Assembly (NCBI RefSeq): GCF_016100975.1
Contig: NZ_JACFRN010000001.1
Span: 310,001-374,000 of the forward strand
Source: Lactobacillus sp. W8174
GTDB taxonomy: Bacteria; Bacillota; Bacilli; Lactobacillales; Lactobacillaceae
Direction: 5' to 3'
Length of the DNA: 64,000 bases
Made by a program: the position numbers and the translations under genes. Under the pieces are notes generated by a model that was given only the letters and a program-made list of their open reading frames with translations, was not told the DNA's origin and did no database searches. Positions 1 to 64,000 of this stretch are shown here, one piece after another (the first letter of the stretch is position 1; each line of letters begins with the position of its first letter).

Positions 1-424
1 AGTAGTTAGTGGTGGAGACTATTTAGTTTCTCAATCAACTTTTCCGGCATACTTTTTAAAATCACCTGATGAACTGATCGCTACGCAAACAGAAATTGAT
101 GCATTAATTTTTAAAAATAAAATTGCACCGAAACTGGCAATAAAAAAGCGTTATTTAGGTACTGAACCATTTTCAAGAACAACTAATTTCTATAATCAAA
201 GCTTAAAAAACACACTTAGTCCCAAAATTGACGTTGAAATTGTTAAGCGCTTTTGCAATAACGATCAAATAATTACAGCTACACGAGTCCGTCAGCTGAT
301 CAAAAGTAATAATTTAAAAGACATTTCAAATTTAGTTCCACCAACTACTTTTGATTTTATTAATAAAAACTATCAAATTTTACAAGAAAGAATAGAGAAA
401 GGAATGAACATCAATGGAAATTAA
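1..424 (+). CDS. citC: [Citrate (pro-3S)-lyase] ligase, C-terminal part (CitC)
   Basis: The reading frame is open from base 2 to a TAA at 422-424, and the 5' end lies outside the window. CitC uses ATP and acetate to acetylate the thiol of the citrate lyase acyl carrier protein, which switches the enzyme on. The visible 140 residues begin with VVSGGDYLVS and include FSRTTNFYNQ, IITATRVRQLI and a C-terminal LVPPTTFDFI stretch, as in the nucleotidyltransferase-like end of CitC proteins. The stop overlaps the citD start by 11 bases, which implies translational coupling. The call is secure because citD, citE and citF follow directly. Confidence 0.9.
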   Translation, partial: VVSGGDYLVSQSTFPAYFLKSPDELIATQTEIDALIFKNKIAPKLAIKKRYLGTEPFSRTTNFYNQSLKNTLSPKIDVEIVKRFCNNDQIITATRVRQLIKSNNLKDISNLVPPTTFDFINKNYQILQERIEKGMNINGN

Positions 425-710
425 GACTGTTGGAGTGGCAGGAACTTTAGAATCTTCAGATATTCAAATAATGGTATCAGCTGGTCAAAATGGCGTTGAA
501 ATTGATTTGGAATCCGAAGTAGCCAAATCTTACGGGGATCAGATCAAAAAAGTAATAACAGATGTACTTAAAAAATTCGGAATTGAAAATGCAAAGGTTA
601 AAGCAACTGATAAAGGCGCTCTTGACTGCGTAATTGCTGCACGTACATTGGCTGCAGCTCAAAGAGCAACCGAAACTACTGATAAACCAAGATTGGAGGT
701 ACTACAATAA
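414..710 (+). CDS. citD: Citrate lyase acyl carrier protein (gamma subunit)
   Basis: This 98-residue protein has the usual CitD length. It carries the 2'-(5''-triphosphoribosyl)-3'-dephospho-CoA prosthetic group and shuttles acetyl and citryl groups between the alpha and beta subunits. The N-terminal GTLESSD motif holds the serine that is modified in the family (Ser14 by position). The ATG lies inside the end of citC, and the stop codon is immediately followed by the citE ATG, so citC-citD-citE-citF read as one operon. Confidence 0.95.
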   Translation: MEIKTVGVAGTLESSDIQIMVSAGQNGVEIDLESEVAKSYGDQIKKVITDVLKKFGIENAKVKATDKGALDCVIAARTLAAAQRATETTDKPRLEVLQ

Positions 711-1625
711 ATGACTTACGTAAAAAATCGTTTGCGTCGAACTATGATGTTTGTGCCGGGGAATAATCCAGCTATGGTTAAGGATGCCGGTATCTATGGT
801 GCTGACTCCATTATGTTAGATTTGGAAGATGCAGTTTCTCTAACTGAAAAAGATGCAGCGAGAATGTTAGTATTTAATGCCATTAAAACCGTTGATTTTG
901 GTGGTGCAGAAGTAGTTGTCAGAATTAATGGTCAAGATACGCCTTTTTATGACGAAGATGTAAAGGCAATGGTTCGAGCAGGAGTCGATGTTATTCGTCT
1001 GCCAAAAACTGAATCAGCTGCAATGATTAAAAAATTAGTAGCTGATATGGAAAAGGCAGAAGAAGAATATGGCGTTGAAAAAGGTTCTATTGGCGTAATG
1101 GCTGCAATTGAAAGTGCTAAAGGTGTTCTTAATGCACCTGAAATTGCAACGGCCACACCATTAATGATGGGTTTGGCAGTTTCTGGCGAAGATTATACTG
1201 CTGATATGCACACTCACCGGTATCCTGACGGACGTGAACTTGAATTTGCTCGTAATATGGTTTTACAAGCTGCTAGAGCTGCAGATGTTTATGCCTTCGA
1301 TACAGTTTTTTCAAATATGAACGACACCGAGGGATTTTACCGCGAGACAAAATATATTTATGAACTTGGGTATGATGGTAAGTCTTTGGTCAATCCACGG
1401 CAAATTCCAATGGTTAATAAAGTATTCAATCCTACTAAAGACGAAATTGAAAATGCACTTGCTGTGCAAAATGCAATTCAGGAAGCAAAAGCAAAAGGTT
1501 CTGGAGTAATTTCGATGAACGGTAAGATGGTTGACAAACCTGTAGTTGAAAAAGCTGATCGTGTTATTGAAACAGCAAAAGCTTCGAATTTAATTGATGA
1601 GGAGGGTAATTACATTGGAGAATAA
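711..1625 (+). CDS. citE: Citrate lyase beta subunit (citryl-ACP lyase)
   Basis: CitE cleaves citryl-ACP to oxaloacetate and acetyl-ACP. It is a 304-residue protein of the HpcH/HpaI aldolase (CitE-like) family. The sequence shows [10 protein letters not shown] near the N-terminus, the acidic metal-binding MLDLEDAV motif, VVRINGQDT, and VIRLPKTES. Its ATG directly abuts the citD stop. The last bases overlap the start of citF, consistent with stoichiometric production of the lyase subunits. Confidence 0.95.
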
Positions 1626-3153
1626 AGTAAAGCGCAATTTGCCGGATGATTTGATGACTGATATGAATCTTAAACCATTTAAGTCTGTTGTAGTTGGCAA
1701 TCCTGAAGTAAAGAGAGTTGCACCCAAAGTACAAGTTACCACCGGTGAATCAAAAGTGGTCGATTCTTTAGAAGAAGTTATCAAAAAGACGCTAAAAGAT
1801 GGTATGACTATCTCGTTTCACCATCACTTTAGAAATGGCGATTTTGCTTTTAATAAAGTAATGGATTTAATTATTAAAATGGGTTATCAAAATCTGACTT
1901 TAGCTCCTTCTTCTTTGACTGGTGTTATGAATGACAAAGTAATTGAAGCAATTAAAAAGGGTGTCATTACCAATATTACTTCTTCTGGAATGAGAGGCAG
2001 CTTAGGAGATTTTGTTTCCCATGGTGGACTGAAGAATCCGGTAATTTTCCGTTCTCACGGCAATAGGGCTCGTTCAATTGAAGAAGGAGAAATCAAAATT
2101 GATGTTGCTTTTTTAGGTGTCCCCAATTCTGATCCCGCAGGAAATGCTAATGGTCAAGAAGGAGATGCTGTATTCGGTTCTTTAGGTTACGCATTGATTG
2201 ACTCTCAATATGCGGATAAAGTAGTTTTATTGACAGACAACATTGTTGATTATCCAAATACTCCTGCTTCTATTAAACAAACTCAGGTCGATTACGTTGT
2301 TAAGGTTGATCAAATAGGTGATGCGGATAAAATTGGTTCAGGAGCGACTCGTTTTACTAAAGATCCAAAAGAGCTGAAGATTGCGCAAACCGTTAATCAG
2401 GTAATTACTAATTCACCTTATTATAAGCAAGGATTTTCTTTTCAGACAGGATCTGGCGGAGCTGCTCTTGCTGTGACCAGATATTTAAGAGAATCAATGT
2501 TAAAAGATGGCATCACAGCATCGTTTGCTCTAGGTGGCATTACCAAGCCCACAACCGACCTACTTGAGGAAGGCCTGGTCAAAAAAATTATGGATGTGCA
2601 GGATTTTGATAAAGGTGCTGCAGCATCAATGGCCAAGAATAAAAACCAACAAGAAATTGATGCCTCTTGGTATGCTGATCCTCACAACAAAGGGGCAGTA
2701 GTTAATAATTTAGATGTTGCTATTCTTTCGGCTTTACAGATTGATACAGATTTCAACGTTAACGTAATGACCGGTTCTGATGGTGTTATCCGTGGTGCTA
2801 TTGGTGGTCACCAAGATGCAGCTGCAGCCAAAATGACTATTATTACTGCTCCATTGGTACGCGGACGAAATGCGACTGTTGTTCCAGCAGTTGAAACAGT
2901 TGTAACTCCTGGTGATTCAATTGATGTTTTGGTAACTGAAAGAGGAATTGCAATTAATCCACGTCGTAAGGATCTCATAGATGCTTTTGCCAAAGTGCCT
3001 GAACTTAATGTAGTTGATATTAAGGAACTTCAAAAAATGGCTCAACAACAAGTTGGAGTTCCAAAACCACTGGCATATACTGATCGGACTGTTGCTCTTA
3101 TTCAGTATCGGGATGGCACAATTATCGATACAATTAAGCAAGTAAAAGACTAA
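1615..3153 (+). CDS. citF: Citrate lyase alpha subunit (citrate:acetyl-ACP transferase)
   Basis: CitF exchanges acetyl-ACP for citryl-ACP, the first half of citrate cleavage. The frame is open from a TTG at 1594, but I chose the TTG at 1615. A GGAGGG ribosome-binding site at 1601-1606 sits 8 bases before it, and the protein would then begin with [10 protein letters not shown] (about 512 residues, the family length). The CoA-transferase-like fold is shown by the glycine-rich [11 protein letters not shown] and [17 protein letters not shown] segments and a late [12 protein letters not shown]. It overlaps citE by 11 bases. A terminator-like hairpin follows the stop. Confidence 0.93.
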
Positions 3154-3172
3154 TTATTTATTTTAAAAAAAG

Positions 3173-3208
3173 TGTGAGAATGAGCTTTAACTTGTTCTCA
3201 CATTTTTT
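3173..3208 (+). terminator. Hairpin with T-run between citF and citX
   Basis: TGTGAGAA at 3173-3180 pairs with TTCTCACA at 3195-3202 and is followed directly by six T. It looks like an intrinsic terminator or attenuator ending the citCDEF message. A TATAAT at 3212-3217 follows it and could serve citX, although no well-spaced -35 is visible. Confidence 0.7.
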
Positions 3209-3238
3209 GGCTATAATATAAAAAGAGGAGGATGTCAG

Positions 3239-3787
3239 ATGTTAAAAACAATTTTTGCTGAAGGTAAGCCTCAGAGTATAGCTGAAGTACTGGAAAATAA
3301 AGATGAACGAGTTAAGCTTCAACAAGAAATTTTGCAAAAGTTTCCAGAGGCTACATTATTAGATGTTAAATTGAATATTCCCGGGCCTATTAAAAACAAT
3401 TGTTATTTAGAAAAAATATTTGCCGAAGGTATTTTTGATTTAGAAAAAGTTTTTCAAAGCAATAATTTGCCTTTTATTCTCTATGAACATTGGGAAAAAG
3501 TAACGGGTCCAGAAAATTTTTACCTTGTTAATAGTAACTACAGAGTTGTAAAAGAAAAAGCAGTTGAATTTGAAGAACATCAAAAACTAAATCGACTTTT
3601 TGATGCTGATGTTTTGATTAATAAGCAAAAACAGGCTATATCCCGCAAAGAACTGGGTATGCCTGTTCGCAAATGTTTTTTATGTTCAAGACCTGCCAAA
3701 GAATGTGCTCGTTCAAGAAGACATTCAGTCTCAGAATTACAAAATTATATCACTAATTTGTACAGGCAGGAGATAACGTCTGATTAA
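3239..3787 (+). CDS. citX: Apo-citrate lyase phosphoribosyl-dephospho-CoA transferase (CitX)
   Basis: CitX attaches the triphosphoribosyl-dephospho-CoA prosthetic group to CitD. The 182-residue protein carries LNRLFDADVL, related to the family's nucleotide-binding GxRLxDxDV motif, and a C-terminal MPVRKCFLCSRPAKECARSR block typical of CitX. A strong AGAGGAGGATG ribosome-binding site precedes the ATG. The gene is separated from citF by a terminator-like hairpin. CitG, which makes the prosthetic-group precursor and usually follows or is fused to citX, is not present downstream. Confidence 0.9.
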   Translation: MLKTIFAEGKPQSIAEVLENKDERVKLQQEILQKFPEATLLDVKLNIPGPIKNNCYLEKIFAEGIFDLEKVFQSNNLPFILYEHWEKVTGPENFYLVNSNYRVVKEKAVEFEEHQKLNRLFDADVLINKQKQAISRKELGMPVRKCFLCSRPAKECARSRRHSVSELQNYITNLYRQEITSD

Positions 3788-3789
3788 AA

Positions 3790-4734
3790 CTAAAGAGTGT
3801 CATTCTTATGCAAAACTCTTTCTGCTATTCCACTAGTAGTGATCAAGTGAGTTATTACGCCTGTCCTTAACGCTCCCAAAAGAGCATCTTCTTTAAAGCG
3901 ATTTCTAACAATTACAAAGCGATCAGGAATTGCAAAAATATTAGAAAGGCTGATACCAGATATATGTGGCTCTATGGGACTATAAAAACGTCCTTTAATA
4001 TCATAAGGCCTGCCAAAAACAATTCCTGCTAATTGATTTTTCTCTAATCCCGTAAATAGTTTGTCTGCATAATGATCCATAAAGAATTGACCTGATTCTA
4101 ACGACTGGAATGTTCCGATACTTGCAAACACTAAGTCGAGTTGTGAAAAATATTTTTCTATGTATTCATAATATGGTTCTTTATGAACCTTTTTTACTAA
4201 AGTGGGATCGATCGCATAAAGAGGGGCAGGAAAAGTTAGACATTTTGCGCTGAACTTATTCGCAGCATGTTGAATTAATGGTAGTTTACGCTTGCTTGCA
4301 TTAACCACTTGACCTAACAACTGCACAAAAGTCAAATCATCACGCGTTTCTGCTGAAAAATTATCAATAATGTCTCTTAAGAGAGTTCCCCAAGTTAAGC
4401 CGACAACATGAGCTGAATTAATATAATTCTGTATTTGTTTAGCTGCAAAGTTAACAATCATTTCATTATCTTGGTTTTTAGTCTCTTTATCTTCTAAAAT
4501 ATAGACTTCCTTTAAATCAAAAAATCTTTGAAATTCACGCTCAAGTTTTTGTGATCGTTTAGGGCTTTGATAAATACTAATTTTTACAATTCCCTTATCT
4601 TCGGCTTCTTCTATTGCCTTAGCTATCAGATAACGAGAGAGATTATACTTTTTCGAGATTTCTGCAATGTTCAGCTTGCTCAAAAAATAGTCATGTGCGA
4701 TATTCGCAAGTTGTTCATCTGTTAACAATGTCAT
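3790..4734 (-). CDS. SorC/DeoR-family transcriptional regulator, probable citrate lyase regulator (CitR/CitI-like)
   Basis: This 314-residue protein has an N-terminal helix-turn-helix (ISKKYNLSRYLIAKAIEEAE, about residues 24-43) followed by a sugar-binding-type effector domain (VVGLTWGTLLRDI, DLVFASIGTFQS, GIVFGRPYDIKGRF), the SorC architecture. Regulators of this type (CitI in Leuconostoc and Weissella) respond to citrate. It faces the cit genes tail to tail with a 2-base gap after citX, so regulation of that cluster is an inference from position. Its promoter must lie in the AT-rich 4735-4859 gap. Confidence 0.8.
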   Translation of the reverse strand: MTLLTDEQLANIAHDYFLSKLNIAEISKKYNLSRYLIAKAIEEAEDKGIVKISIYQSPKRSQKLEREFQRFFDLKEVYILEDKETKNQDNEMIVNFAAKQIQNYINSAHVVGLTWGTLLRDIIDNFSAETRDDLTFVQLLGQVVNASKRKLPLIQHAANKFSAKCLTFPAPLYAIDPTLVKKVHKEPYYEYIEKYFSQLDLVFASIGTFQSLESGQFFMDHYADKLFTGLEKNQLAGIVFGRPYDIKGRFYSPIEPHISGISLSNIFAIPDRFVIVRNRFKEDALLGALRTGVITHLITTSGIAERVLHKNDTL

Positions 4735-4859
4735 TTGCTTTTTCCTATTCTTTATACTTTTTATTTGTTTTAATTATATTAGAAAAAACGTTTTAATACT
4801 ATAACTTAAGCAACTTTTTAGAAGAAAAATTTTCAGAAGACGAAATTTATATTCTGTTT

Positions 4860-5360
4860 TTATTCCAGTAAATCACAAAATTTTGCATGTGTAATTTTTT
4901 GCAAATCTTGAGGATCTAGAAACACGCTACGCCCGATTTTGCCACTGGAAACAGCAATTTCTTTTTCGCTGACCATGCTATTATCAAGAAAAATGGGAAA
5001 ATGATGTTTAAAATAGATGCCGATGGGAGTATTTGCCCCATGTACATAACCGGTGGTTTTTTCTAAATCTTTTAAGGGTAACATTTCGCATTTTTTATTA
5101 CCTGAATTTTTTGCTAATTTTTTCATGCTCAAATGCTCGGTTACTGGTATTACAGCTACTAAAGTAGGCGTATTATTTCCACAGCACACCAAAGTTTTAT
5201 AGACCAAATGTTCATTCTCGTTTAAAATGGATGTATCCATTTTTGCCACACCACCCGAGTCTTCATGTGTAGCAAACTCTGCTTGCCGATATGAGATTTT
5301 ATCCCTATCTAATATTTTTTCGACAAGCGTCTTTTCAATCTTATTTTTCTTTTTTGACAT
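4860..5360 (-). CDS. YbaK/ProX-type aminoacyl-tRNA deacylase
   Basis: Proteins of this family hydrolyse mischarged tRNA (Cys-tRNAPro or related). The roughly 166-residue protein has the family layout: an N-terminal ATHEDSGGVAKM segment, the catalytic-lysine region HLVYKTLVCC, VAVIPVTEHLSMKKLAK, a GYVHGANTPIGI loop, and the C-terminal EIAVSSGKIGRSVFLDPQDL. I chose the ATG at 5360 over an in-frame GTG at 5369 because the AAGGTGA ribosome-binding site is properly spaced only from the ATG. It lies divergent from prmA. The exact substrate cannot be decided from sequence. Confidence 0.82.
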   Translation of the reverse strand: MSKKKNKIEKTLVEKILDRDKISYRQAEFATHEDSGGVAKMDTSILNENEHLVYKTLVCCGNNTPTLVAVIPVTEHLSMKKLAKNSGNKKCEMLPLKDLEKTTGYVHGANTPIGIYFKHHFPIFLDNSMVSEKEIAVSSGKIGRSVFLDPQDLQKITHAKFCDLLE

Positions 5361-5422
5361 AATGATCACCTTTTTAATGATAGCATTGATAAAAGGGAAA
5401 ATAAAAGGGAGTTAAAAAAATA

Positions 5423-6367
5423 ATGAAATTGTTAATTATTAAAATAGAAACTAGTCATGAAGTTGAAGATGCATTAAATATATATAGTCAGGATGTACTG
5501 CACTGTTTGGGCACAGAAACGCGGAAGCGTTCAGACTTCGAACAAGCAGGTTGGGAATCTGATTCAACAATTGTTAAACTTGACGAAATAAAAGACTTAC
5601 CTGAAGATTTGGAATTTTTAGCATATTTTGATATGGAACAAGATAAGGCAGAATTAGTTAAAAAGTACCAAAAAAAGTTGTCTGAATTAAAAAGCTATGG
5701 TTTGAAAATAGGCCAGGCTGAAGTGAGTGCCTCTTATATCAAAGATGAAGACTGGAATACAGTGTGGCAAAAATTTTATCATCCAATTGACTTTTCCAGG
5801 CACCTGGCTATAGTTCCTGAATGGGAACAATATAAGCCGGCTTTTAAAGACCAAAACATAATTAAACTTGATCCCGGTTTGGCATTTGGCACTGGTTCAC
5901 ATAAGACTACTCAACTAGCATTGTTAGGACTGGAACAGATTTTAATCAAGCCAGAGACTGTTTGTGATGTTGGCACTGGTTCTGGAATCTTAGCAATTGC
6001 TTCGTCTATTTTAGGAGCGAGATCAGTTTTAGCGACAGATATATCTGATGAGGCAATAACTGCTGCTAATGAGAATATATCTTTAAATAATTTAACTAAT
6101 ATAAAAGTGCAGAAAACGAACTTATTAAATAAAGTTAAAGATAAGTATGATATTATTGTAGCAAATATTTTGGCTGAAATTTTACTTGATTTAATTCCAG
6201 AGTTGGATGAGCACTTGACTTCTAACGGAAAAGTGATTTTTTCTGGAATAGATTGTGATCAGATAGAAAAAATCAAGAAAGCTTTGACTGCAAATGGATT
6301 CCAAATTATATTATCAATGCAACAAGGACGTTGGATTGGGTTAATTATTGAAAGAAAAGATAACTAA
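5423..6367 (+). CDS. prmA: Ribosomal protein L11 methyltransferase
   Basis: PrmA trimethylates ribosomal protein L11. The 314-residue length fits the family. The C-terminal class I methyltransferase domain shows the SAM motif VCDVGTGSGILAIA (about residue 180), the DPGLAFGTGSHKTT segment just before it, and IVANILAEILLDLIPEL after it. It starts an apparent operon that continues through the small membrane protein, rel and dtd, an arrangement seen in lactobacilli. Confidence 0.95.
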   Translation: MKLLIIKIETSHEVEDALNIYSQDVLHCLGTETRKRSDFEQAGWESDSTIVKLDEIKDLPEDLEFLAYFDMEQDKAELVKKYQKKLSELKSYGLKIGQAEVSASYIKDEDWNTVWQKFYHPIDFSRHLAIVPEWEQYKPAFKDQNIIKLDPGLAFGTGSHKTTQLALLGLEQILIKPETVCDVGTGSGILAIASSILGARSVLATDISDEAITAANENISLNNLTNIKVQKTNLLNKVKDKYDIIVANILAEILLDLIPELDEHLTSNGKVIFSGIDCDQIEKIKKALTANGFQIILSMQQGRWIGLIIERKDN

Positions 6368-6410
6368 ATAGAGTTATAATAGATAATTAAATTAGTAAGG
6401 AACTGACAAG

Positions 6411-6764
6411 TTGATTGATAAACTAAAAAATATTCCTTTTTTTAAAAAGTTAAATAGCTATAAAATTACACCTGTAATTAGCTGGAGTATGTTAGTCATG
6501 GTTTTGCCACTCATATTTAGCCTTTTTTCAATAAGGACTATTTATCGCGTGGGACTGTTATTTATAATGCTCAACAGCATAATCAGCTATCACATTGGCA
6601 AATTGATTAAAGCACTTAATTTAAGGCACTATTGGCTCTTGTTTATGCCAGGCTGTTTTTGCTTAATTGTTTTATTGAAATATGCTAATTATAACTTTTT
6701 GTTTGCGTTAATTTATCTCATTTTGGAAATATTTGGTTTAATGGATAATCAAATTTACGGTTAG
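6411..6764 (+). CDS. Small membrane protein of unknown function
   Basis: This 117-residue protein starts at a TTG with a TAAGGA ribosome-binding site about 9 bases upstream. It has about four hydrophobic stretches (ITPVISWSMLVMVLPLIF, VGLLFIMLNSIISYHIG, WLLFMPGCFCLIVLL, FLFALIYLILEIFG), so it is predicted to be an integral membrane protein. I recognise no motif or family. It lies 43 bases after prmA and 21 bases before rel in the same direction, so it is probably cotranscribed with both. Confidence 0.7.
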   Translation: MIDKLKNIPFFKKLNSYKITPVISWSMLVMVLPLIFSLFSIRTIYRVGLLFIMLNSIISYHIGKLIKALNLRHYWLLFMPGCFCLIVLLKYANYNFLFALIYLILEIFGLMDNQIYG

Positions 6765-6785
6765 TGCTAGAAGGGGCGATATTAT

Positions 6786-9026
6786 ATGTCAAAGTACATC
6801 GAAATGACACATGAACAGGTGATAGATACCTGTAAAAAATATATGAATGATGATCAAATTGCGTTTGTTGAAAAAGCATATAAATTTGCTGCAAATGCCC
6901 ATAAAGACCAAAAAAGAGCCTCCGGACAGCCATATATCGTTCATCCCACCCAAGTTGCTGGTACTCTTGCAAAATTGAGTCTTGACCCTGATACAATTGC
7001 AGCAGGATTCTTACATGATACGGTAGAAGATACACCAGTTACCAATGATGATATCAAGGAAAAGTTTGGCAAAGATGTTGCTTTTATAGTTGATGGCGTT
7101 ACTAAATTAAATAAATACCAGTATAAATCACACCAAGAATTTTTGGCTGAAAATCACAGAAAAATGTTAATTGCAATGGCAAAAGATATTCGAGTGATTA
7201 TGGTCAAATTAGCTGACAGACTGCATAATATGCATACTTTAGAGCATTTGCGCCCTGATAAGCAGCGCCGAATTGCATCCGAGACTATGGATATTTATGC
7301 TCCCTTAGCTGACCGTTTGGGTATCGGAACAATTAAATGGGAACTCGAAGATATGAGTTTTCATTATTTGAACCCAAAAGCATATTACCGGATTGTTAAT
7401 TTAATGAGTCTTAAACGCAGCCAAAGGGAAAAATATATCCAAGATGCAATCAAGACACTTAAGGAGAGTTTGGATAGTCTGGGCATTAAGTACGAAATAT
7501 ACGGTCGGCCAAAGCATATTTATTCTATTTATAAAAAAATGGTCAACAAGCATAAAGATTTTAATGAAATTTATGACTTGTTGGCAGTACGCGTAATTGT
7601 TAAAACAGTAAAAGACTGTTATGCAGTTTTAGGAGCAGTCCATACTAAGTGGAAACCGATGCCTGGCCGGTTCAAGGACTATATTGCTGTTCCTAAGGTC
7701 AACGGCTACCAGTCACTTCATACCACTATTATCGGTCCTGGGGGCAGACCCCTGGAAATACAAATCAGAACCGAACAAATGCATGAAGTTGCGGAATACG
7801 GTGTCGCTGCTCACTGGGCATATAAGAGAGGCAATTTTAAAGGTGTAGAGCAAACCAGTTCAAATGAAAAATTGGACATGGTACGTGAAATTTTAGAGTT
7901 AAAAGATGAAACATCAGACGCTGATGAATTCATGAAAAGCGTTAAAAGCGAAATCTTCTCTGATCGCGTTTATGTTTTTACTCCTAAAGGTGAAGTTTAT
8001 GAACTGCCAAAAGGGTCAGTGACCTTGGATTTTGCTTATGAAATCCATACTCAAGTGGGTAGCCATGCGGTCGGAGCCAAAGTCAATGGTAAGTTAGTAC
8101 CTCTTGATTATAAATTGAAAAATGGTGATGTCATCGAAATAATGACGCAGTCAAACGCAAGCCCATCACGCGACTGGGTCGATTTAGTTAAGACCTCGCG
8201 CGCACGAAACAAAATTCGCAGATACTTTAGAAATCTTGATCGTGACCATAGTATTGAGCAGGGCGAGCAAATGGTTGCCGACAAACTGCGTGAGCAAGGA
8301 CTTTCACCCAAAGTATTTATGTCAAAAGAACATATTGAGCCACTATTGGAGCAAATAAATTATCACACAGCAGATGAAATGTATGCTTCAATTGGTTTTG
8401 GTGATCTCTCCGCGATTGGTGTGGTCAACAGATTAACTGCAGATATACGGCACGAGAATGAAAAGAAGAAACAAAAACAGCTTGAAGAAGAAATTCTGAA
8501 TTCAGGACAAAAAGCAGTTTCGGAAAATCCACCAAGTAAAAAAGATTCTAAGGCAATGAAGATCAAGCACAAAAATGGTGTCATGATTCAGGGCATAAGT
8601 GACTTGATGCTTCATTTGGCCAAGTGTTGCAATCCAGTTCCAGGAGACGACATTGTCGGCTATGTTACTAAAGGCCGGGGCGTGACAATTCATCGAACAG
8701 ACTGTCGCAATATAGTAAATAATGACGAAAGTAAGGGCAGGCTGATTGAAGTTCAATGGGAGAATGTTGCAGAAAACAGTGCCCAAGCATTTAATGCTAA
8801 TATTGAAGTTTTCGGTTACAACCGGGGCAAATTACTCACTGATGTCATTACAAAGTTGAATACGTTAACCCCAAATATTAATAATATCTCAGGCAAAGTC
8901 AACGAAAATAATATTGCACATATATATGCTACAGTGGCGGTGAACAATTCAGCAAAACTAGATGATATTTTAACCAAGTTAAGAGATATACCAGATGTAT
9001 ATCAGACAAGGAGAGCTGATAATTAA
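6786..9026 (+). CDS. relA: Bifunctional (p)ppGpp synthetase/hydrolase (Rel/RSH)
   Basis: This is the long RSH enzyme that makes and degrades the stringent-response alarmone. Domains in order are an N-terminal HD hydrolase (H53, and HD at 77-78 in [10 protein letters not shown]), a synthetase ([20 protein letters not shown], about residues 295-314), a TGS domain from about 392 ([18 protein letters not shown]), a conserved-cysteine region ([12 protein letters not shown], about 611) and a C-terminal ACT domain. The intact HD motif supports hydrolase activity, so it is Rel rather than a synthetase-only RelA. Length is 746 residues. The stop overlaps the dtd start by one base. Confidence 0.95.
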
Positions 9027-9463
9027 TGCGGATTGTAATCCAAAGAGTAAATCGAGCTAGTGTCAAAATTGCTGGAAATATAGTAGGACAGATCTCCAAG
9101 GGTTTGTTATTGCTGGTTGGGTTAAAAGAAGGCGATGAAGCCGATATTGTTAAAAAGGCAGCTGCTAAAATTGCCAAAATGCGTATCTTTGAAGATAAAA
9201 AGGGTAAAACTAATTTGGCAATTAAAGATGTTGGCGGACAAATATTAAGTGTTAGTCAGTTTACTTTACTAGCAGATACCAAAAAGGGTAATCGACCAAG
9301 TTTTATCAAAGCTATGAGGCCACCGAAATCAAAAGAGTTATGGGAACAATTTAATAAAGAATTGAAAAATTTAGGATTAACCGTAGCGACAGGTGAATTT
9401 GGTGCTGACATGCAGGTTGATTTAGAAAATGATGGACCTTTCACAATCGTGTTGGATCTGTAA
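9026..9463 (+). CDS. dtd: D-aminoacyl-tRNA deacylase
   Basis: Dtd removes D-amino acids wrongly attached to tRNA. The 145-residue protein starts [13 protein letters not shown] and carries the two family signatures, [17 protein letters not shown] and a C-terminal [10 protein letters not shown]. The ATG overlaps the rel stop by one base, so the two are translationally coupled. The hisS-aspS promoter follows within 30 bases. Confidence 0.95.
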
Positions 9464-9489
9464 ATATCGTGCATAAATAGTACTACAGG

Positions 9490-9518
9490 TTGACTTTTAA
9501 CTGTGAAAACTATATTCT
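9490..9518 (+). promoter_or_regulatory. Promoter of the hisS-aspS T-box leader
   Basis: TTGACT at 9490-9495 is followed 17 bases later by TATTCT at 9513-9518. A TATATT at 9511 is an alternative -10 with 15-base spacing. The position just before the T-box stem I supports the call. Confidence 0.65.
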
Positions 9519-9538
9519 AAAAAAGAATTATCAATGAC

Positions 9539-9717
9539 AAAGACTGAAGTTTGGTATTTTTATTCAGAGACCGCCTATTTTTGGTGAAAAGGTGGAAAAA
9601 AACTAACTGTGACCCCTTTACCAGATAATAATCGCATCGCGAGCGTTATTCGCAGCAGGTAAAAGGTGGTACCGTGCTAAATCAGAGCGCCCTTGATTTA
9701 TTCAAGGACGTTTTTTT
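9539..9717 (+). promoter_or_regulatory. T-box riboswitch leader of hisS-aspS, probably Asp-sensing
   Basis: The T-box core AGGTGGTACCGTG lies at 9664-9676. Stem I has an AG bump (AGAGA, 9566-9570), a CCGCC/GGTGG distal helix (9571-9575 with 9591-9595), a terminal loop containing GGTG, and a mid helix of about 13 pairs. A stem III (AATAATCGC with GCGTTATT) spans 9627-9650. The terminator is GCGCCCTTGA with TCAAGGACGT and a T-run (9687-9717). The likely specifier is GAC (Asp) at 9611-9613, in the specifier-loop position. The acceptor-binding UGGU would match the G73 of tRNA-Asp by wobble but not the C73 of tRNA-His. No CAC specifier was seen. Confidence 0.85.
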
Positions 9718-9734
9718 ATTAAAAGGATGATTAA

Positions 9735-11021
9735 ATGAGAGTTCAAAGACCTAAAGGAACAGTTGACATTTTGCCAGATGAATCTGGTTCATGGGAAAAA
9801 GTCGAACAAATATTACGCGACTTTTTTAAAGGGGCAAATTACCGCGAGATTCGGACACCCAGTTTTGAAAACTACAATGTTTTTTCACGTTCGAGTGGTG
9901 AAACTTCTGATGTTGTTGAAAAAGAAATGTATGACTTTAATGATAAAGGCGGCAGACATATTGCTTTAAGGCCTGAAGGAACAGCGGGGGTAGTGCGAGC
10001 TTACGTTGAGGATAAACTTTATGCACCAGAAATTGTTAAGCCTTTAAATGTTTATTATATTGAATCGACATTTCGCTATGAAAGGCCCCAAGCAGGGCGT
10101 CAAAGAGAGTTTCACCAAATTGGCATTGAGAGTTTTGGTTCCGCAAATCCTTTGGCTGACGTGGAAACAATAGTTCTGGCTCATGATTTACTGGCCAAGC
10201 TAGGTGTGAAAAATTATGAATTGCATATCAATACATTAGGAAATTCACAAGTACGGCAAGATTATCATGATGCACTAGTTAATTATTTTAAACCAGTTAG
10301 AGACCAGCTTTCTGATGATTCAAAAAGACGGTTAGAAAAGAATCCTTTGCGTATTCTGGATTCCAAAGATGAACAGGATAAGCAATTTTTACCGAATGCA
10401 CCTAAAATAGTTGATTATTTGGATCATGAATCAAAGGAAAATTTTGACCAAATTTTAAAGATGCTGGATCAATTAAAGATTAATTATGTGATCGATAATG
10501 ATTTAGTTCGTGGACTGGACTACTATACTGGTGTAATTTTTGAATTCATGGTCGAAGATAAAAGCATTTGGGAATCTGCTTCAACAATTCTTGGCGGCGG
10601 TCGTTACGATAACTTAGTAGAGGAATTTGACGGACCAAGTACTCCAGCAGTTGGTTTTGGCATTGGAGAAGAACGCTTGATGCTGGTATTGCACAAACAA
10701 AATCCGGAACTTTTTGCAGATCAGGGCATTGATTTCTTTATAGCCAATATCGGTCAAGAAACAGAAGTAAAAACAGTTGAAATTGCACGTTTATTGCGTA
10801 AGCAAGGGCTGAAAGCTCAATATGATGTTGAGCAAAAAAAGTTAAAAGCTCAATTCAAAAAAGCGGATAGAGCAAAAGCAAAGTTCGTTATTACACTTGG
10901 CGGTAAAGAATTAGCTGACAAAGTTTTAAATGTTAAAAGACTTGCTGATGCTAAAACTTTTAAGTTTAGTTTTAATGATCTCGAAAATATGAATGCGGTA
11001 ATGGAACAATTAAAGGAATAA
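9735..11021 (+). CDS. hisS: Histidyl-tRNA synthetase
   Basis: This class II synthetase charges tRNA-His. The 428-residue protein has motif 2 with [12 protein letters not shown], the HisRS-specific [15 protein letters not shown] motif, motif 3 ([11 protein letters not shown]), and a C-terminal anticodon-binding domain from about residue 330. It is the first gene of a T-box-controlled operon, with aspS starting 2 bases after its stop. Expression appears to depend on uncharged tRNA read by the leader. Confidence 0.97.
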
Positions 11022-11023
11022 AA

Positions 11024-12874
11024 ATGAAAAAAATGGAAAAAAGAACTGACTATTGTGGCAATATCACTCAGGACTACCTTAATCGGGATGTAAATTTATA
11101 TGGCTGGGTTCAGAGAGTGCGTAATCTGGGTAATTTGGTTTTTATCGATTTACGCGATCGTGAAGGCCTTGTCCAAGTAGTAGTTAACCATGATTCAGGT
11201 CAAGAATTAATGGCTATTGCAGATTCACTAGGAAATGAATATGTAATTCAAGTCAAAGGAAAAGTAGTCAAACGTTCAAGTATTAATCCTGATATGAAAA
11301 CGGGAGAGGTCGAAGTTGAGGCTGAGGAAATAATCATTTTAAATGAGTCTAAGAACCCACCATTTGAAATTAAAGATGACGTTGAGGTTGCTGAACAAAC
11401 CAGACTAAAGTATCGCTATTTGGATTTGCGTAGACCAAACTTACAAAATGCTATCATTTTACGGTCAAAAATATTACGAGCCACACACGAATTTTTTGAT
11501 CAAAATGGTTTCATTGACATTGAAACACCAATTTTAGGAAAGTCTTCACCTGAAGGTGCACGTGATTATCTAGTTCCATCCAGAATTTATCCTGGCAGTT
11601 TTTACGCTCTGCCACAATCTCCCCAATTATTCAAGCAATTATTAATGGGAGCGGGCTTTGATAAATATTACCAGTTAGCTAGATGCTTTAGGGATGAAGA
11701 CTTGCGGGGTGACAGACAGCCTGAGTTTACGCAGATTGATATGGAAACCTCTTTTACTGATGAGCAGCAAGTACAGGACTACACAGAAGGCTTGCTCAAG
11801 AAAATCATGAAAGACGTAATGGGAATTGATCTAAGAACTCCAATTGACCGCATTTCTTGGACAGATTCAATGAATAATTACGGAACAGATAAGCCAGACA
11901 CCCGTTTCGGCATGTTAATTCATGATCTAAGTGCAATCTTTAAAGATAGTTCTTTTAAAGTGTTCTCTAATGCCATTGCAGATGGTGGTTTTGTTAAAGG
12001 GATTGCAGTTAAAGATGGTGCTCAAAGATACTCTCGCAAACAAATTGAGAAAAAGCAGGACTATATTAAGCGTTATCACGCAAAAGGTTTGGCTTGGGTC
12101 AAATTTGAAGATAGTGAATTCTCCGGTCCCGTTTCTCGTTTCTTAACTGATGAAAATAAAGCTGCTTTAATTAATGAATTTAACTTGCAAGGCGGCGAAT
12201 TAGTCGTATTTATTGCTGACAAATGGAAAGTTTGCTGCGACTCACTTGACCATTTGCGTCGTGAATTCGCTAAAGAAACAAATATTATTCCAAAACATGT
12301 ATTCAACTTTGTGTGGGTGGTTGATTGGCCATTATTTGAATATGATGAAGGATTCGGTAGATGGATTGCAGCACACCATCCATTCACTATGCCCGATGAT
12401 GAAGGTATTAAATTATTGGATACTGAGCCGCACAAGGCTCATGCTCGCAGCTATGATATAGTTATGAACGGTGATGAATTGGGTGGAGGTTCAATACGTA
12501 TTCACAAGCGTTCAATTCAGGAAAAAATGTTTAAGGCCCTTGGTTTTACCAAAAAACGTGCTTATGAACAGTTTGGCTACCTTCTTGAAGCTTTGGATAT
12601 GGGCTTTCCACCACATGCAGGACTTGCTATCGGGCTTGACCGTTTTGCAATGCTGCTTGCTGAAAAAGATAATATCCGTGATGTATTGGCATTCCCGAAA
12701 AATGCCAATGCTTCAGAACCAATGATGCACGCGCCTGCTCCTGTATCTGAACAGCAATTAACTGATTTGGGTATTGAGGTCGAAGATAAGTATCAAGACG
12801 ACGTAGCTAAAATTGAGGCAAACTTGAAAGCACAAGCCGAAAAAGATGCTGCACAAAATACCACTTGGGATTAA
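11024..12874 (+). CDS. aspS: Aspartyl-tRNA synthetase, bacterial type
   Basis: This class II synthetase charges tRNA-Asp. The 616-residue length shows the bacterial form with a GAD insertion. It has an N-terminal OB fold (VNLYGWVQRVRNLGNLVFID), motif 2 (CFRDEDLRGDRQPEFTQIDM) and motif 3 (GLAIGLDRFAMLLA). It ends with an acidic, alanine-rich tail. It is cotranscribed with hisS and followed by a strong terminator. Confidence 0.97.
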   Translation: MKKMEKRTDYCGNITQDYLNRDVNLYGWVQRVRNLGNLVFIDLRDREGLVQVVVNHDSGQELMAIADSLGNEYVIQVKGKVVKRSSINPDMKTGEVEVEAEEIIILNESKNPPFEIKDDVEVAEQTRLKYRYLDLRRPNLQNAIILRSKILRATHEFFDQNGFIDIETPILGKSSPEGARDYLVPSRIYPGSFYALPQSPQLFKQLLMGAGFDKYYQLARCFRDEDLRGDRQPEFTQIDMETSFTDEQQVQDYTEGLLKKIMKDVMGIDLRTPIDRISWTDSMNNYGTDKPDTRFGMLIHDLSAIFKDSSFKVFSNAIADGGFVKGIAVKDGAQRYSRKQIEKKQDYIKRYHAKGLAWVKFEDSEFSGPVSRFLTDENKAALINEFNLQGGELVVFIADKWKVCCDSLDHLRREFAKETNIIPKHVFNFVWVVDWPLFEYDEGFGRWIAAHHPFTMPDDEGIKLLDTEPHKAHARSYDIVMNGDELGGGSIRIHKRSIQEKMFKALGFTKKRAYEQFGYLLEALDMGFPPHAGLAIGLDRFAMLLAEKDNIRDVLAFPKNANASEPMMHAPAPVSEQQLTDLGIEVEDKYQDDVAKIEANLKAQAEKDAAQNTTWD

Positions 12875-12890
12875 AGAGAAGACAAATATC

Positions 12891-12927
12891 AAAATAGCAT
12901 GAAGAATTATGGTCTTCATGCTATTTT
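12891..12927 (+). terminator. Terminator of hisS-aspS
   Basis: AAAATAGCATGAAGA (12891-12905) pairs perfectly with TCTTCATGCTATTTT (12913-12927) around a 7-base loop. Confidence 0.85.
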
Positions 12928-12972
12928 GTTCACTTATTGTTTAAAAAATGACCTGAATTAGGAGGAAATCAT

Positions 12973-13473
12973 ATGACTGACAGGTTTCATCGAGCCTTTG
13001 GCTGTTATGGCATTATTGGTGATCAACAAAATCTAGTTGTAATCAAAAAAGAGGGTGGACCTTATATAAATCGCTACGACTTACCAGGAGGTAGTTTAGA
13101 AGACGGGGAATCATTAAACCGTGCAGTTATGCGTGAAGTAAATGAAGAAACAGGTCTAATAGTTCAAGATTACAGGCAAATTGGTGTTACTTCATTTAAA
13201 TACCCTTGGGATTACAAACAATGGCATTTGAATCAACATATTTGTGTTTTTTATGAAATAAAGAAAGCAGTTGGCAAGGTTCAAGGAGAAGTTAAACAAT
13301 TTACCGGTCAAGACTCATTAGGAGCAGTCACGATACCATTAGCAAAAATAAGTATTGCAAACTCTTCGCCTTTGGTAGTTAAAGCCAAGGAATTTTTATT
13401 AAACCCAGACAAATTTGATTTAGCAGATCAAACATTTGATAAGTGGACTGTACTTGATAAACCTGTTTTTTAA
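12973..13473 (+). CDS. Nudix hydrolase
   Basis: This 166-residue protein has a clear Nudix box, GGSLEDGESLNRAVMREVNE followed by ETGL, the G-x5-E-x7-RE-x-x-EE signature that binds metal and nucleoside diphosphate substrates. The substrate cannot be told from sequence. A strong AGGAGG ribosome-binding site precedes the ATG. The gene stands alone between two terminators. Confidence 0.88.
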   Translation: MTDRFHRAFGCYGIIGDQQNLVVIKKEGGPYINRYDLPGGSLEDGESLNRAVMREVNEETGLIVQDYRQIGVTSFKYPWDYKQWHLNQHICVFYEIKKAVGKVQGEVKQFTGQDSLGAVTIPLAKISIANSSPLVVKAKEFLLNPDKFDLADQTFDKWTVLDKPVF

Positions 13474-13478
13474 AGAAA

Positions 13479-13515
13479 AAAAGCGGTTAAGGAAATCATT
13501 TCCTTAACCGCTTTT
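13479..13515. terminator. Bidirectional terminator between the Nudix gene and tpx
   Basis: A 17-base perfect stem, AAAAGCGGTTAAGGAAA (13479-13495) with TTTCCTTAACCGCTTTT (13499-13515), has a 3-base loop. The A-rich and T-rich stem ends let it act for both convergent genes. Confidence 0.88.
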
Positions 13516-13522
13516 AACTGGT

Positions 13523-14017
13523 TTATTTTAAATTTTGTAAAAAATCTAAAGCCTTATCATAATTAGGCTCGTTAGTTAATTCCTGAATAAGTTCTTGATA
13601 CAAAACTTTTTTATCTGCATCAACGATCCAAACGCTCCTGGAATCTAATTTATTAGCTTCAATATATAAACCCATACTTTTACCAAAATCAAAAGAATCA
13701 TCTGACAAAAGTTTCATTTTAGAAACGCCTTCTGCTGCACACCAGTTTTTTTGCTCTTCTGGAGTATTGGTAGAAATAGTATAGAAATTGATACCGTTAA
13801 ACTTATCAACTTCACCATTAAACTTTTTAGTAGAAATACTGCAGACACTGGTATTAATATTAGGTACCACACTGATTAAAGTAGGCTTGTCAACTAATTT
13901 TTCCATTGAAACAACAGAACCGTCTGCCTGTTTTACCTTGAAACTTGGCAATTGTTCGCCCACTTTTGGTGGTTCACCATTCGTTGACAGAGGTTCATTT
14001 TTCATTGTTACTTGCAT
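13523..14017 (-). CDS. tpx: Thiol peroxidase
   Basis: Tpx is an atypical 2-Cys peroxiredoxin that reduces peroxides. The 164-residue protein has the peroxidatic Cys59 in NTSVCSIST and the resolving Cys93 in NWCAAEG, about 34 residues apart as in the family. It also has the C-terminal YDKALDFLQNL. It is a single gene whose terminator is shared with the convergent Nudix gene. The AGAAAGGG ribosome-binding site supports the ATG at 14017. Confidence 0.93.
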   Translation of the reverse strand: MQVTMKNEPLSTNGEPPKVGEQLPSFKVKQADGSVVSMEKLVDKPTLISVVPNINTSVCSISTKKFNGEVDKFNGINFYTISTNTPEEQKNWCAAEGVSKMKLLSDDSFDFGKSMGLYIEANKLDSRSVWIVDADKKVLYQELIQELTNEPNYDKALDFLQNLK

Positions 14018-14106
14018 AATCTTAACCCTTTCTCTTGTTAAAAATATAAACGACTACTCTTTAAATTTTAAACTACTAGAGTTGAAAATCCCAAGAAATT
14101 AGCTTT

Positions 14107-15291
14107 TTAGTTATTATTAGTATAATCAGTTATGCGCTTGATAGCCTCTTTGAGCTTCTCTTCAGAAGATGCATATGAAAAGCGAACATACCCATGACCA
14201 CCTGCACCAAAAAAACTGCCAGGGGTTACTCCAACTTTGGCTTTTTCAGCTAAATCTTTGGCAAAGGCGACATCGTCACAGCCGAATTTAGTTGGTATTT
14301 TAGCAAAAATATAAAAAGCTCCTTCTGGTGTAGCCATAGTATAGCCATTCTTCTTTAGACCATCTTGAAGAAGATACAAACGCTTTTGGTATTTTTCCCT
14401 GGCTTCAATATAGTCTTGATCACCGTGTTCTAATGCCTCTGATGCCGCAATCTGAACATTATCAGTTACAGAAGAAATCAAAAATGAATGTATTTTGATC
14501 ATTGATTTCATTAGCTCGGCAGGCCCCGCGATATAACCAATTCTCCAACCTGTCATTGCAACGCTTTTTGATAACCCTGATAACAAAACAGTTCTTTCCG
14601 GAATAATCTGTGTCAGAGAGTAATGCTTTTTTTCACCGTAAATTAATTCCGCATAAATTTCATCACTTACTGCAAATATATCATATTTAGTGATAACCTC
14701 TGCTAACTCTTGTAAGTTTTGCTTTGAGTATACTCGACCTGTTGGGTTAGAGGGGTCAGTAATGATAACAGCTTTTGCTCCCTTGCCTTCATTTTCAAGT
14801 GTTTCAGTCAGTTTTTTGGCTGTCAAAAGAAAATTATCCGCAGAAGTATCAACTTGTACAGGTATACCACCAGCCATTTTTATAATACCAAAATAAACTT
14901 CCCAAACCGGAGTAGGAACAATGATTTTCTCTCCCGGATTTAGCAAAGCCATGGCGGCAATATTTAGTCCCTCTGAGACACCTACAATAGCACAAATTTC
15001 ACTTTTAGGATCATAGCTTACACCCAAACTCTTTTTTAAATATTTGCTGACGGAGCTTAAGTATTTTTCCTTACCAGCTTCTGGAGCATAATGGGAGTCG
15101 TTACTATTAATATCATCAATTGCCGCTCGTTTTATATGCTCAGGAGTATTTAAATCAGGCTCACCAATTGTTAATTTTATTATCCCGGGAATTTGAGAAA
15201 TTTTTTGACTAAAAGATCTGATTTCAGAATTAGGCAAGTTTCTAATTCTAGAATTTATTTTTGCAGATAAGTTTTTTGCTAAATGTGGCAT
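14107..15291 (-). CDS. Class I/II PLP-dependent aminotransferase
   Basis: This 394-residue fold-type I enzyme begins with a long helix and the TIGEPDLNTPEHIK motif of the aspartate/aromatic aminotransferase group. The PLP lysine lies in SGLSKSVAMTGWRIGYIAGP, and the substrate-carboxylate arginine is in GYVRFSYA. It is similar to the PatA/AraT group of lactic acid bacteria, which transaminate aromatic or branched amino acids. The substrate is not resolved here. A TATAAT about 35 bases upstream on the minus strand is a plausible -10. Confidence 0.88.
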   Translation of the reverse strand: MPHLAKNLSAKINSRIRNLPNSEIRSFSQKISQIPGIIKLTIGEPDLNTPEHIKRAAIDDINSNDSHYAPEAGKEKYLSSVSKYLKKSLGVSYDPKSEICAIVGVSEGLNIAAMALLNPGEKIIVPTPVWEVYFGIIKMAGGIPVQVDTSADNFLLTAKKLTETLENEGKGAKAVIITDPSNPTGRVYSKQNLQELAEVITKYDIFAVSDEIYAELIYGEKKHYSLTQIIPERTVLLSGLSKSVAMTGWRIGYIAGPAELMKSMIKIHSFLISSVTDNVQIAASEALEHGDQDYIEAREKYQKRLYLLQDGLKKNGYTMATPEGAFYIFAKIPTKFGCDDVAFAKDLAEKAKVGVTPGSFFGAGGHGYVRFSYASSEEKLKEAIKRITDYTNNN

Positions 15292-15444
15292 AATAAGATC
15301 CTTCCTATTTTTCTTGAAACCATATTATAACCCAGCCTGACCATAAATAAAATTAAGAAAAAGTATTATTTTAGTGAGTTTATAGTTAGTCCATGCTATT
15401 TATTTTTGTTATATTGAATATATCAAGTAAGGAGTGTGTGATTT

Positions 15445-15876
15445 ATGGATCAAAATGAAAAAAATAAGAGATTGAAGCAGTTAACTCCGGATCAGTACCA
15501 AGTGACTCAGCAAGCTGCAACTGATTATCCATTCAAAGGCAAATACGATGATTTCTATCAAAAAGGAATTTATGTTGATATTGTATCAGGTGAACCATTA
15601 TTTTCGAGTGAAGACAAATATGATGCAGGGTGTGGCTGGCCAAGTTTTACACGACCTATTAAAAAATTAGTCTACCACCGTGATCAGTCTCATAATATGG
15701 AGAGAACAGAAGTCAAAAGTCCTGATGGTGACTCTCATTTAGGACACGTTTTTGATGATGGGCCATCAGATAAAGGGGGACTTAGATATTGCATTAATTC
15801 TTCGGCTTTAGAGTTCATCCCTTATGAGCAATTAGAGCAAAAAGGTTATGGAGAATATAAAAAGCTCTTTAAATAA
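15445..15876 (+). CDS. msrB: Peptide methionine (R)-S-oxide reductase
   Basis: MsrB reduces the R form of methionine sulfoxide in proteins. The 143-residue protein has [11 protein letters not shown] (Cys63), [10 protein letters not shown] and the catalytic Cys116 in [15 protein letters not shown]. The paired CxxC zinc-site cysteines of some MsrBs are absent. msrA lies about 1 kb away on the other strand, separated by a YitT gene, so both methionine repair enzymes are encoded at one locus but not in one operon. Confidence 0.95.
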
Positions 15877-15891
15877 TAAAAATTATGTAAA

Positions 15892-15922
15892 AAAGAACAT
15901 GGCACTTAGTCATGTTCTTTTT
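15892..15922. terminator. Terminator between msrB and the YitT gene
   Basis: AAAGAACATG (from 15892) pairs with CATGTTCTTT around a short loop, and a T-run follows on the plus strand. The A-run on the other side could also serve the convergent gene. Confidence 0.75.
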
Positions 15923-15931
15923 GAGTTCTTA

Positions 15932-16810
15932 TTAAACTATTTCTTGTTCCTTAAAACTGCCGTAAACCCGTTCTACTTCTGTTACACTCATAAAAGCGTA
16001 AGGGTCGCTTTTTTTAACAATATGTAATATGTCATACATATCATAGCGGTCAATCACAGTGATCAGTACTTTTTTCTCATTATGACTGTAAGCCCCTTCA
16101 ACATCATGGAAAATTGTAATGCCGCGGTGCATTTTTTCCTGAATGCCATCAATAATAGCATGAGGTTGTTCAGTAACAATAGTCACCTGCAGCTTTTGGT
16201 GTTGAGTATAAACAGCATCTATTACGCGGCCGTTGATAAAAATTGTCAGAGCAGAGTATAATGCACGTGTCCATCCAAAAGCAAATCCAGCAGCAGCTAT
16301 AATTATCAAATTTATTAAAATACTGATTTTACCGTAACTCGTCCCTGTTTTTCTTTGAATGACAATGCCTATGATGTCAAGTCCACCTGTAGATATACCG
16401 TTCTTAAGCGCAAAACCTGTTCCCAGGCCATTGATCATACCACCAAAAATTGCACAGACAAGTGGATCCAGATGCATGTTTAGTGGTTGAACTACCCGCA
16501 TCATAATTGATCCCAGTATGACCGTAATGATGGTAAAAAACGTAAATTTATGTCCAATCTTTATCCAGGCAAGCAAAAGCAGAGGCAAGTTCAATACGAA
16601 ATACAAAGCAGAAGTTGATAGAGTAACGGGTAAAAAGCGCTCACTCATGGTATTAATTAATTGGGCAAAACCGGTTATTCCTGAGGAATACATGTGTCCT
16701 GGAGTCCAAAAGAAGTTTAGAGCTACAGCTACGGCTAGCGAATAGAAAAATGAGGCAGAAATTTTAGAGAGTAGGTTATACCGTCGATTGAATGCGTCAA
16801 GCTGATCCAT
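15932..16810 (-). CDS. YitT family membrane protein (DUF161/DUF2179)
   Basis: This 292-residue protein has five or six N-terminal hydrophobic segments (ASFFYSLAVAVALNFFW, FTFFTIITVILGSIMM, ISILINLIIIAAAGFAFG). The family signature GTGFALKNGISTGGLDIIG lies between them, and a soluble C-terminal domain begins at about residue 205 (LQVTIVTEQPHAIIDGIQ). The family is widespread in Firmicutes and its transport role is not established. The gene is single, and its 3' end faces msrB. Confidence 0.85.
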   Translation of the reverse strand: MDQLDAFNRRYNLLSKISASFFYSLAVAVALNFFWTPGHMYSSGITGFAQLINTMSERFLPVTLSTSALYFVLNLPLLLLAWIKIGHKFTFFTIITVILGSIMMRVVQPLNMHLDPLVCAIFGGMINGLGTGFALKNGISTGGLDIIGIVIQRKTGTSYGKISILINLIIIAAAGFAFGWTRALYSALTIFINGRVIDAVYTQHQKLQVTIVTEQPHAIIDGIQEKMHRGITIFHDVEGAYSHNEKKVLITVIDRYDMYDILHIVKKSDPYAFMSVTEVERVYGSFKEQEIV

Positions 16811-16853
16811 TATTTAATTATTCCTTTGCGAAAAATTGCTAATTAAAAATAAT

Positions 16854-16891
16854 AAATACTAGCTTCTATATAAAAATAAAAACTAGTATTT
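16854..16891 (-). terminator. Probable terminator of msrA
   Basis: AAATACTAG (16854-16862) pairs with CTAGTATTT (16883-16891). On the minus strand it is followed by a T-rich tract, and it lies just beyond the msrA stop. Confidence 0.5.
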
Positions 16892-16949
16892 TTCTTAAGT
16901 ATACTAACACATTTCCGTGAAATTTAAAGAGTTTTTAATCTATCTTCGA

Positions 16950-17492
16950 CTAATTTTGCCAATGTTTTTTGATGAAATCTTCTCTACCACCAGATTCTTC
17001 AAGACTATAACGTAGGGGATTTTTTTTGTAAAAATCCTGATGATAATCTTCAGCAGGATAAAATGGCTTGGCTGGTTCAATTTTTGTAACTATTGGATCA
17101 TCAAACCTGCCACTATTTTGGAGAGCTGTTTTTGACTTTTCCGCAGCTTCTTTTTGAGCAGGAGAATTGTAAAAAATTACGGGACGATAGTTATCTCCGC
17201 GATCTTGAAATTGTCCTGAAGCATCTGTTGGATCAGTTACTTGCCAATAATAGTTAAGCAAGTTTTCATAAGGCATAACCTCGGGATCATAAGTGATTTC
17301 GACAGCCTCAGTATGTCTTGTCGTTCCTGTACATACTTGTTCATAGGTTGGGTTGGGCACATGTCCACCGGTATAACCCGAAATTACTTTTTTAATTCCA
17401 GGTAGGGAATCAAACGGTTTAACCATGCACCAAAAACAACCTCCTGCAAATATTGCAGTATCTAAATTAGCCATTTTTTCATTTTTACTCAT
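16950..17492 (-). CDS. msrA: Peptide methionine (S)-S-oxide reductase
   Basis: MsrA reduces the S form of methionine sulfoxide. The 180-residue protein has the catalytic Cys19 in [10 protein letters not shown], then [37 protein letters not shown] and the [15 protein letters not shown] block. The AAAGAGGTG ribosome-binding site about 7 bases upstream supports the ATG at 17492 over the internal Met7. Confidence 0.95.
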
Positions 17493-17554
17493 TTATTACA
17501 CCTCTTTAATTTTTATTTAAACATAAATACCATAATTAGATGCCTTATTTGCTT

Positions 17555-18382
17555 TTAGCTTTGAACACCTAAATGATTCATAATAATTGCTGCAGTCTCT
17601 TCGATCGAGCGGTGAGCAACGTTTATTACAAAACAACCGAGTTGATCATAAAGCTTTTGGGCTGAATCCAATTCTTTTTTTATGGCATCGATATTAGAGT
17701 AAGAGGTATCGGGATTTAGACCATAAGAAATCATTCTTTCACGTCTGATTTCATTTAAGACAGAGAGGTCATTTGTCAAACCAATAATTTTTTTAGGATC
17801 AATTTGATAAATTTCTTTAGGAATATGGGTATCAGGTACCAAAGGTAAATTAGCTACTTTTAAATTTTTGTTTGCTAAAAAAAGCGACAAGGGGGTTTTG
17901 GATGTTCTTGAAACTCCTAAAAGTACCACATCGGCTTCTAAAAAGCCCTTGGGATCTTTACCATCGTCATACATAACTGCAAATTCCATGGCTGAAATGC
18001 GATCAAAATATTTTTGATTCATTTTATGTTGGGCACCAATTCTTTGTTGCGGCTTAAGACCAGTCAATTTTTGAATCGATTCGATTGCTGGTGATAAAAT
18101 ATCCACACTTTGAATATGATGTTCTCTAACAAAACGAATAACCGGAATCTGCATTTCATCTTTTACCAAGCTATAAATAAGCAGTAAATTTTGATATTGT
18201 ATTATTTCTGCAAAAGTATCTTCTAATTTCTCTTTATTAATAATGAATGGATATCTCCTGTAATTAATCTGCGCATCAGGAAACTGGGCGGCTGCGGCAA
18301 CAGCATTGTTAAAAGCAGTATCACCGGCAGAATCTGAAATTATTATTATGTTAACTTCTTTTTTTGGTGTTTCTTCAGCCAT
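17555..18382 (-). CDS. yqfL: Pyruvate, phosphate dikinase regulatory protein family (PDRP, YqfL-like)
   Basis: Family members are bifunctional kinase/pyrophosphorylases acting on PPDK or PEP synthase. The 275-residue protein has IIIISDSAGDTAFN at the N-terminus, the P-loop-like LLGVSRTSKTPLSLFLA at about residues 155-170, and a C-terminal VAHRSIEETAAIIMNHLG. It is divergent from rpsU, the usual neighbour in lactobacilli. No dikinase target is encoded in this window, so its substrate here is unknown. Confidence 0.88.
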   Translation of the reverse strand: MAEETPKKEVNIIIISDSAGDTAFNNAVAAAAQFPDAQINYRRYPFIINKEKLEDTFAEIIQYQNLLLIYSLVKDEMQIPVIRFVREHHIQSVDILSPAIESIQKLTGLKPQQRIGAQHKMNQKYFDRISAMEFAVMYDDGKDPKGFLEADVVLLGVSRTSKTPLSLFLANKNLKVANLPLVPDTHIPKEIYQIDPKKIIGLTNDLSVLNEIRRERMISYGLNPDTSYSNIDAIKKELDSAQKLYDQLGCFVINVAHRSIEETAAIIMNHLGVQS

Positions 18383-18480
18383 TATTTACTCCTTTTTTTC
18401 TTTAATTATACAATTTAACCAAAATCATTAACAGATTAAGTTTTTCCTGTGAAAAATTTGAAAAATATTGTTCGTTTGTA

Positions 18481-18508
18481 TTGACCCACCGGTGATGTTT
18501 GATATAAT
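18481..18508 (+). promoter_or_regulatory. Promoter of rpsU
   Basis: TTGACC (18481-18486) and a perfect TATAAT (18503-18508) are separated by 16 bases, about 50 bases before the rpsU start. Confidence 0.8.
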
Positions 18509-18558
18509 TTAGTTAAATGTATGACGGTAACGTCAAGAAATGGAAGGAGGGATCACAT

Positions 18559-18735
18559 ATGGCCAAGACAGTCGTTCACGAAAACGAGTCTATTGATGAT
18601 GCTCTTCGTCGTTTTAAACGTTCCGTTTCTAGAAGTGGTACTTTACAGGAATACCGCAAGCGCGAGTTTTATGAAAAACCTAGCGTTCGTAGGAAGCTGA
18701 AATCCGAAGCTGCTCGGAAACGCAGACATTATTAA
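18559..18735 (+). CDS. rpsU: Ribosomal protein S21
   Basis: The ATG at 18559 gives a 58-residue basic protein ([20 protein letters not shown] at the start, ARKRRHY at the end), the usual S21 length. An upstream in-frame ATG at 18517 is rejected because GGAAGGAGG sits 8 bases before 18559. S21 is a small-subunit protein involved in initiation. It has its own promoter and terminator. Confidence 0.97.
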
Positions 18736-18740
18736 TTTAA

Positions 18741-18776
18741 AAGCGACTTTTATCAAGCTGATAGAAGTCGTTTTTT
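18741..18776 (+). terminator. Terminator of rpsU
   Basis: GCGACTT (18743-18749) pairs with AAGTCGT, and the inner TATC with GATA, before a run of six T. Confidence 0.85.
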
Positions 18777-18873
18777 ATTAACAATAATTAAAGTTTAATG
18801 ATTTATTTAATTTAAACTAGGGTGTAAATTTGTTATAATTTAGCTAGATTTTGTGAAGAAAGAGGGAATTCAT

Positions 18874-19317
18874 TTGAGTTTATCTGAGCAAATAATGTCA
18901 GATATGAAAGAAGCGATGAAAGCTCGTGACAAAGTTAGACTGAACACTGTGCGCATGATAAAATCCGCATTGATGAATGAAAAAATTAAAGCTGGTCACG
19001 ATTTAACCGCCGAAGAAGAACTGACGGTCCTTAGCCGAGAAAAAAAGCAGCGTGAAGAATCAATTGCAGAATTTACCAAGGCTGATCGTAAAGACCTGGC
19101 AGATGAAACTAAACAGGAACTAGCGATTGTTGAAAGCTATTTGCCTAAGCAAATGACCCCTGAAGAGCTCGATCAAGCTGTTTCTTCAGCAATTGCAGAA
19201 GTGAATGCTCAAGGTAAGTCAGATTTTGGAAAAGTAATGAAAGTATTAATGCCTAAAATCAAAGGTAAAGCTGATGGCAAAGAAGCTTCTGCAGTCGTGC
19301 GCAAACAACTGAATTAG
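18874..19317 (+). CDS. yqeY: GatB/YqeY domain protein
   Basis: I start this gene at a TTG (18874), where a GAGGGA ribosome-binding site lies 8 bases upstream, rather than at an in-frame GTG 21 bases earlier. It encodes about 147 residues beginning LSLSEQIMSDMKEAMKARDK. It has the YqeY features AEFTKADRKDLADET, IVESYLPKQMTPEEL and a final GKADGKEASAVVRKQL. The domain resembles the tRNA-binding tail of GatB, and its role is not established. It begins the phoH-ybeY-era-recO gene run. Confidence 0.9.
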   Translation: MSLSEQIMSDMKEAMKARDKVRLNTVRMIKSALMNEKIKAGHDLTAEEELTVLSREKKQREESIAEFTKADRKDLADETKQELAIVESYLPKQMTPEELDQAVSSAIAEVNAQGKSDFGKVMKVLMPKIKGKADGKEASAVVRKQLN

Positions 19318-19341
19318 GCATAAGAAAAGGAGCAGAGTTAT

Positions 19342-20292
19342 TTGGCCCAAACCAATTTTATTCCTAAAAATCCTGAGAATATCCAGAAATTAGTTGGTAT
19401 TAACGATAACAATTTAAGCCTTTTATCTACCGGTTATAATGCTAGTGTAGTTGATACTGGCAATAGTATAGCTATTCAAGGTAATGACAATGACATCCAA
19501 AAAGTTTCAGCTGTCCTGAAAGCTTTAGACAACGTTGTTAATGCTAATATTAACATTGGTCCAGCTGACGTTGTTAGTGCGATGAAAATGGCAGATAAAG
19601 GAACAACAGAATATTTTCCTGATCTATATAAAAAGATTTTGATTCGGGATGCTAAAGGCAAGCCGATTAGAGTCAAAAATATGGGGCAGAAAAAATATGT
19701 CGAAGCCATTGAAAAAAATGATGTTGTATTTGGGATCGGTCCTGCTGGTACCGGTAAGACATTTATTGCCGTTGTTTGTGCTGTTGCTGCTTTTAAAAAG
19801 GGCGAAGTATCCAGGATTATTTTGACTAGGCCTGCAGTTGAAGCTGGAGAGTCACTGGGATTTTTACCTGGTGATCTCAAAGAAAAAGTTGATCCTTACT
19901 TAAGGCCCATTTATGATTCGCTTTATGCAATTTTAGGCAACAATACTACCGATCATTTAATGGAACGCGGTGTTATTGAGGTCGCTCCATTGGCGTACAT
20001 GCGTGGACGTACATTGGATGATGCGTTTGTTATCCTTGATGAAGCACAAAATACTACTGACGCGCAGATGAAAATGTTTTTAACCAGGCTTGGCTTTAAT
20101 TCGAAAATGATCGTTAATGGTGATATGACGCAGGTTGATCTTCCCGGTAAACAACGCAGTGGTTTAATAGATGCTGAACGTATTTTGAAGAAAATTGAAC
20201 AAATTAAATTTATTTGGTTTTCAGCTAATGATGTTGTTCGCCACCCAGTTGTTGCTAAAATTATTAATGCCTACGAAAAGGAAGAAAAATAG
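19342..20292 (+). CDS. phoH: PhoH family ATPase
   Basis: This 316-residue protein starts at a TTG with an AAAGGAGC ribosome-binding site. It has Walker A (FGIGPAGTGKTFIA, about residue 130), the RPAVEAGESLGFLPGDLKEK motif, Walker B (FVILDEAQNTT), and KMIVNGDMTQVDLP. PhoH proteins are P-loop ATPases linked to RNA metabolism. It sits next to ybeY, an rRNA-processing endonuclease, and the pair is conserved across Firmicutes. Confidence 0.93.
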   Translation: MAQTNFIPKNPENIQKLVGINDNNLSLLSTGYNASVVDTGNSIAIQGNDNDIQKVSAVLKALDNVVNANINIGPADVVSAMKMADKGTTEYFPDLYKKILIRDAKGKPIRVKNMGQKKYVEAIEKNDVVFGIGPAGTGKTFIAVVCAVAAFKKGEVSRIILTRPAVEAGESLGFLPGDLKEKVDPYLRPIYDSLYAILGNNTTDHLMERGVIEVAPLAYMRGRTLDDAFVILDEAQNTTDAQMKMFLTRLGFNSKMIVNGDMTQVDLPGKQRSGLIDAERILKKIEQIKFIWFSANDVVRHPVVAKIINAYEKEEK

Positions 20293-20297
20293 ATTTA

Positions 20298-20819
20298 ATG
20301 GATTCAATAGACATTACTTTTAATGATGAAGTTGGTTTTCTTGACAATGAAAAACGTGATTGGCAAAAGTGGATTACCAATCTCCTTTTGCTTGCTAAAA
20401 AGGAAATAAATAAAAAGAACGACTTGGAAATGAGTATTAACTTTATTAATGAAAAACGCAGTAATGAAATTAATAAAAAATATCGCGGTAAAGATAGGCC
20501 AACTGATGTAATTTCTTTTGCTATTGAAGATGGGGAAGATCAAATTGATTTTAGCACATTTGATAATCCTGAATTCATTGAAGATATTGGTGACTTATTT
20601 ATGTGTCCCAGCGTTATTATGCGACACAGTAAGGAATATGGTACCGGTTGGGACCGTGAATTTGGTTATACTCTAGTCCATGGCTTTTTGCATCTTAGCG
20701 GGTATGATCATATTGAACCAGGCGAAGCAAAAACCATGTTTAAAATACAAGGAAAGGTATTAGAAAAATATGGATTGCCCTTGTATCCCGATCAGTTAGA
20801 TGAAGGCAGAGGTAAATAG
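20298..20819 (+). CDS. ybeY: Endoribonuclease YbeY
   Basis: YbeY is a zinc-dependent ribonuclease for 16S rRNA maturation and ribosome quality control. The 173-residue protein carries the zinc motif HGFLHLSGYDH and the upstream DRPTDVISFA segment. It lies 5 bases after phoH and 6 before era, so the genes are almost certainly cotranscribed. The dgkA gene that often sits between ybeY and era in Firmicutes is absent here. Confidence 0.95.
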   Translation: MDSIDITFNDEVGFLDNEKRDWQKWITNLLLLAKKEINKKNDLEMSINFINEKRSNEINKKYRGKDRPTDVISFAIEDGEDQIDFSTFDNPEFIEDIGDLFMCPSVIMRHSKEYGTGWDREFGYTLVHGFLHLSGYDHIEPGEAKTMFKIQGKVLEKYGLPLYPDQLDEGRGK

Positions 20820-20825
20820 TAAATA

Positions 20826-21734
20826 ATGGTAGAAGAGAAGAAAATTAAGTCAGGCTTTGTTGCTCTGCTAGGAAGACCGAATGTTGGTAAGTCTACGCTC
20901 ATGAATTATTTAGTGGGTCAAAAGGTAGCCATTACTTCTAGCAAACCGCAAACTACCCGTAATAAAATCTCTGGAATTTTAACAACTGGTGATATGCAGG
21001 CGATTTTTATTGATACTCCCGGTATATTTAAGCCGCACCTAGATTTAGATGATTACATGGATAAAGCCAGCTTGTCTAGCTTGAACGATGTTGATCTCAT
21101 TTTGTTTATGGTTGAACCAGAAAAAATGGGCAAGGGTGATGCTTACATAGCAGAGTTATTGCAAAAAGCGACGGTTCCAGTTTTACTTCTAATTAATAAG
21201 GTAGATACAGTTAATCCCAACGAGCTTTTACCAATAATTGATCAATATCGTAAGCTAAACATTTTTAGGGAGTTTTTACCAGTTTCGGCAACTCAGGGAA
21301 TTGGAATTAGTGATTTATTTCAGGTTTTACACCAGTATTTGCCTGAAGGGCCCAAGTATTATGGCACTGATCAAATTACGGATCGACCAGAATACTTTAT
21401 GGTTGCAGAATTAATTCGTGAACAAATTTTAAAGCTTACAGCTGAAGAGGTGCCCCATGCTACCGCTGTTTGGGTGGAACAAATGAATAAGCATGAAAAC
21501 AATAAATTGCAGATTGAAGCAACAATTTATGTTGAAAAAAATGGGCAAAAAGGCATAATTATTGGCAAAGGCGGTAAGATGCTCAAGCAAATTGGTATCA
21601 ATTCCAGACTCCAAATAGAAGATTTATTAGGTGAAAAAGTTAATTTGCATCTTTGGGTAAAAGTACAGCACAATTGGCGTTCTGACCCGCAATTTTTAAG
21701 AAGAATAGGTTATAATCCAAAGGATCTAGCCTAA
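20826..21734 (+). CDS. era: GTPase Era
   Basis: Era binds 16S rRNA and assists 30S assembly. The 302-residue protein has G1 ([12 protein letters not shown]), switch region ([14 protein letters not shown]), G3 (DTPG) and G4 (NKVD). It has a C-terminal KH domain with [15 protein letters not shown]. The stop overlaps the recO start by one base. Confidence 0.97.
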
Positions 21735-22489
21735 TGGTTCGTGAACTCGAGGAAGTTAATGGCATAATTTTTAAAAGACAAAAGTATCATGAGGCTGATT
21801 TGCTGGCTAAAATTATGACTGAAAAAAATGGCATAATCACATTGCTTGCTCGTGGTGCACTAAAAGCAAAGTCTAAATTAGGTGCATCATTGCTTAATTT
21901 CTCTTATGGAACTTATGTCATTTATTCTTCTGGCCATGGCTTGAGTACTTTAAGGACATACAAAAATGTAAAACAATTTGATGGATTATATGACGATTTA
22001 ATTAAAAATGCTTACGCTTCTTTTATTCTTGACCTGATAGATCACGCATTTATTGAATATCAAAATTTAGGCAGGTATTACGATCTAGCAAATTTTGCTT
22101 TGCAAAAAATTAACTCTGGTACTGATCCTGAAATGATAACTCAGATAGTACAAATGCAATTGTTAGCAGCTTACGGAGTAGAGCCAGAACTGAGAAGCTG
22201 TGTGATCTGTGGAGAAAAGCAGGGAGAGTTTGATTATTCAATCAGAAAAGGCGGTATTTTATGCAGTAAGCATTTTTATGCTGATCCAGCTCGTTTACAT
22301 TTGAAACCAAAAGAAACAGCTGTTTTGAGAACTATTTTTTTACTCCCCTTTAACAGATTAGGTGATATTAAAATTAATTCTATTACCAAAAAAGCTACGC
22401 GCAGAGCTATTGATCGTATTTATCAGGAAACGATTGATCTCAATCTCAAAACTAAAAAGTTTTTGGATGAGCTGAAATTAACTGACTAG
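21734..22489 (+). CDS. recO: DNA repair protein RecO
   Basis: RecO loads RecA onto SSB-coated DNA with RecR. The 251-residue protein has an N-terminal OB fold (VNGIIFKRQKYHEADLLAKI, LARGALKAKSKLGASLL). A zinc finger-like region follows, with CVICGE and a later GGILCSKH. It overlaps era by one base and is the last gene before the glyQ T-box. Confidence 0.93.
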   Translation: MVRELEEVNGIIFKRQKYHEADLLAKIMTEKNGIITLLARGALKAKSKLGASLLNFSYGTYVIYSSGHGLSTLRTYKNVKQFDGLYDDLIKNAYASFILDLIDHAFIEYQNLGRYYDLANFALQKINSGTDPEMITQIVQMQLLAAYGVEPELRSCVICGEKQGEFDYSIRKGGILCSKHFYADPARLHLKPKETAVLRTIFLLPFNRLGDIKINSITKKATRRAIDRIYQETIDLNLKTKKFLDELKLTD

Positions 22490-22532
22490 CTCTTCTGATT
22501 GAATACTTTTTATGATAAAATAATAATATGTA

Positions 22533-22703
22533 TTAGCTATAATGAGGATAAAAAAGTACCAGTTAAGCGAGTGTTGAAGGTGAAAGAGCACCTGGGAAAA
22601 GGCACCTCTAGCTAAATTAATTAAGAGCAGGAACTATTTCCTGAATTAGGGTGGAACCGCGACTAAATCTCGTCCCTATGCATGTTTTGCATAGGCTTTT
22701 TTT
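22533..22703 (+). promoter_or_regulatory. Glycine T-box riboswitch leader of glyQS with a compact stem I
   Basis: The T-box core AGGGTGGAACCGCG is at 22648-22661, with acceptor-binding UGGA matching U73 of tRNA-Gly. The specifier GGC (Gly) is at 22601-22603, preceded by GAAAA and followed by A. The base helix is TTAGCTA (22533-22539) with TAGCTAA (22609-22615) plus GAGG with CCTC. The specifier loop has AGTA at 22555-22558. The helix above it is only CCAG/CTGG, followed by a GTGTT/AGCAC distal hairpin with GGTG in its loop. The terminator CCTATGCA/TGCATAGG with a T-run lies at 22675-22703. TTGAAT (22499) and TAATAA (22521), 16 bases apart, are a likely promoter. Confidence 0.9.
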
Positions 22704-22730
22704 ATGGTCTTATGCAGGAAGGAAATATAA

Positions 22731-23648
22731 ATGGCAAAGAAAAAATTAACTATTCAAGATATGATTTTTAAATTAGAAAAGTTTTGGTCTTCTAAAGGAT
22801 GCATGGTAATGCCTTCTTATGATGTTGAAAAGGGTGCAGGAACTATGAGTCCTTATACTTTTTTGCGTGCTGTTGGACCGGAGCCCTGGGCAGCTTGTTA
22901 TGTAGAGCCTTCAAGACGTCCAGCTGACGGCAGATATGGGGAAAATCCTAATCGTTTGTTTCAACACCATCAATTCCAAGTAGTAATTAAGCCAGCACCA
23001 GAAAATATTCAGCAGTATTATTTGGATAGTTTGAAGGAACTTGGGATAAATCCTTTAGAGCATGATATTCGCTTTGTCGAAGACAACTGGGAAAATCCTT
23101 CGATGGGCTGCGCTGGTGTTGGTTGGGAAGTTTGGCTTGATGGCATGGAAGTAAGTCAATTTACATACTTTCAAACTGTCGGCGAACTCGATGTTAAGCC
23201 AACAATGAGTGAAATAACTTATGGTGTTGAACGACTAGCTTCTTATATACAGGATGTTAATTCTGTTTTTGACCTTGAATGGGGAGATGGGGTTCTTTAT
23301 CGCGACATATTTAAAGAAGCTGAGTATGAGAACTCTAAATATGCTTTTGAAGAATCAAACCAGGAAGATCTCTTAAAGTTTTTTGACACTTATGAAAGAA
23401 CAGCCCAGGAATTAATTGGACTTAATTTGGTGCAGCCTGCTTATGACTATATTTTGAAATGTTCACATACTTTCAATTTGCTCGATGCTCGTGGAGCTGT
23501 ATCAGTTACTGAAAGAGCAGGATATTTGGCCAGAATTAGAAATATGGCACATGAAGTAGCTGTATGTTTTGTAAAAGAACGTGAAAAAAGAGGTTTTCCT
23601 TTGTTAAAAAATGCAGAAGATAAGAAGGCAGGACTAGAAAATGGCTAA
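22731..23648 (+). CDS. glyQ: Glycyl-tRNA synthetase alpha subunit
   Basis: This is the catalytic subunit of the bacterial (alpha-beta)2 enzyme that charges tRNA-Gly. The 305-residue protein has the diagnostic [20 protein letters not shown], the [19 protein letters not shown] block and [11 protein letters not shown]. It is controlled by the T-box just upstream. Its 3' end overlaps glyS by 8 bases, which favours equal subunit production. Confidence 0.97.
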
Positions 23649-25707
23649 AGATTATTTATTTGAAATTGGTACTGAAGAAATGCCGGCCCATGTCGTTGAA
23701 AGGAGTGTTAAGCAGTTAGCTGAAAAAACCAGCAAGTTTCTTAAAGAAAACGGACTCAAATTTAAAAGCATTAAAACATTTTCAACACCTCGAAGGCTAA
23801 CTATTTTAGTAGAGGAGCTTTCTGAAAAACAGGCCGATATTGATGAAATAAAAAAGGGGCCTGCCAAAAAAATTGCACTGGATCAGGATAAAAATTGGAC
23901 TAGAGCTGCTCAAGGATTTGCTCGTGGTCAAGGAATGACTACTGATGATATTTATTTTGAGGAATTAAAAGGTACTGAATATGCTTATGTGCATGTTCAA
24001 AAAGAAGGTAAAAAAGCCACTGATATTCTTTTAGGTATGAGCGACATTGTCAAAGCTATGACTTTTCCAACCAAGATGCGGTGGGATTCTCATGATTTTG
24101 AGTTTGTTCGCCCTATTCATTGGCTAGTCTCACTTTATGGCAATGAAGTAGTACCAGTCAAAATTTTAGATATCACAGCTGGACGAAAAACTGAAGGTCA
24201 TCGTTTTTTAGGAGACAGTGTTGTTCTAGCTAACTCTAGTGACTATGAAGATGCCTTAAAAGATCAGTTTGTAATTGTTGACTCAACAAAACGTCGCACA
24301 ATGATAGTTGATCAAATGAACAAATTGGTTAAAAAGAATAATTGGCAAATTAAGCCAGATAAAAGTTTACTTGAAGAAGTAACAAATTTGGTTGAATATC
24401 CTACAGTTTTCACCGGCTCTTTTGACAAAAAATATCTGGAAATGCCTAAAGAAGTTTTAATAACATCCATGAAGGACAATCAACGTTACTTTGAAGTTTA
24501 TGATCAAGATGATAAATTAATCAATCATTTTATAGCTGTACGAAATGGTAATAAAGACTATTTGGAAAATGTTGTTTCAGGTAATGAAAAAGTGCTAGTA
24601 GCACGGCTTGATGACGCGCAATTCTTTTACGATGAAGACCGTAAATACCCTCTGAGCCATTTTGTTCAAAAACTGGATAATGTTTCGTTTCACGATAAAA
24701 TTGGATCAATGTCAGAAAAGATGAAACGCGTTCGGATTATAGGTGACTTCTTGGCTAACAAATGGCAACTAAATGACCAAGTGGTCAAAGATTTTGATCG
24801 TGCCAGTCAGCTTTACAAGTTTGATTTAGTTACCCAAATGGTGGGAGAATTTGCTGAACTTCAAGGAGTAATGGGAAAGCACTATGCCAAATTAGCGGGT
24901 GAAAAGGATGATGTTGCCGATGCCATTGAAGAGCATTACATGCCAACTACCTCTGAAGGAGAATTACCTCAAACAACGGTAGGTTCATTATTATCCGTTG
25001 CTGATAAATTAGATACTATTATTACTTTCTTTGCTGCTGGTATGATTCCTACTTCTTCAAATGATCCCTATGCACTTCGTCGCTATGCCTACGGCATCGT
25101 GCGCATTTTATTGAATCAAAAATGGTCATTACCATTTAACGAATTTCTACCGGAAATTGTTTCAGCTCTTGAAAATAAAACACCAGCTAAACTGCCTAAA
25201 AAAGCTGAACAGGAAGAGGAAATTTCATCCTTTATTCGTGATCGCATTAAACAGTATTTACAGAAAAATAACTATAAATATGACATCATTGATGCGGTTC
25301 TGGCTTCAAGTCAACAAGATCCCATCCAAATTTTGGCTGCAGCAAAAGTTTTGCAATTACATCATGATGATGATAAATTCAAACCAGTTGTTGAAAGCTT
25401 AATCAGAATAAATAATATTTTGCAAAAAGCTAAGTACAAGGGCCAAAACATAGTAAAAACGGAATTGTTTGAAAACGATACTGAAACTGAACTTGCTGAT
25501 GGAGTTAGCAGCTTGAGCAAAGTTAATGATCTCTCAAAACTTTATGATGGCTTTGTAAAGCTGCAACCTATCATTGATGTTTACTTTGAGACAAATATGA
25601 TTATGGATAAGAATGAAGCTATTAAAAATAACCGTTTAGCACAGCTTAATGGGATAGCACAACTTGCAAAACGGCTCGGTGATCTAAGCAAATTAGTTAT
25701 TAAATAA
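23641..25707 (+). CDS. glyS: Glycyl-tRNA synthetase beta subunit
   Basis: This is the tRNA-binding partner of GlyQ. The 688-residue protein starts with [20 protein letters not shown] and contains the SYDPYALRR-like segment [18 protein letters not shown] at about residues 470-490. It has the usual ALBA/DALR-like C-terminal region ([17 protein letters not shown]-like ending). It overlaps glyQ by 8 bases and precedes dnaG by 14 bases. Confidence 0.96.
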
Positions 25708-25721
25708 AAGTAGGTGGAAAG

Positions 25722-27530
25722 ATGGCTGGTCTTATACCTGAAGATACAATTGCTAAAGTTCGTAATAATGTCAATATTGTCAATGTCATAAGTCAGTATG
25801 TTTCACTTGAAAAGAAGGGCAAAGATTTTGTCGGTCTCTGTCCTTTTCATGAAGAAAAAACGCCTTCATTTACCGTTAGCGAAGGAAAACAATTTTTTAA
25901 GTGCTTTGGTTGCGGTAAAGGTGGCAATGTTTTTTCATTTCTGATGTATAAGGAAAATTTAACTTTTCCGGAAAGTGTTCAAAAAGTAGCTGATTTTGCT
26001 CATATTGATATTGGAGAATATTCCAGTCAAAAGCCAAAATTTTCTAATGTACTTATCAAAATAAATGAAGAAGCAGCCGACTTTTATCACAGAGTACTAA
26101 TTTCTACTAACGCAGGAAAACCAGGGTATAGTTACGCAGAAAAACGTGGCCTTAATCAAGACATAATTAATCATTTCCGGATTGGTTATGCTCCCAAACA
26201 AAATAATTTACTTTTAACTTACCTTCGGGGACAAGATTTTAAAGATGAGGATCTGATCAAAAGCGGTCTGTTTGTTCAATCGCAAAATGGAGAATTATTC
26301 GATCGTTTTAGGGAAAGGTTAATGTTTCCGCTTAGTAACGAAGGAGACTATGTCGTTGGTTTTTCTGGCAGAAGGCTTTCTAATGATAAAACGGAAGCTA
26401 AATATATTAATAGTCCAGAAACCGAAATATTTACCAAATCAAAGACTCTGTTCCATTTTGCGGAAGCAAAAAAGGAAGCTCGAAGTGAAAAGCATTTAAT
26501 TTTGTATGAAGGCTATATGGATGTAATTGCAGCATATAAAGCCGGAATAAAGTCTGGCATTGCTTCAATGGGGACCAGTTTGACAGATCAACAAGTATAT
26601 ATGTTACGCAGGATTACTAAAAATATCATTATCAATTATGACGGCGATGATCCGGGAATACATGCTGAAGAACGAGCAACTAGAATGTTTAATCAAGTTG
26701 GGGGCTTTAACTTAGGAATTGTTGTTTTGCCTGAAAAACTTGATCCTGATGAATATGTCAAAAAATATGGTGCTGCAAAATACCAAGACGAAGTCAAAGG
26801 TGCGTTGACACCGACAGATTTTTTCCTTAAAAGTCTAAAGCAGAAATACAATCTGGCAAATGATAGAGAGAAATTGGCTTACTTGGATGAGGCTATGAAA
26901 GAAATAGCTCAGTTATCAAATCCAGTTGAACAAGATTTATATTTGAACAAAATTGCCAAAGAACAAGGTGTGGCGCAAGATTCACTGAAAGTGAACTTGA
27001 CAAAATACCGCAGGCAGCAAAACAAAGCAAAGAGGCATCAAGGCTATCCAGCTTCGAAAGAGCATGAGTCCTTTAATAGTTATGCTAATGCACCTATAGC
27101 TAAGGTTCAAAAAGAGGAGGTCAGCGATCCTATTCAAACACGCTTATTATATTTATTTATTCATTCAAAGCATGCTCAAGAATATTTACTTTCCCATCAA
27201 TTTTTATTTCCAGATTCCAAATTTCAAAGATTAGCGGAATTATGGTTAAATTTTAGTGAAAATCAAGAAAATCCGACAGTTAATAGTTTCTTAGATTTTA
27301 TTCCCAGCGAACTTCAAGGTATAATAGTTAATGCTGAAATGACAAACATGCCCCAGGATTTTTCAGACCGCGAAATTGATGAGCAAATAAACGCATTAAA
27401 TATGCGCAAGATTAATATTAAACTGCAACATTTAATGAATGATTTACAAGACGCAAAACGAAAAACTGACACAGACGAAATATTAGATATTACTCGCAAA
27501 ATTTTGCAGTTAAAAAGAATTCAGGGTTAA
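25722..27530 (+). CDS. dnaG: DNA primase
   Basis: DnaG makes RNA primers for replication. The 602-residue protein has the N-terminal CHC2 zinc finger ([13 protein letters not shown], then [11 protein letters not shown]; about residues 39-70). It has a Toprim catalytic core ([15 protein letters not shown] at about 262, NYDGDDPG after it) and a C-terminal DnaB-binding domain. It lies 13 bases before rpoD as part of the macromolecular synthesis gene set. Confidence 0.97.
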
Positions 27531-27543
27531 AGGGGGGCTTATT

Positions 27544-28665
27544 GTGGCAGATAAGGAAAAAGCAGCTAGCAACGAAAAATTGTCTTTAGACAAGATGGTT
27601 AAAAAGGTTGTTAAAGATGTTAAAAAAGATAAATCTATTACGGAAAAGGACTTTGTTGCTCAATTGATAAAGCCCTATAAACTACAGGGAAAAGCAGTTG
27701 ACCAATTAGTTCAAGAATTTGAGGATAACGGCATCAGTATTGTTGATGAAAAAGGTAACCCATCGAGATTAGCCTTGAAAAAGCAAAAAGATGTTGAAAA
27801 AGCTGAATTAAAAGATATGTCAGCACCTTCAAGCGTTAGGATGAATGATCCGGTCAGAATGTATCTGAAAGAAATAGGTCGGGTACCCCTACTGAATGCA
27901 GATCAGGAAATTTCTTTAGCAAAAAGGATTGAAAAAGGTGATGAAGAAGCTAAGCAGGAGCTGGCAGAAGCTAACTTGCGTTTAGTTGTTTCTATTGCCA
28001 AACGTTATGTAGGTCGTGGGATGTCTTTTCTTGATCTCATTCAAGAAGGAAATATGGGGCTGATGAAAGCTGTAGACAAATTTGATTACAGCCTGGGTTT
28101 CAAGTTTTCAACTTATGCAACTTGGTGGATCAGGCAGGCAATAACTCGTGCGATTGCGGACCAGGCTAGAACCATTAGAATTCCAGTTCACATGGTAGAA
28201 ACTATTAATAAGTTAATCAGGATTCAAAGACAATTACTGCAAGACTTAGGACGTGAACCAACTCCAGAAGAAATAGGAGCAGAAATGGACATGCCTACGT
28301 CTAAAGTTCGTGATATCTTAAAGATAGCTCAAGAGCCGGTTTCCTTGGAAACTCCAATAGGTGAAGAAGATGATTCACATTTAGGAGATTTTATTAAGGA
28401 TAAAGATGCAACTAGTCCAGAACAACATGCTTCTTATGAAATGCTCAAAGAGCAATTAGAAGAAGTGCTTGACACCTTAACAGACCGTGAAGAAAATGTT
28501 CTTCGCTTACGTTTTGGACTTGATGATGGTCGCACGAGAACTCTAGAAGAGGTTGGTAAAGTATTTGGAGTTACAAGAGAGCGAATTCGCCAAATTGAAG
28601 CTAAAGCTTTACGTAAATTACGGCATCCAAGCAGATCAAATCAATTACGTGATTTCTTAGATTAA
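27544..28665 (+). CDS. rpoD: Primary sigma factor RpoD (sigma-A/sigma-70)
   Basis: This is the housekeeping sigma factor. The 373-residue protein begins at a GTG after a GGGGGG-rich ribosome-binding site. It has region 1.2 ([14 protein letters not shown]), regions 2.1-2.4 ([20 protein letters not shown], from about residue 187), region 3, and region 4.2 ([20 protein letters not shown]). Region 1.1 is short, as in other Firmicutes. No terminator is visible directly after the stop, because an ISL3-type end begins 15 bases later. Confidence 0.97.
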
Positions 28666-28679
28666 CAAGATAAAATAAA

Positions 28680-28693
28680 GGCTATTTGGCAAA
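28680..28693 (+). repeat. ISL3-type end, first copy
   Basis: GGCTATTTGGCAAA is identical to the sequence at 28738-28751 and in the same orientation. It resembles the terminal inverted repeats of ISL3-family elements (GGCTxTTTGxCAAA type). It marks the end of a second, lost element or a nested insertion. Confidence 0.6.
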
Positions 28694-28737
28694 CATCCTA
28701 AAGTAGGAAGCAGATAGAAGTATGACGATACTTTTAT

Positions 28738-28751
28738 GGCTATTTGGCAAA
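28738..28751 (+). repeat. ISL3-type end, second copy
   Basis: GGCTATTTGGCAAA lies 11 bases before the 3' end of the ISL3-like transposase remnant, where the right end of such an element should be. No matching inverted copy (TTTGCCAAATAGCC) was found at the other end of the remnant. Confidence 0.65.
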
Positions 28752-28761
28752 TCCTGTTGAA

Positions 28762-29259
28762 TTAGAAACAAGCAGCTAATAAACTGCTTGTTTCTTTTTC
28801 TTTTGCCTTGTTTTCTGCCAATCTAATCCTGGATAGCAGATTGGAAAAATTGGCGTAGCCAAAAGCTGTGCGCTCAATTTGTTTAATTTTACGATTAAAT
28901 CCTTCTAAGCAGCCGTTGGAATAATTCGATGTTATCCCGTTGATCACTGTTTTTAGATTATGCTTAAAAATTAACAGTGTTTGATGCATTTGCCAGCCAA
29001 CATATGAATGACTTCTATAATTGCCTGCGGATCTTTGGCGGCTAAAGCATCATAAAATGACTGCAGCAGGTTGTAGGCATTAGTGAGATCCGTGCTGCAG
29101 CTCCTGCGAGCCACAAAAGGGACAACTGGGCTGCAATAAGACAGCTTGGTAAACCTTCTGCTTATAGCCGTTAACCAAACGGAAGAAATAAACTTCAAAA
29201 ACAATGTTTTGATCTTTAATATCAAGCGCAAATTTAATATAATTATTGAGAGAGGACAA
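28762..29259 (-). pseudogene. ISL3-family transposase, internally deleted and frameshifted
   Basis: Read on the minus strand, a TTG at 29259 with an AGAAGG ribosome-binding site opens a frame giving the ISL3 N-terminus, LVNGYKQKVYQAVLLQPSCP then FCGSQELQHGSH, with the usual zinc-finger cysteines. It stops there and joins, in another frame, to NAYNLLQSFYDALAAKDPQA. A further frame change leads to the C-terminal GCLEGFNRKIKQIERTAFGY, typical of ISL3 transposases. The middle of the protein, including most of the DDE core, is missing, so the element cannot transpose by itself. Confidence 0.85.
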
Positions 29260-29429
29260 AATTCAAACCTTCTATAAAAAAATATTGGGTGAAGTTAATA
29301 TTTTATTACACGAAGCAAGAGGAAAATGTCTTCTTTTTTTATGCGATAAAAAACCCATTAACAGCTTATCACATGGATAAGTCATCAACAGGATAAATTA
29401 TAGAGCCGAAAAAAGTTCGAAAAGATTAT

Positions 29430-29624
29430 TTAAAGACCTAAATCGTTCATGTAAATTCTTACTTTATTTCTACCTTCTGGAGTTGAATGTGTATAATGTC
29501 TCGTCATTGAAACATTAGCATGTCCCATTACGGCTTGTACATCAGTCATATCTTCTCCTTTATTAAGGGTAGCATAAGTGTGTCTAAAGCCATGAACTGT
29601 AATATGTTTTTTTAATTGAGGGTT
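29430..29624 (-). pseudogene. Tyrosine integrase, C-terminal remnant
   Basis: The minus strand encodes about 64 residues ending at 29430. They include ITVHGFRHTYATL (the HxxR catalytic box), VQAVMGHANVSMTRHYTH with the nucleophilic tyrosine, and a final YMNDLGL. This is the catalytic end of a phage or transposon integrase. The N-terminal part is gone and is replaced at about 29625 by the tail of an IS30 transposase on the other strand. Confidence 0.85.
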
Positions 29625-29626
29625 AG

Positions 29627-29806
29627 CGGCACAACCGGCTAATCCAGCGCTTCATTCCTAAAGGCAAGTGCATCAAGGATTATGACTTAAGGCAAATCTA
29701 TGGCATTGAGGAATGGTGCAATAACCTGCCCCGCAAGATCTTAGCCTACCACACACCCGATGGATTATACGAAAGAAGATTAGATTGCATCTATCAGATC
29801 AAGTAG
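29627..29806 (+). pseudogene. IS30-family transposase, C-terminal remnant
   Basis: The plus-strand frame from 29627 reads HNRLIQRFIPKGKCIKDYD, IEEWCNNLPRKILAYHTPD and LDCIYQIK before a TAG at 29804-29806. This is the conserved IS30 C-terminus, including the last catalytic region. No start codon exists, and a stop precedes it at 29624. AT-rich sequence after it (29807-29902, with an AAAATTGCAATTTT palindrome) is probably the element's end. Confidence 0.85.
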
Positions 29807-29902
29807 GTGTTCAACTTAAAATTGCAATTTTCGAATTTAAAAAATTGCAGTTTTTAAATTAAAAGTTTTGCTTAACTTAATGACATTGAACCCTTGTTTT
29901 GT

Positions 29903-30544
29903 CTAATTATACGTTGAAACGATAGATTGCCCCTCATCCGGAATTAATGTTTTGATGGCCGGACTAATCTTTTTACCTACTTGCTTTTGTTTAATAAAAA
30001 TGTATTTTGAATCATTAGTAAGATTAAAATCTGAAAAAGCTACTGTCATGTCATGAGAATTTGTTTTATTCATTCTAGTTGTATAAATTTTCTTCCCATT
30101 ATAATAAAAAATAAGAGTACTATTTTCATTGGCATTCACGTCAAAATAAATTGTACCATTTTTTTGTTCAATCTTATTGATCATCGGTTTAGGTGAAGCA
30201 TAATTTTTACTGCTTAGTTTTCGTCTAGTTACTATTTCTTTACCAGACTTATTTAAACCACATAAGATAACATCTTTATAGCCACTAAATTTCAGATTTG
30301 AAGAAAAGCGTCCTTTTTTACTAATATTAACTGTTTTAATTACATTTCTATTATATAGTACCTTTAACTTTTTGATACCTTTAGCTTTACCTTTTAGTTT
30401 AGCTTCATTGTCATTCTTATTGAAAGTCAAAGTCGTTTTACTTATTTGAGGAACTGTTTTTGCATGAGATATTTGACTCCCAAAAATGCATAACCCTAAA
30501 AATATTATACATCCTAATACTAATTTTTCTTTGCTCAGTCGCAT
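29903..30544 (-). CDS. Secreted protein of unknown function
   Basis: This 213-residue protein has a clear signal peptide: a KEK-containing N-region, a hydrophobic core (LVLGCIIFLGLCIFG) and a likely cleavage after ISHA. The rest is lysine-rich and looks beta-rich, with two Ig-like repeats suggested by LKVLYNRNVIKTVNISKKGR and STLIFYYNGKKIYTTRM. There is no LPxTG, lipobox or catalytic motif. AGAAGGGAG upstream is a good ribosome-binding site. It lies among mobile-element remnants and is probably acquired. Two cysteines remain, one in the signal peptide and one in the mature part. Confidence 0.7.
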   Translation of the reverse strand: MRLSKEKLVLGCIIFLGLCIFGSQISHAKTVPQISKTTLTFNKNDNEAKLKGKAKGIKKLKVLYNRNVIKTVNISKKGRFSSNLKFSGYKDVILCGLNKSGKEIVTRRKLSSKNYASPKPMINKIEQKNGTIYFDVNANENSTLIFYYNGKKIYTTRMNKTNSHDMTVAFSDFNLTNDSKYIFIKQKQVGKKISPAIKTLIPDEGQSIVSTYN

Positions 30545-30672
30545 ATTATTTTCAACTCCCTTCTGAAACCAACATAAAATTACGACTTTAAAAATGTCCT
30601 ATAGTTAAATGCTTAATTAAGGGACAACGTGTGTAAAAGTAATTAAAAATCAATTAACCCATTACACTTACA

Positions 30673-30862
30673 CTAACGATTGCTCTTTGGGACAATTTTC
30701 ATATAAGTAATAACAGTTATAATATCTTCTGAATCTCTCACGGAGAATAGGGCAGATGTAGAATAGATTGCATTCATACCACGAACATCACAATCTTGAA
30801 TACTATAAGATCTGTTAGCAGGGTTCACGTCACTATAGGCCTCTTTTTTGATCTGAAATTAT
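30673..30862 (-). pseudogene. Gene remnant with no start, unknown family
   Basis: The minus strand is open for about 60 codons without a start. It includes YSDVNPANRSYSIQDCDVRG, MNAIYSTSALFSVRDSED and VITYMKIVPKSNR before a TAG at 30673-30675. The composition looks like real protein, but the upstream side runs into an in-frame stop with no ribosome-binding site. I do not recognise the family. The rest of the gap (30545-31073) holds only a 43-codon ORF at 30911-31042 without a ribosome-binding site. Confidence 0.35.
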
Positions 30863-31073
30863 TTTCAAATTACTTTTACAATCATATTTTAACACACTTA
30901 TTATTATGCTATGAATAAAACCGGCAGAACTACTACTGCTCCAAGTCTACTCTTGGTTAGGGGGTTGATTTTGAAAAATAGCACAAGTGCCACAATAAGC
31001 AAAATTCTTGAACAATTATTTGTCCAGGGTGCCATCGTCTAATTAATTTATCAGAAAGCATTTCAAATACTCC

Positions 31074-31514
31074 TTAAAATAATTCGTCTCGCTCACCATC
31101 TAAGATATGCTCATCAATGTTTTCATTAAAATATACTAGCAAGTCGCGGTCAAAATTATATGCCAATTTATGTTTGAAAAGTTCTTCTTTAGTCATCCAG
31201 GTTAATTTACCTTCTCTTGAGGCCTTGACTTTACCGGTGAATTTAGTGGCAATATAAAAAAAGACAAGATAGCGGTGGTCGTTTTCATCATAAAATTGTT
31301 TAATTCCACAAAGACGAGGATTTTTAATATCTAAATTCGTTTCCTCCTTAACCTCGCGCACTACTGAGTCATAAAAAGATTCGTGATTTTCCACATGACC
31401 ACCCGGAAAAGTCAATCCTGGCCAATAAGGGTCATTACGATCCAAAACTAAGATATTATCGTTTTTTTTAATCATGCACATATTTGTCAAAGTAACAGGT
31501 TCAGTTCTATCCAT
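31074..31514 (-). CDS. Nudix hydrolase, MutT-like
   Basis: This 146-residue protein has the Nudix box GGHVENHESFYDSVVREVKE followed by ETNL. It starts with the TNMCMIKKNDNILVLDRND type common in 8-oxo-dGTP diphosphatase-like proteins. The substrate is not established. It is divergent from the ABC exporter gene and lies within the accessory island. Confidence 0.85.
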   Translation of the reverse strand: MDRTEPVTLTNMCMIKKNDNILVLDRNDPYWPGLTFPGGHVENHESFYDSVVREVKEETNLDIKNPRLCGIKQFYDENDHRYLVFFYIATKFTGKVKASREGKLTWMTKEELFKHKLAYNFDRDLLVYFNENIDEHILDGERDELF

Positions 31515-31694
31515 TAAGTCAAAAATCTCTTTCTTTTAAATCTTATTATCAATTATAAAATAGCAATTTAGAAAGAAAAAGAAAATTTTTCTCACTTTTT
31601 TGCCGGCAAATTAAAATTATACTAGGGATTTTGTGGCATTTATTAATTTGTTCCATTATACTTGTAATACTGTTTTAAGTTTTAGGAGGATAAC

Positions 31695-33278
31695 ATGGCT
31701 ATCAAATATGCAAAGAAATGGAAACTTTTTCTTTTTCTAATTATTTCAATTCTTGATTCATTTCAGTCAGTATTTTTAGCTTATCTATTAAAAGTATTCA
31801 TTTCCTTTGCTCAAAAGCCTACGGGAAATTTGCTCGGATTAACTTTATTCGCCATTAGCGGATTAATTATTTTCAGTATAATTGGAATACTTTTTCAGTA
31901 TTCCTTTTTAAATTTGATCCATGATATTAACATCAAAATTAAAGAGATAGCAACTGATCATATCGTTAATATTAATGATCAAGCTAAACTTGATACTTCA
32001 TTTATGACAAACGACCTTAAACAAATTGAGACTAGTAAAGTTGTTGCCGAATTAAAAATTTTTAATTACATCTTAAAATTTTTGACTGCTATTATCACTG
32101 CAGTGATTACATCTTGGTTTATTTCTTTGGTTTTTTTTATTGCAGCAATAATTCCAGCCTTAGTTCAAAATTTTGCCGGTAAAAAAATTTCTGCAAATTC
32201 TAAAAAATGGGAAAGGGCAAATAGTAATTATACCGCTACCGTTACGGAAACGATTAACGGCACAACCATTTTTTCTTTATATAATTCAGAAAATTCTATT
32301 GCTAAACGCTTACTAAAAAGCGCTCGCAAAATGGAGGATGCCTTACAATCAACGAATTTGTCCAAGGGCATTGCAAACGAATTAACCTCTTTTGCCGCAT
32401 ATTGTTTTGGCATGATTATTCCATTTAGTGTTGGAGTTTATTTGATAACTAAAGGAAATATTGCTTTGAGTACTTTTATGATGATTGTGCAGCTATCGAA
32501 TAATTTCGTGAATCCGATAGTTAATATTTTTATGTGCGTTAATGATATTAAAACAACCACTCCCATTTGGACTAAATTTATAAAAATACAAAAGTATAAA
32601 AGACAAGCAAGCGATAATAGTTCAATCCCTGTTTTCAATAATTTGAGTTTAAGTAATGCCACAATCTATTTTGATAAACAAACTATTTTTCAAAAAGTAA
32701 ATTTGGTAATCAAAAAGGGGGAAAAAATATTATTACAGGCTCCTTCAGGTTGGGGAAAATCAACTTTGCTCAAAGTCTTGATAGGAAAATATAAGCTGGA
32801 TTTAGGCTCTTACCTGATAAATGGAGAAAAGGCTAGTGGTAATTGGAATAAAGACCATGAACTATTTGCTTTAATCAATCAACAACCTTTTATTTTAAAT
32901 GACACGATTGAATACAATATTACTTTAGGACAAAAGGCTACCAAACAAGAACTGAATAGGGCCGTTTCTAAAGCAGGCCTAGAAGAACTGGTAAGAAAAA
33001 AAGGGTATCAGTATCAAGTTGGTCTTGGAGGCAAAAATTTGTCAGGAGGACAAAATCAGCGCATAGAAATTGCCCGCGCATTACTCAAGAAAAGGCAAAT
33101 TTTGTTAGCAGACGAAGCTACTTCCTCATTGGACACAAAATTATCTCGAAGAATTCACGCTACTTTTTTAAAAGAATTTTCCGGAACAGTAATCGAGGTT
33201 GCTCATCATATATCTACAGATGAAGCAAGCATGTTTGATCGTAAGATCGATTTAGAAGCTAATAAAAAAAGTATTTAA
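31695..33278 (+). CDS. ABC exporter half-transporter (fused membrane and ATPase domains)
   Basis: This 527-residue protein has an N-terminal six-helix exporter domain, followed by an ATPase domain from about residue 320. The ATPase shows Walker A (APSGWGKST), signature (LSGGQNQRIEIARALL), Walker B (ILLADEATSSLD) and the H-loop histidine in EVAHH. It has no N-terminal peptidase domain, so it is a general or multidrug-type exporter. A strong AGGAGG ribosome-binding site precedes the ATG. It is the last gene of the island, 72 bases before trmK. No partner half-transporter is adjacent, so it probably works as a homodimer. Confidence 0.85.
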   Translation: MAIKYAKKWKLFLFLIISILDSFQSVFLAYLLKVFISFAQKPTGNLLGLTLFAISGLIIFSIIGILFQYSFLNLIHDINIKIKEIATDHIVNINDQAKLDTSFMTNDLKQIETSKVVAELKIFNYILKFLTAIITAVITSWFISLVFFIAAIIPALVQNFAGKKISANSKKWERANSNYTATVTETINGTTIFSLYNSENSIAKRLLKSARKMEDALQSTNLSKGIANELTSFAAYCFGMIIPFSVGVYLITKGNIALSTFMMIVQLSNNFVNPIVNIFMCVNDIKTTTPIWTKFIKIQKYKRQASDNSSIPVFNNLSLSNATIYFDKQTIFQKVNLVIKKGEKILLQAPSGWGKSTLLKVLIGKYKLDLGSYLINGEKASGNWNKDHELFALINQQPFILNDTIEYNITLGQKATKQELNRAVSKAGLEELVRKKGYQYQVGLGGKNLSGGQNQRIEIARALLKKRQILLADEATSSLDTKLSRRIHATFLKEFSGTVIEVAHHISTDEASMFDRKIDLEANKKSI

Positions 33279-33350
33279 AATCGTTATTTTATCTTTATCT
33301 AACAAAAATTCATTATGCTAAAATTTTATTATGAAGAAAGTAGGATATAA

Positions 33351-34034
33351 ATGAACTTAAGATTGAACTCATTGGCACAAATGGTTGACCAGAGTGCACG
33401 CATTGCAGATATTGGTACAGATCATGCCTATTTACCAATTCAACTAGTGAAAGAAAATAAGATTCAGTTTGCTATTGCTAGTGATGTTGCAGCTGGACCA
33501 TTGGAGAATGCGAAAAAAGACATAGCAGCTGCTGGTTTAGATGGGAATATTGAAACTAGGCTTGGGGCAGGACTTGATACTATTAATTCTGCTGATCAAA
33601 TTGATACAGTAATTATTGCCGGAATGGGCGGCAAGTTAATAACGCAGATTTTAAATGATGCTTGGCTAAAAGATTCTATTTTCAAAACTTTAATCCTTGA
33701 GCCAAATATAGGTGAGCCCGGTGTCCGAAACTGGTTAATGAATCATAATTATCAAATAAAAAGAGAAAAAATTATTGCTGAAGCAGGACACACATACGAA
33801 CTAATTAAGGCAGAAAAAACTAATAAAATTGTCAAATTGACAGAAAAAGAATTATTTTTTGGTCCAGAAATCTTAACAGAAAAAAATGAAGTTTTTTATC
33901 AAAAATGGCGAGGTCAACTTGCATATCACAAGAAATTACTGCTTAATTTAAATAAGGCTAAAGAAAAAGATTTGGTCTATATGCACAAAATTGAGTCAGA
34001 AATAAAAATGATCGAGGAAGAAATAAATGACTAA
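33351..34034 (+). CDS. trmK: tRNA (adenine22-N1)-methyltransferase
   Basis: TrmK makes m1A22 in tRNA. The 227-residue protein has a class I SAM site (RIADIGTDHAYLPI), VIIAGMGGKLI and LILEPNIGEPGVRNWL, then a C-terminal helical coiled-coil-like tail. It overlaps the next gene by 8 bases, as in other Firmicutes. Confidence 0.93.
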   Translation: MNLRLNSLAQMVDQSARIADIGTDHAYLPIQLVKENKIQFAIASDVAAGPLENAKKDIAAAGLDGNIETRLGAGLDTINSADQIDTVIIAGMGGKLITQILNDAWLKDSIFKTLILEPNIGEPGVRNWLMNHNYQIKREKIIAEAGHTYELIKAEKTNKIVKLTEKELFFGPEILTEKNEVFYQKWRGQLAYHKKLLLNLNKAKEKDLVYMHKIESEIKMIEEEIND

Positions 34035-34824
34035 AGTAGAAGATATAATAGCTGTTTTACAGCAACATTTTCCAGAAGAAATAGCTAGTAAAGGTGATCC
34101 AGTTGGTCTTCAAATCGGCTCGATGAAGCAAAAAGTGACCAAGGTTCTAACTACCTTAGATGTCAGACCTCAGGTAGTTGACGAAGCAATACAAAAAGGG
34201 GCAAATTTAATCATTAGTCATCATCCGTTAATGTTTCGTCCAGCTCAAAATCTTGATTTTGCTAATCCCCAATATGCGATGTATGGCAAAATTATTGCTC
34301 ATGGAATTACCGTCTATTCTATTCATACTAATTCTGATAAAGCAGAAGATGGGTCAAGCGACTGGCAAGCTGAAGAACTGGGATTAAAAGATGTTGAACC
34401 ATTTTGTCCTGATGAAGATGGCATAGCTATAGGGCGTAAGGGTAGACTAGCCCAGCCTCTTTCTGCTAGAGAATTTGCTTATTATGTCAAAGACAAAATG
34501 CACGTAAAAATGGTAAGATTAATTACTGCTGATAATGAGCAACTGATTTCTTCTGTCTGCTTTATTTGTGGTGACGGCGGAAAATATTGGCATCAAGCAG
34601 TAGAAGAAAAAATAGATGCATTTATCACAGGCGATGTATACTACCATACGGGACATGATATGATTTCAGCAGGTTTGACAGTAGTTGATCCAGGGCACTA
34701 TACTGAAAAAATATTTAAACAAAAAATTTTTCAAAAGTTGCTTAAATGGAACAAAGAAAATTCATGGGATGTTGATGTCACAGAATCAAAAGTTTCTACA
34801 AACCCATTTCAAGATTTATTTTAA
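34027..34824 (+). CDS. NIF3-like dinuclear metal-centre protein (YqfO-like)
   Basis: This 265-residue protein shows the family's metal-binding features: NLIISHHPLMF near residue 62, VYSIHTNSDKAEDG, and a C-terminal TGDVYYHTGHDMISAG. The biochemical role of the family is not settled. Pairing with trmK is conserved in Firmicutes. The insert domain found in some longer homologues is short or absent here. Confidence 0.9.
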   Translation: MTKVEDIIAVLQQHFPEEIASKGDPVGLQIGSMKQKVTKVLTTLDVRPQVVDEAIQKGANLIISHHPLMFRPAQNLDFANPQYAMYGKIIAHGITVYSIHTNSDKAEDGSSDWQAEELGLKDVEPFCPDEDGIAIGRKGRLAQPLSAREFAYYVKDKMHVKMVRLITADNEQLISSVCFICGDGGKYWHQAVEEKIDAFITGDVYYHTGHDMISAGLTVVDPGHYTEKIFKQKIFQKLLKWNKENSWDVDVTESKVSTNPFQDLF

Positions 34825-34837
34825 TTAAGGAGAGACA

Positions 34838-36079
34838 ATGAAATATCCAAATTTATTACCTAGATTTTTAAAATATGTCAAAGTTAATTCACGCTCTGAT
34901 GAGCACTCTGATCGTTTTCCTTCGACAAAGCGACAAGAAATTTTTCAAAAAGAATATATTCTGCCTGACCTGGAAAAATTGGGTTTATCTGATGTGCATT
35001 ATAATCAAAAATCAGGCTGCGTCATTGCTGAAATACCGGCAAATGTTGATTATGATGTTCCAGTAATGGGACTTTTAGCGCACTGCGATACTGCAGACTT
35101 TAATGCGGAAAATGTTAAGCCGCAAGTTCATGAAAATTATGATGGCAAATCTAAAATTCAATTAGGCGACTCTAATTTTTATCTGGATCCTGCCGAGTTT
35201 CCTAACTTAAAGAAATATGCGGGACAAACTATTATTACAGCTTCCGGAGACACACTGCTTGGCGGCGATGATAAGTGTGGAGTAGCAGAATTAGTTACTG
35301 TAGCAGAATACTTGTTGAAGCACCCAGAAATCAAACACGGCAAGATTCGCTTTGGTTTTACTCCTGATGAAGAAATCGGTATGGGTGCTCAGCATTTTGA
35401 TATCGAAGAATTTGGAGCTGATTTTGCTTTCACTGTCGATGGCGGGGCTCCAGGTAAGTTAGATTGGGGTACCTTTTCTGCTGCAACCTTTACCCTTGAT
35501 ATTCAAGGGGTTAATGTTCATCCATCTGTGGCAAAAGATCAAATGATTAATGCAATTCAGATTGGTATTAACTTTCAAAATCAGCTTCCGCAAAATGAGG
35601 TTCCTGAAAAAACAGCTGGACGAGAAGGATTTTACCATTTAACCCATTTTGCTGGTACGGTTGACAATGCGCAAATGGAATACATTGTTCGTGACTTTGA
35701 AAGAGACGGTCTTGAAAATCGCAAAAATAAGGTTAAAACAATCGTTAACCAAATGAATAAGGAATTTGGCACCGAAAGAATTAAACTCGAAATGAGGGAT
35801 CAGTATTATAACATGGCTGATGTGCTAAAAGACCGTATGGAAATTGTTAACTTAGCTAGAAAAGCATATGAGGCTGAAGGACTTACGATCAACGAGGACC
35901 CTGTCAGAGGTGGCACTGATGGTTCACTTTTAACTTACAGAGGTCTACCTTGTCCAGATCTTTTTTCCGGACAAGAAAATATGCACGGACGCTTTGAATA
36001 TACCGTGCTTGAATCTATGGCAAAAGCAGTAGATGTAATGATTAAAATGATAGAGTTGAATGCAAATAGCAATAAATAG
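34838..36079 (+). CDS. pepT: Peptidase T (tripeptide aminopeptidase)
   Basis: PepT releases the N-terminal residue from tripeptides in the cytoplasm. The 413-residue M20 metallopeptidase shows zinc ligands in MGLLAHCDTAD, the GGDDKCGVAEL segment, the catalytic FTPDEEIGMG and the late VRGGTDGSLLTYRGLPCPDL. The AAGGAGAGA ribosome-binding site is well placed. A short AAAAAC/GTTTTT hairpin right after the stop may be its terminator. Confidence 0.95.
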   Translation: MKYPNLLPRFLKYVKVNSRSDEHSDRFPSTKRQEIFQKEYILPDLEKLGLSDVHYNQKSGCVIAEIPANVDYDVPVMGLLAHCDTADFNAENVKPQVHENYDGKSKIQLGDSNFYLDPAEFPNLKKYAGQTIITASGDTLLGGDDKCGVAELVTVAEYLLKHPEIKHGKIRFGFTPDEEIGMGAQHFDIEEFGADFAFTVDGGAPGKLDWGTFSAATFTLDIQGVNVHPSVAKDQMINAIQIGINFQNQLPQNEVPEKTAGREGFYHLTHFAGTVDNAQMEYIVRDFERDGLENRKNKVKTIVNQMNKEFGTERIKLEMRDQYYNMADVLKDRMEIVNLARKAYEAEGLTINEDPVRGGTDGSLLTYRGLPCPDLFSGQENMHGRFEYTVLESMAKAVDVMIKMIELNANSNK

Positions 36080-36208
36080 TGAAACAAAAACGACTGTTTT
36101 TATTATTTCTTATTAAAATAATTAAAAGCTTAAATCTTGTTCTGATGGAGAAAATTTAACTTCTAAAAAGTTAGTAAAATTATGCACAATTAATAGAAAT
36201 TTAAATTT

Positions 36209-36255
36209 AGGTACATAGGATCATTATCAAAAATGGTTTTATGTGCCTTTTTTCT
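36209..36255 (+). terminator. Terminator downstream of pepT
   Basis: GGTACATA (36210-36217) pairs with TATGTGCC (36240-36247) with one G-U pair and is followed by a T-run. It lies in the 324-base gap between pepT and the next gene, which otherwise holds only the promoter and operator at 36324-36379. Confidence 0.65.
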
Positions 36256-36323
36256 TTTTAAAATTTTATATTGATAATTTGTGGAACACTTAAATTTTTC
36301 TAAGACAAAAGGCAAAAGACTCC

Positions 36324-36379
36324 TTGCAAAAGTTGATTATTTATTTTATTATACTAGTGTATTAGATAAATAGTTCACT
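36324..36379 (+). promoter_or_regulatory. Promoter and GntR-type operator of the first ABC unit
   Basis: TTGCAA (36324-36329), a 17-base spacer and TATTAT (36347-36352) form the promoter. Four bases further lies an inverted repeat, AGTGTATTA-N6-TAGTTCACT (36356-36379). The left half is identical to the sites before the two gntR genes at 38882 and 42675, and the right half matches the mirror sequence at 7 of 9 positions. Confidence 0.65.
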
Positions 36380-36409
36380 ATTATAATATAAGAGAAAGGA
36401 TGAGTGATC

Positions 36410-37297
36410 ATGCGAAGTTCTATTGCACTACAAGTCGATAATGTTTGCACTTATGTGGGCAAGACAGTGCTAGTTAATAATGCTACTTTTGATGTTAAAG
36501 CTGGTGAAATAATAGGTCTAATAGGCCCAAATGGAGCTGGAAAAACAACTATTATGAAAACCATTTTAGGGTTAATGAAATTTAAAGGAAAAATAGAGGT
36601 CAATGGCAAAAATGTGTCTGAAAATGAACATCATGCTTTAACAAAGGTTGGAGCATTAATTGAACATCCAGCAATTTACCCATTTCTTACTGGTATGCAA
36701 AATTTGACCCTTTATGCTCATGATCAAAAAGATATGGCAAATTTGATTTCTGAATTACAAATGGATTCATATATTAATAATAAGGCTAAAGGATATTCAC
36801 TAGGGATGAAGCAAAAATTAGGCATAGCAATCGCCTTATTAAATCAGCCCCAAGTTGTAATTCTTGATGAACCAATGAACGGACTTGACATTGAATCAAC
36901 GATTCGAGTAAGAAAATTAATTAAAAGATATTCTGATCAAGGAACAGCTTTTTTAATTTCAAGTCATATTTTAAGTGAATTACAAAAAGTAATGACGAGA
37001 GTTGTCTTAATCTCCGGAGGACAAATTATATTGAATAAAGAGGTCAAAGAATTTGAAAAAATTAGTCACCAAAAATACCATTTGACTACTGAAAATAATA
37101 AACTTGCAAAAAAGATTTTTGCTGCTTACCAGATCACATTTACGGCAAATGAAAACTATTTGATAGTAAGCCAAAAGGATATCTACAAAATACAAGATCT
37201 GCTTTTTAAAGAAGGAGTTCATTTAAATGAGATGTTACCTCTTGAGGCCAACCTTGAACGAATTGTAGTTGATGTCTTGGAAAAGAAAAGGGGCTAG
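36410..37297 (+). CDS. ABC transporter ATP-binding protein, BcrA-like
   Basis: I chose the ATG at 36410, because the AAAGGATG ribosome-binding site is too close to the in-frame GTG at 36404. The roughly 295-residue ATPase has Walker A (GLIGPNGAGKTTIMKT), an unusual signature (KGYSLGMKQKLGIAIAL), Walker B (QVVILDEPMNGLD), and the H-loop SSHILSE. The GALIEHPAIYPFLTGMQNL segment is typical of peptide-resistance ATPases such as BcrA. It is followed by two permeases, so the unit is probably an export or immunity complex. Confidence 0.85.
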   Translation: MRSSIALQVDNVCTYVGKTVLVNNATFDVKAGEIIGLIGPNGAGKTTIMKTILGLMKFKGKIEVNGKNVSENEHHALTKVGALIEHPAIYPFLTGMQNLTLYAHDQKDMANLISELQMDSYINNKAKGYSLGMKQKLGIAIALLNQPQVVILDEPMNGLDIESTIRVRKLIKRYSDQGTAFLISSHILSELQKVMTRVVLISGGQIILNKEVKEFEKISHQKYHLTTENNKLAKKIFAAYQITFTANENYLIVSQKDIYKIQDLLFKEGVHLNEMLPLEANLERIVVDVLEKKRG

Positions 37298-37302
37298 ACA
37301 GA

Positions 37303-38058
37303 ATGCTTATAAGCTTTAAACAGGAAATCTATAAATTCAGGCATGAAAAGATTGCTCTGTATGGTCTGATTATTCTCATTGTAACAATGATTTACAACTT
37401 TTTTACTAATCCTATTACGCGCCAATCCCTTGGCTACGGATTTGGTGCAATTGAGTGGATTCCTTTAATAGTTATTACCGTAGCATCTGTAATTTTTTCA
37501 ATGGAATACAAGAATAACACGATTATCATGCTGGAGTATAAAACTTCAAGCAAGTTTCAAATTTACTTTTCCAAGTTTTTGGTTGTCTTAGTCTATAGTT
37601 TTCTCCTAACAGTGATTGCATTTTTACTTACCTTGATTTTAAGCATGTTCTTTATTGCTGCTAGATATGATTGGTTAGTTAACCAAAAGGGGCATATTCT
37701 CTTAAATAATCTGCTAATTAACTTAGCAGGAGCATTGATTTATTCTTTTTTTAGTATTGGCTTATCTTTTATGCTCATTATGCTGGTTAAAAATAATGCT
37801 GTAGTAGTTTGTTTTGGAATTGTACTAGCATTTTTTGGTGCCAGCTTTTCCAAAGGATTAATGCAAACCTTTCCCCATTTTATAAGTACTATTAAATGGA
37901 ACTTTTTAAATATGATTTTTATTTCCCAGCAATTATCAAATCCAAGCCTTAGCTTAAAATCGAATTTATCAAGTCTTGAACTAATTATAGCCAATATCGT
38001 TTACGGAATAGTTTTTATGATTCTAGGATATTATCTATTCAAACATCGACGAGTATAA
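37303..38058 (+). CDS. ABC-2 type permease, first
   Basis: This 251-residue integral membrane protein has about six hydrophobic segments (ALYGLIILIVTMIYNFF, WIPLIVITVASVIFSMEY, LVVLVYSFLLTVIAFLLTLI and others). It starts LISFKQEIYKFRHEK, which parallels IFSIKQELYKLVHRK of the next gene, so the two are paralogues. The FSMEYKNNTI motif after the second segment is shared (FSMEFQNNTI in the partner). It lies 5 bases after the ATPase gene and should pair with it in the membrane. Confidence 0.85.
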   Translation: MLISFKQEIYKFRHEKIALYGLIILIVTMIYNFFTNPITRQSLGYGFGAIEWIPLIVITVASVIFSMEYKNNTIIMLEYKTSSKFQIYFSKFLVVLVYSFLLTVIAFLLTLILSMFFIAARYDWLVNQKGHILLNNLLINLAGALIYSFFSIGLSFMLIMLVKNNAVVVCFGIVLAFFGASFSKGLMQTFPHFISTIKWNFLNMIFISQQLSNPSLSLKSNLSSLELIIANIVYGIVFMILGYYLFKHRRV

Positions 38059-38076
38059 AGAGAGGAGATCACTAAA

Positions 38077-38835
38077 ATGATTTTTAGTATTAAGCAGGAA
38101 TTATATAAATTAGTGCACCGCAAAATTACTTGGATCGCAGCTATCATATTATTTTTTTTAATGCTTATTACCGGTTTCGCTTTAGCAGATGAAAGTAAAA
38201 AGCTAATTTTAACATTAACTTTTGATTCTTCTGATTTTATCATGTTTATCCTAGTGATCGTAGGTGCCACGTGCTTTTCAATGGAGTTTCAAAACAATAC
38301 GATTTTAACACTCTTATATAAGTCTTCGAATAAAATATATGTCTACTTATCGAAGTATATTGTTTTGTTCTTATACGATGTTTTTCTGCATTTGCTAGCT
38401 CTTTTTTATACCATTTGTCTGCGTTATACCATATTTAATTATCGAGTTAATTGGTCAGAACTTTATCTATACCATCAGCCGGTATGGCTAAACATGGTAA
38501 CTGCTTCTCTAGTAGATTTAGTAACAACAATGTTAATTATTGCTATTGTTTTTTTACTCTCGTGTCTAATTAATAGTAGTGCAATTGTAATTACAGCAAG
38601 CCTTCTAATTACATTTATGGGTCAAAGTATTTCTTCGGACCTAATGAATGGAGGCAAACTGGTGAATATTATGAAATGGAACCCTTTTAATATGGTGGAC
38701 TTGACCAGGCAATATGGTAATTATGGCATGTATGTTTTAACTACCCACCTTAATAACCAAGAGCTTTTAGTGGGTAGTCTAGTCTATATTCTTATTTTTG
38801 TGATTGCCGGCTATTTAATCTTTCGCAGAAAATGA
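38077..38835 (+). CDS. ABC-2 type permease, second
   Basis: This 252-residue, roughly six-segment membrane protein is paralogous to the preceding permease, with the same N-terminal QELYKLVHRK and FSMEFQNNTI motifs. A GAGAGGAG ribosome-binding site precedes the ATG. Together with the BcrA-like ATPase it probably forms a heterodimeric membrane channel. No terminator was seen before the next promoter. Confidence 0.85.
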   Translation: MIFSIKQELYKLVHRKITWIAAIILFFLMLITGFALADESKKLILTLTFDSSDFIMFILVIVGATCFSMEFQNNTILTLLYKSSNKIYVYLSKYIVLFLYDVFLHLLALFYTICLRYTIFNYRVNWSELYLYHQPVWLNMVTASLVDLVTTMLIIAIVFLLSCLINSSAIVITASLLITFMGQSISSDLMNGGKLVNIMKWNPFNMVDLTRQYGNYGMYVLTTHLNNQELLVGSLVYILIFVIAGYLIFRRK

Positions 38836-38849
38836 TTTTAAGTAATTAA

Positions 38850-38905
38850 TTGCATAACTTTTAAGTTTATTGTAATATTATAGTGTATTATAAATGTAAT
38901 ACAGT
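38850..38905 (+). promoter_or_regulatory. Promoter and operator of the second ABC unit
   Basis: TTGCAT (38850-38855), a 17-base spacer and TAATAT (38873-38878) are followed 3 bases later by AGTGTATTA-N6-TAATACAGT (38882-38905), a near-perfect inverted repeat overlapping the expected transcription start. This placement suits repression by the GntR protein encoded just downstream. Confidence 0.7.
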
Positions 38906-38917
38906 TAGAAGAAAATT

Positions 38918-39271
38918 ATGAATTTTAGAGACGATTTACCGATATATATACAAATAAAAGAATATCTATGTCGCCAAATAATCACCGGCAAGCTTGAGCC
39001 AAATCAGAGGATTCCCTCTGTACGCCATTTAGCAACGCAGTTGACAGTGAACGTTAATACTATTCAAAAAGCACTCAAACAAATGACTACGTCAGGGCTT
39101 TTAATTACTAAAAGAGGAGAGGGTAATTTTGTTACTAGCGATAAAAAATTATTGGAAAAAATCAAAAGAGACATGATAGTTGCTGAACAACGTAAGTTTG
39201 TTCAGAACATGAAAAGCTTAGGAATCACGCCAAAACAAACTAATCTTATTTTGGCTAATCACTTAAAGTAG
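38918..39271 (+). CDS. GntR-family repressor, YtrA subfamily (first copy)
   Basis: This 117-residue protein has the GntR winged helix (DLPIYIQIKEYLCRQIITGK, RIPSVRHLATQLTVNVNTIQ, RGEGNFVT) and only a short helical C-terminal tail. That is the YtrA layout, which typically represses an adjacent ABC transporter operon. It is followed 11 bases later by an ATPase gene. The inverted repeat over its own promoter suggests autoregulation. It is a close paralogue of the protein at 42716. Confidence 0.9.
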   Translation: MNFRDDLPIYIQIKEYLCRQIITGKLEPNQRIPSVRHLATQLTVNVNTIQKALKQMTTSGLLITKRGEGNFVTSDKKLLEKIKRDMIVAEQRKFVQNMKSLGITPKQTNLILANHLK

Positions 39272-39282
39272 GGAGTAAAAAA

Positions 39283-39987
39283 ATGGATAATCTTTTAGAA
39301 ATCAGAGATTTAACTTACAAGAAAAATCTGAAGACGATTTTAAATAATATCAACTTAAATTTACAACCAGGAAAAATAGTAGCACTTTTAGGCGAAAACG
39401 GCGCTGGTAAAACGACCTTAATGAGGGTAATTAGTGGGATGGCTAAAAACTATCGTGGAACCGTAAAAATTTCTGGTGAAAGTAAAGAGGCTCAACGAAA
39501 AGCCCGGCTATCATTCACTGATAGTCTAACGGGTTTTAACAACTCAACTAAAATCAAAGATATTGTTAAATTTTATGAAATTATTTATCAAGATTTTGAT
39601 GGTAAACAATTTGAGCAACTTCGTCAGTTTATGAAATTAGATCCTGAAATGCGGTTATCTGAGATGTCAAAAGGGATGCGAGAAAAATTAATTATTGCAC
39701 TTGCATTTTCGCGCAAAGTTGATCTTTACCTATTGGATGAACCTTTTTCCGGTATTGATGCTATGGCTCGTAAAAAAATTATTAACTCAATCATTTTATG
39801 GAAACCAGAAAAATCAACAATTCTCGTTTCAGATCATTTTGTCAACGAAATTGCCAGTATGTTAGACGAAATAGTCATAATCAAAGACCAAACCATTTAT
39901 ACTCATAAATCAACTGAAGAGATACGCGAACACCATAAGAGCGTTGAAGACTACTATGAAAGTTTATATGAGGCGGAGGATGAATAA
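39283..39987 (+). CDS. ABC transporter ATP-binding protein (first SQTWRL unit)
   Basis: This 234-residue ATPase has Walker A (LLGENGAGKTTLMR), a degenerate signature (RLSEMSKGMREKL in place of LSGGQ), Walker B (LYLLDEPFSGID) and the H-loop VSDHFVNE. The SEMSKG form is common in YtrB-type ATPases. Its last bases overlap the next gene's ATG by one base, so the ATPase and the first membrane protein are coupled. It is paralogous to the ATPase at 43081. Confidence 0.9.
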   Translation: MDNLLEIRDLTYKKNLKTILNNINLNLQPGKIVALLGENGAGKTTLMRVISGMAKNYRGTVKISGESKEAQRKARLSFTDSLTGFNNSTKIKDIVKFYEIIYQDFDGKQFEQLRQFMKLDPEMRLSEMSKGMREKLIIALAFSRKVDLYLLDEPFSGIDAMARKKIINSIILWKPEKSTILVSDHFVNEIASMLDEIVIIKDQTIYTHKSTEEIREHHKSVEDYYESLYEAEDE

Positions 39988-40796
39988 TGGCTACTTTCAA
40001 CCACTTATTTGGCAAACTTTTTGAAAAAAAAGCCAAATATGTTCATCTACTAGTTGTCCTGCAATTTATCAGTTCTCTGGCATCAGCGTTTTTTACTTAT
40101 TTTAGTTTTTATTCTGGCAGGTTTCACTTAAATTTGAACAATAACCTTGAATTTTTTCCAGGATGGATGGCCTTATTTGCTTCTTTTACTTTCCTGTTTG
40201 GACCTATTTTATATATTTTAACTGTCGTTCAGAATGAACGCTTAAATAGAAGTCAGACATGGCGTTTGGCACCAATCAGTGATGGCAAATTCTATGCTGC
40301 TAATATCTTAAGTTCATTTGTTTCATTAATTTATTTTGTGTTTTTAGATTTTTTAATTGCAATTGGTTTTTTCCTTTTGTCATTAATAATTTACCCCCAA
40401 TTTGGCAAAAATCTGCGGTTTGAACTCAATTTAGATACTGACACATTTCTTACCTTTATTTGTATCATACTGTTGGTAATTCTAACTTCTCTTTTTATTT
40501 ATTTTTTGGTTAGTTTCCTCAACTTTTCCAGTCAGGCAATTTTAAGTTTTTTACCACAAGCATCAAGTCATATTTTAATTTCTTTTATTCGTATATTCAT
40601 CATTATCATATTAATGGGACTGCTTGTTAAGCTCTATAGAGTATTGATAAACTCTTTTGTAAATCTTTTTTTACTAAAAGCTACTGATCTTGCGGGATTA
40701 GAATATGTTGTAGGTATGATGTTTGTTGCTAATTTGATAATGCTTGGCATCAACGTCTTTTTAATCAATCATTTCTTTGAAGCAGAAGAGAAGTAA
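39987..40796 (+). CDS. SQTWRL-motif membrane protein A (ABC permease partner, unknown family)
   Basis: This 269-residue protein has about six hydrophobic segments. The motif RSQTWRLAPISDGKFYAANI follows the second, and FLVSFLNFSSQAI lies late in the protein. It ends in an acidic NHFFEAEEK tail. These features recur in three neighbouring proteins. The one-base overlap with the ATPase gene implies that it is the channel part of the same complex. I know no characterised family with this motif. Confidence 0.75.
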   Translation: MATFNHLFGKLFEKKAKYVHLLVVLQFISSLASAFFTYFSFYSGRFHLNLNNNLEFFPGWMALFASFTFLFGPILYILTVVQNERLNRSQTWRLAPISDGKFYAANILSSFVSLIYFVFLDFLIAIGFFLLSLIIYPQFGKNLRFELNLDTDTFLTFICIILLVILTSLFIYFLVSFLNFSSQAILSFLPQASSHILISFIRIFIIIILMGLLVKLYRVLINSFVNLFLLKATDLAGLEYVVGMMFVANLIMLGINVFLINHFFEAEEK

Positions 40797-40840
40797 ATCA
40801 TAATATTTTTTACAATATTTTCATAGTAGGGGGAAAGAGT

Positions 40841-41680
40841 ATGACCTCATTTAAAAATTTGTTTGGCAGATTCTTTGTCGAAAAAGCAAAAAATGTTTAT
40901 TCATTTTTAATTATTCAAACAGTTGGTGCCCTTGCATTTTCTGTTTTTGGTCTGCTAATCGGGACAGGTAAGATAGGTGAATTTTTAAATTCTTATACTG
41001 AGCTTTTACCTGACTGGTTAATGGGCTTTTGTCTATTAGGTGTCTTTTTTGTCATTTTCTTTTTTATTTATATTATTGTTAAAAATGAAAAGATTAACCA
41101 TAGTCAAACATGGCGTTTAACTGCAATTAGTGACGAAAAATTTTACATTGCTAACAGTTTAAGCACATTTGCAACGTTTGTTTATTTCATTATTCTTAAC
41201 ATCATTGTTGCTGGTATCTTGCTAACTGCTTCATTTTTTATGGACAAGGCTTTTCGTAATTCATGTGAGAGAATGTTTAAGCAATTTAGACCAAATTTTG
41301 AACTAAATACAATTCGTTTTATTTTTGATATCACGCTACTCATACTTTTATGTTGCTTTTTCATTTCGTTATTGATCAGCTTTTTAAATTTTTCCAGTAA
41401 AGCCATCATGGATTATCTTCCTGTAGCTTCAAGTGGGTTAATTGTCAAACTATTACATATTTTTATTGTTATCGTAATAGCATGGCTTTTTACTAAAGTA
41501 GAAAAAATTTTTGTCGATCAAGTTTTAGGCAGCCTCTTGAATTTTTTAAACTTAAATCCGGCTTATAACAACGCTTTACCATATGTTAATGTAATTGTTG
41601 TAGTTGTTAATTTAATAATGTACGTTATTAATATCTTTTTATTTAAGTATTTCTTTGAGGCAGAAGAAAAAAGTAGCTAG
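40841..41680 (+). CDS. SQTWRL-motif membrane protein B
   Basis: This 279-residue paralogue of protein A has HSQTWRLTAISDEKFYIANS after the second hydrophobic segment, SLLISFLNFSSKAIMDYL late in the protein, and a KYFFEAEEKSS tail. It has its own GGGGGAAAG ribosome-binding site 44 bases after protein A. It is the second of three tandem membrane genes behind one ATPase gene. Confidence 0.75.
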   Translation: MTSFKNLFGRFFVEKAKNVYSFLIIQTVGALAFSVFGLLIGTGKIGEFLNSYTELLPDWLMGFCLLGVFFVIFFFIYIIVKNEKINHSQTWRLTAISDEKFYIANSLSTFATFVYFIILNIIVAGILLTASFFMDKAFRNSCERMFKQFRPNFELNTIRFIFDITLLILLCCFFISLLISFLNFSSKAIMDYLPVASSGLIVKLLHIFIVIVIAWLFTKVEKIFVDQVLGSLLNFLNLNPAYNNALPYVNVIVVVVNLIMYVINIFLFKYFFEAEEKSS

Positions 41681-41726
41681 TAAAACAATATTTGTCACCA
41701 GTTAGAAATAAAAATAAGGAGTCAAA

Positions 41727-42566
41727 ATGTCGGAATTTAGCAGACTATTCAATAGATTTTTTAAAATTAAAGCAAAAAAATTAAAAATATTGCTGTCTTT
41801 TCAGCTAATTGCAGCTCTAGCATGTGCCTTTTTTACTTATTATGAAGTTACAAATTGGCATATCCAAAAAAATTTAAAAAATAATGTCGGTTTGATACCA
41901 GAATGGGCATTATATTTTGTCATCTTAGCCTTCTTTGTCATATTATTTGTATTTATTTTAACTCCTTTGCAAAGTGAAAAATTTAATCGAAGTCAAACCT
42001 GGCGTTTAGCTGGAATAAGTGATAGTCAGTTTTATCTAGATAATGTTTTGAGTACATTTGTATCTTTTATTTACATGCTTGCGTTTGAAGTAGTTGCTGC
42101 AGTTATGCTAGGTTTCTTATCTTTTTTGGTTGATAAAGATTTTCAACGAGGACTTCATGATTTCCTAATGGATCTACATCCTAATTTTGATTACAATTTT
42201 TTCTGGACTGTAATTGGTACGATTGTCTTAGCCATTTTAAGTTGTTTCTTTTTATACTTTGTTATCAGTTTCTTTAACTTTGCTAGCCAGTCCATAATAG
42301 ATTTTGTACCCGCCAACGTTAATGGAGCACTAGTAAAGATACTCCATTTATTCATAATTTTTGTACTAATCTGGTTCTTTTTTAAAATTCAACATATATT
42401 TGTCTACAAAATTCTTTTATCAGTATTTAACCCAGCTAATTACGGACTTGCTTTTTCTAGTGATTTACCTTTTGCAATTTTGTCAACCACAATTTGCGAT
42501 CTTATTTTGTTGGTCAGCAACGTTTTCTTATTTAATCATTTTTATGAAGCTAGTGAACGTAAATAG
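41727..42566 (+). CDS. SQTWRL-motif membrane protein C
   Basis: This 279-residue paralogue has RSQTWRLAGISDSQFYLDNV, YFVISFFNFASQSIIDFV and an NHFYEASERK tail. An AAGGAG ribosome-binding site precedes the ATG. About 150 bases of AT-rich DNA follow, ending in the third unit's promoter. No terminator was recognised between them. Confidence 0.75.
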   Translation: MSEFSRLFNRFFKIKAKKLKILLSFQLIAALACAFFTYYEVTNWHIQKNLKNNVGLIPEWALYFVILAFFVILFVFILTPLQSEKFNRSQTWRLAGISDSQFYLDNVLSTFVSFIYMLAFEVVAAVMLGFLSFLVDKDFQRGLHDFLMDLHPNFDYNFFWTVIGTIVLAILSCFFLYFVISFFNFASQSIIDFVPANVNGALVKILHLFIIFVLIWFFFKIQHIFVYKILLSVFNPANYGLAFSSDLPFAILSTTICDLILLVSNVFLFNHFYEASERK

Positions 42567-42645
42567 GTAGGCAAATAAGAAAAAATTACTTTTACAATTT
42601 TATAATTTCTCACAAAAAAGCAAGTTATTACAACAATTAAAAGGT

Positions 42646-42698
42646 TTGCGGAAAAAATAAATCTGGTTTATGATAGTGTATTATAGGTGTATTACGGC
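42646..42698 (+). promoter_or_regulatory. Promoter and operator of the third ABC unit
   Basis: TTGCGG (42646-42651), a 17-base spacer and TATGAT (42669-42674) abut AGTGTATTA-N6-TATTACGGC (42675-42698). The left half is identical to the other two sites, while the right half matches the mirror sequence at only 5 of 9 positions. The second half can also be read as a direct repeat (GTGTATTAC). Confidence 0.6.
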
Positions 42699-42715
42699 CA
42701 AAGGATGGTGGACTT

Positions 42716-43081
42716 GTGGAATTTAAAGATAACATTCCCATTTACTTACAAATTAAGCAATACCTATATCGACAAATAATTACCGGCAAATTGAAGCCAG
42801 GTAAAAAAATCCCTTCTGTACGTGAACTAGCAGTGCAACTCACTGTAAACGTCAATACGGTACAACGTGCCTTACAACAAATGAACTTTGAAGGCATTTT
42901 GTATACCAAGAGGGGAGAAGGTAATTTTGTCACTGAAGATACTACTTTACTTGAAAAAACGAAAAGGGAATTAATTGACGCTGAACTAGACAAATTTGTT
43001 CAGAGCATGAACTCTTTAGGGGTTTCTGATGAACAAATTCTCAAATCTTTAACTGAATATCTTAAAGAGGAGCGTAAATAA
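42716..43081 (+). CDS. GntR-family repressor, YtrA subfamily (second copy)
   Basis: This 121-residue paralogue of the protein at 38918 has the same winged-helix blocks (NIPIYLQIKQYLYRQIITGK, KIPSVRELAVQLTVNVNTVQ, RGEGNFVT). It starts at a GTG after AAGGATGGTGG. Its stop overlaps the ATPase ATG by one base. Two nearly identical DNA-binding regions suggest both repressors read the same operator. Confidence 0.88.
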   Translation: MEFKDNIPIYLQIKQYLYRQIITGKLKPGKKIPSVRELAVQLTVNVNTVQRALQQMNFEGILYTKRGEGNFVTEDTTLLEKTKRELIDAELDKFVQSMNSLGVSDEQILKSLTEYLKEERK

Positions 43082-43788
43082 TGGGCAATCCCTTAGAAAT
43101 AACAGACTTAGTTTACAAAAAGAACCAGAAAAAAATTATTACTGACTTAAATTTAACCCTTAAACCAGGAAAAATTGTTGCTCTTTTAGGTGAAAACGGA
43201 GCGGGCAAAACTACTTTAATGCGAATAATTAGTGGCTTAGCTAAAAACTATCGAGGCACTGTTAAAGTTGCAGGTTTTGCCAAAGAAGCTGACAGAAAGG
43301 CACATCTTTCTTTTACTGATGGCCTGACAGGATTTGCTAATTCAACTAAAATCAATGATATTGTCAAATTTTACCAAATTTTATACCATGATTTTAGTCT
43401 AAAGCAATTTGAGCAGTTAAGAAAATTCATGAATTTAGATTCTGACATGCGCTTATCTGAAATGTCTAAAGGAATGAAAGAAAAGCTGGTAATTGCTTTA
43501 ACTTTTTCCAGAAAAACGGATTTATATCTTTTGGATGAACCCTTTTCCGGCATTGATGCTATGGCTCGCAAAAAAATTATTAAATCGATAATTTTATGGA
43601 AGCAAGAAAAATCCACTATTTTAGTTTCAGATCATTTCGTAAATGAAATCGCTGCGGTTTTGGATGAAGTTGTTATTATTAAAAATAAAACTGTTTGTAT
43701 GCATAAGTCGACTGAAGCAATTAGAGCTGATAATCAAAGTGTAGAGGAATTTTATGAGAGTTTTTATCAAAGAGAAGAGGATGAATAA
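43081..43788 (+). CDS. ABC transporter ATP-binding protein (second SQTWRL unit)
   Basis: This 235-residue paralogue of the ATPase at 39283 has LLGENGAGKTTLMR, RLSEMSKGMKEKL, LYLLDEPFSGID and VSDHFVNE, and the same KNYRGTVK and FTDGLTGFANSTKI segments. It is coupled by one-base overlaps on both sides, to the repressor before it and the membrane protein after it. Confidence 0.9.
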   Translation: MGNPLEITDLVYKKNQKKIITDLNLTLKPGKIVALLGENGAGKTTLMRIISGLAKNYRGTVKVAGFAKEADRKAHLSFTDGLTGFANSTKINDIVKFYQILYHDFSLKQFEQLRKFMNLDSDMRLSEMSKGMKEKLVIALTFSRKTDLYLLDEPFSGIDAMARKKIIKSIILWKQEKSTILVSDHFVNEIAAVLDEVVIIKNKTVCMHKSTEAIRADNQSVEEFYESFYQREEDE

Positions 43789-44627
43789 TGGCTATTTTTA
43801 ATCGCTATTTTACGGTGCTTTTCAGATTAAAAACCAAATGGATTTCTCTTCTGTTAATTATCCAGACCGTAGCTTCATTTGCGATGTCGTTTTTCAATTT
43901 TAATAACGGCCATGTGTACATTAATAGAACTATTTTTTCTAATTTCTTTACCTTGTGGCTGACTATTTTTGTGGTATCAGCGTGGCTTTTTACCGGGATA
44001 TTTTATTTAACCACCTGTTTTCAAAATGAACGTGTCAGTAAAAGTCAGACTTGGCGTTTAGTACCAATTGATGATAAAAAGCTGTATTTCGATAATATTT
44101 TAAGTTCGTTTGGTGCATTGCTCTTCTTTGTGATACTCGAAATAATTTGCACATTAATTTTAGGCGTTGTTACTTTTACTTTTGATAGTCAGTTTCATAC
44201 TGTCATAATCGAAATGTTTACTGATATTGGAAAGCATTTGCAGCAAGTTGATCTGGAAATTATGTTTAACTTCTTTGGTGCAATTATGATGGCCATTCTT
44301 TGCGCATTTTTTGGTTACTTCATTATCAGTTTTTTAAACTACTCCAGTCGTGCACTTTTGGATTTTCTTCCCCAAGCACTCAGCAAAGCTTACTTTCGGG
44401 TAATTGCAGTGTTTGTGATTATTTTAGTTGCCTGGCTTGCAATCAAAGCCAGTAACATTGGCCTACAAATAATTTCATTTCCGTTTAGATTTATGATGGG
44501 AGAAACCACAGGTACAAATGACGATTTAGCCCTAGCACTAATCTTAATGCTCGTAATCAATCTGTTCTTTTGGCTCTTGGATACAATCCTCTTCAGTAAA
44601 TTTTTTGAGGCAAGGGAAGGAAAATAA
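43788..44627 (+). CDS. SQTWRL-motif membrane protein D
   Basis: This 279-residue protein has KSQTWRLVPIDDKKLYFDNI after the second hydrophobic segment, YFIISFLNYSSRALLDFL late in the protein, and an SKFFEAREGK tail. It is the single membrane partner of the ATPase at 43081, in contrast to the three partners of the upstream unit. A perfect-palindrome terminator ends the unit. Confidence 0.75.
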   Translation: MAIFNRYFTVLFRLKTKWISLLLIIQTVASFAMSFFNFNNGHVYINRTIFSNFFTLWLTIFVVSAWLFTGIFYLTTCFQNERVSKSQTWRLVPIDDKKLYFDNILSSFGALLFFVILEIICTLILGVVTFTFDSQFHTVIIEMFTDIGKHLQQVDLEIMFNFFGAIMMAILCAFFGYFIISFLNYSSRALLDFLPQALSKAYFRVIAVFVIILVAWLAIKASNIGLQIISFPFRFMMGETTGTNDDLALALILMLVINLFFWLLDTILFSKFFEAREGK

Positions 44628-44640
44628 AAATTCGTATACT

Positions 44641-44671
44641 AAAAGACGCTAAAAATTTTTAGCGTCTTTTT
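44641..44671 (+). terminator. Terminator of the ABC gene region
   Basis: A perfect 30-base palindrome (44641-44670) pairs AAAAGACGCTAAAAA with TTTTTAGCGTCTTTT, followed by one further T. Confidence 0.88.
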
Positions 44672-44821
44672 AACGGCCAAAAAAGACTCATGATACAAAC
44701 AGCAAAAATACCAATGCGAATAAAGACAAAATGCAATAAAAGTTATAGCAGCAATTTTCTCAGCTTTTAAACTACGCAAAAGCAAGATTATTAATTATTT
44801 TCTCGCAACACTGAAAATAAA

Positions 44822-44853
44822 AGCCTGCAATGAAATAAGACGCATTGCAGGCT
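44822..44853 (-). terminator. Terminator of the lepB unit
   Basis: AGCCTGCAATG pairs with CATTGCAGGCT around a 10-base loop. On the minus strand a TTTTATTTTC tract follows. It lies 20 bases beyond the stop of the 63-residue gene. The 44672-44821 stretch between the two terminators shows no gene. Confidence 0.8.
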
Positions 44854-44872
44854 AAACTTTATAAATAACTTT

Positions 44873-45064
44873 TTAATGATTTGCAGCAAGGTAATCGTAC
44901 AGCTGATTAATTTCTTCAGGAGTAAACTCGCCTTCGCCAGTTTTCATTGCGTGAATTTTTTCAACTGACAAATGACTTGCAAAAGCTAAATCCGTATCAG
45001 TAACATGATGTTTTACTTGAAAATCGATAATTGCATCGGATAATTCTTCTAATTGCTGATTCAT
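44873..45064 (-). CDS. Small protein of unknown function
   Basis: This 63-residue acidic protein (ELSDAIIDFQVKHHVTDTDL, then SHLSVEKIHAMKTGEGEFTP and EEINQLYDYLAANH) has a helix-turn-helix-like layout resembling a short Cro/XRE fold, but the match is weak. AAAGGAGAA is a good ribosome-binding site. It follows lepB by 56 bases with no terminator between, so cotranscription is likely. Small proteins of this type occur in lactobacilli without an assigned role. Confidence 0.65.
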   Translation of the reverse strand: MNQQLEELSDAIIDFQVKHHVTDTDLAFASHLSVEKIHAMKTGEGEFTPEEINQLYDYLAANH

Positions 45065-45120
45065 AATAAATTCTCCTTTACAATTTATTTTAACGGAAAA
45101 ATATTAAAATTCAAAGGAAA

Positions 45121-45699
45121 TTAAAAACCTTGAATTTTATTAAATGGCCAATATCTGAATTTGACTTTGCCAACTAAATTTTGTCGTTTTACGGGACCAA
45201 ATATATGTGAGTCCTTTGAAATGTCACGATGGTCGCCCATTACCCAATAATAGCCCTTCGGAACTTTATAAGTAAAATTCGTCGTATATGTCTGGCCTTG
45301 AGCATTATTAGCTTTTTTGAAATGATTTTCTAGATATGGCTCAGGTAAAAGTTTGCCGTTGACATACATTTTATCATTTTTAGAAACAAGCTTATCACCA
45401 GGAAGACCAATTACACGCTTGATATAATATGCCCCGGGGACATCATTAGCTGCCTTAGGAGCAAGCAAAACAACAACATCATTGCGCTTAGGAGTAAAAT
45501 TACGCACAGCAATCAAACGGTCATTATCTTCAAAAGTCGGTTGCATAGACGGTCCAGAAACTCTATCATTAGAAAGTACAAAATGGAATAAAACATAGAA
45601 TACACCTAAAATAACTGCCATCATTATGACAACATCAAGAATAAATTTACCTAAGCTTTCTTCCTCTTCGTCTTGCTTTTTTGTTACTTTTTTTGCCAT
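45121..45699 (-). CDS. lepB: Signal peptidase I
   Basis: This membrane-bound enzyme removes signal peptides from exported proteins. The 192-residue protein has a charged N-terminus, one transmembrane segment (ILDVVIMMAVILGVFYVLFH), the catalytic Ser51 in SGPSMQPTF and the general-base Lys94 in YYIKRVIGLPGD. The later box reads GDHRDISKDSHIFG instead of the usual GDNRxxSxDSR. Family and membrane topology are clear. Confidence 0.93.
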   Translation of the reverse strand: MAKKVTKKQDEEEESLGKFILDVVIMMAVILGVFYVLFHFVLSNDRVSGPSMQPTFEDNDRLIAVRNFTPKRNDVVVLLAPKAANDVPGAYYIKRVIGLPGDKLVSKNDKMYVNGKLLPEPYLENHFKKANNAQGQTYTTNFTYKVPKGYYWVMGDHRDISKDSHIFGPVKRQNLVGKVKFRYWPFNKIQGF

Positions 45700-45784
45700 A
45701 AAATTTTTCTCCTTTATTATGCTACCTTTTATTATAACTGAAATCCTTCAGTTTGAATGTTAAAATCATTATAGGGATTTGATA

Positions 45785-46537
45785 ATGATAAATTTTTTAA
45801 GTAAAATTAACCACTTAGATGATCAACTTAATATTAAACAAGTACATCATCAAGTTAAGGAAATTAATGATATTATTTCTATCGTGAGCCAAAGACAAGT
45901 TTTGAAGAAAGCGCCAGAGAAACTGGGGTTTTTACCGGACATATTTGAAGAAATATGTGCTAGTCTTACGCAAACTGAAATTAGACAATTTAGAACTATT
46001 AACCACTTAATCAACAATTTAAGACAATTTCTGGCTATCAATTTTGGCGTTTGGTCGCTGCCTAATTTACAGACAGCTAAAGCAATTAAGGACAGGTTAA
46101 ACATTAAAACCGGACTGGAAATTATGGCAGGTAATGCCTATTGGAGCAAGGCTTTATCTGATGTAGGTGTTAAAATGACAGTCACAGATAACTTAGATTG
46201 GTCAAAAACTTCAAACACTGGTTCCAAGTCATTTATGACAGTCGCAAATTTTGATGCTGCTAAGGCCATTGAAATGTTTGGTAATGTTGATCTAATAATA
46301 TGCTCTTGGGCCCCCAATTTTGGCAACAGCGATACCAAAGTTGTTTCAACTTGGCAAAAGCTGAATACGCCAAGCCATCTGCTCTTTATAGGAGAAAAAA
46401 ACGGAGCAACCAATTCAGAGGCTTTTTGGCAAAAAGGATTAGTACATCATTCAAAAGAATTAAAACAAATTAATCAAACTTTTCCTAGTTTTGATTTTAT
46501 TGACGAACACATTTTTGAGATAGCACATGAAATTTAA
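45785..46537 (+). CDS. Methyltransferase-like protein of unknown substrate
   Basis: The ATG at 45785 is preferred over an in-frame TTG 6 bases upstream because of AGGGA spacing. The roughly 250-residue protein has a helical N-terminal half and a C-terminal half that looks like a reduced SAM-binding Rossmann fold (GLEIMAGNAYWSKALSDVGV, VTDNLDW, VDLIICSWAPNF, HLLFIGEKNGATN). No catalytic signature identifies a substrate. It overlaps the next gene by 11 bases. Confidence 0.6.
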   Translation: MINFLSKINHLDDQLNIKQVHHQVKEINDIISIVSQRQVLKKAPEKLGFLPDIFEEICASLTQTEIRQFRTINHLINNLRQFLAINFGVWSLPNLQTAKAIKDRLNIKTGLEIMAGNAYWSKALSDVGVKMTVTDNLDWSKTSNTGSKSFMTVANFDAAKAIEMFGNVDLIICSWAPNFGNSDTKVVSTWQKLNTPSHLLFIGEKNGATNSEAFWQKGLVHHSKELKQINQTFPSFDFIDEHIFEIAHEI

Positions 46538-47501
46538 AAAAACCATTTTAATCTTTATCATATTTTTATCTTTTTTAGGTATTGGCAGTATGTTGTCAAA
46601 TGTTCAGTCCCGTGAAGCGAACCAGCTACTTGAGGCATATGGTTTAAGCAACAATACTCGCTATATTGAAGTTAAAAATGATCAAGAAGTTAGATCTTTT
46701 TTGATCTATCTGAAAAAGAAATTTCCCCATAATAAAATTCAAGTTCATATGACTTCTAAAGCTAAGAAAAATCAAACTCTCGTATGGTCAAATCATGATG
46801 TGTTAAAATTACCGACCGAATCTGGAAGGTACTTTACCAAAGATGATTTTAAAGGTCACGTTTCTTTTGCTGTACTAGGTTTAAATGCAGAGGTTCCTAC
46901 TTTAAAAACACAAGGAAACGAATATATTTATATAAACCAAAAATATTATACAGTAATAGGAACTTTAAAGCATTATCGTCAAATGAAGCAAAACGGTTAC
47001 TATTTGACTACTAGTCCAAAACAGCCAACAGGCAAATTTAAACTGCGTGATTATCAAATTATAATAGACAGTTCAAATAAAGTGATTCAACAAATCGCTA
47101 AGCATTATAAGGTAAAAGCTAAGACACCGGTTTTTGTAAAAAATCATCAAATACACCAGTTTTCAATTATTCGAGAAATTTTATTTATATTGTTGTTTTT
47201 GTTAATTGCTGCGGCAAGTAATATACTCTTAGCCTTTATGGACTGGAAAACTGTTAAACAAACAAACCTGAAGGGAAGTCTATTACGCAATTGGCTAATC
47301 AATCATGGTGTTAGAATTTTGCTTATTGAGCTTGTAATTACTTTTGGTGCTTATCTTTTTTTGATTTGGCGCAAATTCATTTCTAAACCACAACATTTAA
47401 TATGGCTCTTAATGATAAGTTGGATTATAATTTCTATTCTGTACGGCATAGGTATTCTGCACTTATTACGAAAGGAACAAAACAATGCCAAAACTGCCTG
47501 A
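46527..47501 (+). CDS. Membrane protein with a MacB-like extracellular domain
   Basis: This 324-residue protein has one N-terminal hydrophobic segment (TILIFIIFLSFLGIGSML). A roughly 190-residue external domain includes ESGRYFTKDDFKG, similar in style to the MacB periplasmic core. Three C-terminal transmembrane segments follow from about residue 215. That is the layout of a MacB/FtsX-type permease, but no ATPase gene is adjacent. It overlaps genes on both sides (11 and 17 bases), so it is translated with a methyltransferase-like gene and an RNA methyltransferase gene. Confidence 0.6.
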   Translation: MKFKKTILIFIIFLSFLGIGSMLSNVQSREANQLLEAYGLSNNTRYIEVKNDQEVRSFLIYLKKKFPHNKIQVHMTSKAKKNQTLVWSNHDVLKLPTESGRYFTKDDFKGHVSFAVLGLNAEVPTLKTQGNEYIYINQKYYTVIGTLKHYRQMKQNGYYLTTSPKQPTGKFKLRDYQIIIDSSNKVIQQIAKHYKVKAKTPVFVKNHQIHQFSIIREILFILLFLLIAAASNILLAFMDWKTVKQTNLKGSLLRNWLINHGVRILLIELVITFGAYLFLIWRKFISKPQHLIWLLMISWIIISILYGIGILHLLRKEQNNAKTA

Positions 47502-48867
47502 AGATTTCATCAAAAAATATACTAAGCTTTTAGGTAAGCAAAAGGCTGATCAACTTTTTAAGGCAATTAGTGAAAATTCCAAAAACGCATATCGGATTAA
47601 TTCATTAAAAGAAAATCAAACTCTTTCTTATGATCAACGTGAAAAAATCCCATTAGTTCCTGGTGCCTATTACGGCAAAATAAGTGGAAAAGATCCTGAA
47701 TGGGTAAGCGGAACAGTGTATTCACAAGAACCAGCTGCAATGTTTCCTGCTTTTTTTCTTGAAGCTCAACCTGGAGAAAAAATTCTCGATTTATGTGCAG
47801 CTCCTGGTGGCAAAAGTACTGCAATTGGCGCGCAACTAAAAGGTCAGGGACTTTTGTTAGCAAATGAAATTTCTCTTAGCCGCGCAAAAATTTTACGTGA
47901 AAATCTAGAACGTTGGGGAGTAACCAATGCACTAATCACGAGTGAAAAACCAGAAAAATTAACAAAATATTTTTCGCGGTATTTTGATAAAATTCTAGTT
48001 GATGCTCCTTGTAGCGGTGAGGGCATGTTTCGCAAAGACCCTCAAGCCATTGAATATTGGTCACAGGATTACGTAATTTTTTGTCAGCAACGACAAAAAG
48101 AGATTTTATCTGCTGCAGTTCAAATGCTTAAGCCAGGAGGAGAACTAATTTATTCAACTTGTACATTTGCTCCAGAAGAAAATGAACAAATAGTTGCTTG
48201 GCTAACTAAAGCTTTTGGTTTTACAATATTGCCACTAAAAATAAACGAACAAAATATTGACCATGGTCATCCTGAATGGTCTGATAATAATATTGAGTTA
48301 GTTAAAACAGCACGATTTTGGCCTACTGCTAATATTGGAGAAGGACAGTATGTGGCAAAGTTAAGGCTTGATGAAAAAATTAAGGATCAAACTTTCACGT
48401 CGACAAGCAAAAAGTCAACACACAAAAAGAAACAAAGAAATGCTTTAACCAAATCGGATATGGATTTGATTTCAAGCGTGTTAGATAAATTTAAATTGCC
48501 TCCTGAGATCGAGAACTGGCAAGTAAGTTGTCAGGTACGCAATAATCACGTTTTTATTCCGGCCATAAATACAAATTCTGATACTCATCTTAGGATTTTA
48601 GCCAATGGTGTTGAGTTAGGTGTTTTAAAGAAAAACCGGTTTGAACCAGGACATCAACTGGCGATGGTTTTAGCAGAACAAAAACAAAATAGAGTAGTTG
48701 ACTTAGATAATGACAATTATTTGAAGTATTTGCATGGAGAAACTATTAAAACTGACTCAGCTATAACTGGTTTTATTCTGGTCAGTTTTAAAAACTTTAT
48801 CTTAGGCTTTGGCAAAATCAGCAATCATATTATTAAAAACTATTATCCTAAAGGATTACGAATTTAG
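47485..48867 (+). CDS. RsmB/NOP family RNA (cytosine-5) methyltransferase (RsmF/YebU-like)
   Basis: This 460-residue protein has a SAM site (ILDLCAAPGGKSTAIGAQL, about residue 97), the two family cysteines in VDAPCSGEGMFRKD and YSTCTFAPEENE, and a C-terminal RNA-binding extension of about 180 residues as in RsmF/YebU. It methylates cytosine in RNA, most likely rRNA; the exact site is not deduced. The AAAGGAA ribosome-binding site lies inside the preceding gene. Confidence 0.9.
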   Translation: MPKLPEDFIKKYTKLLGKQKADQLFKAISENSKNAYRINSLKENQTLSYDQREKIPLVPGAYYGKISGKDPEWVSGTVYSQEPAAMFPAFFLEAQPGEKILDLCAAPGGKSTAIGAQLKGQGLLLANEISLSRAKILRENLERWGVTNALITSEKPEKLTKYFSRYFDKILVDAPCSGEGMFRKDPQAIEYWSQDYVIFCQQRQKEILSAAVQMLKPGGELIYSTCTFAPEENEQIVAWLTKAFGFTILPLKINEQNIDHGHPEWSDNNIELVKTARFWPTANIGEGQYVAKLRLDEKIKDQTFTSTSKKSTHKKKQRNALTKSDMDLISSVLDKFKLPPEIENWQVSCQVRNNHVFIPAINTNSDTHLRILANGVELGVLKKNRFEPGHQLAMVLAEQKQNRVVDLDNDNYLKYLHGETIKTDSAITGFILVSFKNFILGFGKISNHIIKNYYPKGLRI

Positions 48868-48881
48868 AGAAAGAAAAAAGA

Positions 48882-49667
48882 ATGATTAAACTAATCGCTA
48901 CCGATATGGATGGAACTTGGCTAACAGACCAAAAAACTTATGATCAAGACTTATTTTTGCAAGAATTTCAAATAATGCAAAAAAGAGCTATAAAGTTTGT
49001 CGTTGCAAGTGGAAACCAATTTGAAAATTTGTACTCCCGATTTCCCCAAGTGGCTAATCAGCTTTATTACATTGCTGATAATGGGGCACTCGTAGCTCAA
49101 GGCAGGCAAGTAATTCATGTTGAGTGCCTTTCTGAAGAAGACTGGCTCACGATTTTACAAATCATCCAAGAATATGATGAAAAAGTAACGGTTTCTGGTC
49201 TCGCAAGTGCATATATTTTAAAAAGTGATGGTCCTGAATATGCAGAAGATTTGAAAAAATATTATGAAAAACTGACAGTTGTTGAGAATTTTAATCATCT
49301 GGATGATCAAGTTTTTAAGGTCACTTTTGACGTTCCAGAAAATAGAATGGTTAAACTTTTAGAAGAACTTAAGCGGAAATATCCGCAAATTGGTTTTGTT
49401 TCCGGTTCAGCGACATCAATAGATATGTCGACAAAAGGCATGAATAAAGCACGAGGTTTGCAATATTTGGGCAACAAATACAAGATTAGTCCAAAGGAAA
49501 TGGTTTCTTTTGGCGATAGTGGTAACGATGTGGGAATGTTAAAATATGCAGGCAGTAGTTATGCTACTGGAACAGCTCTTCCGAGTGCCAAAAAAGCTGC
49601 CAACCACATTATAGGTTCCAGTAATGATAGTGCTGTTCAAAAGGAAATATGGCGTTTATTAAAGTAA
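48882..49667 (+). CDS. Cof-type HAD phosphatase
   Basis: This 261-residue protein has HAD motif I (ATDMDGTWL), a cap domain in the middle, the motif III lysine region (STKGMNKARGLQYL) and motif IV (SFGDSGNDVGML). Cof-like phosphatases act on sugar phosphates and cofactors such as FMN or PLP, and the substrate is not predictable. It follows the methyltransferase gene by 14 bases. Confidence 0.88.
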   Translation: MIKLIATDMDGTWLTDQKTYDQDLFLQEFQIMQKRAIKFVVASGNQFENLYSRFPQVANQLYYIADNGALVAQGRQVIHVECLSEEDWLTILQIIQEYDEKVTVSGLASAYILKSDGPEYAEDLKKYYEKLTVVENFNHLDDQVFKVTFDVPENRMVKLLEELKRKYPQIGFVSGSATSIDMSTKGMNKARGLQYLGNKYKISPKEMVSFGDSGNDVGMLKYAGSSYATGTALPSAKKAANHIIGSSNDSAVQKEIWRLLK

Positions 49668-49680
49668 ATTATTGTCAAAT

Positions 49681-49723
49681 AAAAATGAGTACCAAGATTT
49701 TTAAAATTTCCGTACTCATTTTT
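49681..49723. terminator. Bidirectional terminator between the HAD gene and fni
   Basis: AAAAATGAGTAC (49681-49692) pairs perfectly with GTACTCATTTTT (49712-49723). The A- and T-rich ends let it serve both convergent units. Confidence 0.8.
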
Positions 49724-49725
49724 AT

Positions 49726-50742
49726 TTATAATAACTGATCAATAATAGTTTTTAGTGAAAAGTCATAATATTTATCAATCTTGGTTAGATCAGAGAGATC
49801 GTTTTGACCGTAAATTGCAAGAAGACAAGCAAGTTCATATTGCCATTCTTCAATAAGGTTTTGCAGGTAATCTGCATCATGCTTAAGTAATGCCTGTAAA
49901 AATACATTAGAAATTCCCACAAATTTTCCACCTAAGCAAAGCCCCTTAAAAACATCTAACGGATTACGCACACCACCAGAAACAGTAAATTCAACTTGCT
50001 CTTTGGCTGCCATTAAACTCGAAATAACGGTGGGTAAGCCAATATTATTTAAATAAAAAACATTATTAGTATTACGAGCATTTTCTATCTGAGCAAAATT
50101 AGTTCCGCCACTTCCTGCAACGTCATAAAATCTAAAGCCTTCATTTTTTAATGAACGAATTGTCTCTCTGTCTAATCCAAAACCGACTTCTTTTATAATA
50201 ATTGGAACTGTTACTTTCTGACGCAGCTCTTTTAAGTTATCAAGCCAATAAAAATCTCGATCACCCTCTGGCATAGCTATTTCCTGTACCACATTTAGGT
50301 GTATTTGCAATGCATCAGCTTTTAGCTCTGTCACAATCTTTTCAGCTTGTTCGGCTGAAGTCTTTGCATTAACATTTGCTATTAAAGCGCCATCAGGATC
50401 TTGTTGTCTTGCAATCAAAAAGCTATCTAGTAAATCAGGTTCTTTAGTTAAAATACTGGCAGAACCTAATGCTAATGCAATATTTGTTTTTTCGGCTATT
50501 CGACCTAATTCTTTATTAATCAGATAAGATCTGTGAGATCCACCAGTCATAGCATTAATAAAAAAGGGGGCTGCAACTTTTTTACCAAACATTGTAGTTT
50601 GTATGGTTCGGTGATCAACTTTAGTTTCTGGTAATGCAGGGCGTACTAAGTGCATTTTATCAAAACTATTTGTTTTTTCATTTTGATAAAATTTTTGTGC
50701 CAAAACTAAATGTTCCTCTTTACGATTAGATCTGATTGACAT
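49726..50742 (-). CDS. fni: Type 2 isopentenyl-diphosphate isomerase
   Basis: This FMN- and NADPH-dependent enzyme interconverts IPP and DMAPP. The 338-residue protein shows FINAMTGGSHRSYLIN, the GSASI segment, IIIKEVGFGLDRET, YDVAGSGGTNFAQIE and FTVSGGVRNPLDV, typical of the type 2 enzyme. It is the last gene of the four-gene mevalonate operon, 17 bases after mvaK2. Confidence 0.94.
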   Translation of the reverse strand: MSIRSNRKEEHLVLAQKFYQNEKTNSFDKMHLVRPALPETKVDHRTIQTTMFGKKVAAPFFINAMTGGSHRSYLINKELGRIAEKTNIALALGSASILTKEPDLLDSFLIARQQDPDGALIANVNAKTSAEQAEKIVTELKADALQIHLNVVQEIAMPEGDRDFYWLDNLKELRQKVTVPIIIKEVGFGLDRETIRSLKNEGFRFYDVAGSGGTNFAQIENARNTNNVFYLNNIGLPTVISSLMAAKEQVEFTVSGGVRNPLDVFKGLCLGGKFVGISNVFLQALLKHDADYLQNLIEEWQYELACLLAIYGQNDLSDLTKIDKYYDFSLKTIIDQLL

Positions 50743-50759
50743 AATTTTCCTCTGTTCTT

Positions 50760-51842
50760 CTAATCAGCAACTCGAATTTGGTGTACACGAAAGTCCAAAG
50801 GCATTATCCCGTTTTGACGCCATTTATCTTCAAGAAAAGCAGTATCTGTATTCCTGTCTGCAATTACAATGCCACAATCACCATTACCGGCACCTGAAGT
50901 CTTAGCTGCTCCACCAAATGATTCCGCAATGTTAATTAGTTTAGAAAGTCGTGGTATCTCAATGGCAATTTGATTTATTTGCGCAAAGTGCTGCAACAAT
51001 TTACGATTGACACGAATTTGTTTTTTAATTATCTGAATATCATTATGTTCAAAGCCAGCAATCATTTTGAGAACGCATTTGCGTGAAAGCCTAAGAAACT
51101 CCTGGTATTGACCGTTTAAAGCAGCTTTATTTGCGTTAGTTTCATCAACCAGCCTTGAGGTTGATGCTGGCTTTTGACTCCAGCCAATCATTAATTTTAA
51201 ACCGGCAGGAGGGGTCAGAAGCTGAATTTTAAGTCCAGGCCAAGCCTCGTTCAGTACTTCAGATAAAGATTTGTGTGCTAATTCATCAGCAAGCCATTGC
51301 TTATCAAAAGTTTGAAAAGCAATCCAGCCACCATAAACACTTGCAGCAATGTCACCGGCTGAACCATTACCTTGCACAGAATAATGTGAAATGGCTGATA
51401 GTTTATAAACTAATTCGTTACTGAAAGGCACATCGTAAAAACGGAGTATTGCTTTAACTGTGGCTACAGTCACTGCCGCACTAGAGCCTAAACCATACTT
51501 TTTGCCATCAGAAGAATCTAGATCAGAATTAACATATAAATCATAAACCTTCATCTTGACTTTTTGTTCTAAACAAAAACGTTCCGTGTAAGAAATTGCG
51601 GCCAAAATATACTCAAAAGGATTATCACGGTTGTCAATAACCATTTTTGCTCCTCGTCTTATCCAGTGAATGGAACTTTGAGAATACTGTTTAGAATGAA
51701 TTAAACCAGTTTTCGATTTTGACTTAATAATTGAAACACGAATAAATTGATTAACTGCCACCAAGATAGCGGGACAATCTTGTTCTAATACGGCGTATTC
51801 GCCAGCTATGTATAATTTACCGGGTGCTTGTTCTGTTATCAA
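50760..51842 (-). CDS. mvaK2: Phosphomevalonate kinase
   Basis: It phosphorylates mevalonate 5-phosphate to the diphosphate. The 360-residue GHMP kinase has PGKLYIAGEYAVLEQDCPA at the N-terminus, the ATP-binding KKYGLGSSAAVTVATVKA, and a C-terminal AAKTSGAGNGDCGI. It lies 36 bases after mvaD and 17 before fni. Confidence 0.93.
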   Translation of the reverse strand: MITEQAPGKLYIAGEYAVLEQDCPAILVAVNQFIRVSIIKSKSKTGLIHSKQYSQSSIHWIRRGAKMVIDNRDNPFEYILAAISYTERFCLEQKVKMKVYDLYVNSDLDSSDGKKYGLGSSAAVTVATVKAILRFYDVPFSNELVYKLSAISHYSVQGNGSAGDIAASVYGGWIAFQTFDKQWLADELAHKSLSEVLNEAWPGLKIQLLTPPAGLKLMIGWSQKPASTSRLVDETNANKAALNGQYQEFLRLSRKCVLKMIAGFEHNDIQIIKKQIRVNRKLLQHFAQINQIAIEIPRLSKLINIAESFGGAAKTSGAGNGDCGIVIADRNTDTAFLEDKWRQNGIMPLDFRVHQIRVAD

Positions 51843-51878
51843 AAGAATTAAATCTCCTAATCAATTAATTTATATTAA

Positions 51879-52838
51879 TTAGTTCAGACATGAAATACCT
51901 GGACCAAAACTTGCATTTATTATGTTAACATTATCAAATTCGGATACAAACCTATTAGTAATATCTTTTACATTTTTTAATTGACTTAAGATTTTTATAT
52001 TAGGTCCGGCATCTATTGTAAAGTAACATTCTATACCAAGTCGACGTAAATCAGCTACAAGTTTGATTGCTTTAATAGTTGCAGGTTCAAAATATGTGAA
52101 ACCTGGTTGTGCACATAAATTGACTGCATGCATTTCACAAGCATTCAGTTCTGCCAAACTGCCAATAGTTGAAAAATCATTTGCTTTAATAGCGCTAATC
52201 ATTTGTTTTAATTCTGTTTGATTACGCGCAATCCAAGGTATAAAAAAGGGCGATGTTTGCGCCTGCTTCATCCCTTGAGTGGAAGACAAATCTTTTTGCT
52301 GGTTATTCAGCTCAACCACAAGCAATCGCAAATCTATGTCAGGCTTTTCATCTAAAGCATAGGCATAAGATGATTCATCATCGTGTCCTTTTCGCCAAAT
52401 AGCAAAACCACCATAAATTGACCTGCTGGCTGATCCTGAACCTAAACGAGCCAAACGAGAAAGTTCAACAGGGGACAAATTAAAACCATAATGTAGGCAA
52501 AAAGCTCCAGCTAAAGCCGCAAAAGCTGAACTAGAAGAGGCTAATCCTGCAGCTGTTGGAACATGATTATATGATTCAACTTTTAATTTGCCGGTCACAG
52601 CAAATTTATTTTGTAGCAATTTTAAGAAAGAAAAAACGCGGCTGCTGCTTTGTCCATTTTGTTTGACGCCATTTAGCCAAAATTGATTTTCTAAACTATC
52701 TGAAATTTTGGTATCAGTATAAAATTTATCAAGTGTCATTGACAAACTGGTCATCAGAGGTAACCGTAAACCTGAATTTGCTTTGCCCCAATATTTGATC
52801 AACGCAATATTTGTATGGGCACGAACTGTTTTTTCCAT
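51879..52838 (-). CDS. mvaD: Diphosphomevalonate decarboxylase
   Basis: It converts mevalonate diphosphate to isopentenyl diphosphate with ATP. The 319-residue protein has TNIALIKYWGKAN near the N-terminus, the AAGLASSSSAFAALAGAF phosphate-binding loop, GSGSASRSIYGGFAIW and a C-terminal FTIDAGPNIKIL. It starts 5 bases after mvk. Confidence 0.95.
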   Translation of the reverse strand: MEKTVRAHTNIALIKYWGKANSGLRLPLMTSLSMTLDKFYTDTKISDSLENQFWLNGVKQNGQSSSRVFSFLKLLQNKFAVTGKLKVESYNHVPTAAGLASSSSAFAALAGAFCLHYGFNLSPVELSRLARLGSGSASRSIYGGFAIWRKGHDDESSYAYALDEKPDIDLRLLVVELNNQQKDLSSTQGMKQAQTSPFFIPWIARNQTELKQMISAIKANDFSTIGSLAELNACEMHAVNLCAQPGFTYFEPATIKAIKLVADLRRLGIECYFTIDAGPNIKILSQLKNVKDITNRFVSEFDNVNIINASFGPGISCLN

Positions 52839-52843
52839 AAAAA

Positions 52844-53752
52844 TTATATTTCCTCAATCCAACTATTTGCAGCTATTTTTTGACATTTATCGGCTATTTT
52901 GACAGCATCTTCATGCTCTGGGCACAAAGCAATTACAATTCCGCCCAAGCCACTACCAGATAATTTAAAACCTAAAGCACCATTTGCAAGAGCAATTTTT
53001 TGCAAACGATCGATTTTGACAGTCGAAAGCTTAAACGAATGGAGTATCTCTTGTGCCCGATTAAAATATGAACCTATCTTTGCAGCATCTTTGTTCAACC
53101 AGGCGATTTTAGTCTCGTCTGCCAGTTTGCCTAGTTCTTTAATATTTTCTTTAACACGGGGAACTTTTATCATCAAATCATGAACCTGACTAACCGCTTT
53201 TTTGGTACTGCCTAATTCACCCGTATCCATTATAAGCAAAGTTGCGCCTAATTTAGCTTTAAGCGGTTTGGGACCTTCTTTTTGATTAAAAAAGATCAGA
53301 TAATCTGAATTAACAGTTGCAGCATCAAGACCTGATGCTTTACCGTGATTGATCATTTCCGCATGATTAGTAATTTTAATTATTTCTTCTTCAGTTAAGT
53401 TAAGCTTGAAATAAGTATTCATTGCTCTGGTTGTAGCAAGAGCAACTGTTGCGCTTGAACCAAGACCACGTTCGATTGGAATCTCTCCTGTATAAGTTAT
53501 TTTCAGAGTTTCATTACTGGCAGCTTTTGTCAGCATAGTTTTAACAACATATTTTAGTCCATCATATTCAGCTGGGGACATAAAAAAAGGCCCCTGATAA
53601 TGAGCCGTATCCATCCACATTTGTTCTGCCGGTTCAACAGTAGTTTTGATATGCAATGATTTGATTGGCAACGCTAACGCATCATAGCCGTAAACTACTG
53701 AATGTTCACCTATCAGAATAACTTTTCCGTGTGCTAAAAAACTTGATTTCAT
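52844..53752 (-). CDS. mvk: Mevalonate kinase
   Basis: This is the first kinase of the lower mevalonate pathway. The 302-residue GHMP protein has KVILIGEHSVVYGYDALALP, RGLGSSATVALATTRAM, NHGKASGLDAATV and a C-terminal FKLSGSGLGGIVIAL. It leads the mvk-mvaD-mvaK2-fni operon. HMG-CoA synthase and reductase are not in the window, which is usual because they are often unlinked. Confidence 0.95.
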   Translation of the reverse strand: MKSSFLAHGKVILIGEHSVVYGYDALALPIKSLHIKTTVEPAEQMWMDTAHYQGPFFMSPAEYDGLKYVVKTMLTKAASNETLKITYTGEIPIERGLGSSATVALATTRAMNTYFKLNLTEEEIIKITNHAEMINHGKASGLDAATVNSDYLIFFNQKEGPKPLKAKLGATLLIMDTGELGSTKKAVSQVHDLMIKVPRVKENIKELGKLADETKIAWLNKDAAKIGSYFNRAQEILHSFKLSTVKIDRLQKIALANGALGFKLSGSGLGGIVIALCPEHEDAVKIADKCQKIAANSWIEEI

Positions 53753-53827
53753 TTTATTTAAGATCCTTATTGTTTGTAAAAAATTTTGGTTCCTATGCTA
53801 AAATAATGACAAAGGAGAAGAGAACAG
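53753..53827. promoter_or_regulatory. Divergent promoter region of mvk and addB
   Basis: These 75 bases must hold both promoters. On the plus strand TTGTTT (53770-53775) and TATGCT (53794-53799), 18 bases apart, could drive addB. On the minus strand a TTGTCA near 53812 could drive mvk. The AAAGGAG before addB is its ribosome-binding site. The elements overlap, so the two units may compete for polymerase. Confidence 0.45.
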
Positions 53828-56800
53828 ATGATCAAGATTTTAGTCGGTCGCCAAACCGATCCCATGCAAGAAAAAATTTTACAGGAAGCAGTACAAAATT
53901 ATCAGCACTTTCCTGATCATAAAACTTTTGTCATCGTTCCTAACCACATTAAGTTTACCACAGAAGTCAGGGCAATAAATAGAGTGGCTACTAGTCAAAA
54001 GCATACTGAACAGTCTGTCAAAAATCTACAGGTTCTATCATTTTCTCGCTTAGCTTGGTTTTTCTTAAAAGACGCCAAAAAAGGCTTGCCAACAGAACTT
54101 GATAATGCCGCTGCGGCGATGCTGCTTGCAAAAATCATTGACCAAAACAAAGAGCAGCTGCACCTTTTTCAAACTACCGACTTAAATCCAGGCTTACTAA
54201 AACAATTATACGACACCATTTTACAAGTTCGCGAAGGTAATTTGAATCTCGATGATATTGAGCTGGATACGCTCGAACTTGAAACCAAAAATAAAATTTC
54301 TGATCTCAAAGTTATTTATTCGGCTTTTATTGAAGCCATTACCGGCAAATTTTCTACCTCAAACGAGATACAGCTGCAATTAAATGAATTTTTAGCTACA
54401 CAAAAAAATTTAGATCAAGCAGACTTTTACTTTAGTGATTTTTCTCATTTTTCGTTGCAAGAATGTTTAACTGTTAAATTATTGATGACCAAAGCCCATA
54501 GCGTCACATTGGCTTTTAAAACAAAATTGGGTGATATTAACCCTAAGCCTGAACCGGGGGATTATGATTACGTCATTCAGAATACTATCAGTAAACTTTT
54601 ACAGTATATTAAAAATCATAATCTTGTACATCAAATAATAAATACAGCTGTCAATTCCAGACCCAGTAAAAGAGAACTGCTCAACGAATTTTGGACTGGA
54701 GCTGTTAGCAATATTGGTGAGCTTAAGCAAGTGCAGCTCGTGCGTGCAGATAACAGGTATGCAGAGGCGTATTATGTAGCTCATACCATTTACCAGCAAG
54801 TAGCTTTACGGCACTACCGCTACAGTGACTTCTTGGTTCTGGCACCTAATCTGCATGAATATGAAACTTATTTAACCCCAATTTTACGACAGAATCAAAT
54901 TCCTTTCTTTAATGATTTACAGCAAGAAATGAAGTATCATCCTCTAGTGGTCTTAATTGAGAATATTGCCCAGTTATTGACTAGACCTATGCAGACCCAA
55001 AACTTGCTGGCCATAATGAAAACTCGTTTAATAATACCTGACTGGTATCAAGATGAAACGGCTTATGTATATGATGTTGATCAATTAGAAAATTTTGTCC
55101 TCGCCCATGGCATCAACCATAATTTATGGCGGAGAAACTTTGCGGAATATATGGCAGCAGATGTCATAGGCTTAGATAAAATTCCTGAAGAAGTTAATAA
55201 AATAGAAAAATTAAAGAATTATTTTGTCAAACAACTTACCCAGCTTTTTCACAATTTAAAAGAAGAAAAGGATACCCAAAAGGCTATTACGACATTTTTT
55301 AATTTTTTGATTAATAATAGGGTCAATGAAGTTTTAGAAAAATGGCGTGCCGACGCCCAAGAAAGTGGTGCTTTACAAGAAGCTAGGCAGTCAGAACAGG
55401 TTTGGGATCTTTTGATCAATCTGCTGCACGATTATCTCTTGATTAACCCTGATGATTTTGATCTGGCAGGCTTTTTTGCAGTATTAATTAACGGTTTTAA
55501 GGAAGCTACATTTTCTCAAATTCCAGCTACTCTGGACGCTGTAAATTTATCCGAAATGGGTATTGTTCAAGTTAGTGGCTACAAACAAGTTTTTATTATG
55601 GGAGCAACAGTTAACGGCTTACCACAAATGCAGAATACCCCGGGCTTTTTAAGTACTGAAAATCTGGATGAATTAAAAAAAGATTTTGGCGAGGACTCCT
55701 ATATTGAAGACAAACAACAGCTAAGCAATTGGGATCAAAATTATCAGTTTGGTAATTGCCTGGCTTTAGCACAAGATAAGGTTTATTTATCGTATTCTTT
55801 AGCGACTGATGAGGGTAGCACTGTGCAGCCTTCAATTTATTATGAAAGGTTTAAAACAGCAGGTGCAGCAGAATTTTCGCAACACAATTTACCTGAAGAA
55901 TACAGTCAATTGTTATCTTTTATAACCAATCCCCAAGCAAGTTTAGGATACTTAAGTTACCTTAACCGGGCAAAAAAAGACGTTGATGTTAAAGAATTGT
56001 TAAAGCTAACCGCTAAACTTTTACCGCAAAAAACCGCTAAAGTTATGGCAGGAAGTAGTTTCATAAATGAGCCCCAAAATATCGGTCCTGATTTGGCACA
56101 AGAATTATACGGGTCAAACCTCAATTCTTCAGTTTCTCAATTGGAAACTTTTTATGAAAATTCTTATGAATATTTTTTGACATATGGCTTACACCTTCAT
56201 AAGAGATTTGAAAACGAATTTGATTTTATACAAGCTGGCAATTATTTTCACGAAACTTTTGACCGCTTAGTTAAGGAACTAAATGACCGTTCACTTGATT
56301 TAAAAGAAATTGATGATGACACATTAAAGCAGTTACTTACAATTGCACGTACTAAAATGAAAAGTGAAGCCAGATACCAGCAATTATTAAATGACCCATT
56401 TAATGAGTTTTTATTTAAATGCCTTGATCAAACTACCAGTAAAGTAGCAAGTAACTGGCACCATGCAGTTGCAAAAACACCTCTGCGTGCTAAATATTCA
56501 GAGCTAAGTTTTGGAAAAGGTGAGCAGGTACAGGGACTTAACTTTAAGGTGCCGGACATTGAAGGCAATCATTACGTTAATTTAAGAGGAAAAATAGATC
56601 GAGTTGATTTGGCTCAGGTTCCTGATCAAAACAAATTAATTGCTCAAGTAATCGACTATAAGTCCTCCGCTAAAAAATTTGATCTGGGATTATTTTACGA
56701 AGGTATTTCGTTACAAATGGTTTCATATCTAGATGTGTTGATGCAAAACCACAAATTCTTTGCTGGCTCTGAGCCACTTTCACTTTTAGGTGCTTTTTAC

Positions 56801-57301
56801 CAAACCGTTACCAGACAAACTGAAAGGCTAAATAGCAATAAGTTGTATGACAGTAATTTGCAGATCAGAGATGCTTACTTAGACGGTCAAATTAAACTTA
56901 AATATACTGGTTTAATTAATGACGACCAGCTATTAATGCTCGCGGCTGAGCCTGACTTAAATAAAGCACGTAGTACTTCTTCCCTTTATGCTGGAGTCAG
57001 TACCACAAAAGATGGCTCTTTAAAGTTTGGCGGCAGTTATTTCAATAGTGATGAACTTGAATTATTGCTGAAATACGACGAAGAGCTTATTAAAGATGCC
57101 TCTAGTCAAATTTTAGCAGGAAAAATAAAGCTGAATCCCTATAAATATGGGAATGGAAAAAATGCCTTAACTTATTCAGACTTTCGTGATATTTTCTTTT
57201 TTGATGCCATGTTGAAAGAAAATAAGTATCATCAAGTAGGGAGCCTGAAAAGGGATGAACTACTGGCAAAGATTAAAAAACGGCTAAAGGAGAGCAATTA
57301 A
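53828..57301 (+). CDS. addB: AddB (RexB) subunit of the double-strand break repair helicase-nuclease
   Basis: AddB pairs with AddA to process DNA ends for RecA. The 1157-residue protein begins [18 protein letters not shown], where the Walker A of Bacillus-type AddB is absent, and has an intact C-terminal nuclease ([12 protein letters not shown], then [13 protein letters not shown]). The four cysteines that hold a 4Fe-4S cluster in many AddB proteins are missing: the first position reads ENSYEYF and the C-terminal cluster [15 protein letters not shown]. It lies 2 bases before addA. Identity is clear from nuclease motifs and gene order. Confidence 0.93.
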
Positions 57302-57303
57302 AA

Positions 57304-60300
57304 ATGGTTCAAGAAAAAGAAAAAACCCCATTTACAGCCGTTCAAGAAAAAGCTATTAATGATCATGGCCGCGACATACTAGTGTCAGCTTCAGCAGGTA
57401 GTGGCAAAACCACCGTTCTTGTGCAGCGCTTAATGAAAGAAATTCTTTCTGGCGTCAGTGTTGATCAACTGTTAGTAGTTACATTTACAAAAGCAGCTGC
57501 AGCGGAAATGAAAAAACGGATTAAAGAAGTATTAACAAATGAAATGCAGAAGTCTGCAAACAATTCATATTTGCGTCAACAGTTAAATTTGATTGACTCT
57601 GCTAATATCTCTACAATTGATGCCTTTTGTCTGGATGTGATTCATCGCTTTTATTACATAATTAATCTTGACCCCAGCTTCAGTATACTAACTGACGAGT
57701 CACAAGCGGAATTAATGCGTGAACGGGCTTTAAAAGAAGTTGAAGGAGAGTTTTTAGAGAAAAAAGATAAGGACTTCATAGCATTTTATGACAATTTTGC
57801 AGGTGACAGGGACGCGGAATCACCACAGAATTTATTGTTAGACTTATATAATTACGCAATGGCTAAACCTGATTATCGTGAATGGCTGCAAGGGCTAGCC
57901 TCAAAATATCAGATGGGAGAAGAAGTAAGCAAATCTTCTTTGTGGCAGAATGAAATTAAGCCTTATTTAGTCAATCTTTTTCAAAATCTTGCTGATAAGT
58001 TAGAGCATCTGTGTCAAAGTGCGGTCATGACTACTAAAGAACTGCATAAAGTTAAAGAAAGTTTTGACTTGTTTGAAAAATGTCTTAGCAGCTATTTGCA
58101 TGACCTGAAAAATGACAGCACATATGATGATCAGCGAGAAAAACTACGTGCTTGCATTTTCAGGGGCAATCCGCGTAAAACTAAAAAATGGGACGAAGAT
58201 ATTATAGCTTTTTATGACAAGTGCTCTGATTTTAAAAAAGAGGCAAGAGAACAGATTTTTACTGCCTTTACCTCTTTTTATGCCACTGATGAAAAAGAGC
58301 AATTGTCCATGATGCAAAAAGGCCAGCAGATAATGACTGCAATCGTTAAAGCAGAACTGGCACTGATTGACCGTTTCAATGAGCTTAAAAGAGCAGAAAA
58401 CCTGCTTGATTTTAGTGACATGGAACAGTTAGCCTACCAAATTCTCAGCCAAGACACTTCTGCATCCCAAATGGCACGAACCTTTTATCAAAATAAATTT
58501 AATGAAATTTTGGTCGATGAATATCAGGATATCAATCCGCTGCAAGAAAATATCTTGCAATTAATTAAAAAAGATGGTCAAAACAATCTTTTTATGGTTG
58601 GTGACGTTAAGCAGTCAATTTATGGCTTTAGGCAGGCTGAACCAAGTTTGTTTTTACACAAATATCAAGAAGCAGCCCTTAAAGAAAATCAAGCAAAAGA
58701 AGAAAGAATTTTATTGTCGGACAATTTCCGTTCTTCTCAGCCAGTTATTTCTGTAGTTAATCAAATATTTAAAAATATTTTGACAGCTGATTTTGGAGGC
58801 ATTGATTATAATAAGGAGAGTCAGTTGACTTATGGCGCTAAATATTACCCCGCAAATCTTCCTGATGCGACAGAAATACTACTTCATGAGAAAAATAAAA
58901 ACGAAACCAACCCGCAAGATGAGGATCCTGATGATATTGATTCAGCTGAAATTGCAATGGTTATTAATCGAATTAAAAAATTCACAGAAGAAAATTTGTT
59001 AATTTATGACAAAAACTCCCAAAATAATAATCATCTAAGACCTTTTAAGTACAGTGATATTGTTATCTTAACCCGAAGTCGCAGCAATAACCTTGAAATT
59101 ATGCAAGAGTTTGCCAAAAGTCATATTCCGATAATGGTTACCGATGCGAAAAATTATTTTCAAACTTTAGAATTAACTATTATCATGAACTACTTGAGAA
59201 TCATTGATAACCCAGATCAGGATATTCCGCTTGTTGCTGTATTAAGGTCACCTCTTTTTAATTTTACAGAGCCTGAGCTTAGTACTATTAGAATTCATAC
59301 GCAGAATGCCAGTTATTACAATGCTTTAACTTCTTATGTTGCCGCGGGTGATGAACTAAGTCAAAAAGTTAAAGATTTTTTGAATCAACTCGAAGAATTG
59401 CGTAAATTCGCTGCAACACATAGAATTTCAGAATTGATTTGGAGTATTTATGAAAAGACCAGCCTGCTTGAAATTATGACCTCACTACCTAATGGCAAGC
59501 AGCGCAGAGTCAACTTAGAGGCTTTATATGAAAGAGCTGCTTCGTATGAAAGCGCTGGTTTTAAGGGCTTATATCAATTTATCAATTTTATTGAGCGAAT
59601 GAGACGTAGCCAAAAGGACCTGGCGCAGCCACTTTTAACTAAAGAAGCCGGTAACTCTGTGCGCTTAATGACTGTTCATAGTTCCAAGGGCTTGGAATTT
59701 CCCATTGTTTTTTACTTAGGCTTGCAACACCAATTTCAAAAGCGGGATTTAAGCGGCAATTATATTATAAATTCGGGTTCTGTAGGTTTAACTATTAAGC
59801 AAAAACATTATCGTGCTGATACCCTTGTTAAGGCTATTGCAAATATATCCAAGAAGAGACAACTTTTAGAAGAAGAAGCGCGCATTTTATATGTGGGGAT
59901 GACCCGAGCAAAGCAAAAGTTAATTTTAGTTGCTGATTTAAAGAAATTGCCTGATGCAATTAAAAATTGGCAAAATGAGACCGATCAAAATGGACGTCTT
60001 TCCCTGAACAGCAAGCTTAACGCTTCAAATCCGATGAGTTTAATTGGCCCGTCAATCAAATGGGATAAGCTTTTAAGTCAAAAAATCACTGATATCAATT
60101 CGGCTTCGGAAACTAGTCAAGAATTGCTTTATATCCAATATCAAGGCGAAAAAGTTCATCTTCAAGAAGATATTAGCCCGCAAGAAAGCAAAACTGAAAA
60201 CATTTCAGCATTAGCACAATATACAAAAAAACTGTTTAATTTTAGTTATCCTTTTCAAGATGCCAGTCAAACAACCGCTTATCAATCGGTATCTGAGATT

Positions 60301-60951
60301 AAAAAAGCGTTTAACGATCCGCTTGATACCGAACTGGAAAATGCACACCTAATTTCTTCCACTAACCGTTACTTGCAGCCGATCGATACTAAACCTGATT
60401 TTCTATTTAAAACCCGGTTTACAGGAGCAGAGATTGGTACTGCAATGCACCTGATCCTACAATACTATGATTATCATGGATCAGGAAATACCAGCCAGGT
60501 GAAGGAAGAGGTTCAAGAATTAGTTAAGCAAAATAAACTTAATAGCAATATTGTTCCCAGTTTAGATTTAGAAAAAATAAATTGGTTCGTTCATAGTGAT
60601 TTTGCACAGAGTTTCTGGCAAAAACCAGAAAACTTGCACCGTGAAATTGAATTTTCGAGTCTATTGCCAGCCGATAGTCTTTTTAACAATTTCAGCGATG
60701 CAGATGCAAAAATTTTAATTCACGGTACAATAGATGGCTATTTTACCGAAAAAGATGGCATAATATTATTTGATTATAAAACTGACCATATTGATCAAAC
60801 TCACCTAGAAACAGCTATTAAAGAAATAAAACAGAGGTACCTGGGACAGCTGCGTCTTTATGAACAGGCCCTTAATTCCTTTGCTGGTAAAAAAGTGAAG
60901 GCTAAATACTTAATTTTATTAGATGCATGCAAAGTTGTTGAAGTAAAGTAA
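57304..60951 (+). CDS. addA: AddA (RexA) helicase-nuclease subunit
   Basis: AddA is the UvrD-type 3'-5' helicase and nuclease of the complex. The 1215-residue protein has Walker A (VSASAGSGKTTVLVQRL, about residues 27-43), motif II (EILVDEYQDINPLQ), motif III (MVGDVKQSIYGFRQAEP), motif V (RLMTVHSSKGLEFPIVFY) and motif VI (ILYVGMTRAKQKLIL). It also has a C-terminal PD-(D/E)XK nuclease (HGTIDGYF, ILFDYKTDHID, GQLRLYEQAL). It is cotranscribed with addB and dinG. Confidence 0.96.
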   Translation: MVQEKEKTPFTAVQEKAINDHGRDILVSASAGSGKTTVLVQRLMKEILSGVSVDQLLVVTFTKAAAAEMKKRIKEVLTNEMQKSANNSYLRQQLNLIDSANISTIDAFCLDVIHRFYYIINLDPSFSILTDESQAELMRERALKEVEGEFLEKKDKDFIAFYDNFAGDRDAESPQNLLLDLYNYAMAKPDYREWLQGLASKYQMGEEVSKSSLWQNEIKPYLVNLFQNLADKLEHLCQSAVMTTKELHKVKESFDLFEKCLSSYLHDLKNDSTYDDQREKLRACIFRGNPRKTKKWDEDIIAFYDKCSDFKKEAREQIFTAFTSFYATDEKEQLSMMQKGQQIMTAIVKAELALIDRFNELKRAENLLDFSDMEQLAYQILSQDTSASQMARTFYQNKFNEILVDEYQDINPLQENILQLIKKDGQNNLFMVGDVKQSIYGFRQAEPSLFLHKYQEAALKENQAKEERILLSDNFRSSQPVISVVNQIFKNILTADFGGIDYNKESQLTYGAKYYPANLPDATEILLHEKNKNETNPQDEDPDDIDSAEIAMVINRIKKFTEENLLIYDKNSQNNNHLRPFKYSDIVILTRSRSNNLEIMQEFAKSHIPIMVTDAKNYFQTLELTIIMNYLRIIDNPDQDIPLVAVLRSPLFNFTEPELSTIRIHTQNASYYNALTSYVAAGDELSQKVKDFLNQLEELRKFAATHRISELIWSIYEKTSLLEIMTSLPNGKQRRVNLEALYERAASYESAGFKGLYQFINFIERMRRSQKDLAQPLLTKEAGNSVRLMTVHSSKGLEFPIVFYLGLQHQFQKRDLSGNYIINSGSVGLTIKQKHYRADTLVKAIANISKKRQLLEEEARILYVGMTRAKQKLILVADLKKLPDAIKNWQNETDQNGRLSLNSKLNASNPMSLIGPSIKWDKLLSQKITDINSASETSQELLYIQYQGEKVHLQEDISPQESKTENISALAQYTKKLFNFSYPFQDASQTTAYQSVSEIKKAFNDPLDTELENAHLISSTNRYLQPIDTKPDFLFKTRFTGAEIGTAMHLILQYYDYHGSGNTSQVKEEVQELVKQNKLNSNIVPSLDLEKINWFVHSDFAQSFWQKPENLHREIEFSSLLPADSLFNNFSDADAKILIHGTIDGYFTEKDGIILFDYKTDHIDQTHLETAIKEIKQRYLGQLRLYEQALNSFAGKKVKAKYLILLDACKVVEVK

Positions 60952-60974
60952 AAGAAAGGAGGAAAAATAGCAGA

Positions 60975-63764
60975 ATGAAATCATTCGAGCATACCGTTTT
61001 TGCAGTAGTGGATTTGGAAACTACGGGAACTCAAAGAGAAGAAAATAATCACATTATTCAGTTTGGTTGCGCTATTATTAAAAACATGAAAGTTGTCAAA
61101 ACTTACTCTTTTATGATTAATCCTCACCGCGAAATACCGATAGCCGTCCAAAATTTAACCCATATACACAATAAAGATGTGGCTCAAGAAAAAGATTTTG
61201 CTTATTATGCACCCAAAATTGTTAAAATCTTAAAAAATACTGTTTTCGTAGCACATAACGTTAACTTTGATTTGCCATTTTTGAATTTTGAATTGGTGCA
61301 GCACGGCTACGAGCCACTAACTAATCGAGCCATAGATACGGTGGAGCTGGCCAAAATTGCCTTTCCCACTGAACCGTCATACAAGTTAAGTGATTTGACC
61401 ACGCATCTGCAGATAGAGCATTTAAATCCGCACAAAGCCGATTCTGACGCCTACGGCACTGCCGTTTTATTAATAAAAATAATTGAAAGACTTGAAAAAC
61501 TTCCTCAAGCTACATTAAATACGCTAAGTTCTTTGGCTCACGGCTTAATTCGTGACACTTCCTGGATTTTTACTACCATTGCTGATGACGCACGTAAGGA
61601 AAAACGACCATTACCGGCTCAATTTCAACAAGTACGGCAAATAATTTTACGAAAACAGGAAAATGTAATTAATTCTGAGAATCAACAGTCTGGTCTTTTT
61701 CCTAAAAGTGACGCGGACAAGAAGAGATTATTTAAAAATAAGATTAATTACCGCCAGCCTCAGGTAGATCTCATCAATCGCATTGAGCAATTTTTGAATG
61801 CTCCTAAGCAAAAAGCACTATTGATTGAAGCACCTAATGGTACTGGTAAAACTTTTTCCTACCTGTTTTCATATTCCTATCAATTATATACAAATAGAAA
61901 ATTAGTAATTGCCACTCCCACCAAAGTATTGCAAAGGCAGATAATAGAGCAGGAAATTCCCCAATTACTGAATGTAACCAAGTTGGATTTGAAAGCAGAA
62001 GAAGTAAAGGCCAGCAGCCATTACCTTGATTTAGATGGGTTTTACCAAAGTCTGTATCAGGGGACTCCCAATAAACTAACTTTGGTGTTGCAAATGCGCA
62101 TTCTGGTTTGGTTAACTGAAACTCGAACGGGTGATCTAGATGAATTGCAGCTAACTAATTATCGTGCTCCTTTATTTGCCCAAATTGCTCACCCGGGAGA
62201 TGCTCGTGTTGGCAGCATCTTTGCTGATGTTGATTTCTGGAATTTGGCCAGACAAAGGCAAGAGCAAGCTGACATTTTAGTCACGAATCATGCCTATTTA
62301 GCCAATCATTATAATGATACAATTTGGGGTCAAAATCCCTACCTCGTTATTGACGAAGCCCATCGCTTTGTTGACAATGTGATTACTTCAAGGAATGACT
62401 CATTTCAATTTGAATCATTGTGGGGCCTTCTTACTCACCTGCGTAATTTGCTTTATTATGCTGATGACAGTGTATTTAACCAGTATGGTAATGATGTACA
62501 GTTTAATTTTCTCTTAGAAAAATTAGATCCGGCAATACTTGATCTGATCAAAGTGATTAATCATTTGCAACGTTTGCTCTGTTCGAAAAAGAAGAAAGCT
62601 GTCAGTCAAAATACTCTAGCTAATGGCAATTTACTTCTCAGTTTTAGAGGTAAAGACCTATTTCCCAAGAATAGTCAATTTTTAACTAAACTGGCGGAAT
62701 TACAACGAAAATTAGAAGGCATTAGGCAAAATACCAATCAAATTCTATTTAAGCTTTACAATGAAACTGACAATTCGAATATCGATAGGGATGCTATTTT
62801 AAGTGAAATTTCGGATCAAATAGATCAACTTGATGACTATATTACTAAAAGCTATCAATTATCGGATCTGCTTCATAAAAAAGCTTATGTGGATTCGGAA
62901 GGGTTTATCATTACTTTAACTAATCCGCAAGATCCTTTAAGTGCCAACTTAAGCTGGTTAATGCTTGATGCAACGCCCGAACTTCATAAGATATATGATC
63001 GCTTCGACCATATTTCATTTGTCAGTGCTACCTTAACTAGTGGAAAAGGTTTTGATTTTATCACTAAGCTTCTCGGGTTAACTAATTTAGCGCCACAAAA
63101 GTATATCGGAACAAGCACATTTAAGGTGGCAAAGCATCTTGAAGTATTGTCTGTGACTGATTTTCCCGATATCACCGACCCAAAATATGATAAAAGTCTA
63201 ACCCAGATTTTGGAGAAAGATCTGGCAAATAAAAATCATGTTTTAGTTCTTATGACAAACCTAGAACAAATAAAAAAAGTTTTTAGTGCCATTATAAATT
63301 CACCTAGTTTACGTGATTTTGAAATTTTAGCTCAGGGCGTTTCCGGTTCAAATAATCGGATTATTAAGAGATTTGCAATTGCTAAACAAGCACTTATTTT
63401 AGGAGCAGATAGTTTTTGGGAAGGAATTGATTTTCATGAATGTGGTGTTGATTTGGTAATAGCAACTAAGTTGCCTTTCGAATCACCTGATTTGCCAGAA
63501 GTTAAGTTGCGCCAAAGACAACTTGTTGACAGGGGTATAGATGTTTTCCATGCCGATACAATGCCGCGAGCAATTATTCGCTTTAAGCAGGGAATGGGCA
63601 GGCTAATTCGTGGAGAACAGGATAAAGGTCAATTTTTAATACTGGATTCAAGAATCTGGTCAAAAGATTATGGTCCGGTTTTTCTGGCAGCCGTTCCAGT
63701 TAAAGTCAAAAAAACATCTTTAAGTAATTTACAGGAAAAGCTAACAAACTATGATACAAGATGA
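60975..63764 (+). CDS. dinG: DinG-family helicase with N-terminal DEDD exonuclease
   Basis: The 929-residue protein fuses an epsilon-like 3'-5' exonuclease (FAVVDLETTGTQREENNHII at the N-terminus, HKADSDAYGTAVL after it) to an XPD/DinG-like helicase. The helicase has Walker A (IEAPNGTGKTFSYLFSY, about residue 290), the DEAH box (LVIDEAHRFVD), and motif VI near the end (RFKQGMGRLIRGEQDKG). This is the Firmicutes form. The C-terminal stop overlaps the next gene by 14 bases. Confidence 0.94.
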   Translation: MKSFEHTVFAVVDLETTGTQREENNHIIQFGCAIIKNMKVVKTYSFMINPHREIPIAVQNLTHIHNKDVAQEKDFAYYAPKIVKILKNTVFVAHNVNFDLPFLNFELVQHGYEPLTNRAIDTVELAKIAFPTEPSYKLSDLTTHLQIEHLNPHKADSDAYGTAVLLIKIIERLEKLPQATLNTLSSLAHGLIRDTSWIFTTIADDARKEKRPLPAQFQQVRQIILRKQENVINSENQQSGLFPKSDADKKRLFKNKINYRQPQVDLINRIEQFLNAPKQKALLIEAPNGTGKTFSYLFSYSYQLYTNRKLVIATPTKVLQRQIIEQEIPQLLNVTKLDLKAEEVKASSHYLDLDGFYQSLYQGTPNKLTLVLQMRILVWLTETRTGDLDELQLTNYRAPLFAQIAHPGDARVGSIFADVDFWNLARQRQEQADILVTNHAYLANHYNDTIWGQNPYLVIDEAHRFVDNVITSRNDSFQFESLWGLLTHLRNLLYYADDSVFNQYGNDVQFNFLLEKLDPAILDLIKVINHLQRLLCSKKKKAVSQNTLANGNLLLSFRGKDLFPKNSQFLTKLAELQRKLEGIRQNTNQILFKLYNETDNSNIDRDAILSEISDQIDQLDDYITKSYQLSDLLHKKAYVDSEGFIITLTNPQDPLSANLSWLMLDATPELHKIYDRFDHISFVSATLTSGKGFDFITKLLGLTNLAPQKYIGTSTFKVAKHLEVLSVTDFPDITDPKYDKSLTQILEKDLANKNHVLVLMTNLEQIKKVFSAIINSPSLRDFEILAQGVSGSNNRIIKRFAIAKQALILGADSFWEGIDFHECGVDLVIATKLPFESPDLPEVKLRQRQLVDRGIDVFHADTMPRAIIRFKQGMGRLIRGEQDKGQFLILDSRIWSKDYGPVFLAAVPVKVKKTSLSNLQEKLTNYDTR

Positions 63765-64000
63765 TACAAAGCAAACTTTTAAATTTTTAGCATGGGTATT
63801 CATAATTCTGATTTTTTTATACTTTGCTTTCATTGTTATTTTTTACAAGGCAGGTAATCCGGAACGTTCAGAAACTCGTGAACTCAACAGAATAGCCGTC
63901 GAAAAGACTCCTATCAAATATACAGAAAAAAACTATCATTTAAATCGCGGAGTTAATAGTTATGCACTTAAAGGTCTAACTAAAAACCATAAGACTTACT
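63751..64000 (+). CDS. YpmB-like membrane-anchored protein, N-terminal part
   Basis: The frame opens at an ATG (63751) inside the end of dinG and runs off the window. The first 83 residues show one transmembrane segment (FLAWVFIILIFLYFAFIVIF) followed by an external ELNRIAVEKTPIKYTEKNYH region. In lactobacilli dinG is followed by a ypmB-like gene (DUF5590), which fits. A nearer ATG at 63761 is rejected because its frame stops after nine codons. Confidence 0.7.
   Translation, partial: MIQDDTKQTFKFLAWVFIILIFLYFAFIVIFYKAGNPERSETRELNRIAVEKTPIKYTEKNYHLNRGVNSYALKGLTKNHKTY

Follow-up and report, generated by a model that had tools for sequence, protein, structure and literature searches.

Described transporters closest to the locus

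The Pmt transporter of staphylococci exports phenol-soluble modulin (PSM) peptides and is induced by them, according to an excerpt of PMC5080381, in which the gene order is pmtR and pmtABCD. In B. subtilis, the YtrA regulon comprises ytrGABCDEF and ywoBCD. An excerpt of PMC7828314 assigns two ATPases and two permeases to the ytr transporter, whose genes are induced by cell-wall antibiotics and which thickens the wall when YtrBCDEF is overexpressed. The L. plantarum genes lp_2739-lp_2744, which encode a YtrA regulator with an ATPase and a permease and, in addition, a small peptide and a BceAB-like transporter, belong to the predicted regulon Lp_2742 (excerpt of PMC4600210). In S. thermophilus, expression of an operon of YtrA type increases with BlpC, a peptide that induces bacteriocins (excerpt of PMC10826417).

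The window (the whole stretch of 64,000 nucleotides analysed, from Lactobacillus sp. W8174) contains two cassettes on the forward strand that resemble these systems. As in Pmt, the YtrA-type repressor comes first, followed by ATPase and permease, and in some PmtA-family loci (L129-L131) the place of PmtB is likewise taken by permeases in tandem, two or three in number. However, PmtB is an ABC2_membrane_5 protein, mostly of 201-230 aa and with a SLPVS-type motif, while the four permeases of the window have 269-279 aa and a SQTWRL motif, and none of them matches ABC2_membrane_5. The proteins at the PmtB place in L127, L129, L136 and L138 do match it, that of L129 below the cut-off. In the window, what corresponds to PmtC/PmtD forms a unit of its own. 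With the B. subtilis YtrA regulon, likened here by description, the locus shares a YtrA-type repressor and permease paralogues, but the ytr genes form one operon in B. subtilis and are dispersed in the genome of the window. The L. plantarum set resembles the window by gene description only, with lp_2744 as a lead for a counterpart; the expression of this candidate is reported to fall in the presence of plant phenolics. Four further Lactobacillaceae loci (L171-L174) contain the cassette and the palindrome described below with no BceB-like match, so the L. plantarum link gains no support from them.

Two cassettes with four homologous permeases

The earlier note had described four ORFs of 269-279 aa sharing the SQTWRL motif, and all of them were found as described: permease 1 (39987-40796, 269 aa, motif at about 40251-40268), permease 2 (40841-41680, 279 aa, about 41102-41119), permease 3 (41727-42566, 279 aa, about 41991-42008) and permease 4 (43788-44627, 279 aa, about 44043-44060). 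Permeases 2-4 show 36-38% identity with permease 1 and are thus homologous to it (permeases 1 and 4 match by BLASTP with E=3e-47), and SQTWRL is kept in all four (RSQTWRLAPISD, HSQTWRLTAISD, RSQTWRLAGISD and KSQTWRLVPIDD). Permease 4 forms a separate lineage in the family tree. No further family copy was found in the same genome at E<=0.001. The ISFxNxxS segment and the acidic FFEAxE tail, also claimed for the four, hold in general, with permease 1 reading VSFLNFSS and permease 3 reading FYEASE.

Cassette 1 consists of a YtrA-type GntR repressor, an ATPase and three permeases, and cassette 2 of a repressor, an ATPase and one permease. Repressors 1 (38918-39271, 117 aa; Pfam GntR 5.2e-16) and 2 (42716-43081, 121 aa; 1.3e-16) are 63% identical and have the architecture of the YtrA subfamily, with a GntR winged helix, a short C-terminal part, about 120 aa and an adjoining ABC transporter. 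They are the only two short YtrA-type repressors in the genome, the other nine GntR matches being in frames of 235-265 aa. In NCBIfam, repressor 1 matches PdxR first (2.6e-18) and PmtR second (1.6e-16), and repressor 2 has PmtR as its best match (1.5e-19), all below the cut-off. ATPases 1 (39283-39987; Pfam ABC_tran 1.3e-25) and 2 (43081-43788; 2e-23) have PmtA as best NCBIfam match (2.8e-39 and 6.8e-34), also below the cut-off. The PmtA model gives them 135 and 117 bits against the 350 needed, and the PmtR model gives the repressors 60 and 70 bits against 200, which places neither the ATPases nor the repressors among the Pmt equivalogs. The best-scoring solved structures for the ATPases are ABC-A domains.

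Each cassette has a dedicated, apparently intact ATPase, encoded by an overlapping or adjacent gene, with Walker A (GENGAGKT in ATPase 1), S-x-G signature and LLDEP (YLLDEP in ATPase 1). The earlier note had pointed to SEMSKG in place of LSGGQ. This signature is an ordinary variant: both ATPases have MSKGM, relatives have LSKGM or LSRGM, PmtA-type ATPases mostly LSTGM or FSTGM and PmtC-type ones YSMGM. We therefore rejected it as the mark of a special ATPase.

A further cassette lies beside these two, at 36404-38835, and is similar to the LanFEG and BcrAB immunity exporters, with which it shares a make-up of one ATPase and two ABC-2 permeases. Its ATPase (36404-37297), of lantibiotic-protection or PmtC-like type, has TIGR03740 (galliderm_ABC, 6.7e-54) as best NCBIfam match, below the cut-off. 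Both of its permeases (37303-38058 and 38077-38835) match Pfam ABC2_membrane_4 (7.2e-12 and 1.8e-10), unlike the SQTWRL four.

Operator-like palindromes

Using a matrix trained on other loci only, with the window excluded, we found the best operator-like palindrome of the window (TAGTGTATTAGATAAATAGTTCACTA, 36355-36380, 29.3 bits) before the LanFEG/BcrAB-like cassette. It closely follows a promoter-like TTGCAA-17-TATTAT (36324-36352), such promoter-like matches being at the level of chance (46 found vs 43.4 expected). Another palindrome (38881-38906, 20.9 bits) precedes the repressor 1 gene, and all ten of the loci L014-L023 have an equivalent at the corresponding position, with 17.9-21.2 bits. 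The degenerate site before repressor 2 (42674-42699, 7.0 bits) has one good half-site, TAGTGTATTA, which is exact in eight of these ten loci. All three sites are on the forward strand. Ten Markov sequences of 64 kb peaked at 9.6 bits, so we rejected the site of repressor 2 as an equal of the others, its 7.0 bits being within the control range.

Outside its training set, the matrix also detects 7 of 8 repressors from two other families of the order; in L108 it finds no palindrome. Elsewhere in the genome, predicted sites precede the genes of three further proteins: an ATPase of BceA-like type (31.8 bits), one of MacB-like type (19.7) and a membrane protein of 64 aa (28.9), and the palindrome pattern has 13 matches genome-wide vs 6 for the reversed control pattern. 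The palindrome common to cassette 1, the neighbouring cassette and the BceAB-like and MacB-like transporters most likely reflects a shared regulon, a candidate drawn from sequence.

Searches for known families

No match of value was found for the four permeases in Pfam and NCBIfam, the best score being that of permease 3 with Abhydrolase_9_N (0.0092, far below the cut-off), and curated ABC-2 domain models are matched by none of them. Only one of 36 family members (either L028:8001-8810 or L086:8012-8860) reaches Pfam ABC2_membrane_4 (1.1e-4), and another scores better with DUF5671 (1.5e-5, below the cut-off), an unrelated-looking family. A PDB sequence search with a 28-row profile returned nothing at E up to 1, tblastn of permease 1 against plasmids gave no match, and the string SQTWRL does not occur in the literature searched. 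The claim that no described family has this motif agrees with Pfam, NCBIfam and the literature text, and neither database shows a characterised permease family strongly matched by all four. The family does not stand isolated, as its predicted fold is ABC-2-like and the motif in degenerate form reaches other Lactobacillales; SQTWRL is the local form of a wider (Y/F/W)RLxPxSDxKxYxxN motif.

In hhalign comparisons, where PmtB was represented by the genes beside PmtA, SQTWRL is in register with the PmtB sequence SLPVSKxxLL (26.5% for A3, 40.5% for A4) and with PmtD/ABC2_membrane_4 (29.9% for A3). For scale, two accepted ABC-2 families score 22.7% against each other. A4 obtained 0.7% with PmtD and ABC2_membrane_4, and when these ABC-2 families were represented by clusters assembled automatically, the scores were only 0.2-4.2%, barely above other clusters. 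With the family as single sequences against 345 ORFs, hhalign recovered the family itself and then at best 2.2%; the two ABC-2 permeases of the window, as single sequences, are absent among the 90 best matches.

Distribution in relatives

Of the 301 Lactobacillaceae genomes sampled, 113 have a match to the family, and weaker matches extend to other parts of the order. In 65 of 70 fetched loci, drawn from two partly overlapping collections, repressor and ATPase are directly upstream of a family permease. The five exceptions are L030, cut by a contig end, and L094-L097, with permeases lacking both genes. That a YtrA-type repressor and an ATPase accompany these permeases without exception is therefore correct for the window and overstated for the family, since orphan permeases exist. 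The ATPases beside the orphans in L094, L095 and L097 were considered as partners and dropped, because that of L095, on visual judgement, belongs to a set of amino-acid-uptake type that includes a binding/permease protein of 498 aa. At the phylum level, a 28-row profile retrieved, besides the own genome, a single short match with internal stops (L063/L103).

Predicted fold and coupling motif

AlphaFold2 modelled permease 1 from 82 aligned sequences with a pLDDT of 90.7 and a pTM of 0.84 (pLDDT 81.4 for permease 2). The predicted model has the six-helix ABC-2 fold, in which SQTWRL forms a short helix (residues 90-93) between the long helices 56-88 and 99-135, that is, between TM2 and TM3. The earlier note had guessed that the motif is a cytoplasmic coupling loop, and the model favours this, since the motif helix occupies the position of the ABC-2 coupling helix. 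The top VIA-align match is chain A of PmtCD (assigned as PmtD from its length; Z 10.7, rmsd 3.9, 192 aligned residues), followed by ABCA4 and NosY, with the caveat that Z below about 13 can arise by chance for helical proteins. Among the best 25 matches, 24 are ABC transporters, 18 type V and 6 LptG by our own classification. Foldseek alone against the PDB gave no match with E <0.001 for either model. Judged from the model, the four proteins appear closest to ABC-2 (type V) export permeases, as a fast-diverging and unnamed branch. What appears to be new is this unnamed family and the corresponding gap in Pfam and NCBIfam, while the kind, ABC-2 export permeases, is already known.

Possible function

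We consider it probable that the four are ABC-2-fold exporters in an envelope-stress regulon of YtrA/Pmt-like type. The analysis itself shows the homology, the gene order of the cassettes, the predicted fold, the place of the motif and the common palindrome. The course that follows is our inference as to what the repressor binds, what induces the system, what is transported and in which direction, and which permeases pair. The YtrA-type repressor would sit on the palindrome over the promoter and keep the transporter low, until an envelope-active compound, probably a bacteriocin, an antimicrobial peptide or a cell-wall antibiotic, disturbs the membrane or the lipid II cycle and releases it. The permeases would then rise jointly with the neighbouring LanFEG/BcrAB-like exporter and the remote BceAB-like and MacB-like transporters. 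Two permeases, identical or different, may join an ATPase dimer of their cassette, with SQTWRLxPISD docking into the ATPase as the TM2-TM3 coupling helix and the EAxE tail presumably facing the cytoplasm, and may extrude the compound or dislodge it from the membrane.

A tentative possibility is that the cassette acts on the cell's own envelope as YtrBCDEF does, altering peptidoglycan or lipid carriers and exporting no toxin. The YtrA-type repressor, the permease paralogues and the palindrome-linked MacB-like and BceAB-like genes do resemble ytr, and the wall thickening upon YtrBCDEF overexpression (PMC7828314, in excerpt) agrees with such a role, although a class-wide search with an 82-row profile gave 13 matches beyond the genus, all weak and partial. 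A dedicated Pmt-like exporter of a bacteriocin or peptide, or a self-immunity device, with the cognate peptide coming from the same cell, seems to us somewhat unlikely. Among NCBIfam models, both ATPases lie nearest to PmtA and repressor 2 to PmtR (which ranks second for repressor 1), the neighbouring ATPase resembles lantibiotic-protection ATPases, and in another family of the order (L107) the genes run repressor, ATPase A, two family permeases, ATPase C and ABC-2 permease, which is the order of pmtR and pmtABCD (excerpt of PMC5080381). Yet the Pmt models score far below their cut-offs, PmtB belongs to ABC2_membrane_5, unmatched by the four, and among the ORFs of at least 80 aa in the cassettes we noticed none that would be a separate gene for such a peptide. 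That the four are accessory membrane proteins (regulators or sensors) travelling with the ATPase is very unlikely despite the lack of Pfam ABC-2 matches, the three permeases to one ATPase and the orphan copies of L094-L097, since in 17 of 20 loci from other genera (L066-L085) the ATPase is followed by one family member alone, and the predicted fold, which has a helix where coupling would occur, is nearest to ABC-2 permeases.

A family matched in over one third of the sampled Lactobacillaceae genomes, yet without a name in Pfam and NCBIfam, thus gains a predicted fold together with a probable coupling helix and operator, and the predicted multi-transporter envelope-stress regulon of bee-gut lactobacilli is directly testable. 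Tandem permeases, if they do share one ATPase, would also lend themselves naturally to testing whether type V exporters exchange subunits. It is conceivable, if unlikely, that one ATPase with interchangeable permeases forms homo- and heterodimers, with one repressor releasing combinatorial type V exporters tuned to bee-gut bacteriocins. Distant relatives mostly show a single permease per ATPase and the honey-bee group three, as in cassette 1, and in another Lactobacillus the set that one ATPase would serve has six permeases.

Permease family and its motif

Four ORFs of 269-279 aa with a common SQTWRL motif lie at 39987-44627 (permeases 1 to 4: 39987-40796, 40841-41680, 41727-42566 and 43788-44627), with 36-38% identity to permease 1. 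They belong to two cassettes, the first with a repressor, an ATPase and three permeases (38918-42566), the second with a repressor, an ATPase and one permease (42716-44627). Searching the genome of Lactobacillus sp. W8174 at E<=0.001, we found no fifth SQTWRL permease. The nearest species are L. huangpiensis, L. kimbladii, L. kullabergensis and L. laiwuensis, where permease 1 is 94-96% identical; we take the named species of the loci L014-L023, these four included, to be honey-bee gut lactobacilli.

The earlier note knew no described family for the four proteins, which holds within Pfam, NCBIfam and a literature search for the motif. Among 36 members scanned with Pfam, one reached ABC2_membrane_4 (1.1e-4) and one, from L069, matched DUF5671 (1.5e-5, under the cut-off). 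Across 133 aligned family ORFs, fragments included, the motif loosens to (Y/F/W)RLxPxSDxKxYxxN, with exceptions that include WQL and WNL. Its final L and one C-terminal E do not vary in either the 36-row or the 82-row alignment. Outside Lactobacillaceae, within the same order, it takes the form SQYRLLPISEAKFYFSN or DYRLLPISTGKLYFYN. The profile match of those permeases (99.3%) is not independent, since they were found through the same 36-row profile. The presence of the same repressor and ATPase in all 8 loci from other families of the order is independent of the permease profile. The SQTWRL permeases are a real, conserved and unnamed family of a known kind.

Distribution and tandem copies

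The genome counts are lower bounds, as the best 6-10 candidates were scored per genome. With the 28-row profile (E<=0.001), matches were found in at least 113 of 301 genomes and at least 16 of 38 genera of Lactobacillaceae. In the order sample (36-row profile), at least 36 of 295 genomes match, nine from other families, one of these (G899) being short with internal stops. The class sample (249 genomes, 82-row profile) gave two Lactobacillus genomes and 13 weak partial matches, and the phylum sample (398 genomes, 28-row profile) nothing besides the genome under study and one spurious match.

Cassettes from other Lactobacillaceae genera have a single permease in 17 of 20 loci (L066-L085); of the other three, L076 and L084 carry two permeases each and L085 carries a pair of ATPases, each with its own permease. 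Lactobacillus loci have 1-6 permeases behind one ATPase, and in another Lactobacillus (L086:3895-8860) one repressor and one ATPase are followed by six family permeases in tandem. In a midpoint-rooted tree of 118 sequences, permeases 1-3 and their L014-L023 counterparts make up a single 33-sequence clade (support 0.98; 11 each), and permease 4 joins its ten counterparts (1.0), then L100 (0.91) and L088 (0.80). These clades suggest that permeases 1-3 are tandem duplicates arisen in the ancestor of the L014-L023 group, and that permease 4 represents an older lineage. The order repressor-ATPase-permease-ATPase-permease is seen at L100:3446-7150 and L085:2371-5715, and might mark stages leading to the double cassette seen in the window.

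Orphan family permeases, which lack a repressor and a cassette ATPase in their neighbourhood, occur at L094:3976-4812, L095:3817-4653, L096:3672-4580 and L097:3529-4443, and may depend on an ATPase encoded elsewhere. Judged by eye, that of L095 is adjoined by an ABC set of the amino-acid-uptake type and a peptidase-like gene, and that of L096 by a helicase-like gene. No palindrome above 14 bits was found in the four loci.

Predicted fold and probable ABC-2 kinship

The permease 1 model (82 rows) reached pLDDT 90.7 and pTM 0.84, and that of permease 2 (28 rows) pLDDT 81.4. Foldseek gave no match under E=0.001 for either model, the top rows being PmtCD and NosDFY chains. VIA-align ranked PmtCD chain A first for permease 1 (Z 10.7, rmsd 3.9, 192 aligned), then ABCA4 (9.3) and NosY (9.2), followed by CcmB, LptG, Wzm and Pdr5; 24 of the best 25 rows are ABC transporters and the remaining one is a designed protein. 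Below PmtD and NosY, the permease 2 list is more mixed, with syntaxins and a designed helical protein at Z 7.5-8.1, and the tool warns that helical proteins can reach such values by chance. An ABC-permease fold is persuasive because, with the better model, almost every entry of the list is an ABC permease, aligned along the full length.

In the permease 1 model, SQTWRL (89-94) forms a short helix (90-93) between helices 56-88 and 99-135, the inter-helix position at which the coupling helix of ABC-2 transporters sits. The model thus places the motif at the coupling-helix position and supports the earlier proposal of a cytoplasmic coupling loop to the ATPase.

Two family alignments (A3, A4), compared by hhalign, scored 26.5% and 40.5% against PmtB (Pmt is the PSM exporter of staphylococci), with the motif in register. 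Against PmtD and a set of ABC-2 permeases A3 scored 29.9%, also in register, and A4 failed (0.7%); the yardstick, PmtB against that same set, both accepted ABC-2 families, was 22.7%. Nine automatically built membrane clusters scored low (0.2-4.2% for four that are ABC-2 by members, 0-0.9% for five others), so this evidence hinges on hand-chosen alignments, and the profiles are a weak indication of ABC-2 kinship.

Repressors and ATPases

The repressors (117 and 121 aa) are GntR proteins of the YtrA type and the only short GntR found in the genome, nine more GntR matches being in frames of 235-265 aa. In NCBIfam, PmtR ranked first for repressor 2 and second behind PdxR for repressor 1, and PmtA first for both ATPases, all far under curated cut-offs. 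Walker A (GENGAGKT) and LLDEP are preserved in both ATPases. The MSKGM signature of the two, which the earlier note gave as SEMSKG in place of LSGGQ, is ordinary, since relatives mostly have LSKGM, LSRGM or LSKGN and the majority of the PmtA-type ATPases listed LSTGM or FSTGM. Among solved ATPases, the highest scores went to the ABC-A domains of ABCA1, ABCA3, ABCA4 and ABCA7; such domains operate with type V permeases.

A palindromic site

Among 42 distinct regions, none of them from the window or L014-L023, an iterated matrix gave TAGTGTAATAGnnAAATAnTACACTA upstream of the repressors in 41, which is no test because the matrix was fitted to them. As tests, the window scored 29.3 bits at 36355, 20.9 at 38881 and 7.0 at 42674 (ten Markov controls peak at 9.6), and 7 of 8 loci from other families of the order scored 19.2-32.9 bits before the repressor, L108 having no site above 14 bits there. 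All ten L014-L023 loci have 17.9-21.2 bits before repressor 1, and in seven of them a site of 19-29 bits lies ahead of the neighbouring LanFEG/BcrAB-like ABC-2 cassette (36404-38835 in the window); the called ATPase frame of L015 begins 198 bases past the site, no ATPase of this cassette was found in L019 and L023, and the flank is missing in L017. In L100 a further palindrome (32.6 bits) precedes the second ATPase.

Allowing up to 2 mismatches, the pattern gave 13 matches at nine places in the genome, versus 6 for the reversed pattern. Five places were inspected, two being the window sites. The L150 site (31.8 bits) begins 49 bases upstream of a 249-aa ATPase gene, behind which come two FtsX-type permeases (601 and 604 aa). 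We judge this set BceAB-like from size and domains; the 601-aa permease had no NCBIfam match. The L151 site (19.7 bits) precedes genes for an ATPase and for a permease that has FtsX and MacB_PCD domains. For both ATPases LolD ranked first in NCBIfam, under its cut-off. At L149:1310-1549 (contig C11 from 206809; 28.9 bits) the site lies 45 bases before the gene of a 64-aa one-helix membrane protein, with riboflavin genes downstream.

A putative envelope-stress regulon

Most likely, these genes form a regulon for envelope stress, made of exporters controlled by the YtrA-type repressors. These would repress the permease cassettes along with the LanFEG/BcrAB-like cassette next to them and the other two transporters, BceAB-like and MacB-like, and repression of all of them would end when an envelope-active compound appears. 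Beyond the sequence, gene order, predicted fold and palindrome, all observed, we infer repressor binding, inducer, substrate and permease pairing. What is new is the definition of the family, together with the palindrome and the predicted multi-transporter regulon.

By analogy, the literature fits such a regulon. Cell-wall antibiotics induce the YtrA-controlled ytr and ywo operons of B. subtilis (PMC7828314), PSM peptides release PmtR (PMC5080381), and a YtrA-type operon of S. thermophilus goes up with BlpC (PMC10826417). A YtrA regulon has been named for lactic acid bacteria (PMC3616900), and that predicted in L. plantarum combines an ATPase and a permease with BceAB-like genes and a small peptide (PMC4600210; PMC7278804; PMC8772861). 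The small peptide of that regulon is lp_2741; at L149, too, the palindrome precedes the gene of a small (64-aa) membrane protein. Genes of the L. plantarum regulon go down with plant phenolics (same three sources), which neither supports nor excludes the model.

The tandem arrangement in the window has a parallel in loci with a PmtA-family gene: L129:3404-4770, L130:2370-3664 and L131:1620-3615 carry 2-3 permeases in a row at the position of PmtB, to which they were assigned by location. One operon from another family within the order (L107:2199-6424) runs from a repressor and ATPase A through two family permeases to ATPase C and a permease of the ABC2_membrane_2 type, which is the gene order of Pmt with a different B subunit.
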